A DNA stretch of 64,000 nucleotides, from assembly GCA_021234155.1 (NCBI GenBank), contig JAJEKV010000051.1, positions 4,902,698-4,966,697 of the forward strand. Reading direction: 5' to 3'. Below the pieces are notes generated by a model, which saw nothing but the letters and a program-made list of their open reading frames with translations, searched no databases and had not been told where the DNA came from. The stretch comes from Isoetes taiwanensis (taxonomy: Eukaryota > Streptophyta > Lycopodiopsida > Isoetales > Isoetaceae). The stretch's first letter is position 1. Every line of letters starts with the position of its first letter. Of this stretch, positions 1 through 64,000 are shown one piece after another. The position numbers and the translations under genes are program-made.

Positions 1-222
1 TTCATTATATTTCACTTTGTATACCCATTTACTGTTAACAGCTTTTCTGCCTTTGGGTAGATCAGTGACATCCCAAGTGTGATTGTCTAAGAGAGATTGG
101 AATTCTTCTGCCATTGCTGCAGTCCAATGCTCTCTGTTTGGGCTTTGCATGGCCATGGTGTAATTGGTTGGTTCGTCTGGAATGATAGAAGTATGGAATG
201 CAAGAAAACCAGATGTCTTACC
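1..222 (-). pseudogene. copia reverse transcriptase, N-terminal edge
   Basis: Translating the minus strand from about 200 to 1 gives the start of the plant copia RT domain (RVT_2): a W-x-x-A-M-x-E-E-F stretch, then W-D-V-T-D-L-P-K-G and K-W-V-Y-K-V-K. The frame differs from that of the preceding integrase segment. The domain runs off the left edge of the window. Confidence 0.85.
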
Positions 223-1922
223 TCATTTGGAATTCAGATATTCTTGCATTCTGCTTGTAGTCCTTTTGACTCTGCTCGACCGTCTGGGAGCAGGTTCGCC
301 ATGGTGGGTAAAGTCATCACCTTCCAGATCACTTTCCTCAGGCTCAGACGGGATGTCTATTTCTGGAGCATCCGCAGCTTCTATGACAGTTGCCCTATCA
401 TCAACTTCAATATCTGAGTCAGATTCAGCAGAATCAGTGTCATTGTCAATGCTCATGTCAAAAGGTTGAGGCCCCTTGCCCTTGCCAAAATAAAAATGAG
501 TCTCATCAAACCGTACACTTCTGCGAACAATGACCCGCTTTGAGTGTGGGATATAAAGCATGTATCCTTTCATATTATTATCAGCATATCCGACAAACAT
601 ACAAAGGATGGCTTTGTTAGACAACTTGTCCTTCGTCATGTGGGCATAAGCGTTGCATCCGAAGACTTTCACATCATCAATAGATGGCTTTCTACCGCTC
701 CAAATTTCTTCGAGCACTTCTTTAGGGACTGCCTTAGTGGGCACTCTATTGAGCAGGTAACAGGCTGTGTGTACTGACCCCAAAAGGACGGGTCAATATC
801 ATTGCCAAACATGAGGGCCCGGGCGCATTCCAGGAGAGTTCTATTTTTTCTTTCAACTACGCCATTTTGCTGATGTTCCCCTGCTACAGATTGTGCATGA
901 AGAATCCCATGTTCCTTGAGGAACAAATCCATCCTTTTATTAAGGAATTCTCCTCCTTGATCTGTGCGGATCTCTTTGACCTTAAGATCAGTTTGATTTT
1001 CCACAAAAGTCTTCCAATGGACAAAATTTGAAAACACTTCTGACTTGGTTATCTTGGCCCTGCCCCAAACGTCCATGTGCACAAGCTCGAGACATCTCGA
1101 AGCTCGGTGGGCCTGTCCTTTGGGAAACTTCTTCCTGTGCATTTTCCCTAACATGCAGCCCTCACATAATTTCTGAGGTGCTCGTATGTGTGGCAATCCA
1201 TTCAGTAGCTTTTGTCGAGACATTTCCTTCAGCAGAGGAAAGTTAGGATGCCCTAGACGTTCGTGCCAAAGTTGGCTTTGTTCATTTGTGGATGCATTCA
1301 AAGCAGTTACCTTAGACCAGCCTCGTCTATACAAATCACCATCCCTATCTCCCATGCCAAGAAGGTTTTTGTTCCCGTCCTTAATAGTGCATTTGCCATG
1401 ACCAAACTGAATTACCATCCCCGCATCGTCAAGCTTAGAGAGTGATAGCAGATTTGCTTCAAGTTCTGGCACATGAAGTGCGTGATGTAATTCTAAGTCC
1501 CCTGTTGGCAGTTGTAGGCGAATGGTGCCTCCTCCTGCAATATCGAATTTCCCTTTCCCAATCTTGACTTGTCGATTGCCTACTTCATGATATTCTCTGA
1601 AAATGGACTTGTTGGCTGCTGTCGCCCCTGAATCTAAATGCCACATCCCTTGGGATATCTTTGCAATGAAGCACTTTGTCTGATCTGCACAGTTCATACC
1701 TAGCATATCTTGGTTGCAAGTGTCTTTCAACCAATCAATCACAACAAGGATGAGAGGTAGCATTCTCATTACTCCATGCTTGCAGATCCTGCAAAGTAAG
1801 GCGATGAGAAAGCAAACTGTCCTTAAAAGATCTGTTATGTCATTTATTACTTGATTTTCATGTCCATCTTTGATGCATACGTCCGCCAGATACAAAGGAC
1901 TTACTGCTGTCAGATTCATCAT
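223..1922 (-). pseudogene. copia pol: protease and integrase, decayed
   Basis: Reading from 1922, the protease active site LDSGAT sits in WHLDSGAT. The integrase zinc-binding HHCC domain follows (HERLGH then CEGC). The catalytic core shows HMDVWG, RTDQGGEF and VVERKNRT, so all three acidic residues (D, D, E) are visible. About 25-30 residues normally found between the first D and the KSEVF region are missing in frame. A frameshift near 785 moves the reading to the segment 223-783, which carries the integrase C-terminal region (VKVFGC, MFVGY) and an acidic linker. A stop near 223 precedes the RT. The polyprotein would cut itself and insert element DNA, but this copy could not be translated through. 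Confidence 0.9.
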
Positions 1923-1958
1923 CTCTGAGAAGAGCTAGATGACTTATCCTGGGAGGCT

Positions 1959-2777
1959 TTATGTGCATGCGACTCCTTTCCCTTCTTTCTGTTGCCATCT
2001 CCCTTTCTGTGCCTTTTCTTTTCCTTTTGTCAGGCTCAGGACAATCCCTTGCCAAATGTCCTGTTTTGTTGCCAAATGTCCTGTTTTGTTGCAGTTAAAG
2101 CATTTCCTTGTTTCCTCCTTATGGGAGACAAATGCCTGTATCTCTTTGGTGATCTTTTGATTCCTTTCTTCGAGCAGGATCTGTTGGCATGCCCACTCCA
2201 ATTCCACTTTCTCAACTGCTCCTATGATGTTCTTTACATTATTGTATCCAAGGAGCAGTGCCCCGACCACCAGATCGTCATCAATTCCTTTGTTCATCCC
2301 TTGCAGCTGTTTGGATGCTTGCCGGATGATCCCAATGTACTCAGCTACACTCATTCCTTCTTTGAGCTTCGTATTGAAAACCACAGCTACAAATTTGCCT
2401 AAATTGCAAAATGTTTGCGCAGATATGCCCTTTTCAATTCATCCCAGGCTTCCTTGGCAGATGATGCTTCAGCTATCTGAGGCAATAGGGTGTCGTCTAA
2501 ATACCTCAATATCCTGCTCTTGGCTGTTCAGTCCTTTTGGATCCATCTTGCCACTGCTTGCCTTTCTACTTCATTTGACCGGACCTCAATTTCTTTGCTC
2601 CCTTCACCTCTCACAATCTGGGCTGCCTGCCGTTGGAGCTATCAAGGTCTTCTCAGTCACCCCTGGTTTGGGTTCGTCTCCATTCACGACCCCCCACAAC
2701 CCTTTTTCACATACCTTGGTCTGGACCCTGAGAAACCAATAGTAAGCATTCTCATGATTCAGATTTTCGATCTTCAT
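1959..2777 (-). pseudogene. copia gag, frameshifted
   Basis: The likely ATG is at 2777-2775. The first residues give the copia gag opening (L-N-x-E-N-A-Y-Y-W, then a G-L-W motif), known in plants as the UBN2/DUF4219 type. The frame is lost once or more around 2385-2600 and resumes as an open stretch from 2384, with a C-x2-C-x4-H start of a CCHC zinc knuckle (CFNCNKTGH). The last cysteine is out of frame because of the 20-bp tandem duplication at 2051-2090; it reappears as ARDCPEP in another frame. The protein would package element RNA in virus-like particles. No working product is expected. Confidence 0.85.
2051..2090. repeat. perfect 20-bp tandem duplication in gag zinc knuckle
   Basis: Positions 2051-2070 and 2071-2090 are identical 20-mers (starting GCCAAATGTC). 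Twenty is not a multiple of three, so the second copy shifts the gag frame inside the CCHC zinc knuckle. It is a simple, recent-looking lesion. Confidence 0.95.
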
Positions 2778-2822
2778 CTTGATCGACGTGTGTAGCTGCT
2801 GCTGTCTTCACGTTCGATTAGA

Positions 2823-2834
2823 GCTCTGATACCA
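2823..2834 (-). promoter_or_regulatory. primer-binding site for initiator Met-tRNA
   Basis: The minus strand reads TGGTATCAGAGC, the standard plant Ty1/copia primer-binding site, complementary to the 3' end of the initiator methionine tRNA. It marks the boundary between the 5' LTR (higher coordinates) and the internal region, and it fixes the element's orientation. Confidence 0.92.
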
Positions 2835-2835
2835 T

Positions 2836-3190
2836 ATTAACATTAGGTAAAAACAAGACTGAAGCAACGGAACACAACTGCTTGATTCATAAGTAAAACA
2901 GAACGAATACATCATATAGGGATCCTGGATCATTGGAGCACCGCACGGATCACCATTCTCCATTCCTGGAATCAGGAACGGACTCCTCTGATTTCGCCCT
3001 AAACAGGGTTTTCTAATTTTGGTTTACAACATGGTTTATTTTGTCACAACAATTGTCATGACAGCTGTCCAATTTCCAATAGGCGGCAGCGATTCAACCC
3101 CGGAGAAATGATCAACTACGGAAACTAGAATAGACGATTTTTACGTTATCCTTTTACTCCGCATATTTTTTAGCGGGTCACCCTGGTTTC
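2836..3190 (-). other. probable copia 5' LTR (outer edge not fixed)
   Basis: The 5' LTR must abut the primer-binding site at 2834. The DNA that follows is non-coding and contains a TATA-like CTATATGATG on the minus strand near 2910-2925. I could not find a clean TG...CA pair or a target-site duplication, and the 3' LTR for comparison is outside the window, so the outer boundary near 3190 is a guess. The stretch also includes the RECQL3 3' flank. Confidence 0.35.
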
Positions 3191-3368
3191 CAATCAGGAA
3201 TGCAGGGAAAAGGGTCTTTCCCTTGTACAAAAAGGACCCCAAGAGGAAGAGAAATATTTTAAAAGTCTTTCTGGGCTGCAAAAGTTTTGGATTAAGACCA
3301 AAGAATAAAGAATATCAAAAACGCATCTGCTTATGATGTGTAATGTAAAAAGCCAAAGACATAGGCGC

Positions 3369-7019
<3,651 letters not shown>

Positions 7020-7097
7020 CGCTGCCAGCTTTCCAGGAACGGAAACGTGACCATCAAGATTGAACAAATCCCTATAGGGTGTTTTCTATTGGCTCAG

Positions 7098-7512
7098 GAT
7101 AATCTTACCCTGGATTGGGGGATACCGGAGGACGGCATCCCGGCATCCCGGGAGGACGTGTGATCGCGGAGGACGGGATCCCACCGTTAACTGCGCAGAA
7201 AAGCTACTGCGCAGATTGGGGCAGCGCCATTGATGCGGCGCTCGCCCTTTTTCCTCCTCCTCTATACCTGATCCTATCCTTATGTTGATTCCGACCACCT
7301 TAGGACCACCTTAGCACAGACACCATCTGATTTGGAGGAGAATCAAGCAAGAAAAAGCCACACAAAAACTTCCCTGATTTTCCCTATAAAGGTTTAGTTT
7401 TTCGCGTAGTTATTGCGCAATAGGGATCTCGTCCTCCGGGATCACACGTCCTCCCGAGATGCCGTCCTCCGGGATCACACCTCCGGGATCCCCAATCCAG
7501 GGTAAGATTATC
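7098..7512. mobile_element. foldback/MITE-like inverted-repeat element
   Basis: The left arm starts GATAATCTTACCCTGGATTG and the right arm ends with its reverse complement. The arms stay complementary for roughly 80 bp with small gaps and share GGAGGACG blocks, enclosing about 240 bp of unrelated non-coding DNA. The element is about 415 bp. I saw no clear target-site duplication and no coding capacity. It starts only about 80 bp upstream of the RECQL3 ATG, so it probably lies within the promoter or 5' UTR. Superfamily not determined. Confidence 0.75.
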
Positions 7513-7666
7513 ATAATCCCTATTCTATTTGCCTGATATCATGTGGGTCGCATTATTAGCATGGTTGCCTAACCCGAGGTGCACGATTTCATGCAATTCT
7601 AGCCTACACACGTGTATGCCACGTCTATCTAACGTGTTTTTCGTTTCCTGTTTGATTGACGGCTCT

Positions 7667-8400
7667 ATGGTTCCTATCCAAATTTGTGCTGTCAGAGGAG
7701 CTAATAGGATTTTTAATGAGCTACCTGGAGTGCTAAAAGCAGATGATGAAAAAATCGCTCAACAAAAGTGAGTGCTTTCCATTACTTAGTATCAAATTTG
7801 TCATTTCTCTAAATACTGTCATGCCGCCTGTTTTTGAAAAAGAAGAAACCGTTCAGCAAAAGTGAGTGCTTTTTATATACCATTAGTATCAAATTCGTCA
7901 TCTCTCTAAATACTGTCGTGCCTCCTGTTTTTTTGCTATGGCTCGGATCCGGATTTGTGCTGACGGAGGAGCTAATAGGCTTTTTAATGAGCTAACTGGA
8001 TTGCTAAAAGCAGATGATGAAGAAACCGTTCAGCAAAAGTGAGTGCTTTTGATATACCATTACTTAGTAATCGTCATCTCTCTAAATACTGTCATGTCTC
8101 CTGTTTTTGAAAAAGAAGAAACCATTCAGGATAAGTGAGTGCTTTTGATATACCATTACTTAGTATCAAATTCGTCATCTCTCTAAATACTGCCATGCCT
8201 CTTGTTGTTTTACTATGGCTCGAATCCAGATTTGTGCTCATGGAGGAGCTAATAGGATTTTTAATGAGCTACCTGGATTGCTAAAAGCAGAGGATGAAGA
8301 AACCGTTCAGCAAAAGTGAGTGCTTTGGATACCATTACTTAGTATCAAATTCGTCCTCTCTCTAGATATTGTCATGTCTCCTGTTTTTGAAAAGGAAGGA
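7667..8400 (+). repeat. tandem array of a thiamin pyrophosphokinase-like exon
   Basis: Three copies of the same exon-plus-intron unit start at 7667, 7938 and 8215 (spacing 271 and 277 bp). Each has ICAxxGANR, an FNEL segment, LKA and DDE, then a splice donor GTGAGTG. Between full copies lies a second partial repeat (GAAAAAGAAGAAAC... then GTGAGTG) near 7835-7870, 8106-8145 and 8382-8400. So both a 275-bp higher-order unit and a shorter inner repeat are present. Confidence 0.8.
7938..8038 (+). pseudogene. TPK: thiamin pyrophosphokinase exon fragment (best copy)
   Basis: Translation from ATG 7938 gives a short exon with RICADGGANRLFNEL, which matches the N-terminal substrate-binding signature of thiamin pyrophosphokinase (ADGGANR-x-x-x-EL). 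The enzyme converts thiamin and ATP to thiamin diphosphate in the cytosol. The exon ends at a GTGAGT donor. The copy at 7667 has AVRGANR and that at 8215 AHGGANR, so both have changed the conserved Asp. I found none of the following exons, which would carry the KPDVIKGDMDS motif, so this is a gene fragment that was then tandemly amplified. The family call rests on one short motif. Confidence 0.6.
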
Positions 8401-9839
8401 AAACTAGTAAAGAAAAAAACCAACATCAGATATGGGACATAAATTAATGCCTGTTAGGTTCTATACGCAAAGGTCTCGTTTAATATTACAAGAAACTTAT
8501 CACGGCGGCTAAGGCCGCCGCGAACGTTTCTCTTCCCCAACTCTTCTATACGTGTTAAAACATGCAGAATTTGAACCTGTTTTTTTTTGCCCTGTGTTCA
8601 GTGCCCACAAGATAGAAGAATATTGACCATAACGGCTCGTTACGAAAGATGTTTTGTATTCAATCAAAAGAATCTAAGTTCCGAACATATAAAAATTGAA
8701 CTATGTTTGAGCATAGAGAATTCTAACCTCTGTAGTTGCCAATATATCTATGCAAAATGGTTATTCAAAATGCATATGAATAAAACATGACCCATTAACC
8801 CAATAGCTTTCCATATGGTAAGAACAAATTTATGATATGCATCATGGAGATGGTCCGTCATGCAATATTGTCCAACACGATTATTTGCTCTGCTCAATGT
8901 ATGATCCTTTGGAAATTAGATACACTATAAAGATCCACAATGGCATCAACTTTGCCGTGTTGTTTAGAAGTAAGCTAAGCATTGTTGCGCATTCTTTAAC
9001 TCAAGCAAAACTGAGGTTGGTATCATCATGCTACACTTCAGTAGATCTACCCGATACATAGTTGTTTCATAGTCTTAGCTTCATAGTCATTTGTGTACAT
9101 GCTGACTCATTTGATCTATGTGTGAAGGTGAAATTATGCTTCACACTAACATTTGTGGAAACCATCATATGGCCCCCGTCTGATAACAATATGAAAGCTT
9201 TTAGTACACCATATCCTCTCTAAGAGGGGAGATCTTAGTTGCATAGGTCTCTTAGGGAAAAAGTTCATCTATGCAGAGGTAGCAGATTTTTGTGATGTTA
9301 TGTGTAACTTGAGTGTTCTCCTCAGTACATTTGTATCTACTCAAGTTGCCCCTCATTATATTTCGCATTTGTTATGCTCCTTTGTTAGAGTCATCTACAT
9401 AAAAAGTTGAGCCTTTGCTTTTGGTCAACAAGGAAGACTGGATAAAGAAGATTGGATTGGCATACTGATGCTTGAACCTTTTGTGAATTCGCAAGTTGAT
9501 GTTTGGGCCTATAAACATCATGGTGATGATCCACATGAGCAGTTTGGATGAAATTTGAGTTTATGTAAAACAATGCGGTGATGATGCAAACTTTTAATAT
9601 ATGTGAACACTTAAGATGACTACAAATTTGCAACATATAGGGTCAATAAAGAAGCGGAAAGGCATTGAATTCTAATGAGAAAATCAATACATAAATACAA
9701 CAAAGGGACAATAAAGGAGCAGAAAAAGCATTGAATTTTGATCATTAAATTCACGAATTGTATTCAAATGAATAGAACCAAGCAAAAAATGGATCAATTT
9801 GTAAGCTCCATAATACATAACCTCCGGAAGACATTAGCA
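8401..9839. other. no gene recognised; AT-rich, dispersed repeat at 8485-8640
   Basis: No protein family or splice-consistent gene could be read in this stretch. Positions about 8485-8640 resemble 44076-44230: both start ACAAGAAACTT, continue CGTTTCTCTT and share similar text around AATTTGAA and GACCATAAC. A short GC hairpin (CGGCGGC, TAAG, GCCGCCG) sits at about 8503-8520. Confidence 0.5.
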
Positions 9840-10140
9840 AGTTACAACTACAAACATCAAAAGTCAACTACATTCAAATTCCTTATAGCCAGGCAATGCT
9901 CCACAACACATACGAACGTCACAACTACAACATCAAAAAATCCATTCAAATTCCTTATAGCCGGGCAATGCTCCACAACACATAAGCAAGTCACAACTAC
10001 AACATCAAAAGTCCAATACGCTCAAAAATGCTCGCAACACCTAAGCAAGTCACAACTACAACATCAAAAAATCCAATACGCTCAAATTCCTTATAGCTGG
10101 GCAATGCTCCACAACACGTAAGCAAGTCACAAGTACCACA
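9840..10140. repeat. short tandem repeat, unit 59-77 bp
   Basis: The phrase ACAACTACAACATCAAAA recurs at 9844, 9921, 9993 and 10052, with a decayed fifth copy near 10129. Most units add a TTCCTTATAGCC...GGCAATGCTCCACAACAC block. Unit length varies because that block is missing in one copy. No coding function is apparent. Confidence 0.85.
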
Positions 10141-10149
10141 ACACAAGCT

Positions 10150-11770
10150 GGTTTTTGCGCCTTCTCGAATTTCAAGCTCATGTCGGTGCCAGACATCATC
10201 CGATTATTGCAAAAGTCTCATATCAAAGATTTAGTGAATGGATCTCGAAAGATGTACCTAGTGCCTCTAAAAAGCTAGAGTGTCACCGCTTTGCGGTGTT
10301 GTCCGAGGGAGTAAGGGAAGAGTTATCATCAATTTTAGATACATTGAAAGCTCGAGCAGCTCCAGCTCCAACAACAATTACCTTCTGATGACATATTTTC
10401 GTCACCGATTGTCAAACCATGCTGCAAGCTTCGTATTCACCGTGGTTGAGGTGGACCATCATGCGATCTTAAGTGTGCCGAGAACTTATCTTCCCGTGCG
10501 GTCCTGGCTATTTTACTGGAGGTTATTTAGATTTCTCACGATTTCGTGTGTGGTTATCTCTGCCTTTGCGCTCCTTCAATTTTCTCCTTTTCAATCCATC
10601 AAGTTATTGGCAAAAACTTTGTCCCTGATTATGTTTGATAATAGTGATACAAAGGAGTCTTTGGTGTCTAGAGGGATTGATCCTATTGGTGGGGAGTATA
10701 TAATGTACCAAAGATTATTCCCCGGCTTTACACCGTGTATGGTTCGTGGCTTTTAAAGATGCCTTGCCGGGTTTTCAATATCAAATCTTCCTCCGTTTTT
10801 AATGGCTCACGGGCCTATCGAAATTGCATCCGGATTTGGGGTTCATATTTCACATTCTATCATGAATGGCCCAAGGATTTGTGTTTCTATGCCAAGGATT
10901 CGCTTTACCGTAGTGTATAGTGGTTAAAAAGTGGTCCTTGGTATAAGAAATTGGATCTTAAGCTTTGAATGGACCGTAATTGGCTCACTTTATTTCCCCG
11001 ATAAAGAGGCTTTTGGCCGGCTTTCAAAGAGGCCCTCGTGTATCTCAAGCTTTCCGTAAACCTTCGCTTTATCTCAGTTCAAGTTCATGGTGTTAATTCT
11101 CGCACCTACTCATGATCAACCCATGCCGCTTGTTTTACACTCCCGGCTATGGAAGTTGATTTACATCCGGCCCAATGGCACTGCCTTTAGCACCATCCTC
11201 CCCATCTATTGTTCCTTTTACTCGCAAGGTGATGTTTCTAGGAGTGAAGTTGATATCGCCTAGCTCCAACGACGTTGTCTCTAGCACCTAAGTATACTAT
11301 TGTTCCCGTGATTTGTACCTTCACATGCACCTATTGTTCCCTTTATTCCTCAAGGTGACACTTCTTCTTCCCCCGATACGCCTAAGATAGTTATGGATGA
11401 TTGTCCTAATAGTCCGAGTAATAGAGCGTTATGGCAACATGCCACTTGGAAAAAGGTTGCGCCGGATGGGGTCTCGCAAGGAAGAGGTCAAAGAAGGTAT
11501 GCCGTGTGAGGCCCCCGGCCATAATCTCCGCAGTTCGAGCAATACGATGTCTAGTAATGATTGTATTGATGTGGTAGAACATGCTGATTGTGATGAGGCT
11601 ATTAAACGCCTCAAGATGGTACAAGATATTTGATTATGTACTGTGTATGGGTGGTTTTGCTTAGGGGACTTCGTAGTCCTCTAGGTTTTGAGTCCCATTT
11701 CACAGACCTCTTGTATGTTTCTTGATTTTTTCATGAATAATAGACTGCCGTCCTTCAACAAAAAAAAAAA
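10150..11770 (+). mobile_element. possible non-LTR retroelement remnant with poly(A)
   Basis: The stretch contains overlapping broken open segments but no domain I can name with confidence. The last coding-like piece, ending near 11633, has a basic stretch followed by acidic residues, as plant LINE ORF1 proteins often have. It is followed by about 125 bp of 3'-UTR-like DNA and an 11-nt A tract ending at 11770. The A tract directly abuts the first long direct repeat at 11771. Endonuclease and reverse transcriptase are absent. A processed pseudogene is an alternative. Confidence 0.35.
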
Positions 11771-13981
11771 TCCAGTCCACACTAGCCTTAGCAAAAGCCC
11801 ACTAGCCATGACATCTACTATGGTCAATCCCATATGTAGTATTATCAGCCCATACTCGGAATATTTCCATGATGGCACCAACTATCTTAGGACATCAACT
11901 ATTTAATCTATAGCATCGTTTTATGACATGATACAAAGCCAAAGTAGGTCAAAGAAGACAATAGCTGGTTCTTTAGACATAAGTGATATCCAAACCGAGA
12001 AGATTTAAAGGTTTATCAATAGTGGTCCATCATCAACACTTAAACCATAGTACTGATGCCGTCTTACAACCTAGAGTTAAATCCTTATTTATTTCGAAAT
12101 AAGAATTAAGGCTACATATAATACACTTGTTATCTCTTGATCTATTAGCATGGTTTTTTGATGTAGAACACAAATGTATAAATAAACCATGCTCATAGTA
12201 AAGGCATCACACTGAACACCAAACAGTACTGTAAACATGATCATTTACTATTGTATTCAATAAAAGGCAGCCAACAGGCCCATAACTATAACAGTATATT
12301 GAGTACAAAAATCATTGCCACGCATAATAGTTCAAGGGTAAAAGGAGTAGCATAATAAACGTTGCTAATACCAGATGCTTATAACCATAGCAAAGTAGCA
12401 CGTAAATAAAAAGCCGAACATATAATCATTCGTAATGTTTCATATGCCGTAAACTTTTCCCAATGTAAACAAGGGCAATGATAGATCAAAATGTCAAAAC
12501 AAAGAATACTAAGATAGGTATTTCTTCCCTTTTTCCAACTGAAAACCATTTGTAGTATTGAGGATAGTTTCCTTATAAACTTCCCATAGCCATCACCTTC
12601 TTCCTTAGCCAGATATGAACTTGAAAGTAAAAAAACCACAATAAGAGGAGAAACCGGTACCTGCAGCCAACCAACACCACATTAGCAAGAATTTGGTAAT
12701 GAGTGAGGGGCCAAAAGGTACATTAGGTTTCTCAGCTCTTCGCTGATCACCTATTGTAGCCTTTTTACCCCAAATCCATTCCATGCTAAATAAAAGATGC
12801 AACAGTGCTTATTTTAATACCACGTATATAAGTTTTAAATAACCAAAGCAGATATTTCATGTGGTACAAGAAAAACCAAAGATGAAGCAAACTACTTATA
12901 AATGAATCACAAGTTCGGGATGCAAAATCCAGAGTACATCTCTATATTCTCAAGTGTATGGTTATGTTTAAGCAATCCTTACTACCTCCTGGACCAAGAT
13001 AAGTATCAAACATGCAGGAACAAGTACTTAATCAAATAATTTTTAAACATACTACACTCAGATCGATCAAACCTGAAAGTCTTCATTATCATATTCAAGG
13101 TCTTCTTCCCCGTATCGTGGGACCCGATTCCTGATGTTGGCGCCAGTTTGCTTATGCCCTTCACCATCATACTTATTCATATATCCCTGCTTCTGTGCCC
13201 CAGATCCTTGATTGTAAGACCAAGGGCGCTTAGACCCAGCATAGTTCCCCGAATCCATCTCACTTTCCACCGGGCTTATCATTATAAGACAAGCACGAAA
13301 TTCTTTTGCAAGCCACTCCTCCTCTAGAGGGCTTTCTTTCATCTGAACTAAATGGGTATCCGTCTCAATCAAACTCCTTATAATATATGTGCATATTGCA
13401 TTTATTCCTCCCATTTTTCTCAGTACTACTAGGGTAAGAGATGCAATACTACAAAGACGATAACCAAAAGATCAAACTGTGGGAATCTAGGCCACAAAGA
13501 CTAAGTTTATCTTATATTCAGGCCTATGTTACATGCCGAAGCCTTTAATCTTATAGTATCCATAAATCCAATGTCGATTATCTCACCTTGAGTAGCTTAA
13601 TCTTGTGCCGTGATTTGATATCTCCCACGATTCATATCCATCTCGTCCAAAAGTCATAGCCTAGTAGCCGTGGACCAAACATGGTTTGTGTAGAGCCAAA
13701 GAAAGCCCGGATTTTGGTACCCTAAAATCGAACTTTACAAAGAATTTTCGTTATTCGATAAATAGACTTAAGCGCCTACACTTGTAATATGATTTTGATT
13801 TACATCCTCATAATTCCATAACCACTATACATACCATATACCATTAACCAAGTCCATGATATGGTGCAAAAACATATATTAACCATGTATGAGCAACCCA
13901 CGCACAAATGCCAATGGTTTCCAAGTCCAACCGCCAATAATACCACAAATGTATAATACAAGAAGACAAGCATTTTTAAAA
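11771..13981. repeat. left copy of 2.2-kb direct repeat
   Basis: From TCCAGTCCACACTAGCC to GACAAGCATTTTTAAA the sequence matches 18166-20386 almost base for base at an offset near 6395. Differences are mostly small indels. It is the better preserved copy for coding: the minus strand keeps an open 115-codon segment at 13414-13067 that is broken in the right copy. The left edge directly follows the A tract of the preceding element. Confidence 0.93.
13067..13414 (-). other. coding-like exon inside the direct repeat
   Basis: An open minus-strand segment of 115 codons, rich in Gly, Asn, Arg and Glu in its second half (a YNQGSGAQKQGY stretch and an EDLEYDNEDF tail), ending at a possible donor after DFQ. 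I recognise no family. A second exon-like piece lies at 12785-12661 on the same strand: acceptor TTTAG, 125 nt open, then a GTACCG donor. It contains MEWIWGKKA and WCWLAA. Together they suggest an intron-containing gene within the repeat. The right copy has frameshifts in the same places. Confidence 0.4.
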
Positions 13982-14312
13982 CCTACCTCCCGCCGAGGGT
14001 AGGTATGGCCCAATTCATATGGTCAGTGCATTCATAGGAGGGTGGACCCCTACCAAAGACAAAATAGGGTCCATCCCATACCCTATTAGTAAATATGCAA
14101 CCCGTAACTTATGGAATAGAACTTATGGAATAATGATCATAACTCGAAAAGTTGAGTGTAGATCATTACATAAAGTACCTTAGGTCATAGAAGCAATTTC
14201 TCCATCAAAGTCATCTTGTCGATTCGAGTCCGTGAAATGTATTATTACTTATGTAAAATAGGACCTTATTCTTCAAACCTCGAGCATCAAATCCATTTCG
14301 TGAAGCATCTAA

Positions 14313-16361
14313 TCACCCACCGATGTCTTCGCAGCAGCCTTTAATAGGGCATGAATTGACATACGATATGGTAATACTTGAGAGACAATAACGCTTTCTA
14401 GCCCTCAGATAAGGTCTACAGCTATCAACATGTACAAATTTAAGCGCCCGAAAGGGTAGAATATCCCTCTTGTCATATCTTGTGGTCTTATAGACCCCGG
14501 TAATATTATTGACAATCTCAATTGATAAATTCAGGAAATTAACCTTGTAGCCCCGGGGGTTTTCCAAATTCATACCTTGTGTGCAAAGATCGCTCTTCCT
14601 TGATTCCAAGTCCGCTTCATATCATATATATTGAGCCCATCCATTGAGTCTCCAAGTACTGTCTTCTGAAATTCTCTAAATATGGGACAGTTTATAGCAA
14701 GCAGGTCATCAATATATCTAAAAATGTATTTAAACATACCAATTTCCTTGTATCTGCCCTGAAATGCTAGTTTTTTAATGAAATTTACCTCAAACCAGTA
14801 AGATATAGGTTGCACCAGCTTGGGCTACATGCAAATCCCATGGGGATCCCACATACCCAAGCTATTTTTTTCACCCATTGCAATGAAACAGCTTGGACAA
14901 AAGCCAATGATTAGCTCTAATGAAGATATGGTGTTCCATTTTAGACCAAAGATTTGCCTTTTGGATCCATCTTAAACCACTTAGTGCTGAACCCATTAGG
15001 GCCCCGTTTAATCCATAATTCATTGTTCCGATGCCTACTTTTCTGCCATTTCCAAGAAGCATTAATAATCAATTCTATGACAGTGCAGATTCCATTATCC
15101 CCAAGTAGTGGAATGTTTTCATAACATCTGGTTATGTCAGCCACAAAGATGTCATGAATTTTGGAAGGAAGGTTAATAACCACATCATAAACCGAAAGTT
15201 AATCACCCAACTCGTATTAACTTTCCCTGGCATTAAAGTGTGGACATTGGCACTTAACATCATGGCAATGTCAGGCCAGCAATTCAAAATATCATTGAGC
15301 CCAGCTGTAACTATTTGTGAGATCTCCGTATATATGGTATTATGGGCATTAGTGATCCATCTATAGTCATGCTTATGTGCCTTGTATACCCCAAGTAGGT
15401 AAGGCAGCCTTTCAGATTCAAAGCCAATATACCCAATTAAATGTTGTATATCCTCCTTAATCTTTGTCTCAGATCTCCTTTGTCGCTTAGGGATGATCAA
15501 AAAATCATGGTCGTTCGCCTTTTCTAATGCCATATCCCTAACATGTTCAGGGCATATAAAGGCTGGATTGTTAGTGGCCTTATCAACTCCTGAGACATAG
15601 AAGTTAGTTGCAAGCCATTCCATGTTTCTGATAACACTTGGATCCATCAAAGCAAATTTTCGCAGACCCTCTCATTTTTCATGGCGATTTTAATTCTCGC
15701 TGATGGCAATATCAAGAACCCTCACTTTGAAGTTTACCTTTTCATCATCACTAATATCTGGATAAGAGAACCTATGTGCCTCAAAGAAGGAATCACATAC
15801 TTTCCCAATCTCCTCTTCAAATTCTTTAATGACCAAAACCCTATTAGGAATATGATTGAGGCCTTTTCTAAACATATTTCTGAGCATTATATTTCTGACA
15901 ATAGTAATCTTAGTGGTACGTACATGCCCAATCATAGGGTCCACAAAGGTGGCCACATTAGGATTTTTGCAAGGGCAAGGGACCTTAGTGTCTTGTGCAA
16001 AAATGTAGAAAGGTTTATAAAATAAATCACGGAGATTTTCACAATACTTCCAGCCAAACATGGTGTTGTCCATCATGTCCTGCCCAATCTCACTGAAACA
16101 CTCAGTAGCTACATTGTGAAAAATCCTTGGTAAACAGATTTGATCCTGCACCTTGGACAAAAAGGTACAGTGTATGATTCTAAACTTGTTTTTGGGCCTC
16201 TCATCTATCAAGGAGAGTCTTCCTTGACAGTTCTTGGTAATTGACTTAGACAACTGCATCATAAACATACTTTTAATACTAGTAAAGCAAGAAAAACCCA
16301 AAAAACAAAATTCTGGCTTTACCACCCCAAATGGTAGTGGATTTTTTTTAAAAAAAGCCAA
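14313..16361 (-). pseudogene. reverse transcriptase of unusual class, frameshifted
   Basis: Read 5' to 3' on the minus strand. First comes a region with CPCKN, then DPMIGHV and RKGLNHIP (about 15845-15977). A segment with LPYLLGVYKAHKH and RWITNAHN follows (about 15350-15420). Motif A is FVADITRCYENIPL (near 15100-15150), motif B GIPMGFACSPSWC (about 14800-14850) and the catalytic box FRYIDDLLAIN at about 14690-14720 (YIDD at 14705-14716). A C-terminal stretch with YDKRDILPF is near 14460-14480. The two catalytic Asp of YIDD and the Asp of motif A are intact. Frameshifts occur near 15670, 15185 and 14785, so the copy is inactive. The fold is clearly an RT, but the family assignment (Penelope-like or a separate lineage) is uncertain. 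Confidence 0.75.
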
Positions 16362-18165
16362 GTGGCAATGGTCTGTAATAACAGAGTGGATTAATCATAG
16401 AGTTACCCAGCTACATTTCAGAGTATATCCTACTATGCACAAAATCAGTGTAGATTATGAAGAAGGTACAAACATACCATGTAATCATGTTGAGTAGTCC
16501 AGCACAACCGCTCCAGAAGTAGCCTTCCCACGAGTGTCAGTGCCTTTGTTCTTGGTGACTGAATATCCAGCAGGTATTTGTGTGCCAATGCACTCAACAG
16601 ATGTACTATCCGAACCAGCAGGAGCCTCATTAACCGGCTTTGTAGTCATCCTTGGTGGTCTTGTAACACTGCTCAACTTACTGCAAGAAGTGCTAGCAGA
16701 GGTCTTACTAATGGTTCTGCTACTATTGTTGCTAGCAGCCTGACCCATATCCTTCAGGAAAGAAATGGGTTTGATAGTCTTTTCGCATATATCCACCATT
16801 TTACACCTGCTGAGATTCAGTTTCAGATCTGACCAAGGATCAGCAGCTAGCTTCATGGTCATATGGATTAAAATCTCCCTCACATCCAAGTATGCAATGA
16901 ATGCCATGATACTAGTCTTCAGAGGACCTTTGAGGAAGCCCCTGAATGTAACCATCTGTGCAGCTGCAGACATGTCTGGATAAAGAGTATCCAAGTTGTT
17001 TAGCATATACCGCACTCCGGATCGCTTTTTATGTCATATTGTCCCGACATGTCGCTTTTTATTTTTCTTTTTGTCTCCTCCTTCACACACACATTTAATG
17101 TAGGGGCATAAAGTTCTCCATATTCTTTTTAGATAGAATTCATCCCCGCCAATATTGGGGTATGCCATGTGCCCCTTCCCGCTAACATACATATACTTAC
17201 TCTTGGTGCACTTTTTATCAAAAAACGAGTATCCACATTGCACTTGATCTCTTCTTTGTTCACAAATTTCTCCAATGCATGGTCTGCAAGTATTGGCGCA
17301 GAAGAATCGGGTCTTTAGTCGTCACCAAGTAGGATCCATGTATCTTTGCTAATAGGAGCAAGTGCACCAAAATTTTGGTCCTCCAAATCCCTTGATTACA
17401 TAGAAGAGCATGGTTCTCTACCAGCGCCAGGGATTATAGGAAAGTTAAGACACTGCTCAAAGTGAACTCAAAGGTATCAATGTCACCAAATTCCCATCCT
17501 CAATTATTGTTGCTATTCAGATTAGCCTTATCCCTGCTCAAGAAGTATTGATTCAAAAGGGTCATCCTCATCGGCCCTCATTGCAAGATTGTAATCGCGA
17601 CTTGTTTTAGCATTGATCTTATTGGCCTTTTCAAGCGCCTTAAGACCAATCAGATACTGACTTTTGCATGTGTCCTCCTCTCATACCCATTGGTAAATCA
17701 AATCGGTAGATTATCAGAGAGTTCATCAACAACCTTGACGATCTTGTCAACGCCATTGCCCCGCCTTTGTTGATAATTGGAAATGCCTTGACCCATTGAT
17801 TGAAACCGAGATGTGAAATGGCAGAATACTGTCCCGGACCCCTGGCTGCTTCCTTTTGTATAATATACTCATGGGCCCTGATTTGTCTGATGCAAAGATA
17901 GTATACTCGCAGACAAAGATAGTTTGGCACTTCGATTTGAAGTATCCGCACTCTAATATCGCTGAGTTCTTTGTTCCATGTGGGTAACACGGGCTTTCAA
18001 AGGTCGCTTCGCTTCCTCGTATTCAAAGCATGATGGTCAAAGTGAATCATACAAATAAACATAGATAACTCATACTGCAAATGTCTTAATGCTATAACAT
18101 TAAATACTTGAGTCCCAGATTTCGGTGACCCTGGTAAGACCAGGGAACTGAAGTTCCTAAAAAAA
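16362..18165 (-). other. upstream coding-like segments of the RT element, family unknown
   Basis: Several minus-strand segments read as protein: 17015-16485 (Ser/Thr-rich second half, ending near a GTATGT donor at about 16475), 17243-17034 (Cys- and Lys-rich), an acidic piece at about 17640-17545 (ALEKANKINAK then ADEDDPFESILL) and 17990-17640. A long pyrimidine-rich stretch ending ATGCAG at about 16255 looks like a splice acceptor leading into the RT part. I recognise no domain. These are most likely N-terminal exons of the same element. Confidence 0.4.
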
Positions 18166-20386
18166 TCCAGTCCACACTAGCCTTAGCAAAAGCCCACTAG
18201 CCATGACATCTACTATGGTCAATCCCATATGTAGTATTATCAGCCCATACTCGGAATATTTCCATGATGGCACCAACTATCTTAGGACATCAACTATTTA
18301 ATCTATAGCATCGTTTTATGACATGATACAAAGCCAAAGTAGGTCAAAGAAGACAATAGCTGGTTCTTTAGACATAAGTGATATCCAAACCGAGAAGATT
18401 TAAAGGTTTACCAATAGTGGTCCATCATCAACACTTAAACCATAGTACTGATGCCGTCTTACAACCTAGAGTTAAATCCTTATTTATTTCGAAATAAGAA
18501 TTAAGGCTACATATAATACACTTGTTATCTCTTGATCTATTAGCATGGTTTTTTGATGTAGAACACAAATGTATAAATAAACCATGCTCATAGTAAAGGC
18601 ATCACACTGAACACCAAACAGTACTGTAAACATGATCATTTACTATTGTATTCAATAAAAGGCAGCCAACAGGCCCATAACTATAACAGTATATTGAGTA
18701 CAAAAATCATTGCCACGCATAATAGTTCAAGGGTAAAAGGAGTAGCATAATAAATTGCTAATATCAGATGCTTATAACCATAGCAAAGTAGCACGTAAAT
18801 AAAAGTCGAACATATAATCATTCAGAATGTTTCATATGCCAGAAACTTTTCCCAATGTAAACAGTGGCACAGATAGATCAAAATGTCAAAACAGCAATAC
18901 TAAGATAGGTATTTCTTCCCTTTTTCCAACTGAAAACCATTTGTAGTATTGAGGATAGTTTCCTTATAAACTTCCCATAGCCATCACCTTCTTCCTTAGC
19001 CAGATATGAACTTGAAAGTAAAAAAACCACAATAAGAGGAGAAACCGGTACCTGCAGCCAACCAACACCACATTAGCAAGAATTTGGTACGAGTGAGGGG
19101 CTGTAGGTACATTAGGTTTCTCACTCTTCACCGATCACCTATTGTAGCCTTTTTACCCCAAATCCATTCCATGCTAAATAAAAGATGCAACAAAGGTTTA
19201 TTTTAATACCACGTATATAAGTTTTAAATAACCAGCAGATATTTCATGTGGTACAGTAAAACCCAGCATGAAGCAAACTACTTCTATAAATGAATCACAA
19301 GTTCGGGATGCAAAATCCAGAGTACATCTCTATATTCTCAAGTGTATGGTTATGTTTAAGCAATCCTTACTACCTCCTGGACCAAGATAAGTATCAAACA
19401 TGCAGGAACAAGTACTTAATCAAATAATTTTTAAACATACTACACTCAGATCGATCAAACCCGAAAAGTCTTCATTATCATATTCAAGGTCTTTCCCCGT
19501 ATCGTGGACCCGATTCCCCGATGTTGGCGCCAGCTTGTTTATGCCCTTCACCATCATACTTATTCATATATCCCCGCTTCAGGCTCCCGTGATCCTGATT
19601 GTAAGACCAAGGGCTTTTAGACCCAAAGATAGTTCCCCTCAATCCATCTCACTTTCCACCGGGCTTATCGGGCTATAAGACAAGCACGAAATTCTTTTGC
19701 AAGCCACCCTCCTCTAGAGGGCTTTCTTCATCGGAACTAAATGGGTATCCGTCCCAATCAAACTCCTTTATAATATACAGCATATTGCATTTATTCCCTC
19801 CCATTTTTCTGTACTACTAGGGTAAGAGATGCAATACTACAAAGACGTATAACCCAACGATCAAACTGTGGGAATCTAGGCCACAAAGACTAAGTTTATC
19901 TTATATTCAGCCTATGTTACATGCCGAAGCCTTAATCTTATAGTATCCATAAATCCAATGTCGATTATCTCACCTTGAGTAGCTTAATCTTGTGCCGATT
20001 TGATATCTCCCACGATTCATATCCATCCATTGCCAAAAGTCATAGCCTAGTAGCCGTGGGACCAAACATGGTTTGTGTAGAGCGCCAGTAAAGCGCCGGA
20101 TTTTGGTACCCTAAAATCGAACTTACAGCAATTTTCGTTATTCTGATAAATAGACTTAAGCGCCTACACTTGTAATATGATTTTGATTTACATCCTCATA
20201 ATTCCATAACCACTATACATACCATATACCATTAACCAAGTCCATGATATGGTGCAAAAAAAATATATTAACCATGTATGAGCAACCCACGCACAAATGC
20301 CAATGGTTTCCAAGTCCAACCGCCAATAATACCCATCTAATGCAAATGTATAATACAAGAAGACAAGCATTTTTAAAAAAAAAAAG
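18166..20386. repeat. right copy of 2.2-kb direct repeat
   Basis: Direct-orientation partner of 11771-13981. It carries numerous 1-5 bp indels relative to the left copy, for example around 18750-18900, 19085-19260 and 19490-19700. It ends in an A tract near 20375-20385. In the orientation of the reverse transcriptase this copy is the upstream one. Confidence 0.93.
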
Positions 20387-20870
20387 CACATCATAATGCC
20401 TCTGTGGTTGGGCTTAATTCACCATATCCCCGCCACCTGATCATTATCGGAAATTTGTGCCATATTCACCATCGAATTTTGATTATTTTATTCAATAAGC
20501 ATTTTTAAAGCCAAACCCTTATTTCCGCATTTCTATCTTGCTTTCATCTTCATTCTCCATAATGTTTCTCTCAGGAACCTAGCTCAAGTTTGAGCTTTTC
20601 TCATAGTAGTTGATTTCTTTCTTCCCAATATTCTTCCTTTTAGCTTTTAAGTTCAATGGATCTTTGCCTTTAAATGTGCTCCAAATTCATAGAGTTTGTG
20701 ATATTAGTGAATCTGAAACTAAAAAATATAATGGCATTCTTTAAGCCTTATTAAAACCTTAGAAGCCACCTGCAAAGTCATGGTAATAAAATTTATTGTG
20801 TAAAGTAATTTGAATTGATTGTCAAAATATGACTTTCACCTCGATTAATTTCATTCTCCGCCATGGAGGG
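20387..20870. other. AT-rich spacer, nothing recognised
   Basis: Non-coding, AT-rich DNA between the right direct repeat and the LINE. No motif or repeat was identified. Confidence 0.4.
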
Positions 20871-22639
20871 CGTCCTCCGCGGCGCTGCACCTTGTTTGTA
20901 TAATGTTCAAAAGCATGAAGTAGAGACTTATGGGGGGGAGTCATGGTGAGGTGCCATGGTGATGTGCTTTAGCGGGCTTTTTGTGGAACCTCATAACTTC
21001 TCGTGATCCCGGACTAAGCAAGCCGCATCTTTGGTTCGCTGGAAAGCGCCAGTGATCCTTCTTTTGCACATATTTTCTTTGGTTTTGCCAGTTTGGGGTT
21101 GGATTTGATCCCCCCCTTGCGGCCTTTTGTTGTAAAACCCCGAGCATGGTGGGCTGCACTTCTGACCGAAGCACTGGGCCCCGAGAAGGTCCTGGTGGAT
21201 TCGTGGTCGATGCCGCGGGAGGAAAGAAAGGAGGCAAAATATATCCAAACCCGCCGCCTTTGGCACCGGATCTTCAAGAGCCAATTCTTAGCCGATGTAT
21301 CCAAAGAGGGCTACTGGGATTCCCGTGAGCCGCTTTGGGAATTCTAGATGGAGAATAGAGAGGTGGTGCCCAGCTCAATGTCCACCTTTGGAGTCTGTAA
21401 CTTTTTCATCCTTTGTGTTGGTGTGAATGGTGATGTGCCAGAGGACCCCTCGAGCAGATATCTGCAGCCTTCCCCGAGGTGGGTGCCTCAACCGCAACGA
21501 GCCCCAACTCCTCATGCATGGAAAGGTAATGACACTGCGTCTCGCCTTTCAGGCCTAGGTTTTCTGATTGATTAGGCAACCGCTGCAAAGCGTAAAGTGC
21601 AGAGAAAAGTTCTAGGTGATGAGGCACCGCTTATCTTAGAGCAGAAATAAGAAGGATTTGCAGTTTTTAAATCATTACCTCCTCGCTAGAAATCAATCAC
21701 CGTAAGTATGTGCGATACAGAATTTGGTTGCATCTTCTCGGGTGTTAGGCCATTTCAATCGGGCCTTTTGGATATGCGAGGCTTGGGTAATCGGGCACGC
21801 TCGCCTTTTTTAAGAGGCCGGGTTGCTCCATATGTGACCCCAAGTCTCCTGGGTAATAATTTTTTTTATTATGGTTGATTCTCGAGGCCACCTGCGGAGC
21901 AGCTTGGTCTCGCATGGAGGGCACGCATGGGAGGGGCCTATGTTTTGTTCCAAAGATTATGCTCCGTGTGTCTCTTCCGGCTAGGGCTGTCAGCTAGAGT
22001 GCCATGTTGGCTTCAAACCCGGATCCGGGCCCGCGAGATGATGGTGCCCGAAGTTTTAGTGGCCATGGCCAAAGGCCTGAACTCATAGCGACTCGACAGG
22101 GGTGCACCACGATATGTGTAGGGTATTCCCAAGCATGAGATGGTACCTCGTGAGTCTTGTGGTTAAAAGTGGTGATTTTTATTCTTACTTCCGCTTGGAC
22201 TTGCTCAATGGGGAGAGAGTTGGCAATGTTTCCCTCGCTAAGGCTTCACCAAGATAAACCTCACTCAAAGACCCAAGCAGCAGAAAGCAAATAGTGGTTG
22301 GTCCGCCACCCTCCTCGCGACTTGTTCCTCCCTGGGTTGAAGGCTGTGGGAGCGTGGGCGCCCGTGAGACACAACCAACCCTCCTCCTCGTATGGTGGAT
22401 CCCCGAGGTCTCAGAGGGAGACTTGCAATGCATTGAAGAGCTGCGCCAGAAAAAGGAAGGGTGGCAACAAGTTTTTCTAGGAGGCGAGCTCGTGTGAGAG
22501 CTCCTCAAGAGGATCACTTAGCCCATCCAGCCCACCGCATGTCCCTCCTCAAGTGGATCGAATGGTGATTGATCGTAGTCCGTAACTTTTCTTCCCCGGG
22601 TCGAGATAGTGTTGAGGCATGTGAGGCTTTAAAGGGGAT

Positions 22640-23330
22640 CCCCGACCCTTGGTGCACAAACGCAATCTGCATGGATAAGAAAATTCTATCTTGAATGTGA
22701 GAGGCATCAAATCCTTCCTAATAAGCTTGTTAACGCCTCGCCATGGGTCGCGGAAGAATCTTAATCCGCATATCTTGTGTTTGCGTGAGCATAAATGTGC
22801 CGAGGTGATATTACCAATCAATGAATATCTTGGGTAATCGCGACGTATCGGCCGCATACCCGCAAACGCGGCCGGAGGTACTTTGATTTGTTGAAAAATG
22901 GGTGTACATGTAACCTTTTCAGCCACGATATAGCCAAGGCCAAGGCGATTAAATGGAAGGAGGGCCAGTCCGAAAGGGGCTTTATCAATGTGTATGCACC
23001 AATTGGGGCCACTCAGAGGTTGCTTATGGGGCAATAATTATGTAAATAAGCCCAATCCTTGGTATGGGTTCTACATGGTTTGTCCCGGGTGACTTTAACA
23101 TGGTGGAGCTCCCTGTGAGGACGTGCATGGTATTGGTCTCAGATATTGTGTGGGTTTTGAGCGTGACCAATGGCTTAGGTTTGTGCAGAGAGGGGTTGGA
23201 CATTTCCCCCGATCGAATTTTACTTGGTGCAATAATTGGGGCATGGTAGGGCATACTCTAGTACGGATAGAGTTTATGGCACTCCAGCCAGCCTTTGGAT
23301 TATGCTCCAGCCTTCACTAGGGTGAATGTT
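22640..23330 (+). pseudogene. LINE endonuclease remnant
   Basis: Three frames must be combined. NVYAPIGATQRLL lies at about 22985-23030, PGDFNMVELP at about 23085-23115 and NFTWCNNWG at 23216-23242, followed by LQPAFGLCSSLH-like text near 23280-23320. GDFNM and FTWxNxW are hallmarks of the exonuclease-endonuclease-phosphatase domain that nicks target DNA for LINE insertion. An upstream ILCLREHKC-like stretch near 22780 fits the LQEHK motif. Heavily frameshifted. Confidence 0.85.
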
Positions 23331-23999
23331 CTCCATCTCTGTCTCGATCACACTCCCCATCATTCAAATGCTTCATGACCACCCACCGCCGCCTCTCGTG
23401 ACGGTTTTAAGCTTAACACAAGCTTTCAAGATCCGGAGTTCACACCGGCTCAGAAGCTCATTTGGCAGCAGATATTTAGCCAGATAGCTTAATGAGTGCA
23501 ATGGTTACAGATTGGCTAGGGTAAAACAATTTATGAAAGAATGGGGCGAAAAAGGCTTTGGCCTCCAAAATAGCCGCAGTTGGATGCCTTATAAGAACTG
23601 AGTCTCTTAGAGGGCTGGTCTCCCGATGGCTTCGCGGAGCGCCAGGTGCTTCACGATCGAGGTTGAGGAGGAGGCCAAGGTGTCGCAGCCGTGGTCAAAG
23701 CAGTTTGACGGGCTGAAGCAACCCCCCACTCCTGTTCTAAAGTCTTTTTCCGAAAGCAGCCGTAAGAAGTATGCGCAGCAGCCCATGGCGACATAGTTAC
23801 ACCCCGTGGAGTGTTGTTGCAAAGAACCGATGCTATCAAGGCCTTTGTAGCAAAAGACCATGAAACATTTTTCAAGGAGAGCCCGCCTCTCACAGAGTGT
23901 TTTTCAAGAGTCGGTGCCGGCCAAGGTATCGCTAAGAATCTCAGCCTTCAAAGACAGAGCTTAGAGGAGCCGCTGACAAAGTGTGGAGTTGGGGATGGT

Positions 24000-25640
24000 C
24001 ACCGCTGGTTCTAATAAGTGTCCGGATTAGATGGAATACCAGTGGAGTTTTTCAGAAGTACCGGAATGGGTGGGGACTCTTGCAGTGTGTATGTGGATCT
24101 TTGGGGAATAACTCGATGCATCCTCCTAATACTGTGTTGTATTTCACTTCTATACCCAAGTGTAAGCATCCCAATCCATCAATGACTGAGGCCTATTAAT
24201 TGCTGTTCCAGTGTAAAATCATTGCTAAGGCTTTCATCGAGAGGCTTAAGCCAAGACTAGTACACTTATTAAGGCAAGAGTACCGGTTTTATACCACAAA
24301 TGAACATTCTTCATAATGTGGTCACGCTTTTGAGGGAGTGCATTGGGCTCAGAGGGATGAGGCAGCCCCTTTTTCTTGCTCGATTTTGCCGGGCGCTTAT
24401 GACAAGCAGCAATGGCGCTCTGGCGATATGATGCGTGCCTTTGGGTGCGACCTAGCTCAGGAAACGTTATGAAGCTGCACGGTCTCCGCGAGGGGCTTAC
24501 GCAGGTGTCAGGTGAGACCTCTTCAATCTTCTCTCAGGCCCAGGCATTAGCGTGGATGTCCGCTGGCCCCTTTCCCGCTCACTATAGTGGCAAGCCTTCA
24601 GCCTTTTCGTAAGTGCGCTGTCGATAATGGTGCAAGGTCTCCCAAGATGGCCGAGATGGGTATTTTAACAGTTTGCAATCAATTTGTGATGATACATTCC
24701 TCTTTCTTCGGCGTGATGAGTCCACCCGTGCGCCTGAATATTTTAGATGCCTTCTTTAGCTTCGTGGTGCTTGCTTAATCAGTCGGCGTTTCCTACTGTG
24801 GGTACCGGAGGAACCTCCTCCGCGGGTTGAAGCCGTCTTCGGCTCTACACCACAACGCCAAACCGCTGGGCATACCATTTGGCTTACATTAATGCTAGTA
24901 ATTTAAGGAGACATTGGCTGCATCTTAAGCAAAGATTCGAACCTGGTGGAGGGAAGTGAACTCACCATGTATCGTAGGATTTCGATAGCCAAGTCGGCAA
25001 TTTAGCACTCATGTCTACGCCAGCCCGCCAGATACTTCGCGCCGTGAAAAGTGTGGTTAAGGAGTTGGATGACACCATTCGCGAATTTTGTTTGGGAGGA
25101 AATGAGAGGGGGCTGGGCGCTGGAAGGTCGTGATGGTGGAAGTGTAAAGGCCCCGCAGCGGCTGGGCTTAGGTATGCTTGATGTGTCCTTGCACACCTAA
25201 GGTTCGTGTCAAATTATCCGCGGGGCTTTTGTTGCGGTGAGCAACAATCCCCAGGATTGGCTCTGTTGGCACAGTCACTACGCCACTCTATTGTGTTTAG
25301 GACAGCGCAATTCCTACTACTTGCCGGGTCTGCTTGAGGATTTGCGTCATTTTCCTCATGTCACTTTTCTTTAAAGGTCTCACACCAAGGTGGTCAAGGT
25401 TCTTCTTTCGACCCTAGCAGGTGTATGGTAGCCTCATCGCCTCTTTCTTTGGGTACCCTTGGATTCTCAGATCTCCTTGGCCTTCTTCCTACACCTGTGG
25501 TTTCAACATTGGCGGATTGCCGCAGTGGGTAACATCCATCCGTCAAGTGGATCGTATTGGGAGGGTCATCTGCCTGCGGGAGTTTTTCGACGGTCTTCTA
25601 CGCTGGGACATTCTGACTTGGGCTGCACTTAATGCTATTC
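24000..25640 (+). pseudogene. LINE reverse transcriptase remnant
   Basis: The early RT motif reads FTSIPKCKHPN (about 24145-24180), then I-I-A-K-A-F-I-E-R-L-K-P after a stop, matching plant LINE IPKxxxP...KVLxxRLKP. The catalytic box appears as CDDTFLFLRRDEST from about 24685, in place of the usual F/L-A-DD-T-F-L-F, so both catalytic Asp are kept. Downstream text to 25640 is too broken to assign. The enzyme would copy LINE RNA at the nicked target. Confidence 0.85.
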
Positions 25641-26276
25641 CATTGTAGCTTGTCTTCTCAAGTCAATCGCGCTTTGGAAGTCGTGATAGTGCGGACTTGA
25701 TGCATTCCGGCCAGAGACGGGCTATGGGTTTAGCGCCGTGACATTAGCCGCTTTCTCGGATAAGTGGTCACTTATCCGTGGGGAGGTGTTGGTCTGCCAT
25801 GTGGAAGTGGGCATGGAATACATTGCCTCCTCCTAAAAGACCACGATCCCGGAACGGAATGGAATGGAAACACCGATGGACAATGGATCATCTGGACACC
25901 AACATCTGACGCGGAACATCCGACCCCACAAACGGGACCGGGGAGTCTTTCTTCCTAGTAGCTTGGTCGTATGGGCTGCCGTGCCAGGGTTCCATTTATG
26001 CAGCTTGGCTTCCGTGGGTTGATTTGGAAAGACTGAGAGCCTAAGATCTTCCAGGAATGCAAACAGTCCCTTCTTGCGTTACCCGATCTTGAGGCATAAG
26101 TTGTGGTGCTTACTGTCTCAAGCTTGTCCGGCATCAGCTATGAAATGGTCGACATTCCTACAGATTGTGAATCATGATGGCACTTTACTTCTTAGCACCA
26201 CACTTATCATCAGACTTGATCAAGATTCTAGTGGTTTAATATATTCCTATATTCTTCAAGAAAAAAAAAAAAAAAA

Positions 26277-27440
26277 TCGTAGATCAAGTTTATATGCCAC
26301 AACCAAGTTGTTATGCTATTATTGCCTTATATTTTCATATCCGTACTCACATAAGCGCTCTGGCCATGTCCGCCTCCATATCCCTGCTACTCAACTATTG
26401 AAACTTCCATACAGTGCAAGTTATGTAATAAAATGCATAACACTAGTCCGCTTACAAAGAGATGGTGCAGCATGAAACTTATAATATAGGCCTCATTATC
26501 CGTGATCTTATATGGATTCATTGGCCATTTATCTAATTATAAGATTAAGGTTAGGCTAAGCCATCCAAGAATCCGGCTTCAAGAAAACGTAGGATCTAAT
26601 TTATATGTTACAACCGAGTCGCTACCTCATCAGTTCTTTTATATTATCGTATGGACCATATAAGCTTTCTACTCATGCCCACTCCATATCTTGTTACCTC
26701 TAATGATACTTCAACCTTTATGGTTCGTGGTTTACAAAGGAAGGGCTTCACTTTAAATAGAGAAATCACAATTGATACATTTTACCAGAAATCTTCAAGC
26801 CGTAATTAATGTCATCTTCATTTGTTGTGTCTCGTGCACATATTGCCTACCATTATTATTGTTTCAAATAACTGGGTTTCCGGGTATTAGGATCCTCCAC
26901 CCTCTTTTTACCATTGTATCCGGATCCCGCTATCTCAAACCTTTTGGAATCAAAGCCGCCTCTTCTTATTCATACTTAGTTGTTGTTTTATTGTGAGTTT
27001 TTGCACCAGAAGCTCCTCTCCGCCTTCTATATTCGTGTAAACTCTTCCTCGAATCAACATACTGCACTGAAATGCATCCGGAATTAAACCCATGATTCAA
27101 TTGCATGCCACAATCTTAGAAGATTTTTGGTCTTACACGACCGCCGTGTCTTGTTAAGGATTGGTGAACCGCCATACCTTTTTAGGTCGAAACTCCTAGA
27201 CTTCACTATACCATAACAATGTTTAATCCAGCCCTTTGTCATTTATTTTTCAAAAAAGGGGCCCCTTACTCCATGGTCACCATTAAAACTTGAAAATAAG
27301 GTGGCACTAGCTTGCTCAGTTATTTTTAATGGTAAAGTGGACCATTTTGCATTTCCACTATAATAGCAAATATGTTTGTATGCTTACTTGAACTAAGCAA
27401 CCAGACACTTACCATTTAATTGCTACATCATCAAGTTCAA
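26277..27440. other. AT-rich, no gene; one diverged 135-bp direct repeat
   Basis: About 26278-26415 and about 26590-26725 are diverged copies of one sequence. Both run from a GTAGATC or GTAGGATC start through TTATATG, ACAACC and TCCATATC to a final CTTCCATA or CTTCAACC, about 311 bp apart. The rest of the stretch shows nothing I can name. Confidence 0.45.
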
Positions 27441-28660
27441 GGAAAATGTCTATACATTATAAAATATATATATATATATATCGCTCTATATATGTTCTAT
27501 GTTTGTCGCTACTTTATCCGACCGTCACTGAGATCCGGACGGGTTCACATAGCTTTGGGACGATCCTATGGTCCGCATGGCTTGGGAGCTTATATATAAT
27601 TCTGGGAGATAGACGCCATCCTACTCATTCAGGTTGATTTGATCCCGACCGCCTGGGCCCGAGATCCCACGCACTCAATGCTGCTTTGGGACACATCCTA
27701 CTGTACATGACTTTGGGAATTATATGCGTAATAGATCCTATGGCTCATGTTGCGGAGATCTCGACCCTTGATACACGGCCACGATCAACGGCCGATTTCA
27801 GAGGATAAAACATAAGAACATATATGTTAAGGACATCTATCTATCTACTCTATATATGTCTTATGTTGTCGCTATCCCACTGCCTGCTCGATCCACGCCA
27901 TAGCTTTGGGAATGACATCCTATGGTCCAGATGGCTTGGGAGTTTATATATAATTCAGATAGACGCTGATCCCACGGCCCAAAGTTGATTTGTCCCCATC
28001 GCAACCGAGATCCTACGACCACGCTGTTTGGGGACACATCTCACGGCAGTACATACCCTTGGGGAATTATATGTAATAGATCCATGGCTCATGTTGGGCG
28101 TGAGACTTCTGCACCCTTGATTGAGTCCAAGATCCTACTACTAAGTTGAATGCTCACCCTTAGAAAAGGCTTTTAAATTTTTATGTTGTGTGGGGATTCA
28201 ACTCGCCATTAACCCCCAACCCACATCTTTAAACTTACTCTGACCAAGTATTAATTCCCAAGTGAAAAAAATTTCTGAGTATAAATTTATGTTTGTCGCT
28301 TATCCCATCACTGTTCGAGATCCCATCTGGCCACATGGCTTTGGGACGATCATCCTCATGGTCCGGGATGGTTTGGGAGTTTACACTCAGATAGACGCTT
28401 GGATTCTACTATCCGTGCTGATTTGATCCCCGACCGGCCGGTCCGAGATCCCACGACTCACGCTAGCTTTGGGACACATCCTACTGTACATGACTTTGGG
28501 AATTATATGTGACAGATCCTATGGTCTATGTTGCGGGAGATCTCACCCCTGATCGAGTCCAAGATCCTACTACCAAGTTGAATGCTCATCCCTTAGAAAA
28601 GGCTTTTAAAATTTTATGTTGTGTGGGGATCTGAACCCCGCCATTAACCACCCAACCCCA
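27441..28660. repeat. three tandem copies of a ~400-bp repeat
   Basis: Copies start near 27500, 27855 and 28285. Each runs from TATGTTTGTCGCT through GAGATCC, GCTTTGGGAC, TTGGGAGTTTA and GATAGACGC to CACATCC and TTGGGAATTATATG. The second and third copies end with AAAAGGCTTTTAAA and TTATGTTGTGTGGGGAT. A fourth, more diverged copy lies at about 42930-43270. The array begins at a TA microsatellite (27463-27485). Confidence 0.8.
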
Positions 28661-28734
28661 TTCCTAAATCCACTTCAGACCAAGTATTAATTCCATAAAA
28701 ATTTATGTTTCAAATATACTTAAGGTAATGTTCC

Positions 28735-29350
28735 ATTAAGATAAAATAGACTCATAACATTCTAGCTAGTTCAAGAAGGTTCTAGAATGTTCCGAAGGTT
28801 TTAGAAAAGTTCTAGAATCTTCTAGAAAGTTCTGCAACATAAGAGAATCTAGGAGGGATCTACAGTACCCTCTTCCAAAGTTCCAAATTGTTCTAATAAG
28901 TTTTAGAATGTTCTAATGTAGGGGAATCTATCTTAATGTAAGGAAATCTAAGATAATACTCAGTAAAAGTTCTAAAATATATTGAAAGTCTTAGAATGTT
29001 CCAAGTTCTAGAATGTTCTAAAAAGTTACAGAATGTAAAGGAACTGTAAGAATCTAATGTAATCTAGAACATTTACAAGCCTAAGGGAATCTCTTAAAAT
29101 CGGGGATCTAAAGGAATCTTTCATAAAATCTAAGGGAATCTAAGAAAATGTTGATGAAATCTTAGGAGTATCTATGGAAATCTCTTTGTAAATCTCTTTG
29201 AATCTCATGTAATGTAAGGGAACCTAGGGCAAACTCATAAAATCTAAATGAATCTAAGAATCTAAGGATCTTCATAGAATTGAGAATGTAGGTGGCCTGA
29301 GAATAGAATCTAGAGGGATTCATAAAATTTAGAGAAATGCTCACTTAACC
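28735..29350. repeat. TTCTAGAA-rich repeat region
   Basis: Dense recurrence of GTTCTAGAA and related 8-10-mers (TTCTAGAATG, GGAATCTAAG), giving way on the right to GAATCTAAG-type repeats. It follows the third 400-bp copy exactly as the related copy at 43300-43760 follows its own 400-bp unit, so both belong to one larger dispersed repeat. Confidence 0.8.
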
Positions 29351-29458
29351 CCTCTAAGAGAACTCCAGAATCTTAGAGAATCTATCAAGAGATTCTTTTA
29401 CAAGAACTTGCACGGAACATGCTAAAACTCCCAACATGCAATCAGAGGGATCTATTAA

Positions 29459-29463
<5 letters not shown>

Positions 29464-29531
<68 letters not shown>
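29464..29531. repeat. (AT)n microsatellite beside the assembly gap
   Basis: About 34 uninterrupted AT dinucleotides. It lies some 40 bp from the run of N and probably caused the assembly break. Reading it as a protein gives only an Ile-Tyr repeat, with no meaning. Confidence 0.98.
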
Positions 29532-29534
<3 letters not shown>

Positions 29535-29572
29535 GTTAAGAGCAATACGTAACTGAACGAAGCAGCACCTAG

Positions 29573-29774
29573 NNNNNNNNNNNNNNNNNNNNNNNNNNNN
29601 NNNNNNNNNNNNNNNNNNNNNNNNNNNNNNNNNNNNNNNNNNNNNNNNNNNNNNNNNNNNNNNNNNNNNNNNNNNNNNNNNNNNNNNNNNNNNNNNNNNN
29701 NNNNNNNNNNNNNNNNNNNNNNNNNNNNNNNNNNNNNNNNNNNNNNNNNNNNNNNNNNNNNNNNNNNNNNNNNN
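29573..29774. other. assembly gap (N)
   Basis: A run of 202 N. True size and content are unknown. Order and orientation across it depend on scaffolding. Confidence 0.99.
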
Positions 29775-30210
29775 ATCAGTAACTTCGTTCGATTTACGTA
29801 TTGCTAATGAAAATCAGCGTCCGGGATACATTTGCAAGCTTGGTGATGCGAAGCTATATCTTGAGGATGCAAAAGCGAATGTGTAGCCAAATCAAGTGGA
29901 GTATGTGGCGATATCTTTAGCGGTGATGCGAAATTATTTGATTCTGAAAGTGCTAGCGAACTTGGTAATACATGCCGTAGCCACACACCTTTGTATTGTG
30001 ATAATAAAGCGGAGTAGCAATGACGAAATCCGACATGCCATTCTAGAGCGAAGCACATAGAAATTCATCATCATTTTATTCGAGATGAAGTGGAGAAGGG
30101 AGATTGATGTCAGGAGTATATTTCAACAAAGGGGCAACAAGCGGAATATGCTCACAAAAGTGTTGGCAGGTTCTAAGCGGTGTGTACTTGAAACATAGTT
30201 AAAACACGGA
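29775..30210 (+). pseudogene. Ty1/copia RNase H C-terminal remnant
   Basis: Plus-strand translation gives VEYVAISLAVM, then LYCDNKAE, then KHIEIHHHFIRDEVEKG (about 30045-30100) and STKGQQAEYA (about 30120-30150). This is the conserved end of copia RNase H (EAEYxA, CDNxSA, KHIEIxxHFIRE, TxxQxAD). Stops and frameshifts interrupt it. The sense orientation is opposite to the copia element at 1-2834, and the rest of the element lies in or beyond the gap, so it is a separate insertion. Downstream sequence to about 30700 could include its 3' LTR, but no boundaries are visible. Confidence 0.85.
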
Positions 30211-33200
30211 TTTCCGGTCAAGCCTGACCCACGGCTACCACGCGGTTTTGGAAGATGCGTGGCGAACACGGCGGTAAGTGGCTTTTAACGACATGAACCA
30301 TGGCATGGTTTGGCTTAGGCTGCGTGTTACGGCGAGGAACAGCGGTGCGTGATTATCAAAATTTGTTGCAAGCGTAACAAAATTTCTTTTCGAATAAACG
30401 GCTTTCGGCATTGGGTATGCCACAGATTTCGACACCGCAAATTTGTAGCTTGAAGCGGCGTGTTGTGGAACAAGCATTGCTTTCTGCTTGCGTCTGTTCC
30501 TGTTCTCCTTTGTTCACCTAGACTAATGTGTTGGGAAGCTTTTAGCCTTTACTGGTGCTCTAGCCTAAAGCCACAGGTTGTGTCGGTGCAGACTTGGAGC
30601 ATCCTCCTCCAATCACAGGTTATGGCGGAAGCGAGTCTCGGTTCTTCATTCTCCTTCCTTTTTCCTCGACCGTCAGGCCAGACAAGTCTTTCCATCTTTA
30701 CAAAAGGCGGCAAGCAATGATAAACATGCGACTATAGCTTCTCTTCTCTAGAACCCAGGGCGGCGGACAAGCAAGATGACCTTTGAGGGAGAAGCTTTTG
30801 CTGAGCCTAAATCTTTCCTTGCAAATGTTGCGGAAAAGAAGCAAGAGCCTTGGAGCGATTTGCGAGCATAAACTTCAAGCAGTCACGGTTGGCAATGATA
30901 GATGCTGCAGAGGCAGATGTGAGAAAAATCTGACACAAAGGGTGAATCGATTGGATACTGGCCGGATTGGATGCATACGAGATGTCACGGCGGTTCGGAT
31001 GCTGGAGTCGCTAGTCTGTGGTGGTCATGAGCCACTTGTCATTTCTTGATATGACGCGGTGAAGCGGCTTGTGTCTAGTTTTGAAACGTGTTTATTAGCT
31101 TCTATGAGTCATTGAAACCATACTCCATTCTTTTTTATATTTTAAAAGTTTATCTTAAAGAATATTCAGTGTTATTCGTTTGAGTATTACATTCTTAGAT
31201 TTAGTTTCTAAAATTTGGGGGCCGTTAGATTTTCCGTGGCGGGTGTTCGTAACTATATTGCCAAAGCACAAATAGGTATCAATGAGTGTCTGATGAGGGG
31301 AGTTGTAAGATCATCCCGGCCTGTCTGACTATAACCAATGGAAAATAGCTTAGCGATAATGATGGCGGGTAAGTCGGTGGCCCGAAAGAAAAAGAAGATA
31401 GGCGGAGCAGGGAGGAGGGAGATTGGACAGCGGATCAATCGGGCGGAGGCGATTGGCGGGGAAGACTTGAATCGGTGATGCAGGTCGAGATAGATAATAT
31501 GCAGTGAAGCTTGACCTGGAGGGATCTTTGGTTCGAGCCGATTATGTCCTGAGTTTGGGCTATCCAGACTAGTCGAGGATGATCATCTTGGTGGAATAGC
31601 GATTCTTGTCTTTGCTTTGGGGTTGATCTTGAGCGTTACAAGACATGCGATATAAAATATAAGAAGTAAGGCAGGAGAAGAGATGGGTATGCGCCTTTCT
31701 GGGAAGCGTAGTATTCCTACTCAGGGATGTGGTAAACCGAGGCGAGAATTAGAGTAGTAGCTTCGACCATGGATCCGGTAGCCATCGCTGGCAGAGGCAA
31801 TGCATCATCCATCGGCCTCCGGGATGGCCATAAGCTATCCGAGAACGTGCATCACAGGGTCCCATCTTATGGATTGGAAGTTTGGAGCCAGAAGAAGGGG
31901 CTGCTCACACCGGTTAAGGAATTATTCGTCTCACCCTTTAGCAAATGATGATCCCTCAATCATCACCTCCGTGCCGCTCACTGCGGTAAGCCGGCTGGTG
32001 TGGCGCCTCAGTTCCACCGGCTTGTCCATCACTATTATGGGAAATGTCCGCGAAAAATCCCAGTTATGGGAAATGTCCACGGAAAAATCACAGATTTTTT
32101 AGGTTATATATCAATTTTTTTGGTAACATACGAATTTTTGGGTTATATACTAAGCGAAATTTTCATTTGCCATAGGAAGATGTCTAAGTGATTGGCGGAA
32201 GGGGATCTTTCTTCTTCTTCTTCTCTAAGAGGAGAAAAGTGCGGATGTGCCTTTTTGTGCGGGGGCGTTGTCCTTCGGCGATGTCACACAGTGATTAGGG
32301 CCATTTGAGGGTGTATCAGTTAAGATCACGCATGGATTATAGCCTCCTCTGATTCCTCTTGCTACACCTCAGCCTCCTCCCAGTTCCTTTGACTACACAC
32401 CTCTTGTGAGGAGGAGGCCTCGGAAGACTTCTACAGGTCTTGAGGCCTTTTGTGATGCCTTCTTACGGGGAGTCAGGGAAGAGGGAATTGAGATGATCTC
32501 CTCTAAAGGCCTCCCGCTGGGTAGTTGTTTTGATTACTCGGATGAAGCCAATTTGAAAGGCGAAGAAGCTTCTCCCAAGCTCTGTAGCTATTTTTGGTGC
32601 GAGAATGTACCTTTTTTGTAATTGTGAACCCTGCATTTTGATACATACATGTTAATCGCCTGCAGGCTTTTTTTTCATATATGAAATGACTTCTTTTTTG
32701 AAAATTATTCTTGTCATTTGGTTTTTAGGTATCGCAGTTTAGTTGAGCAGTACAAAACTCATTTGGGTCAAAAGCAGTTTAGTTTGAAACTCATTTAGGT
32801 ATATATAAACAATTGGTATTGAAGAAATAACTCATTTGCTTCCAACAATGGTCTTTCTTGTTTCTTAACGTTGACAACATAAGATTCCCATGTGAGTTGA
32901 GTTTGTAGGTAAAGCAATCTGTCTGTCTTCCTCATAACGACATAAGAATTCCAACATCCAGTAGGCAAGGTCTACATTGATGTTCATTACCTTTGCATTT
33001 CACTTTGGTGAGTCACTTGTGAATTACTTAAAGAATCGTACCTCATCGGGTCTTATCTCCTGGGCAAATCTTTTACTAACCCATACACATCCTCCAGGAG
33101 TTATGAAAGTCTTACGCATGTCTTACGCATGTCCTAAAGATCAACAATCATTATGTCACTTCTGATGGGTTGGTGAGTTGTGTTAGTGAGTTGTGTTAGT

Positions 33201-33310
33201 GAATAAGTGACATCATTCATACGAAGCAAGCTGGCTACGAGACATAAACTACATGATTTAATTCAATCTCATTAATCATCGGACCCTCTACTACCATCGG
33301 TGGAAGTATT
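30211..33310. other. no gene recognised
   Basis: Only short, unrelated open segments occur, the longest about 100 codons near 31800-32102. None matches a family I know. A local direct repeat GGGAAATGTCC...AAAAATC is seen at 32040-32090, followed by AT-rich DNA. Confidence 0.4.
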
Positions 33311-33319
33311 GCGTGCCAT

Positions 33320-34830
33320 GACAAGTTAGTCTAGTGGTAAACTGGCGTACGCGAGATGTAAACACGGACAACCATGTCTGGTGGTGACCTAGACATGTTG
33401 GTGTAGTAACACGGACATGCACTTGAGATGGTAAACTTGGACATGCAAAGTGCGATGGTTAGCACAGCGGACATGCATGTAAAGTGTTAAACTGGACATG
33501 TAGTTGCAATGGTTCCTTCTTGGGCTGTGTGTGTGATGGTAAACTGACAAGTTGAGTCTGAGTGGTAGGCTTTGGACGTATTACGCGGGATATTGAAGCA
33601 CGGACAGCCATGTCTGGTGATAAACTGGACAGTTGATGCAGTGGTAAGCACGGACATGAACTTGAGATGGTAAAACTTTGGGACAGCCATGTCTAGTGGT
33701 GAAGCCTGAACCAAGATGGTCTAGTGGTAAACACAGACATGCACTTGGATGGTAGGCACAGACAACCCAGCCGGTGGTAAACTGAACAGGATTAGTCTAG
33801 TGGTAAGCCTGAGACCATGCGCTTGGGGATGGTGAAACACGGACAGCCATGTCTGGTGACAACTTAAGTTGATGCAGTGGTGAAGCTTGGACATGAACTT
33901 GAGATGGTAAGCACAGACAGCCATGTCTAGTGGTAAAGCCTAAGACAAATTTGGTCTAGTGGTAAACACGGACATAGACTTGGATAGTGGCTTGGACGAA
34001 AGCCATGCATACGGTGGTAAGCTAGACAAGTTCTTGGATGGTGGCTTTGGACATGCGCGAGATGGTAAACTGGACGGCTGCAAGTGCGATGGATTGCTTT
34101 GGACAGCCCTGCATGTGAAGTGTTAAACTGGACATGTGATTTGCAATGGTTAACCTGAACCAGCCATGTCTAGTGGTAAACCTAGACTAAAGTTAGTCTA
34201 GTGAAGTAAACACGGACATACTTGGGATGAGTAAACACGGACCCAACCTTATCTAGTAGTAAGCTAGACCACAGAAAGTTAAGTCTGAGTGACAAACTGG
34301 ACCTTTGAGAACTTGAGATGATGAGCTTTGGACAACCATGCAGTGGTAGGCGCCTAAGACAAAGTTGGTCTGGTGGTAGGCTGGTTGAGTTTAGTGTAAA
34401 CACGGACATGCACTTGAGATGAGTAGCTTGGACATGCAAAGTGCAATGGATTGCTGGACATGCATGTAATTATTAAACTTTGGACATGTAAATTTGATGG
34501 TTAACCTGAACGACCATGTCTGGTGGTAAGCCTAGACAAGGAGTAGTCTGAAGTGGTAAACATGGACATGCACTTGAGGATAGTAGGCACGGACAACCTT
34601 GTCTAGTGATGGTAAACTAAAACCAAAATTAGTCTAGTGGTAAACACGGACGTACGCGGGATGTCGCTTTGGACAACCATGTGTCTAGTGGTAGAAACCT
34701 AGATAAGTTAGGCTAGTGGTAAACACGGACATGAACTTGAGATGGTAAGCACAGCCTTGTCTGATGGTAAACTGGTGGAATTAGTCTAGTGGACAACCAT
34801 TTGAAGTGTTAGACACACGGACAACAAGGT
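33320..34830 (+). repeat. minisatellite array, GTCTAGTGGTAAAC type
   Basis: About 1.5 kb of irregular units of roughly 25-30 bp built from TCTAGTGGTAAAC, CGGACATGCACTTGAGATGG and GACAACCATG. Units are diverged and partly reordered. The same unit occurs in reverse complement at 37975-38905. No reading frame is maintained. Confidence 0.93.
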
Positions 34831-36690
34831 GGTGATTGTAGTACGGACAACTGGTGCAATGGCAAATAATTAGGAAGCTTGGCGAGGAGAAAATGTTGCA
34901 CCAATGACAATGGAACAATGCCGTACAATTTAGATAAGGATAGTGGATTGCATGGAACCTCCAATCATGTGATATTATTCACTGCATTACCGTGTTATAC
35001 TATTAAATGGTACATCAATCATGGTGGAAGAATCCCATATCAATCATAGTCAGAAGTCCCATATGAAGCATCACCATGTAAATTTGTAGAAACCTAAATA
35101 CATGTAATGATGGGTCAAAGCATATTTTAAATTTGAAAATGAAATCTAATGGTGTAGAAGAGCCAATGGCTCTTTGCCGCGATATAAACCTGTTTGAACC
35201 CACGAGCTTGTTGTTTTGGCTATGGTAGGTTCTTTGAGTTCTTCTTGGCGGGTGGCGCTGGGTGTTAGTTCCTTCTTCGGCGCTCCCACAGTCAAGCAAA
35301 ACTCAAACTCCGTTCATCTGGCGGCTTGGGCGCTTGCATTGAAGGAGGGGGGCGCGCGGAGCAAGCTCTATTTCTATGGAATCTCTTGAGCTTGACGCCA
35401 ATGCCATTAGATAGTGAGCCTTCCAGGCTACGATGATAGTGAGTACCCGGTATTAGCGAAGAAGGCTACGGTAGGAAGATGGGTTGCTTCTCAAAGGGAG
35501 GCAAGAAGGGATCTGCGAGAAAGCACGAGGCAAAAGAAGAGGAAGAGGCCGCGAGGGCGTTTACCTCCTGCGAGGTTGAGCGGCTTTGATGATAATGACT
35601 CTGTGAAATAGAAGGCGTCACATGAAGCAAGCATACTACTCCTCAAGAAAAGAGGCATTCTTTACTTGGTCCCAGGTTGTGTATGGGACAGAAAAAGATT
35701 GAGCTCGAGCTATGAGCAGTATTTCATAACACGGACGTTGTGGAAGGGCTCCGTTAGGGAGTGAAGCGAGGCGAGCAACAACAAGAAGGCCAAGCTGGCG
35801 ACCTCTCGGCTTATCATATTTCTCACGAGATGGACCCAGGGCGGGTATCTCGGAAATCCGAGAGAATGTCTCGGAGATGCCAAGACCATGCAGTGAGGGT
35901 GGTGAGGGCAGGTCTCAAAATGAAGGGTCGATAGCGGAACAGGAAGCGGCGGCGAAATATCTTGCGGTATGTTGCTAGGAGAATCTTAGAGTGGGAAAAG
36001 GGCGAGATGCTAAAGTACCAAATATGCAAGACTATAGCAACTATTTATGGCTTGGAGGTGAGGTAAAGTGGAATCACTTAGTGGCAACCAGCAGAACAAG
36101 AAATCAAAATTAAAATTCCCCAAGTTATAGTGCCATAGCGAACCTAAATGAAGAAATTCTGAATCTGCTTTGTGTCAGGAGGAACCACCATCGTGAGCCC
36201 TCGAAGGCGACGGTAAGTCGAGTCCCTCAAGTAGCCTTGATAATCGGCCTCCCCCTTTTTCCTTCCCTCTGTTTGCCCCATCTTTGTAATAGAGATTTAC
36301 GATATGATAACACCATCCACGAAACCAATGAGAGGGTCTTGCCCCATGAGAACAATGCTCGATACAGCTCCGGATTATAAGCTTGATTTCCCACACCTAC
36401 GGCGGATGACCTCTATACAATGGCGGGGCCAGGAGACCTAAATCCGGGAAAAATTGTGCTTTCATACAGCGCCAATGGCCCATTCCGCGTCAAGAACCCA
36501 ATATGGTCTTTGAGGTTACTGTCAAGAGAGGTAATTTGTGATAAGCCGGCCAGGCGAGTGCTTTGGCCCAGACGAACGCAGGCGATCCCGAAAAGATGTT
36601 CAATCATGGGTGAGCGAGGAATACAGCCGGGGCATATCTAATGTCAGTCTGATGGTGTAATTGATTTGCTATTTACGTTTCCAATTTAAA
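34831..36690. other. no recognised gene; short open segments only
   Basis: Coding-like pieces at 35414-35611 (basic, Arg/Lys-rich) and at 36420-36641 on the plus strand cannot be assigned to a family. They lie directly upstream of the Ulp1-like fragment and may belong to the same decayed element. Confidence 0.35.
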
Positions 36691-36699
36691 AACCATGAT

Positions 36700-37570
36700 G
36701 TCGAGTTTAATCCAATTTTGCTTTATTTGCTCTCATGCATTCAAGAGAGCAAAAGCGAGTTCTATCGTACAATTCCCATTGATGGAGGAAGCATCATTCT
36801 TGGATACATCCTAGTTTGATGGAGTGCAGTATACGCAAACATGATGCCCTGTCTTCTGAAATTGCTCCCTCCCACCCATTGTGAGCGAGAAGAAGGGCAA
36901 GATTCAAATGAAGGAAGATCCAATGGATTAAATTTTTGGTATTAGCTGCCCGGTATCTGAAACTGTTCCGATAGTGTATTTTTTATTTCTTTTCCTAGTG
37001 TGATTTTTGCACCACTGGAACAGCCCATTGAACTGTATGTATTACTGCTTGGTGATGTCGAGATGCCCAATGCTCTCTTGGGGCGAACACACCCTCGTTG
37101 CTCCACTTCCGGTTGTGTTGAAGTGGCTACCATTCAACCTTGGAAAATGCTGCCATGGAAATGGTTCTTGGTTTTGTGTTTTGCTTTGGTTTAGTGTTTG
37201 CTGGTTTGCTCTTCATCCATATCTGGGTACTGTTATTTGTTTCGGTGTTACGGAAGAAAGTGCAGTCATGATGCCTTAATCTACACGCACAGTGCAGGAT
37301 GTCCTCTTCTTGCGTGTGCCATGCCTCGGCAAGACAATGGATGCGATTGTGGCATACACACTATATTGTATACCGTACTTTCTCCGGGTTCATTTTGAAG
37401 AAGCGAGACCTATCCAAACCCAAGTAAAGTCATATATTGTTTTCTTAAAATTTGTTTATCACCGAGGGGTTCAAATTGACCTTGCCTTTCATTTCACTTG
37501 CGAGATAACCAAAAAATGGTTTACCATTTCGGTAATTAATGATGCGGGAGATCCTTTTGTTTTATACTAG
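36700..37570 (+). pseudogene. Ulp1-like (C48) cysteine peptidase fragment
   Basis: Around 37309-37370 the plus strand reads CAMPRQDNGCDCGIHTILY, matching the catalytic-cysteine block of Ulp1/SENP peptidases (P-x-Q-x-N-x-x-DCG), which cleave SUMO-like proteins; the DCG is at 37345-37353. Upstream, after a good splice acceptor (TTTTCCTAG, ending 36998), VIFAPLEQPIELYVLLL resembles the block that normally carries the catalytic His in H-W. Here that His is absent, replaced by the E-L-Y context. Frames differ between blocks. Ulp1-like domains in plants are often carried inside Mutator-like or CACTA elements, so a transposon-borne copy is likely. Not functional as read. Confidence 0.6.
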
Positions 37571-37839
37571 GTAAAAGGCTGCGCATCGGTACGTAGTAAT
37601 GATTAGCGCACAGAGACTCGGCCTGTACCAGTTCAATGGGAACATTATGCGAAAGCGACTGTCACAGCTTACAATTATGCTCACGAGAACACACTTGCCA
37701 CCGCTCAAAAGCCCCATTTTTCTTGGCAACCCTTTGTATCGGACCTTTTGTGTCGGCTCGGAGCCATTAAAGTATATGGAAGGTAGGTGGCATTTTTGAC
37801 ACGATTTAGACATGTCGTGCGAAGATATCATGTTTTCTA

Positions 37840-38970
37840 AACATAGATTTCTAGACATAATGCAAACATAATAAAAAGTATATGGTTGAGCATGATGTAA
37901 ACATAAAGCAAACATAATAAGTATATGGTTCTAAACATGATGTAAACAATAAGCAAACATAAAGCACTACATTAACATGTCCGGGTTTACCACTAGGTTG
38001 CATGTCTAGGTTTTACCACTAAGGCTAACATGGCTAGGTTTACCACTACTAACATCGGGGTTTACCACTAGAGTTGCATGTCTGGGTTTGCCCTAGACTA
38101 TGTGTCTAGGTTTACCACTGAACTAACATATCGGGGTTTACCACTAAGGTTGCATGTCTGGGTTTGCCACCCTAAGACTAACATGTCTGGGTTTTTACTA
38201 GACTAACATGTCTAGGTTTACCACTGAACACATGTCGGGTTACCCTTTGGTGAAAGCATGCTAGGGTGTGCCATAAATTACTTTTTTAGGAGTGCAAAGG
38301 CTACCCGGAAGAGTACCAGTCTTGGGTACTAAGAACTTGCACAAATGTCTCGATAAACAATAAGTTTGAGTTGATTGATTCATTTAGTTTCTAATGGTAT
38401 GGTTATTCTTTGATACTATAGATGACATTATTGACCTTCAATTCAATATTTTTGATTTTGAGTGGAAAACTGTAAGTACGGTTAAGTACCTAGTGTAGGT
38501 ACTTTGAGGGTTCAAAAAGTGGTACTGCCGTAGCATGCTTTCACCCACTAGAGTTGCATGTCTGGGTTTGCCACTACACTAACTTTGTCTGGGTTTGCCA
38601 CTAGACTAACATGTCTAGGGTTTACCGCACTAGACTAACATGTCTGGTTTACCACTGAACTAACATGTCGGGTTACCACTAGGTTGCATGTCTGGGTTTA
38701 CCACTAGACTAACATGTCTGGTTACACTAGACTAGCATGTCGAGTTTACCACTAGGTTGCATGTCTGGGTTTACCACTAGACTAACATGTCTGGTTTTAC
38801 CACTGAACTAACATGTCCGGAGGTTTACAGGTTGCATGTCTGGGTTTACCACTAGACTAACATGTCTGGGTTTACCACTGAACATCTGGGTTTACCACTA
38901 GACTTACATAAGTATATAGTTCCACCAAACATCGTAAACATAAAGCAAATATAAAATTCTAAACATCCAA
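37840..38970 (-). repeat. minisatellite array, inverted relative to 33.3-34.8 kb
   Basis: From 37975 to 38905 the unit TTTACCACTAGACTAACATG plus TCTGGG recurs with variation (about 26-28 bp), the reverse complement of the unit in the array at 33320-34830. Both flanks (37840-37970 and 38908-38970) carry a second small repeat with GTAAACATAAAGCAAA and AGTATATGGTTC, so the array seems framed by it. A 297-bp insertion interrupts it at 38249. Confidence 0.92.
38249..38545. mobile_element. MITE inserted in the minisatellite
   Basis: A 297-bp non-repetitive segment interrupts the array and has terminal inverted repeats. It begins GGTGAAAGCATGCTA and ends TAGCATGCTTTCACC, and complementarity weakly continues for about 8 bp more. 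It has no coding capacity. Array units continue on both sides, so it inserted after the array formed. No clear target-site duplication, so the superfamily is unknown. Confidence 0.75.
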
Positions 38971-41900
38971 GTATAAGTGGTTAAGTGGACTAAAGCAAAA
39001 TCCAAGTATAATAGTGGGAAGTTTATTATAGAACATCCTAGAAAGTGAAGAAGTTAAAGCAAACTCAAGTAAGAGTGTCATAAAATAGAAGATCCACAAG
39101 TCAAGCATTAAGAAAATTTACTCCTCAAGGTGGCGTGCACATTCACGTGCAAACAGTATCACACCACTTTCTTCTTCCTCTTATGGCATTCTATGAAAGG
39201 AATTGGCCTAGCTATGGTGCTCCCATTGAAGTCCTTTGTTGTTGGCATGCAAGGTGCAACACCTCTTTGAGCGATTAAGTCTTCAAATTTTTCTAACTTT
39301 TGGGTGAGCTCAGAAGAAGGAAATCAACTTCACGAATGATGTGAGGTTGCTACTTAATGTATCCCTTATGTTATGAGCTAGCATCTATACTCTCAACATG
39401 TCTCTCGTGTAGGGTCAGCGAAGCACTTCTCCACATGAGCTCCAACTCCACATCAATAAGGCTTGTTGAGATCCAAAGTAGAGAAACACGACCTCATCGC
39501 TACAATCATCCCTCATAATCCTCTGCAATAGATCTCCAAATTTTCCAAACCACCAGCAGGAGCTAGTAAAGAGTTCCACACACACTCTCAATATGTCTTC
39601 ATCTATAAGTAGCCCATCATTTGAATCTTGTTTGATGCTTGCACATGTTACCTTCAATACCCCATATTCATAAGCAAGCCCAATTCTCATTTGCCACAAC
39701 TTCCACGTATATGGAAGGGGCCTCTGTTTCTCATCCCAAGCAGCCATGTTTGGCTGAGCTTCAGCCCTTCCTTGTTGGTGGTCTAGCCACCTCAACTGTG
39801 CATCGGGGATCTTTTTGCCCCAATGATTCTTGTCTAAATTCTTTCATTCTGTTTGCGGTTTATCTTAAAACCATAGTCTTTCTTGAACCTATCAAAGGAT
39901 ATATCGTCTCATTATGCATGTAGGCATGTAAAAGCAACCAATCAATCTGCGTCCTCTCATTGAATGCTTGGAGAATAGCCTCCTCTTCATACATGATATG
40001 ACTCTATGCTTGTTGTCTCTTAGTTTGCATGGGGATACATCCGTATAACAATCCGAGGAATGTGTTCTTTGTCCACTTGCTCATGTGTTACAACTTTCTT
40101 GTAGACCTTGTGCCTTTCCTTCAGGCTCTTTAGCGTCTTAATCCTCTTCCCTACATGAGTCTATAGTCTTGCCCATATCTCCCCATCAACATAGACCACC
40201 ATACATGATGTCTCCTAATTCCTTGAACATTTGGGCCCTCACTTCTTATCTTTAACACTTCACCAACTGTGATTTCGTCTCACATGCCTGAGCACAATTG
40301 GATCGTGACATGGGCCAAACATCCCCTCGAAGCATTGATCTCGACACGGGCATCATCCACAATATAAGCAAGAAGGGGACCAAGTGGGATCATTCTTATG
40401 GATGTGTTCCTTCATGGCCACAAGCCATGAGTCGGGATCTCCTCTTCCTACGCACTAGATGCTTGAGAACCCAAGCTACGGAACTCCATTCCATAGTGTC
40501 ATAAAGCAACCATGTGTACAAAGCGTAGCAATACTCATTGGTTTGAAGGTGGAGTCCACAGAAATTGCCTCACCCTTTTTTCCAATGTCCAAAAGAGTTT
40601 CAGTTGGAATGGAGTCATTATACCCAGTAAAGGGGGCACCGCCTCTTGTTGATACAAAAGCTGCGCTCTGGGATGAAGGAAACCCACATTCTAACTTGCC
40701 AAAAAGCAACATCTCGTGCAACATCCAGGTGGATCTAACCTTGCGAGATAAGTTGAAAGGTCATCCATGGCGAAATGCATCTCTATGTCTTGGTCTGCTT
40801 CTGAGTTAATTTGCTTTTGTAAGCTCAATATAACCCGTGCTTTGCTCGCCTTCGGCCGAAATTTGAATGATTTTGTTATCAAATCATAGCCCAATCCTTC
40901 TTCTCCTTGGATGATGAGGTGCCAAGCTCAAGCCTTGTTCTTACATGTTGGATCTCACTACCATGGCAAACACGCTCTTTGCTATCAATATGGTTCATCT
41001 CTCATAGAGATTAACTTGGTCCACTCGTACTTTGAATCTGTTGCTTTGCTTAGGTAGCACAAACAGCCAGATTTTTAAAATTGGTTTTGCTCTGCGTGAT
41101 TGGTTTTTGTAATTGGAGGATCCCTATGATCTTGTGGCCCCAAGGCACACCAGCCATTTATCACCTCTTGACCAAGGTGGTGAATTGTACTTGAGGCAAG
41201 TTGTAACCTAAATTTGCAAGATTCATTTTGGACGTCATGCGAGAAAATTACTTACTTGACAAGGCTTAGGTGTGAATTCTCATTTGATCTCTTGGTACTT
41301 TTTGTGGTTTTCTGTCTTAGAAAGTCACACTTGTAGAAATTTGTATGTGGGACCACAAGCGGTTCTCCTAGCCTTTTTATAAAAATCGCAACCTATTTGT
41401 TGGGATGAAACATGTGTACACGAGTCAAAGATTGCTCCCCATCATCAAGGAAAATTCGTTAGCGAGGAGGGCATGGGAAGCTTTGCATTTGGCCTTGGAT
41501 GCAACTCAATTATGTCGAGAGCATCTCTTGTAAATGAGCAGGGAGGGCTCTTGAATCTGCGGATCAAGCTAAGCCTTTGGCGCGATCATATAAGGGAGGA
41601 ACTAAGTATTAAATTTTGTTCAAATGCTGAGTTTTGGAGTGAGGTTTAAGGATTCCCGAACTCACACAGGCGACATCGAGTCACCCTATCGACACAGATG
41701 CACTCCATTGACCTTCAAGTCTTAGTGATCGCTCCTTCAAGCTTCGAATAACGAGTTCTTGGGAGCTCGGCCTTATGACTTAGAAAGCGAGCTTGTGGGA
41801 CAACCGAGGGGCTCAGGGAATCGTTGCAAAGGCCAATTTGGAATAGTCGTTGGAGTTGAGTGTGGATACTGTATTGTGCGGGGAAAGAGGACTTGAGTGA

Positions 41901-42925
41901 TTGTAGCAGTTAATGCGTGGATGCGAGATAAGCGGTGAAAATGATAAGTGGAAGAAATTTAGTCGAGGCCGTGCAGTTGGCGGTATAGTTTTGCAGTCTA
42001 TCTATGTTAGGCCTCCGCCAATCGGTTGGGCTCACGCATGCATGCATTGGTGATCTTTGGACATGAGATGGGCCATCACGGATCTCGGATACGTAAGGCG
42101 ATGGCCTGCTCGGATCATGGTAAGACTTACTGATTCTGCTGAGTTTACCACATCCGGGAGTAGAGATACGGCTCTAACTCTCAACTTGCTCTACCATATT
42201 GGCACAATCTTTAGGTTGCAACTTATGCTCGGCGAACTTCCTGATGCCCCAGGTCAGCCCAACAAACTAAGTACAGCAATTTAGGATCGTTATCTGAGTT
42301 CTTGTTCTAAAGAATCGGCAAAAGCTACGTAATGTGAAAAGCGAGAAAACAAAGAAAGAAAGAGCTCCAAAAGTCTTACTTCCGTCCACCATTTCGATTT
42401 CTTCCTTTTTGCCTCAAGCATCAATATTATGACGTTGAAAGGGCAGAGGCAGTGTAGGCAGTTGATGTAGCGCACCTCTGGCGAAGCCATTGAATTGGCC
42501 CAGGCTCCATGCAGTTTTATAATTAGCCTCGTTTTTTGTTCCTTTTCTCGTACTATTCATAATTTACCCTTTGAATCATTCTCATGTAGCGGTAATTTGG
42601 TGGATCATCGTCTTGCCAAATCGTTGTTGACCTTTGTTGTATGACTTTGGCTACGGGTTCGTTCGTGCTGGGCGTAGTGGTAGCATCCCCATTCTGGGTG
42701 CTTTCAGGCCATAACCAGTACTAATCTCCCATTTTATCCTCAAATTTGGCAGAGGCCAGCCATATCTAAGACCACTTGTCGCGTGATTGGATACGCCATA
42801 GCCCGAGCGGGCGGTTGAAACCTGAAATAGGGAAAAATTGTCTTTATTAGGTTCTAAGATTGTTTGCACATACGTGTCACTGCTTCAAACAAAAGAAGCC
42901 TCGTGTCACTGGCTTCTGACAAAAA
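38971..42925. other. no recognised gene; degenerate coding-like DNA at 39415-40895
   Basis: The minus strand from 40895 to 39415 gives consecutive protein-like stretches in changing frames: SFKFRPKASKARVILSL, FAMDDLSTYL, YIVDDARVEINASRG, KRIKTLKSLKERHKVYKKV, SIKQDSNDGLLIDEDILRV. Composition looks coding and stops are relatively few, but no family is recognised. Plus-strand reading of the same DNA is also partly open. From 40930 to 42925 nothing was seen. Confidence 0.3.
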
Positions 42926-42929
42926 TGGT

Positions 42930-43990
42930 TATCACCATTATATATATATGTTCTTATGTTTGTCACTCACGAATCGTAGTTGATCAGGATGGTAGCTCCT
43001 TGTATTTGGGACGTATCCTCTGACCCAATTTGGCTGGGAGTTTGTGGCCAGATTATATGTGGCGATCTCGGTCCGATTGATGGGGTCACGTGAATTTGGT
43101 CAGAGCTCCCTACGGCTCACGTTGCTTTAGATATATCCTACATGATCCTACGGTCCAGATTGATCATAATCCTTGGTCGAGATCTCGGCTCACATTACGA
43201 GGCTGGGCCTTTGGTATTTTCAACAAATATTAAGGAAGGCTTTAAAAATTTTATATTATTGCGGGTTTCAAATATGCTTGTGTGTCTAAACTAATTAAGA
43301 TAAAATAGAATATAACATTCTAGATAATTCAAGAAAGTTCTAGAAAGTTAAGGAGGCTCACAGAAAGTTCTAACATGTTCTAGGAATTCTAAAATGTTTG
43401 GAATATAAAGAGAATCTGAGAATCTAGAATCCTTCCAGAAGTCCCAAATTGTTCTAATAAGTTCTAGAATGAAGGAATCTTTGGGAATGTGAAATAGGAA
43501 ATACTTCAGTTGGATGTTTGAAATTTAGAATGTTGGAAAGTTCTAGAATGTTTTAGAAATTTGTAGAATGTGAGAATCAGGGAGGAAATTAAAGGAAATC
43601 TGGAAATCTCCATAAATTATGAGAATCTAGGAAAGATATTTTACAAAGTCTAAAGGTCTTAAAATCTCAGTTGAATCTGGGGAATCTTCATGATATCTGA
43701 GGAATCTAAAAGATCTTGATGAAATCTTGGGGTTTTTAAGATTTTGCAAAACCACAATAGAATGTTCTAAAATGTTTCATAATAAAATTATCTGATATAA
43801 ATCTTGAAAAAAATATTCTAGATACTTTCGGTGGCGCCTCGGGTCTAAAAATAGAAAGTGTTTTAGACATGTACGGATCCAAGATAGATTATTTTGGAAG
43901 GTTTAAATGCTCATGGGTAAGCACCTCAATCAAAATAGAAAATTCTAAGAGAATCTAAGGAATCTTCATGAATACTAAATATAGTAGTAC
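42930..43990. repeat. second copy of the 400-bp + TTCTAGAA composite repeat
   Basis: Starts at a TA run (42940-42950) and TATGTTTGTCACT. It continues with a diverged copy of the 27.5-28.6 kb unit (GGGACGTATCC, TTGGCTGGGAGTTT, GGAAGGCTTTAAAAATTTTAT), then GATAAAATAGAATATAACATTCTAG and TTCTAGAA-rich DNA to about 43600, then GAATCTAAG-type repeats. Same order and orientation as 27441-29350. Confidence 0.8.
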
Positions 43991-44060
43991 ATGAATGTTG
44001 ATATAAAGAATGCTAAAATTGGAACTTACCTTTATTGGAACATGCCGTGATGATGTTAAA

Positions 44061-44230
44061 TTTCTTGTATATATATACAAGAAACTTGTCCTTAATGACA
44101 AGCTTGTGAAACGTTTCTCTTTCAACTTTCGTCTATACATGCTAGAACATTACACAATTTGAATCTACATTTCTTTGTCTTGTGTTCGATGCCATACGAT
44201 AGAAGGATGATGACCATAACTGACCGGGCG
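44061..44230. repeat. dispersed repeat starting in a 24-bp perfect palindrome
   Basis: Positions 44061-44084 form a perfect palindrome with half-site TTTCTTGTATAT. The right half begins a stretch similar to 8485-8640 (ACAAGAAACTT, CGTTTCTCTT, CTATAC, AATTTGAA, GATAGAAG, GACCATAAC). The palindrome may be a hairpin terminus of an element. Confidence 0.6.
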
Positions 44231-47200
44231 GATCAGGTTTCATGTTCTCGCATTGGACATGGTGAAAAGTGCAACTATACCACTTCAATACAATAGTGAT
44301 TTCGGTAGAGACTTTTTCACATATGCATCGATCTATGCATCTCATCTGTAGCTTAGTCATTGAGTCGATTATATTACTACGATCGGCCCGAGGCGGATCT
44401 CTGAATGTCTACATCGTTGTTTAGGACCACGCAGCGGGATTTGAACCATCTGACGCATTCATTTTGCCCTTATGATTCATGTGCCTTTGTTTCTTCAAAG
44501 GATCAGGCAAGGCATAAAGTTACGGGCACTAAAATATATAACATATATCCACATGCAGCAGCCATGTGAGGGTTACATTAATTACACCTTTTTATGAGAC
44601 ATTTTTGAAGACTTGGATCATCATTGTTGATGGCGTATTGTTATCAAAGGATATTTCTAACCCGAGTGACTTGAACTACAATGTTGGCATTCATCACATT
44701 GCCAAAAGAATTGCTTTGAACCATGAGGATGGACATCGTCTCTTAAGTTCTTCGGCGGATTCACCTTGACCATACGAGCAACTCTTTTAAGCTTACCCGA
44801 AGAATGAATCGTTTTGTATATGTTGAGAGTCAAGGTTATCTCTTGTTGTTTCACTTGGCTTTCAACTGTTGAATTCTTTTGCAATCGGAGATGAATCCAT
44901 TGTGCATGCTGTCCATCAAGCTCATAGGAAGAATTAGATTCAAACCTTTTGTCGTATTTTGTTCTTGTGCTATAGTAATCTAAGGGTTTAAGGTTGAAAC
45001 AAAATGCCGAGATTTCTAGCCCTCTTTCATAGCCTGTGATGATCTGTGTCATTTTCACGAATAAATTGACTGACACCGCAATTAAAGGCTAGGATTGAAT
45101 CATACAATGGTCTTAAATGTCACAATTTCTACGTACTTAAGCGGATAGGCTTGGATTGATGTTCAATGGGTTCGGGTGACAATTTCTACTATTTCTAGAG
45201 CTTCATATAGAGTTATTTGCCTCCCGGTCTAAGGCTTGCTTTAATCAGTTCTTAGTGTTCATTGGCCAAAATCATTTGATTATCTAGTCTCTCACGAGAG
45301 ATTAGTTATCTTAAAGAACTCCTTTGGTTTGGCAGTCTATCAATTTGCTGGAACTACAACTTCTATCACGAGCGTAGATGATAGCCTCAAGATTTACAAG
45401 CCCTCAATACACTCCTTTATGGGTTCGATTTTCGAGCTACGAGCTTCCTTCGCATGTTTTCATCGGGACATCTTGTCTATCTGCTCGTGTCAGATGAGCA
45501 CCTCTGTCTGGAACAAGCTGGAACCCAATACGATGCATGCCTCAATCTCTTGGTTCTTTTCAAGATCGAACTTTTGTTGGCGGGGACTTATGGTTGGATT
45601 TCATAGATCTCTTGGGTGTTCCACATCGCGGATCTATTCAATCGATGCTCCCAACTAAAATTCCAATGCCACAAATATTTATCCATATATTTCGGGTCCC
45701 CATTAAGATCCTGGCGCTTCTTTGGTCTGACTTTGCTTGCTCAAAAGGCTGCATAGTGAACTCTGATCTTAATTCGGCCTCCCAAAGTTGGGTACGATTG
45801 GGGTTAGTTGCAAAATTACATCTTACTTCAACCTCACAGTTCTTTTGTTTATTCGGCTCACCGGTTAACCCTTTTGGCTCTCCTCAAATCGAAGTCCTAA
45901 AAACACGGACCCTTGGCCAGTTTCCGGTTGAATCACAAATGCATCTTATTTATCGGTTGCAAAAGAAGAATCGGTCGACGGGGAATCCCTTTGTTCTAAG
46001 CGAGGGCCGACACCTTGAATCGTGGAGCCAACTCGCGATTTATTATTATAACCGTCGGTAGACTTGTCTCAAAACAAATAGCATCAAATAAATAGGAAAA
46101 GTATGAAAAAATTGCTTTATATGAACTAGAAAAAGTGCCGAGCGTTCTTTGAGCTTTTTTATCAGTATATTTAGTCTGAGGTTTTCTTTGGTACTCTGCT
46201 TCCTTGAGTTACATGCATTTTTATTTGGGCCGCTTATAAAAAGATGCTAGGAAGATGGCTCCTCAACATACGGTTTTAATGCATCTTAATTGTTTTATTT
46301 ATTGCCTTAAAAGGCTTGTCGATAGACACTTTCAACTATAGCATCAAAACTTGTCATCAAACTTTTGATGTTTTTAAGGACCTTACCCAGCGATAGCCTT
46401 TTATGAATTCATAAAAAAGAAACAATAGAAAAAGAAACATTTTTTACCATAGGCATCTTTGTTTTGGCCAACCATTTTGCCATTTGCCATTGTGGTGCCA
46501 CACAGTGAGAAGCGACTCTCAAACCCAATTTGCTTTATTAGAAGCACGTCTTAAGCATGCTTTTCATTAAAAAGTAATGCTAATTTCATTAAAACATCTC
46601 GCCGAAACAAAGGTAAAGCGAAAATAAGCGTAATAAATGCCTCTTTTAGGCCTAAAACGATTTTTCTCTTCCTCTATCGTCTGTTTAACACCCTTTACAT
46701 AGTTTCATTGCGCAGGTGTTCAAACATCTATCTATTTCAATGTCAAGCGGCTTGAAGGCATCTCAACCTACAAGCGTGTTGTGCTAATACCCCAATACTT
46801 TATCCCTCGAGAAAATTTCTCTATTTAGATCCATTCCATATTTCCGGGATCCTTGCAAAATTTCAAATTTTATAGAAAATGCCTTTGAAGCTATATCTTT
46901 GTGACCACGGGAGTTACGACAAGTGCTAGCTTATGCCTAAATAGATTTACAAGCTTCTTTCTTGCCTTTTATTGCAAACACGTTACGATGATAATCAATG
47001 AGACGAGAGAACCTGACTTGTTAACTTATAATATTGGCAGGAATCACGGTTTGTGCCCTTCTAAATCTTCCTCACCAACAATAAAAGCTAAGATGGCCCA
47101 CCCCAAATTGAAGCCTTCCTCCACTTTTCTCTTATCAATAACACATTGATTGGATACAATCATACCATATATTTTTTCCACAGATGGTTTGCCATAAACT

Positions 47201-49030
47201 TTAAGTTGCAAGCAAGCACCGCTAGATTGGCCTCCTTGGTGGATGGATGTAAAGTGGTTATGGCGAGGTTGATTGACCTATTCTGGAGAAAATCCCAAAT
47301 TTGAGGATCATACCTTGTTAGACTGTGCAGAGGTGAAATATTGAACTCATTGCATATTTGCAAACCCCATATACACACAAGCGAGGACCAATAACTCAAG
47401 CTTTCACACCGGAATTTGGAGGATATCACATGTAAATAGGAATGATCACGCAATATCTTGTTCTTTGTTTGCAATTAGCGTTAGGAAAATTCTTTTGTCA
47501 ATGAATTGCCTAACAGCGGCGATAAGAATGGATACATGGGGAATTGACAAGCACATGCGAAACCTTAGAAGAATCATAAAACATGGCAAATCCTTTTTCT
47601 GTAAGGATCAACATATACTGCCCACCAAAGTTCGATAAAATGCCACCATAAACACAACATCTTCAAACACGAGCGTTGCCACTCATCCTAAAATTTTAGC
47701 GATATGAGCGAAAACAACATAATGACAAGGATAAAATGTTCCCACAAGCACAAAAGACCTATGGAATTTTGAGTTTACGTCATTAAAACTGCGGCATGCT
47801 TGCGGATGGAAGCGAAATATATACGGAGAACTTCGAAATTTGGTCTATAGCGGATATCAAGTGTCGGCGTTAATAACTCATAATGTATGTGATTTGCATT
47901 GTTTGACCTTTACCACTGCGGATCCATTTTGCCATTAGTAGTTCTGCCTCCCGAGAACATGAATCCATATCTGCCATTATGAGCCTTGCAGTTTATATTA
48001 TAGGGCAGATCCTTGAAATAAAATTTGATACACTTGCATGCAGGCCATAGTTATAGTACAACGCGGAGTCATACTTCATAATGAATCGAGGATGGTGCCA
48101 TTTTATTAAATCCACCAATGATGTTAATATCTTCCTCACTTTCAGGCGCGACTGATCGGTCGGTGCCTTCAAAATCAAACATTTTACCTATGTTAGAAAT
48201 AATGTCTGATCTTATTATATGTTTAATATATGTCTTAAGAAGAGGATACAAAAATCTTGAGAAGGAAGATTAGCAGATTTACAAGTTTTGACAAAATTGA
48301 TCCAATGAGGTTACTCTAGGCCTGATACTGTTAGCAAGGAAGTATTTAGAATGAGATTCTTTCTGGTAGAATGTAGCTGCCTTTGATCTCTTGAGAGGTA
48401 GTACAACTACTGACCAATCATTACGTAACCTTCCACTAATGTATCGAGAGAAATTGCTCTGCATACATGTATCACATGGACCGTTTTCAAGTTTGCAACA
48501 TTAGAACATCAAAGGGACACCATTCTTTTGAGAGTAATCAGCCATTTCCATACGTATATACAATAAATAACACATTCTTTTATATCTGAAATTGATTTAA
48601 ATTGAGAGCCCCATCTCTTAAGCGTCATTTGATAATCCCCATACCTCTTAGGATTTTCCAATGACTCCCCATTAGTTGTTTTTAGTATACACTAAGAATA
48701 AATCATTCATTCTCTCTGCTCGATAGCGTCATCATGGAAGAAGCTTGTGCCTTCCAAAACATAAGAAAGTAATGGCATTTCAGCTGTAAATATCTTGAAA
48801 ATGAAATCGTATTCCATTAAGAGCAAGACATTACATGCGACATGGAAGAAATCAGTGAGACAATAATAATATATCTTTGAGGATCACGAGGAGATAAAAC
48901 CCTGCACTAAATTAGAGATTTCTCACTATGGGTTAAATTGTATTAATGGACCCGCGCTTTTTGTCCGCAGAGCTTAGGATTGTCACATTGAGCCTATAAA
49001 GGCCATCTTTTCAAACATCATACATATAAA
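44231..49030. other. no recognised gene; three unassigned open segments
   Basis: The longest open segments are 45076-44657 (minus, 139 codons, Lys- and Asp-rich), 45537-46061 (plus, 174 codons, hydrophobic patches) and 47474-47160 (minus, 104 codons). None shows a domain I recognise, and none is joined to others by convincing splice sites. They may be chance or fragments of decayed genes. Confidence 0.3.
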
Positions 49031-49565
49031 AACCACGAGGCGGTGGAAATAAGAGTTACAAAGCGTCTTGTGAGAAAATATATCGTATTACAAAGTTCCC
49101 TCCACCTCGTTTCCCATTCCCGGCTTGCTTCAAGCCCCCTTCTCCCATAATTGTCATAAATTTGTCTTTCTTGGTCTATTAGTACTTCATATCTTTGTGT
49201 AAAGGCGGCAAATAAACAATTAGTCTAATCGAATACTGTACATAGCTTATTTTATTCTAAGAGGTCATATTCTTTTCTAACATAACCCATTTCAATTTAA
49301 CATACATGTCATGTTTTCGGCACTTGAATATCGATAGAAGACAATGTGAAATTGACCACTTCACATCCTTGGCGTCTCCATTTTAATGATCATGCCCAAA
49401 ACACGATGATAAAACATGCCATTTGTTTATCTCACGCAAACTTTTTGTTGCCTCGTTTCCGAGTTCTTGTCGAGGTGGTACTTTAATGCTAGCTTCCTAT
49501 ATGCCCTCTTTATTTGTTCATACGGCGCGCACTTTTGGGACTTGCAATATGTCATAGTAGCTTTT
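49020..49565 (-). pseudogene. ERDJ3B: ERDJ3B-like DnaJ co-chaperone fragment
   Basis: An exon from 49565 (acceptor CATCAG) to 49436 (donor GTGAGA) reads KSYYDILQVPK, then in a shifted frame YEQIKRAYRKLALKYHLDKN. This is the J domain of the plant ER co-chaperone ERDJ3B, which recruits Hsp70 (BiP). The essential HPD tripeptide is HLD here. A second piece at about 49200-49020 gives YEVLIDQERQIYDNYG, then GGGNFVIRYIFSQ, matching the end of the J domain and the Gly-rich DIFSQFF region. Indels break both. The N-terminal signal peptide exon and the C-terminal substrate-binding exons were not found. A pseudogene or captured fragment. Confidence 0.75.
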
Positions 49566-50420
49566 CTGATGGACAAGTAACCTGATATTCGGAAAAGCAT
49601 GGTTTTATCTGCCTTGAACTTAATTGTAGGATTGACATTAAAATAAAGAATAAATTTTATTAGGGATATATGAAGAGAGCATACTTGACATAACTGCATT
49701 CAAGATATAAGATCGAGAAAAAAAGCGCAGGATGAGCGGACAAAATGACCCATTGTGCAAAACTTAGTTGCTCTGGCATAAATTGGCATTGGCTTGAAGA
49801 TGGAGCAAATCATAGGTATGTAGATCACGAGAAGAACAATGTAATCATAACTTCCCTCTTCAAAGATCCATGGTTGCTTGAATCGGTCAGGAAATAAGGC
49901 TGAAGGAGTATTGGATAGCCGATATATTCAAGTGGTATTTGAACCCTACTTTAGCAAAGCGATGCAAAATATTACAATGGGAAGGGTTGAAAGAGGAAAA
50001 AGCGCACCCTTTCTTTACGATGCGCAATTAGGCGGCAAGCATGTTTTACATTGCATCCCTTACTGAGATACTCTAAAATCTCTGTCCGTTTTAACCTGTT
50101 TGCTTGGGAGCCATGGAATGGAAACTGGCTAAACAATCGCGGTTCAAGGAGAACATGGAGAGCATGATAGAAACAATTTTAAACACATCTTTCGTGAGTC
50201 GGTTTAATTTAGCAGCCAGATCGGCGTGCCAGTTATCCTAAAACTCCATTATTACTCTTTTAGAAAGGGCCGACTGACCGGCGTTCTTCCTCGATCTCAT
50301 TTCGTGGAAGCCTCAAACCAACCTCTTCGATTGGACCCACCATGCCCTTCCTTTTGTGGTATTCCTCGGCTCGTCTCGTGAAACCCTCACTTCTCAGGTG
50401 AATCCTTATACTCTTTTTAT
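49566..50420. other. no gene recognised
   Basis: A 62-codon open segment at 49878-50066 has no recognisable domain. The stretch ends where the homopyrimidine tract begins. Confidence 0.4.
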
Positions 50421-50424
50421 ACCA

Positions 50425-51735
50425 TTGCTCTCCTCTCTCTTCCTCTTTTCTCCTCTTTCCTTCTTTTCTCTTCCTCTCTCTCTCTCCTCTCTTTTCTCTC
50501 TTCCTCCCTCCTCTTCATTCTCTCTCTCCTCCCTTTCTTCTCTCTTCCTCTCTTCTCTCCCTCCTCTTTCATCTCTCTCTTCTCTCTCTCCTCTCTCTGC
50601 CTCCCCTTCTCCCCTCTCTCACTCTCTATTCTCTTCTCTCTCTATCTCATCCTCCTCCTCTCTCTCTCTCTCCCTCTCTCTTCTCTCCTCCTCCTCTTCT
50701 CTCCTCTCTCCTCTCCCCTTTTGTCCTTCTTGTCTTCTCTCCTCGCTCCCACTGTTTACCACTGTCTCTACATCTTTCTCTCTCTTTTCCATCCCTCTCT
50801 CTCTCTCTTGTTCCTCCTCTCTCTTCTCTCTCCTCTCTCTCTCTCTGTCTCTTCCTCTCTCCTTTCTCTCTTCTCTCTCCCTCTCTTCTCTTCTCTTTAT
50901 CTTTGCTTCTCTCCTCTCTTTCCCCCTCTCTATTTCTCCCCTCTGTCTTTCTCTCTTTTTCTGTTCCTCTCTCTCTCTCTTCTCCTTCCTCTCTTCTTTC
51001 TCTCTCTCTTCTCCCATGCCATATTTCTTTTTTCCCCTCTCTCTCCCTCTCCTATCTCTTCCCTTCCTCTCATCTCTCTCTCTCTCTTCCTCACTTCTCT
51101 CTTCTTTCTCCTCTCTCTTCTCCTTCCTCTCTCTTCTTCCCCTCTCTCTCCCTCTCCCCATCCCTTTTCTCTCATCTCTCTCATCCTCTCTTCTCCCTTT
51201 TCTCTCCTCTCTTCTCTCTCCTTTCCTCTCTCCTTTTTCCATCTCTTCCCTCCTCTTCCTCTCTCTCTCCTCTCCCTTTTTTCCCTTCTCTCTCTCTATT
51301 TCTCCCCTCTCTCTCTCTATTTCTCCCCTCTCTCCTCTCTCTCTCTCTCTTCCCTTTCCCTCTTCTCTCTCATCTCTCCGAAGTCATCTCTCTTCTCTCC
51401 CCCCCCTCTCCTCCCTCTCTCTCCTCTTTTTCCTTCTCTCCCTCTCTCTCTTCCCTCTCTCCTCTCCTCCTCTCTCTCTCTTCCCCTCTCTCCTCTTTTC
51501 CCTTCTCTCTCCTCTCCTCTTCCCTCTCTCTCCTCTCCTCTCTCTTCTCCTAGCTCTCTCCTCTCCTCTCTCTTCCTCTCTCTCCCCTTTTTTCCTTCTC
51601 TCTCTCTATCTCTCTCTCTGTTCTCCCTCTCTATCTTTCTCTCTCTTTTCTATTCCTCTCTCCCTCTTCTCCTCCTCTCTCTTCTCTCTTCTCCCCCTCT
51701 ATCTTTCCTCTCTTCTCTCTCTACTTTCATTCTAG
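50425..51735. repeat. homopyrimidine tract 1 (CT-rich, ~1.3 kb)
   Basis: The plus strand is almost purely C and T (TCTCTCC, CTCTTCTCTC and variants) for about 1.3 kb. All long Ser/Leu-Phe-Pro-rich or Arg/Glu-rich reading frames here are artefacts of that composition. The tract ends at CTCTCTACTTTCATTCTAGAACGTTC, the same kind of boundary as the other tracts. Confidence 0.97.
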
Positions 51736-52134
51736 AACGTTCTAGAAGGTTGTAGGATCAAGGCTTCAACGCTAACGTCAAATTGAAGTGTCCATCTTCG
51801 GCTGCAATTACCTCCTTATATCTTTGAAAAAAGGGTCTCTTTTTGCTATGAATGCATGTGGGATATTTGTATAAACCTAAATCCACTTAAGCACATATAT
51901 CTGGAAAAAGAGTCTCTTTTTCATAAAGGATGCATGTGGGATATATGTGCAACATCTTAAAATGATCATATAACTATATTTGAGCCTTGGTTTTTGTCAA
52001 AAATTAATGTTTGGCCTCATGGTAACGGTGGAATGTTTTTGTTACAATGATCGGGGTTCGAGTCTTGCACAAAACATAAAGAGTATTCAAAAAAGGGACC
52101 TTACAAATCAGTTTCAAAAAAATTATATTTTTAG
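51736..52134 (+). repeat. composite repeat with tRNA-like A and B boxes (SINE-like head)
   Basis: After TTCTAGAACGTTCTAGAAGG comes a block also found at about 59385-59630 (TCTTTTT...GCATGTGGGATAT, twice). It is followed by a pol III-like promoter: box A TGGCCTCATGGTAACGG at 52012-52028 and box B GGTTCGAGTC at 52055-52064. That is the internal promoter pattern of tRNAs and tRNA-derived SINEs. It does not fold into a plausible tRNA. Confidence 0.6.
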
Positions 52135-52560
52135 GCATTCTAGAAGATTCTAGAATATTCTAGGACATTCTAGAACGTTCTAGAAGATTCTAGAACATTC
52201 TAGGACACTCTGGAGCCATCTAGAACATCCTAGAGCATCCTTGATTTGTTTACAAAGTTCTGCAAAACTTTCTATCTTTAGACATTCTAGAAGATCAAGT
52301 GCTTGCCCAGGAGCACCTGAAACATTCTAGAACATTCTATTATGAGTTCTTGCAAACTTTTAGAAAATTTCAGAACATTCTATTTTGAGCTTTGCAAAGT
52401 TTCAAAAAACCTTCTATTATACATTCTAGAAGATTCTAGGACATTCCAGGATATTCTAGAAGTTCTATTTTTAGATATTCTAGAAGAACTTTCTATTTTT
52501 AGACGTGGAAGTTTCTATTTTTAGACTGCTGCATACCCATGATCATTTGGAACACTTTAA
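52135..52560. repeat. 10-bp periodic TTCTAGAA array
   Basis: ATTCTAGAAG, ATTCTAGAAT, ATTCTAGGAC, ATTCTAGAAC and similar 10-mers follow head to tail from 52135 to about 52240. After that they are mixed with CTTTCTATTTTTAGAC and TTTGCAAAGTTTC repeat modules. The contiguous TTC-nn-GAA spacing equals the heat-shock element consensus. Confidence 0.9.
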
Positions 52561-52564
52561 AACA

Positions 52565-52925
52565 TTCCCTCCTCTCTTTATCTCTCCTCCCTCTTCTTTC
52601 TCTCTCTTCTCTTCTCTCTCTCCCCTCTCTCCTCTCTTTCTCTCTCCTCTTTGTTTTTACCCCCCCTCTCTCTCTCCTCTCTTTCCCCTTTTTCCCTTCT
52701 CTCTCTCCTATCACTCTCTATTTCTCCCCTCTCTTTCTATATATCTTTGTCTCTCTTTTCTATTCCTCTCTCGTCTCCCTCCTCTCTCTTCTCTCTCCTC
52801 TCTCTCTCCTTTCTCTTCTTTCCCCGCTCTCTCGATACTCCTCTCTCTCCTCCCTCCTCTCTTCTCTCTCCTCTCTCTCTCCCATCTTTCTCCCCCCTCT
52901 GTTTTTCCCTCTTCTCTCTCTAGCT
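52565..52925. repeat. homopyrimidine tract 2 (~0.36 kb)
   Basis: C/T-only on the plus strand with rare exceptions. It ends in CTCTCTCTAGCTTTATTCTAGAACATTC, the shared boundary. Confidence 0.97.
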
Positions 52926-52929
52926 TTAT

Positions 52930-53400
52930 TCTAGAACATTCTAGAATTTGGGACATTCTATTATGAGTTCTTGCAAACTCTAAAAAAACTTTCTGTTTTT
53001 AGACTTGATGTTTTCCCATGGTCTCTGGTTGTTTGCAAAGTTTCACAAAACTTTCTATTTTTGATGAGGTACTTGCCGGGGCACTTGGAACATTCTAGAA
53101 CATTCTATTATGAGTTCCTGCAAACTTTTAGGTAACTTTATTTTTTAGACTATGGTAGTTTCTATTCTTGGTGAGGTGCTTATCGTGAGCATCTGAAACG
53201 CGAGAACATTCTATTTTGAGCATTTGCAAAATTTCAAATAACTTCTTTTTTAGACATTCCAGAAGATCCTAGAATCTAGCACATTCTAGAGATTCTAGGA
53301 CATTCTAGAAGCTTCTGAAACCATCTAGAACATTCTAGAACATCTTAGACCATCTGGTGTTGGCCCTCACACTTAACTATGTCGAACTTCTATTTTTAAG
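52930..53400. repeat. TTCTAGAA / TTTGCAAAGTTTC composite repeats
   Basis: Same modules as at 63-64 kb: TTCTAGAACATTCTAT, TGCAAACTTT, CTTTCTATTTTTAGAC, GAGGTGCTTG..GAGCATCTG. Non-coding. Confidence 0.85.
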
Positions 53401-53402
53401 AA

Positions 53403-53620
53403 CTAATGCTTGGTCTAGTGGTAAGGGTGGGGTTTGGGAACAATGTCAGGTTAGTCGTGGTAAACCAAAATTTTGTCCACCAAACTTGGGAGCTTTTGAG
53501 GCCAGCCCGCAGATGACCTAGATCCAAGCCACGTGGCGCCTCCTTTCAGATTGATGAGGTGGGTGCTCACTCACTCTCCTGCAGACGGACACTATTTCTT
53601 TTATAATATATACTAGAAAG
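53403..53620. repeat. short dispersed repeat, copy 1
   Basis: Matches 61370-61585. Both have TTGGTCT(A/G)...GTGGTAAG at the start, GTGGTAAACCAAAA, CCACCAAACTTGGG, GTGGCGCCTCCTT and CGGACACTATTT, ending in a TATA-like ACTAGAAAA tail. The start resembles a pol III A box. The B box is degenerate here but recognisable in copy 2. On the minus strand the CTAGTATATATTATAAAA end also resembles Helitron termini, so a SINE or a small Helitron are both possible. Confidence 0.65.
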
Positions 53621-53889
53621 GAGGCGGCGGCCAGTAGGCTGCTTTCTTTACACTATTCCTCATTTCGTGCCGGGCCTCGCCGTTGTATAAGGCAGCATCT
53701 ACTACATTCATTATTTTTAAGTTGAGGTGCTTGCGTATGAGCGTCTGAAATATTCTAGAACATTCTATTTTCAGTGTTTGCAAAGTTTCCAAAAACCTCC
53801 CATTAAAAGCTGACTCACACTTACTAACATGCACATGTTCGTACTCATATTATTCTATAAAATTTAAATACTTTATTTATATAAGTGCC

Positions 53890-56800
53890 TCCTTATACAC
53901 AACATTCGGGGTGTATGTTCGATGGTCTTTTCATGTGCACCTTGGCGTAGCGTCTGCAGCAATAGCAATTTTGACCCGTCTTGTGGGGTACACCTTGAGG
54001 GCGCGGCAATATAGAAAGTTGTCCATAGGCGGCGGTGCTGGCAGTGAAAGCCCAGCGATTACTCAGATTGACCTGTGATTTATTGATTGTCATTGAGAAT
54101 ACTGGCCCGGATCGGATATTGTCTTCTAGTGAAGGTATGTGTAGATCGGATGGGCGTTAAGTTGATTTTCCGACCTTGAGTGGTGCCTCTGAATTCACCC
54201 GTGACTATTTCCGCCCGTAAAATTCTTCGTATTCGTGTGTGATGCGTGCGTGTTCCATTACTTAGAGCCACCTCGCGGATACATGTTCTAAATATAACAT
54301 CACTATTGCTCACGCCCGGTGTGGGCTTATGGCGGCATTACGGGTGTGAGGTGATTGATGATGAATTCAATGGGAAATTTCCTAATGTCCTCTTCATCTT
54401 CTTCCAGTTGAGGGCATCAATACATTATATGGGTGCAAGTCTCATCACAATCTGCGGTCTTGTCACTAAGACTCAATGTATCCTCATTTTTTTGGAGATA
54501 GTATAGATTTCTCGAATAGATCTTCCATCTTTGTTTGAATTATACTTGTTCCAAACACCTCATCGATAATGTTATTTTGGGCAATGCACTTGCTCGTGAT
54601 TCAGCAGCGTCTTGAGGAGGTGACTGGAAGTCATTCATTGCGTTCCCGTCGTAGCTTCAGCAAGTATTCGGACCATTCCTTTTCGCCCTTGCAAACCGCA
54701 TGTTCGTTGTTAGTTTGAATGTCGAAGTGTTTCCCGCAGTTGCTCTTGACACATTTTAGAGAATCTCCATCTTTTTAGCTTCGTTTGATTACGGTAGTTC
54801 TTTGCCTAAAATCGTAAAGCTAATACAACCATTCCACCGAATAGTGCAGGAGTCTGTCGAATTTTCCTTCAAAAGCAGTATCTCTCTTCTTTGTGAGGCG
54901 TCGGTCGTCATGCTTAATTCATCACACCAAAGTGTTGCTTTTCTTATTCTATCCGCTTTGTTTGCTAGTAGCGCGTAGGTCGGATGTTGCTTGGTGTCAA
55001 GTTTAGGCCGGGAGCTTGAATGTGAGTGCCTTTGTTTGGGCTCCCTTGGTAAAGGCTAAGCTATGCTGTCACATGCAACTGCAATAACACACGAGGAGCT
55101 CTCTCTTCCTCTTAGCATGCTAATAGCTGAAATTACGAAAGGCGAGCGTTTTCGAGACCCCGAGACCATCCACATTTATACCTGTGAATAGGATGGTAGA
55201 CTCCTTCAATTGCAAGTAGAACAGCATCGACTATTTCCTTTTGATTTGGAGTTAATTTTGCATATCGTTCATCACCTTTACTTTTCAAAAGCTTCCCGCC
55301 GAATATTTTGATTGAAGCGATGCATCATGATGCAATGTCATTCTTAGTTGGAGATTGGGTGGTAGCGGTTTGTCCCATTGCAAGGAAGATTTCATTAATA
55401 GATAACAATCTTTGTATTGTAGCCATCTTCCTCGGCATGTCACGGGCATAATCTTACGCCAAGTGCGGCTTGAACTTCTCCACCGGTTCAATGGATGCGA
55501 GGGAGGACCATATATGCAAATGAAAGTGACGTTTAGCCGCGCAATTGAAGGCATTTGAAAACTTATTTGCATCGTCGGCCGTTCTTTCCCGTGCATCAAT
55601 ACGCTAATAGTCAAGTTCCTTTCATTTCATAAATGTATTGCATTTCTTTCGTTGACATTTTCATGTCCTCTTGAAGAAGCTAGTGATACCTTTTCTATGC
55701 TGACAATAAGCATGAAATAACCATCTTTAGATTCCATGTCTTTTGGTGACATTAGCCATTCTTGAAATTAATTTGTACTTGCCTTCCCTTATCTTCGGAT
55801 ACCCTTGGCTTTTTATAAAAGTATAATGATGGGATTTGGATATATATTATTAAGGCGGCCGACATCAACTTTATTTAGCTCAAACCAGCGATGAGCATTG
55901 TATGCTTTGTTCTGACCGCACGTTCCAAGCAATCAGTTCTGACCTTGCTCACTTAATATACTATTTTGCTTGTTGGGCAAATGGACGGAGTAATCTGCTC
56001 ATAATGTAATAGTTAGTATTAATAAAAATATAGTGTGGTTTCCAAATTAACGACACGTACGATTGTGGGATGTGTGTCATGCATTTTGTGACAAATGTCT
56101 ATACATTGTACAGTGCGGGGATGTATCTTGTGTCAAGAGCACCATCAGTCTCTTCTTCAATTTCAGTCTCATCCATTGCTATATCAAAACTGAAATAACG
56201 TCGATGTACATGCAATTGTTCGGCGCTCGTGATCTGTCCATTGTCTTCATTATCCGGTATTTTGTCACCTTGTTCCATTATTAATAGCGCATGTGGTCAC
56301 GGTGAGCCCCGCTTTGATATTCAATTGTATACGAATATAGGCCTTAACTTTTCAAAAATATCTCTAAGATATCATGAAGTTTCCATTGGATTGCGTGTGG
56401 TGCATTGCAACCAAATCGGGATACATCCTGCGGCGTTGACCTACCTCTAAGTTATACGTAATTTCTGGCCAATTTGTATTGCGTGCGCGTATAGCGAATA
56501 GAGTAAGCTTCCCAAATCTTCTTACCAATGCCATGGAATCTTGATAGTTTTGTTGCATGGCATTGCACCCACCATGCTTGTGATGTAAGATGTGTCGAAT
56601 GCCAATCCTTGTGCTTACCTTTCATAGTTTAATCAATCAAGCGCCATACATCTCGGCTCGAGAAGTTTTTTTTGGTCAGTAAGGAGAATTCAGGTGTTGG
56701 CCTCTATTCTTGCGTAGGCATCAACTATGAATTGTTCGTCAGCTTTGCCGCCGCTCAGCGAGGATTGGTCCAAACTTAAGGTGCTGCTCGAGTCTTTGTA

Positions 56801-57655
56801 TTCCTTCGGCGTGCTTGGTCTATACAAATAGTATTGCGGCATGAGCGTTTTTGCCTCCGGCCAGGCTCATTAAGGCGAGTTGGCAATTTCTCATATTCAT
56901 TTGCCATCCCTTGTCACGAGCCAGTATGCTAATGAATAAGTAAAGGCGTCTATATATGAATTACATTAATGGCGATATTTGAGGCCCGCCTTTTTGATGA
57001 ATGCATATATCCCTATTAGTGGCTCCCATACTGGATTCACAAATATCCACAGCAACCTCATTGGCGAATGCGAGGGTTGTATCTTGCTATGAAATCTAGT
57101 CACCTTTGTCATCCTTCGAAGCCATCCTTATACGCATGTCCATTTACCGTCGCGCATTTCTCTACCTCGTGCATCATGTCACGAGGGCTTTGTGCAAATA
57201 GTTCCTGCTTCTTATTTCTAAGTCAAGCTGCCTCATAAGGTCCATGCACTCTTGCATTGTGCACATTGTCTTACGTTCCTCATTGCATATTCCATATCTA
57301 AGATGTATAGTTGGGCATATCGGCGGCGTACATTATCATCGAGATGGCTTGACCCCGAGATCTATGGTACACTTGACCATAGATCTTAAGCAATATCAGA
57401 CCTGGCCTATTAAATTGCTTTGTATATACGCCGAATAATACAAATCCAATACATTATTGTAAGTCGTATGTGATTTGAACTCCCTTACTTTTAGGTAGTC
57501 TCGATTAGTAAATGGTGTAATAACGGAGAGTATTATAGTCAAAGGAGGGCGCTAACCTTGCCATCCTTAGCGGCACTTCGTGTCATCATGTTTAAAGTTA
57601 GTGCATGACAATGCTTGCATTCCGGCTCGATTTCTCCACAATGGTGACGTTGAAT
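53890..57655 (-). pseudogene. Helitron Rep/helicase, heavily decayed
   Basis: Minus-strand landmarks appear in RepHel order. The Cys/His-rich N-terminus (HHCGEIEPECKHCHA then DGKV) is at 57652-57545. RYAQLYILDMEYAMRNVR lies at 57322-57269 and NEVAVDICESSMGATNRDI near 57060-57010. A decayed Walker A (INVDGLGVSKTLAF) is at about 55182-55141, with Walker B-like LWCDELSMT near 54945-54905, DFRQ at 54813-54802 and FKLTTNMRF near 54720-54692. ALSNGTRTHHTRI, RAEIVTGEFRG and RRQYPIR lie within 54268-54110, and MTINKSQ at 54093-54073. Helitron RepHel proteins nick single strands and unwind DNA for rolling-circle transposition. The HUH nickase motif was not located. Stops and frameshifts are many, so it is inactive. 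Confidence 0.85.
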
Positions 57656-58495
57656 GATTGGTCAGAGCTACTACGGTAAAGTTGAAGGATTATCCACCGA
57701 TTTGCCGCGTCTTGTTGCCTCCTACAGCCTTAGCCTCTCAACATGTTGCTCCTCTGTCTCCCTGCTTTGGGCGAGCCTACTTGCAGCCACTTCCTGCGTA
57801 TGGTAGTACTTTGTGTCGCTCTGCTCTCCAAATCTCTCCCTCTTGTGTGTTGAACACCTTTGGCCTCTTTCCTGCCTGGTGGGCCAATCACGATAGCAGC
57901 TCACCCATCCGTCTCTTCTTGTTGGGCGAACTGCTGAAGTCATTTCCTCTGCGTGGTGGGCCAACCTGTGATGGCTGCAGCCCGTCTCTGCCTCTTTGGG
58001 CGTTGGTGATCGCGGCCCTTTGCTCTTTGGTGGTAATCCAGCCTTCGCTCCTCTTCTACTTCTCTACTCTTTGGTAACTTGTTTCTAAGTGACCGGCTCT
58101 ATCATTGTCGCTCCTCTTGGCGTCTCTTTTGTTGGAAATAGTAGCCGTTGTCTTCTATTTGTTGCCTTTCTACATCTGCGCCGTCTGACTAACCTTCTCC
58201 TGTGTCTCTTCTCTTTTATGCGTATGGCATTGTTTTTGTTTTTATCAACAATTTATTACTGCATAAATATCTGACATAGTTAAAATAATGGCTTTAGATA
58301 TGTGAGCTTTTCTTCTATTTTTGGTGAGACAAATAGACACTTTAAAATTCAAACATTTCATACAGTTTCATGCAATAAATTATCTTCTATTACGAAAGAT
58401 TTCTCTAAATTGAAATTGCAACAACTACTTGTCTGTTAGGAAACGTTCCTTTGATTCTTTCTTGAGGGTCTCTATTTTTCTAGATTAACCAATGA
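57656..58495. other. no recognised gene; possible Helitron 5' side
   Basis: An open plus-strand segment at 57658-58077 (139 codons, Leu/Pro/Ser-rich) has no recognisable domain and overlaps the N-terminal end of the Helitron on the other strand. No clear TC terminus of the Helitron was found. Confidence 0.35.
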
Positions 58496-58499
58496 CCAT

Positions 58500-59635
58500 A
58501 TACATTGTTCTAGAACTTTCTAGAACATCTTACATTAACTCTTTTCTAAAATCCCAGAAAACTTGCTATTTTGGGCGATACATTTGCAAATACTACAAAA
58601 TCTTTATTTTGGTTTCTTTATAAACTCTCTATTTTTGATTGATTGGTAAAAAGTTTCTATTTTGGGAGTTCTTTAAGTTATGAGGCAGTCAGGTATTCAA
58701 GATTCCATTTTTAATATGTCAAGGTGCAGAAAAACACCGCATTTTTAGGCAGTGCTTGCCCATGAGACTTTCAAAGTTTAAGTTTGCATTTGTAAGTTTC
58801 AAAAAACTTTCTATTTTTAGACATCTTCAGAAGGTATCTAGAGCATTCAGGCATCATAATTTTTTTGAAAATTCCTGAACTTTCATCCATTTTAGACTAA
58901 GTGCTTGCCAAGAACACACCAGAACATTCTAGAACATTCTATTATAAGTTTGGAAACTTTGAAAACTTTCTATTTTTACCTTAGTTTTAGGCGGCTTGCT
59001 TTGTTTATAGCGTGTAACACATTGTATTAGTTTCAAAACTTTTAGAAAACTTTCTATTTTTTGACCTTGGTTTTAAATTGACACTTGTTTATGGCGTGTA
59101 ACATACATTGTAGTAGTTTGGAACACTCTAAATTCATGAGAGGCATTCCATAAACATTATGGAATAATCCAGAAAGTTTTAAATACATGTTACAAAGTTT
59201 CTATTTTAGAGTGGGGTGCTCTGCTGGGCGCTGTAACACATTGTAGTGGTTTCAGGAACACTCTGGGGTGCTGGAACATTATTCCGCAAACATTGTGAAT
59301 AGTCTGAAAAGGTTTAATCTTACGTTAAAAAGATTTCCTATTTTTAGAGGTAAGTGCTTACTGCTTTGTGTCTAGAAGCTCCGGCCTTGACCTTAAACTG
59401 AACATCCATCTTCATACCAATTGCCTCTTTATATACTGAAAAAAGTCTTTTTTAGCATGAATACATGTGGGATATTTGTGTGTAAACCCTAAATGCATGC
59501 CCCTTTATATCTTGGAAAAGGGCTCTTTTTGCATCTATGCATGTGGATATATGTACCATCTTAGAACTCATTACGCCGCTATAATATTTGAGTTTTGACT
59601 TCTGTTAATGAACTAATGCTAGAAGCAGTGGTAAA
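58500..59635. repeat. composite repeat block with TTCTAGAA and CTATTTTTAGAC modules
   Basis: Contains TTCTAGAACTTTCTAGAAC, repeated CTTTCTATTTTT, GAACATTCTAGAACATTC and GTGTAACACATTGTA modules. From 59385 comes the same CATCCATCTTC..GCATGTGGGATAT block as at 51780-51960, ending in a partial A-box-like GCAGTGGTAA directly before homopyrimidine tract 3. Confidence 0.8.
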
Positions 59636-61258
59636 TCTATCTCTCTGTTTCTCTCCTCTCTCTCTATTTCTCCTCTCTCCTCTACCTTTCTCTATCTTTT
59701 CTTTCTCTCTCTCATCTCTCTTCTTTCCCCTCTCTCTCCTCTCTCTTCCTCTTCTTCCCTCTCTTCTCTCCTCCTCCTATCTTTCTCTCTCCTCTCTCTT
59801 TGTTTCTCTCTCTCTTCTCTCTCCTCTCCTCTGTCTCTATTCTCTCTCTCTCTCTTATTTGTCTCTTCTCTCTCTTGCTCTCTTTTATCCTCTCTCTTCC
59901 ATCCTTCTTCTCTCTCTTCTCTCTCTCTCCTCCCATGCTCCCTTCTCTCTCTCTCTCTATCTCTCTCTCCTCTCTATTTCTCTCTCTCCTCTTCTCTCTT
60001 CTCTCCTCTTCCTCTCTCTTCTCCTCTCCTCTCTCTCTCATCTCTCTTCTTTCCCCTCTCTCCCCCTCTCTCTTCCCTCTTCCCTTTCTCTCTTCTCTCT
60101 CCTCTGTCTCTCTCTCTTCTTTCTCTCCTCCCTCTCCTCCTTCTCTCTCCCTCTATCTCTCTCCTCTCTCTCTCCTCCCTCTTTCCTCTCTCTATCTCCT
60201 CTCTCCTCTTTCCTATCTCCTCATCTCTCCTCTCTTCTCTCTCCTCTCTCCTCTCCTCTCTCTCTCCTCCCATCTCTCTCCTCCTCTCTCTGTTTCTCAT
60301 CTCTCTTCTTTCCTATCTCCTCTCTCTTCCCTCTTCGCTTTCTCTCTTCTCTCTCCTCTCTCCCTCTCTTCTTTTATATATCCTCTTCCTCTCTTCTCTC
60401 TCTCCTCTCTCTCCTATCTCTCTCCTCTCTCCTCTCTCTCTCCTCTCTCCTCTCTCTCTCTCTCCTCCTCTCTCCATCTCCTCTCCTCCTATTTCTCCCC
60501 TCTCTCTATCTCCTCTATCTCTATTCTCTCTCCTCTCTCTTATTCGTCTTTCCTCTCCTTGCTCTCTCTCCTCTCTCTTCCATCCTTCTTCTCTCTCTCT
60601 CTCTCCTCCCATGTCCCTTCTCTCTCTATCTTTCTCCTCTCCTCTCTGTTTCTCTCCTCTCTCTCTCTTCTCTCCCTCTTCCCTCTTCTCCTCTCCTCCT
60701 CTCTCTCCTCTCTCCTCCATCTCTCTCTTCTTTCCCTCCCTCTCCTCTCTTCCCTCTTCCCTTTCTCTCTTCTCTCCTCTCTCTTCCCTCCCTCTCCTCT
60801 CTTCTCTCTCTCCCCTCTCTCCTCTCTCTCCTCCTCTCCTCTCTTCTCCCTCCTCCTCCTCTCCTCCTCCTCTCTCTCCTATCTCTCTCCTCTTTCTGTT
60901 TCTCCCCTCTCTCCCTGTCTCTCATCTCTCTGCTCCTGTTCCTCTCCTCCTCTCTGTTTCTCCCTCTCTCTTTGCAGCTTTCTCTCTTGCCAGATTTCTC
61001 TCTCTCCTCTCTCCTCTCCTCTCTCCTCTCCTCTCACCTCTCTCTCCTCTCCTCTCTCCTCTCTCTCTCCATCTCTATTTCTCCTCTCCCATCTCCTATC
61101 TCTCTCCTCTCTCTATCTCCTATTTCTCTGTCTCCTATTTCTCTCCTCTCTCTCTATTTCTCCCCTCTCTCACCTTTCTCTCTCTTTCTGTTTCTCTCCC
61201 TCTTCTCCTCCTCCTACTCACTTCTCTCCTCCTCTCCCTCCTCTCTTCTCTCTCTAGC
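59636..61258. repeat. homopyrimidine tract 3 (~1.6 kb)
   Basis: The longest C/T-only tract in the window. It ends CTCTCTAGCTTCGTTTCTAGAACATTC, followed by GGGATCATCAAGG. Reading frames of up to about 600 codons on the plus strand and Arg/Glu-rich ones on the minus strand are compositional artefacts. Confidence 0.97.
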
Positions 61259-61369
61259 TTCGTTTCTAGAACATTCTAGAAAGGTTCTGGGATCATCAAG
61301 GCTTTTAATTAATGACAAGATTTCCATTTGTATGGTAAGCTGGACTTCTTGTTATTTGAGAAAGACTGG

Positions 61370-61585
61370 TTGGTCTGAAGTGTGGTAAGTGCAAGTTTGA
61401 GAGCAATATCCGAGTTCAAGTCCGTGGTAAACCAAAAATTTTATCCACCAAACTTGGGCTTTCCAGAAGGCCAAGGCCGCAGACTGACCAGATCGCGCCC
61501 GTGGCGCCTCCTTAATCGATAGGCGTGACATGAGCATGCCAGACTCCACGGACACTATTTTTTGTATATTAGACTAGAAAAGGGC
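61370..61585. repeat. short dispersed repeat, copy 2
   Basis: Partner of 53403-53620. Here a B-box-like GAGTTCAAGTCC is present at about 61412-61423, 30-odd bp after TTGGTCTGAAGTGTGGTAAG, supporting a tRNA-derived internal promoter. It ends CGGACACTATTTTTTGTATATTAGACTAGAAAA. Confidence 0.65.
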
Positions 61586-61659
61586 TTGCGACTGACTCTT
61601 TCCTTTCCTCAAACAAAATGACCTCGACCCAACCTACTTCAGTTGGGCCACCCATGTGC

Positions 61660-62993
61660 CCCTATCTCCATCTCTCTTCATTCTCTCTTCTCTTTCCTAT
61701 CTCTCCTCTCTCTCTGTCTCTTTCCTGCTTCTCTCTTCTCTCTGTCTCCTCTCCCGTCTCTCTTCTCTCTCCACATCCTCTTCTTTCTCTCTCCTCTCTT
61801 CTCTCTCTTGTCCTCTCTCTCTTTCTCTCCTCTCTTCTCTTTCCTCTCTTCTTTCCCTCTAGTTGTTCTCCTCTCTCTCTTCTCTCTTCTCTCTCCTCTT
61901 GCTCTCTCTCCTATCTACCATCTCTCTCTCTCCTCTTTCTCTATTTCTCCTCTCTATATTTCTCTCTCTCTTTTCTATTCCTCTCTCTCTCTTCTCTCTC
62001 CTCTCTCCTCTCTCCTCTCTCTCCTCTCTCTTCCCTCTGTCCTTTCTCTCCTCTCTCCTCTCCCCTCTCCTCTTTCAAGCTGTCCTCTCTCTTCTTCCCC
62101 TCTCTCTCCCATGTCTCTTCCCTCTTCCTCTTCCTCTCCCTCTCCCTCTCCCTCTCCCTCCCGCTCTCTCTTCTCTCCTCTCACATTCTCTCCTCCTATC
62201 TCTTCTCTCTCTTCCCCTTTTCTCCTCTCTCATTTTCTTGTCTCCTCCTCTCTCTCTCATCTCTCTTCTTTCCCTCTCTCCTCTCTCTCTTCCCTCTTTC
62301 TTCTCTCTTCTCTCTCCCCCTCTTGTCTTTCTCTCTCCTCTCTTTTGTTTCTCTCTCTTCTCTCTCTCCCTCTCCTTCTGTCTCTATTCTCTCCTCCCTC
62401 TCTTGTCTTTCTCTCTCCTCTCTCCTTGCTCTTTCTATTCCTCTCTTCTCCATGCTCCTTCTCTCTCCTCTCTATCTTTCTCTCCTCTCCTATTTCTCTC
62501 TCTCTCCCTCCTCTTTCCTCTCTTCTCTCTCTTCTCTCTCCTCTTGTGCTCTGCTCTCTCTCTCCTCCTCTCCTCTCTTCTCTCTCTCCTCCTCCTCTCT
62601 CCTCCTCCTCTCCTCTCTTCCTCTCTCTCTCCTCTCTCCTCTCTTCTCTCTCCTATCTCCTCTCTCTCTATTTCTCCCCTCCTCTCTATCTCCTCTCTCT
62701 TCTCTCTCCTCTCTTCTTCTATCTCTCTCCCTCTCCTCTCTCTATCTCTCTCTCCTGCCTCCTCCTCTTCTCTTTTCTCTTCTCTCCTCCCTCCTCCTCC
62801 TCTTTCCTCCTCCTCTCTCCTCTCTCTCTCCTCTCCCTTCTATCTCTCTCCTCTCTCTATTTCTCCCCTCTCTCTGTCTCCTATCTCTCTCTCTCCTCTC
62901 TCTGTCTCTGTTTCTCTATCTTGTTTCTCTCCTCTCTCTCCTTTCTCCTCTCCTCTCCTCTTCTTCTCTGCCTTCCTCCTCTTCTCTCTCTAG
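61660..62993. repeat. homopyrimidine tract 4 (~1.3 kb)
   Basis: C/T-only tract with inner CCTCTC hexamer runs (near 62130-62160). It ends CTCTCTAGCTTTTTTAGAACATTCTAG, the shared boundary, followed by GGGATCATCGG. Confidence 0.97.
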
Positions 62994-64000
62994 CTTTTTT
63001 AGAACATTCTAGAAGGTTTCTGGGATCATCGGAAGGGGAAGGTTTGAGATGTTACCATAACATTTGCAACCTCCATAACGCATTCTATTTTGAGCATTTG
63101 CAAAGTTTGAAAAAACTTTCTGTTATAGTGGCTTTCTATTTTTGAACTAGTGTTTTACCATGAGCACATTCGAACATTCTATTTTTGAACATTTGCAAAG
63201 TTTCAAAAACCTTCTATTTTAGACTGAAACTTTCTATTCTTAGGCGGGGTACTTGCCGCAGGCACACGGAACATTCCACAACATTCTATTTTGAGCATTC
63301 CCAAAGTTTCAAAAAAAAACTTCTATTTTAAACTGAAACTTTCCTGACCTTCTTGACTGAAGTGCCTACTCATGAGCATCCAGAACATTCTAGGACATTC
63401 CAAAGATTCTAGAACACTCTAGAACGTCAAGAGTATCCTCTCTCTAGCTTTTTAGAACATTCAGAAGGTTCTAGGATCATCGGAGAAGAGAGGTTGAGAT
63501 TGCCGCAGGCATTTGCAGCACTCCGCAACGTTCTATTTTGAGCATTTGCAAAGTTTCAAAAACTTATGTAGATTGGAAACTTTCTATTTTAGGCGGGGTA
63601 CTTATCCATTTCCACAACATTACATCAACATCACAACATTCTATAACATTCTATTTTGAGCATTTGCAAAGTTTTTAAAACTTTCTATTCTTAGGCCAGA
63701 AACCTTCTGTTTTAGGCGGGTACACCCATGAGCCTCTAGGCATTCCGAACATTCTATTTTTGAGCATTGCAAAGTTTTAAAAACTTTCTATTTTAGTGAA
63801 ACCTTCTATTTTAGGCGGGGTGCTTACCCATGAGCACAGGACATTCCTGATATTCTGTTTGAGCATTTGCAAAGTTTTAAAACTTCTATTTTTAGACATT
63901 CTAGAAGACTCTAAGTTTAGAAGATTCTAGGACACTCTATAGAAGATTAAGACATTCTAGAAACTAGAGCCATCTAGAACATTCCTAGAACATCCTAGAC
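62994..64000. repeat. ~100-130-bp tandem repeats, TTTGCAAAGTTTC / TTCTAGAA type
   Basis: The module ATTCTATTTTGAGCATTTGC, then AAAGTTTCAAAAAC, CTTCTATTTTTAGAC, GAAACTTTCTATTTTTAGGCG and GGGTACTTGCC, recurs near 63080, 63177, 63283, 63530, 63650, 63748 and 63853. At 63435-63490 the tract-boundary block CCTCTCTCTAGC..GAACATTC..GGATCATCGG appears again with the homopyrimidine part reduced to a few bases. The array runs off the window. Confidence 0.88.

Follow-up and report, generated by a model that had tools for sequence, protein, structure and literature searches.

The window analyzed here, a stretch of 64,000 nucleotides from Isoetes taiwanensis, carries a retroelement that is probably a single member of a large and recently active lycophyte family of the Penelope type, which is related to telomerase, with priming proposed to occur between a U7 run in the RNA and A tracts in the target. 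No class of retroelements is closer to telomerase than the Penelope-like elements (PLEs), whose pseudo-LTR formation and target choice are poorly understood; the many intact and diverse copies, sharp borders, empty sites, and covarying RNAs of this family make it possible to test directly where priming occurs, how the RNA is recognized, and how the repeats are regenerated. A preliminary description of this DNA had suggested a Penelope-like organization while leaving the class unsettled, and the sequence comparisons reported below make a PLE the likely assignment: pseudo-LTRs, tandems, solo repeats, intron-like borders, and T-tract targets all speak for it, although no GIY-YIG domain was found at the copies. 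We found no report of PLEs for Isoetes, and the word Penelope is absent from the paper on the Isoetes genome in its main text.

Organization of the element in the window

The whole element extends from T run to T run (11760..20385, minus strand, as are all features below), each outer end being a T11 when read on the RT-sense strand. The reverse transcriptase (RT) gene lies, as first described, between 2.2-kb direct repeats, at 11764-13981 and 18159-20378, which form a single alignment of 2,247 columns with 95% identity and 42 gap openings. With their outer T runs included, the upstream repeat R1 occupies 18159..20385 and the downstream repeat R2 occupies 11760..13981, and we refer to both as pseudo-LTRs. 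The RT motifs quoted at the outset (ADITRCYENIP, GIPMGFACSPSWC, FRYIDDL, CPCKN, DPMIGHV, and RKGLNHIP) were all located on the minus strand but are spread over three reading frames, and the window copy is thus frameshifted; in intact relatives the motifs share one open frame, with substitutions.

Most or many copies follow a common plan of R, T7, stem-loop, ORF1, intron, ORF2 (RT), GGAGGTAGG, T7, and R. In the window, the T7 at the R1/internal boundary (18159..18165) is the proposed start of reverse transcription, and T7-8 followed by A marks this border in 19 of the 21 copies, counting the window; it was not found in L013 and L026. The stem-loop CCCTGGT-CTT-ACCAGGG lies just inside the boundary (18129..18145). 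The main exon of ORF1 (16488..18022) was mapped from the relative L009 at 93.6% and from an alignment of ORF1 copies, and ORF2 (14183..16271) was mapped from L009 at 96.5%; both are frameshifted in the window, and the intact copies encode proteins of ∼510 amino acids (ORF1) and ∼690 amino acids (ORF2). Between them is a putative intron (16272..16487), likewise mapped from L009, with GT..AG borders in the copies. A donor-like GT after ORF1 and a CAG before ORF2 are seen in 16 of the 17 copies examined (the donor was not seen in L026), and from these conserved borders we infer an intron and its splicing. The internal part ends in the conserved purine-rich motif GGAGGTAGG with T4 (13978..13990), which immediately precedes R2 in 19 of 21 copies, again counting the window.

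Across the family, R is 2.2 to 2.5 kb long and holds an exon-like frame together with a conserved structured RNA. The coding-like exons that had been noticed within the repeats are borne out, with a donor-like CAG/GT at the exon-1-like segment in L013, L016, L024, and L027. Mapping from the L009 open frame places this segment at 19458..19813 in R1, where it is degraded (89.5%, 15 gap openings), and at 13070..13420 in R2 (95.2%, 6 gap openings).

Family members across the genome

The RT family is represented in the I. taiwanensis genome by 150 scored matches, including the window, of 2,573 first-look candidates. Twenty copies, picked mostly by similarity and long open frames, were fetched; 15 have an open RT frame (ORF2), and 17 have a direct-repeat pair consistent with R1 and R2. 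In L020 only 86 bp of the pair is visible, at the end of the stretch, and L017 and L026 have none. The pair is also absent from L040 and L041, two copies picked for short open frames; L040 is without R1 and most of ORF1, possibly through deletion or interruption, and L041 is an ORF2 fragment. The Penelope-like reading, which RT copies lacking the repeats would have refuted, stands in the better-preserved copies, whereas these two degraded ones show no repeat pair. We reject chance or an assembly artifact given the recurrence of the R-internal-R plan in other copies. Among the copies examined, none could be shown to be a 5' truncation with a defined junction; L009 was at one point considered as such and was dropped, its R1 being better read as split by a nested insertion.

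R1 and R2 are 96.6 to 99.5% identical within an element (7 elements), whereas R is only 44 to 60% identical between different elements and ORF2 nucleotides are 63 to 81% identical (15 comparisons among six elements in each case). The dN/dS ratios are 0.037 to 0.081 for ORF2, in the 6 of 91 pairs with computable dS, and 0.065 for ORF1, in the 1 of 21 pairs with computable dS, which reads as purifying selection on both frames. RT matches lying within 12 kb of each other form 11 pairs, all 11 in the same orientation, where 0.16 pairs are expected, and contig C1078 has a head-to-tail R-I-R-I-R arrangement. Solo Rs are also present (L037 and L038), with neither ORF1 nor ORF2 within the 6-kb stretches examined. 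No confirmed relatives were found in viral contigs or in bacterial or archaeal genomes, and one tblastn search of phages gave no relative.

Affinities of the RT and search for other enzyme domains

Pfam RVT_1 matches all 15 aligned ORF2 copies with a best E value of 1.5e-7; against the first member of the alignment the match (E = 6.2e-6, 26.5 bits) falls under the 29.6-bit cutoff. Other RT models match weakly, including those for group II RTs (10 of 15 copies, best 6e-4), Drt3a (3 of 15, best 1.5e-4), Drt2 (3 of 15, best 0.0016), and a family of phage RTs (12 of 15, best 0.002), and the RT profiles found no PDB chain at E values up to 10. These weak matches to general models could suit a LINE-like or group-II-like RT flanked by repeats of accidental origin (assembly or segmental duplication), an explanation that we regard as highly improbable: the R-internal-R plan in 17 of 20 copies, the element-specific R sequences, and the conserved borders are all against it, and accidental repeats are largely contradicted by the recurrence of the plan. 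Neither APE nor REL endonucleases of the LINE type were recognized by Pfam in 15 ORF2 and 9 ORF1 sequences, and terminal repeats, which LINEs lack, are present. The TERT of the same genome (L029) is alike in the motif B region (QVTGIAQGSVVSSLLCSLYY against QVSGIPMGFACSPSWCNLYL) but beyond it does not align significantly with the element RT; hhalign gives a weak match over 83 columns, with a probability of 7% (E = 0.0049, single comparison), and a probability of 0.4% against the first open frame of this TERT.

The absence of integrase, protease, and RNase H from the preliminary description is upheld, with no such Pfam family in seven window pieces, 15 ORF2 sequences, and 9 ORF1 exon sequences, and Pfam likewise finds no HUH domain in the window pieces or the ORF2 and ORF1 sequences. 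These missing enzymes weigh against a cycle of the LTR type, in which R would be a true LTR made by strand transfers, T7/AGGAA a primer site, GGAGGTAGG a polypurine tract, ORF1 gag-like, and the solo Rs products of recombination. The near identity of R1 and R2, their flush ends, the solo Rs, the position of the purine tract directly before R2, and a very weak similarity (E = 0.66) between ORF1 and a Copia VLP chain are what such a cycle predicts or accommodates. We nonetheless consider it quite unlikely, since the intron-like borders are retained, both ends have long T runs with a T-tract target rather than a short TSD, and the RT motif order is unlike that of LTR RTs and in agreement with that of PLEs.

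A GIY-YIG domain, the endonuclease of canonical EN+ PLEs, was proposed to be sought upstream of the RT and was not found at the copies, either by Pfam in the 15 ORF2 and 9 ORF1 sequences or by a six-frame motif scan of the loci. Genome-wide there are 121 GIY-YIG matches (150 scored of 263 candidates), none of them less than 21 kb from any of the 150 RT matches. Three of six GIY-YIG loci inspected elsewhere in the genome have a helicase-like ORF nearby. These data bear on whether the family belongs to the PLE clade with an N-terminal endonuclease (Naiad/Chlamys), with a diverged GIY-YIG residing in ORF1. Naiad/Chlamys elements have an N-terminal GIY-YIG and a CxC motif between this endonuclease and the RT; they are said to have been described by Craig et al. 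in 2021 as having this CxC, lacking hammerheads, being biased toward microsatellites, and occurring in spike mosses. The CxC is matched here by a CPC (C96, P97, and C98) that lies ahead of the RT and is invariant across the 15 aligned copies, and the ∼96 residues from motif A to motif B leave room for a fingers insertion, but with no GIY-YIG at or near the copies we view membership in this clade as rather doubtful.

Borders, target sites, and RNA structures

The outer T runs are 11 to 26 long at the 5' end (8 elements) and 8 to 27 at the 3' end (14 elements), with T runs of 7 to 8 at the R1/internal border and 4 to 9 at the internal/R2 border. For the solo R L037, all 10 paralogous empty sites have a T-rich tract at the insertion point, and the flanks join without loss in 7. 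Six paralogous empty sites of L038 comprise four with a long T run, one of which lies on the same contig at a distance of ∼4 kb, and two with a short TATTTTT. Among the sites read for the two solo Rs, ∼28 bases beside the tract are missing in L043 and L047, an additional stretch is present in L044, and the sequence next to the tract differs in L053. The family thus appears to insert into host A/T runs, as judged from empty sites of solo Rs in both comparisons rather than of full elements.

The boundary stem-loop is supported by pairing and covariation in 18 copies: 98.4% of 126 cells in its 7 pairs are paired, and 3 pairs have two-sided changes. The 9 two-sided cells, compared with 2.6 in shuffles, were reached by none of 500 shuffles, and 34 of the 500 reached the count of 3 pairs changed on both sides. 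The structured RNA block, located by nhmmer match and covariation at 18991..19174 in R1 and 12600..12786 in R2, was found in neither L040 nor L041. A hand-drawn pseudoknot in this block passed the covariation control, yet we make no claim of one, because two-sided changes are lacking in its AAAAGG helix and RNAalifold favors a long stem that is nested. Rfam finds no RNA, hammerhead included, at gathering score in the window, nothing up to an E value of 1 in six copies, and seven chance-like matches in L016 (E = 0.58 to 3.4) with no ribozyme among them; the window and these seven copies are thus without an Rfam match to the hammerhead ribozyme that many PLEs carry in the pseudo-LTR.

Proposed mechanism

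In the cycle that we envisage, the RT would hold the unspliced RNA through the boundary stem-loop, and perhaps also through the structured block in R. The 3' end of a target A tract would pair with the RNA U7 at the R/internal boundary and prime cDNA synthesis, and the far end could be joined to this tract with help from the T7 of the opposite R border. Synthesis starting at the first boundary would yield a solo R, and a tandem or circular R-internal unit used as a template would yield R-internal-R with two identical Rs. Because no nuclease was recognized, the nicks or ends for priming might be supplied by existing breaks or by an unrecognized activity in ORF1. More tentatively, and with somewhat less confidence than an even chance, all of the unusual features may belong together in an endonuclease-less PLE of chromosome interiors that has A-tract/U7 priming, a coding pseudo-LTR, a new ORF1, a structured RNA replacing the hammerhead, and a one-R template.

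Relationship to known PLEs

Tandem arrays, solo repeats, kept introns, and AT-rich targets have been described for PLEs (PMC3846280, PMC11167929, PMC12477314). Endonuclease-deficient PLEs are described from plants, in Selaginella and conifers, and these share with the Isoetes family two ORFs and no endonuclease domain (PMC9033089, PMC6431247, PMC12477314). The well-known endonuclease-deficient PLEs are tied to telomeres (PMC9033089, PMC6431247, PMC12477314), whereas 13 of the 20 fetched Isoetes copies are >1 Mb from a contig end, with contig ends not necessarily being chromosome ends, and the targets examined are T tracts. If truly nuclease-less, the Isoetes family would depart from the view of endonuclease-less PLEs as telomeric.

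Reports on Anolis Poseidon (PMC11167929) and Adineta vaga Penelope (PMC3846280) show pseudo-LTRs, partial or full tandems, and AT-rich targets in common with the Isoetes element, as well as solo pLTRs and retained introns, for which the counterpart here is intron-like borders. For Poseidon, reverse transcription is described as starting at an internal position of the RNA, within a stem-loop close to where pLTR and ORF meet, at AT-rich sites and from tandem loci (PMC11167929); the corresponding start in Isoetes is a proposed one. Unlike Penelope/Poseidon PLEs, the Isoetes element has two ORFs and no detectable GIY-YIG or hammerhead, and it differs from PLEs in its ORF1 of an unfamiliar kind and its coding pseudo-LTR. 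The Isoetes pLTR is ∼10 times longer than the 0.2-kb pLTRs of A. vaga Penelope, and its exon-like frame has ∼110 to 130 codons rather than the first 12 (PMC3846280).

The window copy and its family

The 2.2-kb direct repeats noticed in the preliminary description of the window (G000:C1058:4902698-4966697) are borne out by alignment of the upstream and downstream copies, R1 (18159 to 20385) and R2 (11760 to 13981), of a minus-strand element (11760 to 20385) that we propose as Penelope-like (PLE). The R1/R2 differences are small and clustered and may be residual long-read errors or decay; the assembly is described as 204 scaffolds and 909 contigs (1,658.30 Mb) from Nanopore and Illumina reads in its published account (PMC8566536). 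The reverse transcriptase (RT) of the window copy is on the minus strand and split over several frames. Its closest relative, L009, is 93% identical over the RT piece, with gap openings between the two numbering 25 for ORF2 and 42 for the ORF1 exon.

Searching 1,658,258,908 bases in 1,110 contigs with the RT piece gave 2,573 first-look candidates and 150 scored matches, including the window, on 83 contigs. Twenty copies of 10 kb were fetched, and five further stretches were added afterwards. ORF2 is open over 673 to 720 codons in 15 of the 20, a non-random sample picked mostly by similarity and long open frames. Purifying selection is strong on ORF2 (dS computable in 6 of 91 pairs) and on the ORF1 exon (1 of 21 pairs). 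Degradation is evident in two copies selected because their open frames are short: L040 retains ORF2 with the final portion of ORF1, and L041 only a piece of ORF2; neither the repeat pair nor the structured segment of R described below was found in either.

Coding capacity

The RT has these stretches invariant in 15 copies: CPC (residues 96 to 98 of the first sequence), KGL.HIP, DKA.NN, KAHK, RWITN, motif A (ADIT.CYE.IP), motif B (IPMG..CSP.WCN.YLAW), motif C (Y.DD), FLN, DKR, and SCRPY. PLE RTs are characterized by LPKIHK..RPIVS, FDV.SL.TNIP, MGS.LSP, and YVDD, and we take the motif order and spacing of this family to agree with that pattern. All 15 copies match Pfam RVT_1 (best E value, 1.5e-7), with the single member displayed in full scoring below the family cutoff. 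Alignment to the telomerase reverse transcriptase (TERT) of this genome is weak and confined to the surroundings of motif B. We note that two TERT-like loci (L029 and L030) are above the Pfam cutoff; of these, L030 contains many simple repeats and could represent contamination or a second, divergent copy.

D.RFFDK and QKGHMAY are invariant in ORF1, which also has a conserved Cys-rich segment (CP..KC.C followed by C). It has no Pfam match below an E value of 0.03 among nine members scanned (best, CTK3 at 0.039 in one of the nine) and no credible relative in the PDB. A match to a Copia virus-like particle protein (E value, 0.66) was not counted as evidence.

Naiad and Chlamys elements were reportedly defined by Craig et al. 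in 2021. The PLEs reported from plants are endonuclease-positive (EN+) Dryads, present in conifers, and EN(-) elements, present in both conifers and Selaginella (PMC9033089); Chlamys elements are reported from brown algae (PMC12477816). No description of the present family was found in the paper library searched, and it may already be catalogued in RepBase or in annotated plant genomes. Similar GIY-YIG domains recur in the genome (L031 to L034 and L036, on G000 contigs C1030, C1034, C1078, C1079, and C1072). At L033, L034, and L036, an open reading frame resembling a Pif1/UvrD-like helicase C terminus (Pfam matches below the cutoff at L033) shares the strand at a distance of about 1 kb, a pairing that resembles a Helitron-like element carrying a GIY-YIG nuclease.

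Organization of the repeats and internal part

Read in the RT sense, R begins with a T run and contains an exon-like frame whose acidic end extends up to CAG|GT; the terminal sequence of R is GCTAGTGTGGACTGG[AG]TTTTTTT or a variant. A is the first base of the internal part after T7-8 in 19 of 21 copies, and a 7-bp stem-loop follows shortly (18 copies aligned). The ORF1 exon (about 510 codons) has its stop directly before a donor-like GT, from which about 200 bases lead to a CAG and then ORF2, in a different frame from ORF1; donor and acceptor are both present in 16 of 17 printed copies, the donor not being seen in L026. A pattern search placed CTACGGNNGG[AT]GG[TC]AGG or a close variant, plus T7-9, at the end of the internal part before R in 19 of 21 copies; the T run after this purine-rich end is T4 in the window. 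The 2.2- to 2.5-kb R differs from the pseudo-LTR described for Adineta vaga, which is about 0.2 kb and contains the first 12 codons (PMC3846280).

The window, all 20 fetched copies (for L022, via a joined contig stretch), and the two solo Rs (L037 and L038) carry a segment of R of about 185 bases, present in one R or both. Being partly self-complementary, this segment also gives a weaker match to its own reverse strand. In a hand-drawn pairing, 93.4% of 587 cells in 21 sequences are paired versus 88.0% when shuffled, with 26 cells showing two-sided changes versus 4.8 (0 of 500 shuffles), figures biased toward the pairing, which was derived from the same 21 sequences. The RNAalifold structure is a long nested stem, in which 14 of the 39 pairs show two-sided changes. 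Our guess is that this segment could be the RT's recognition signal on the template.

Apparent repeat renewal, target sites, and a proposed mechanism

R1 and R2 are 96.6 to 99.5% identical within seven elements, far more alike than the Rs of different elements (44 to 60%, with ORF2 at 63 to 81%; 15 comparisons among six elements, gaps left out), and thus each cycle appears, from these identities, to renew both Rs from a single source. For this renewal of R, the main rival to the mechanism proposed below is an LTR-like cycle. Tandem arrays are common: 11 pairs of RT matches lie within 12 kb of each other, where chance predicts 0.16, and the members of every pair share one orientation; one array was traced as R-I-R-I-R (I, internal part), its two units 98.9% alike over a 6.2-kb stretch. 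Solo Rs also exist: L037 and L038 have no ORF1 or ORF2 in their 6-kb stretches, and the R search found no second R beside either.

Outer T runs are 11 to 26 bases at eight 5' ends and 8 to 27 at fourteen 3' ends, longer than most of the inner runs (7 to 8 at R1/internal, 4 to 9 at internal/R2). Both insertions tested against paralogous empty sites are solo Rs. The 5' flank of L037 is a host repeat, and a T-rich tract lies exactly at the insertion point in all 10 paralogous sites read, with flanks joining and nothing lost in 7; about 28 bases following the tract are missing from L043 and L047, and L044 carries additional sequence. Among six sites read that are paralogous to L038, four have a long T run, including L053, which lies on the L038 contig some 4 kb from it and has a few differences beside the tract, and two (L056 and L057) have a short TATTTTT.

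The T7 at the R/internal border by the stem-loop, together with T tracts at targets, which are A on the opposite strand, suggests that an A tract of the target primes on U7 of the RNA. Under such A-tract priming, initiation at the R1 border would yield a solo R, and initiation at a tandem's second border, or passage around a circular unit, would yield R-I-R with identical Rs. For Anolis Poseidon, initiation is described as internal, in a stem-loop close to the pseudo-LTR-ORF junction, with AT-rich sites (PMC11167929), and AT-rich targets are preferred by PLEs according to a review (PMC12477314).

In the L009 element (G000:C963:16036657-16045457), an insertion of about 6.6 kb seems to interrupt the upstream repeat, with a 4-bp overlap that is probably a target duplication. 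Elsewhere in the window are a broken minus-strand copia element with gag, zinc knuckle, and integrase parts (226 to 2438), short tandem repeats of about 275 and 72 bases (7612 to 8401 and 9866 to 10145), a gap of 202 N (29573 to 29774), and long CT-rich simple-sequence tracts (50427 to 51700, 52581 to 52930, and 59592 to 63142).
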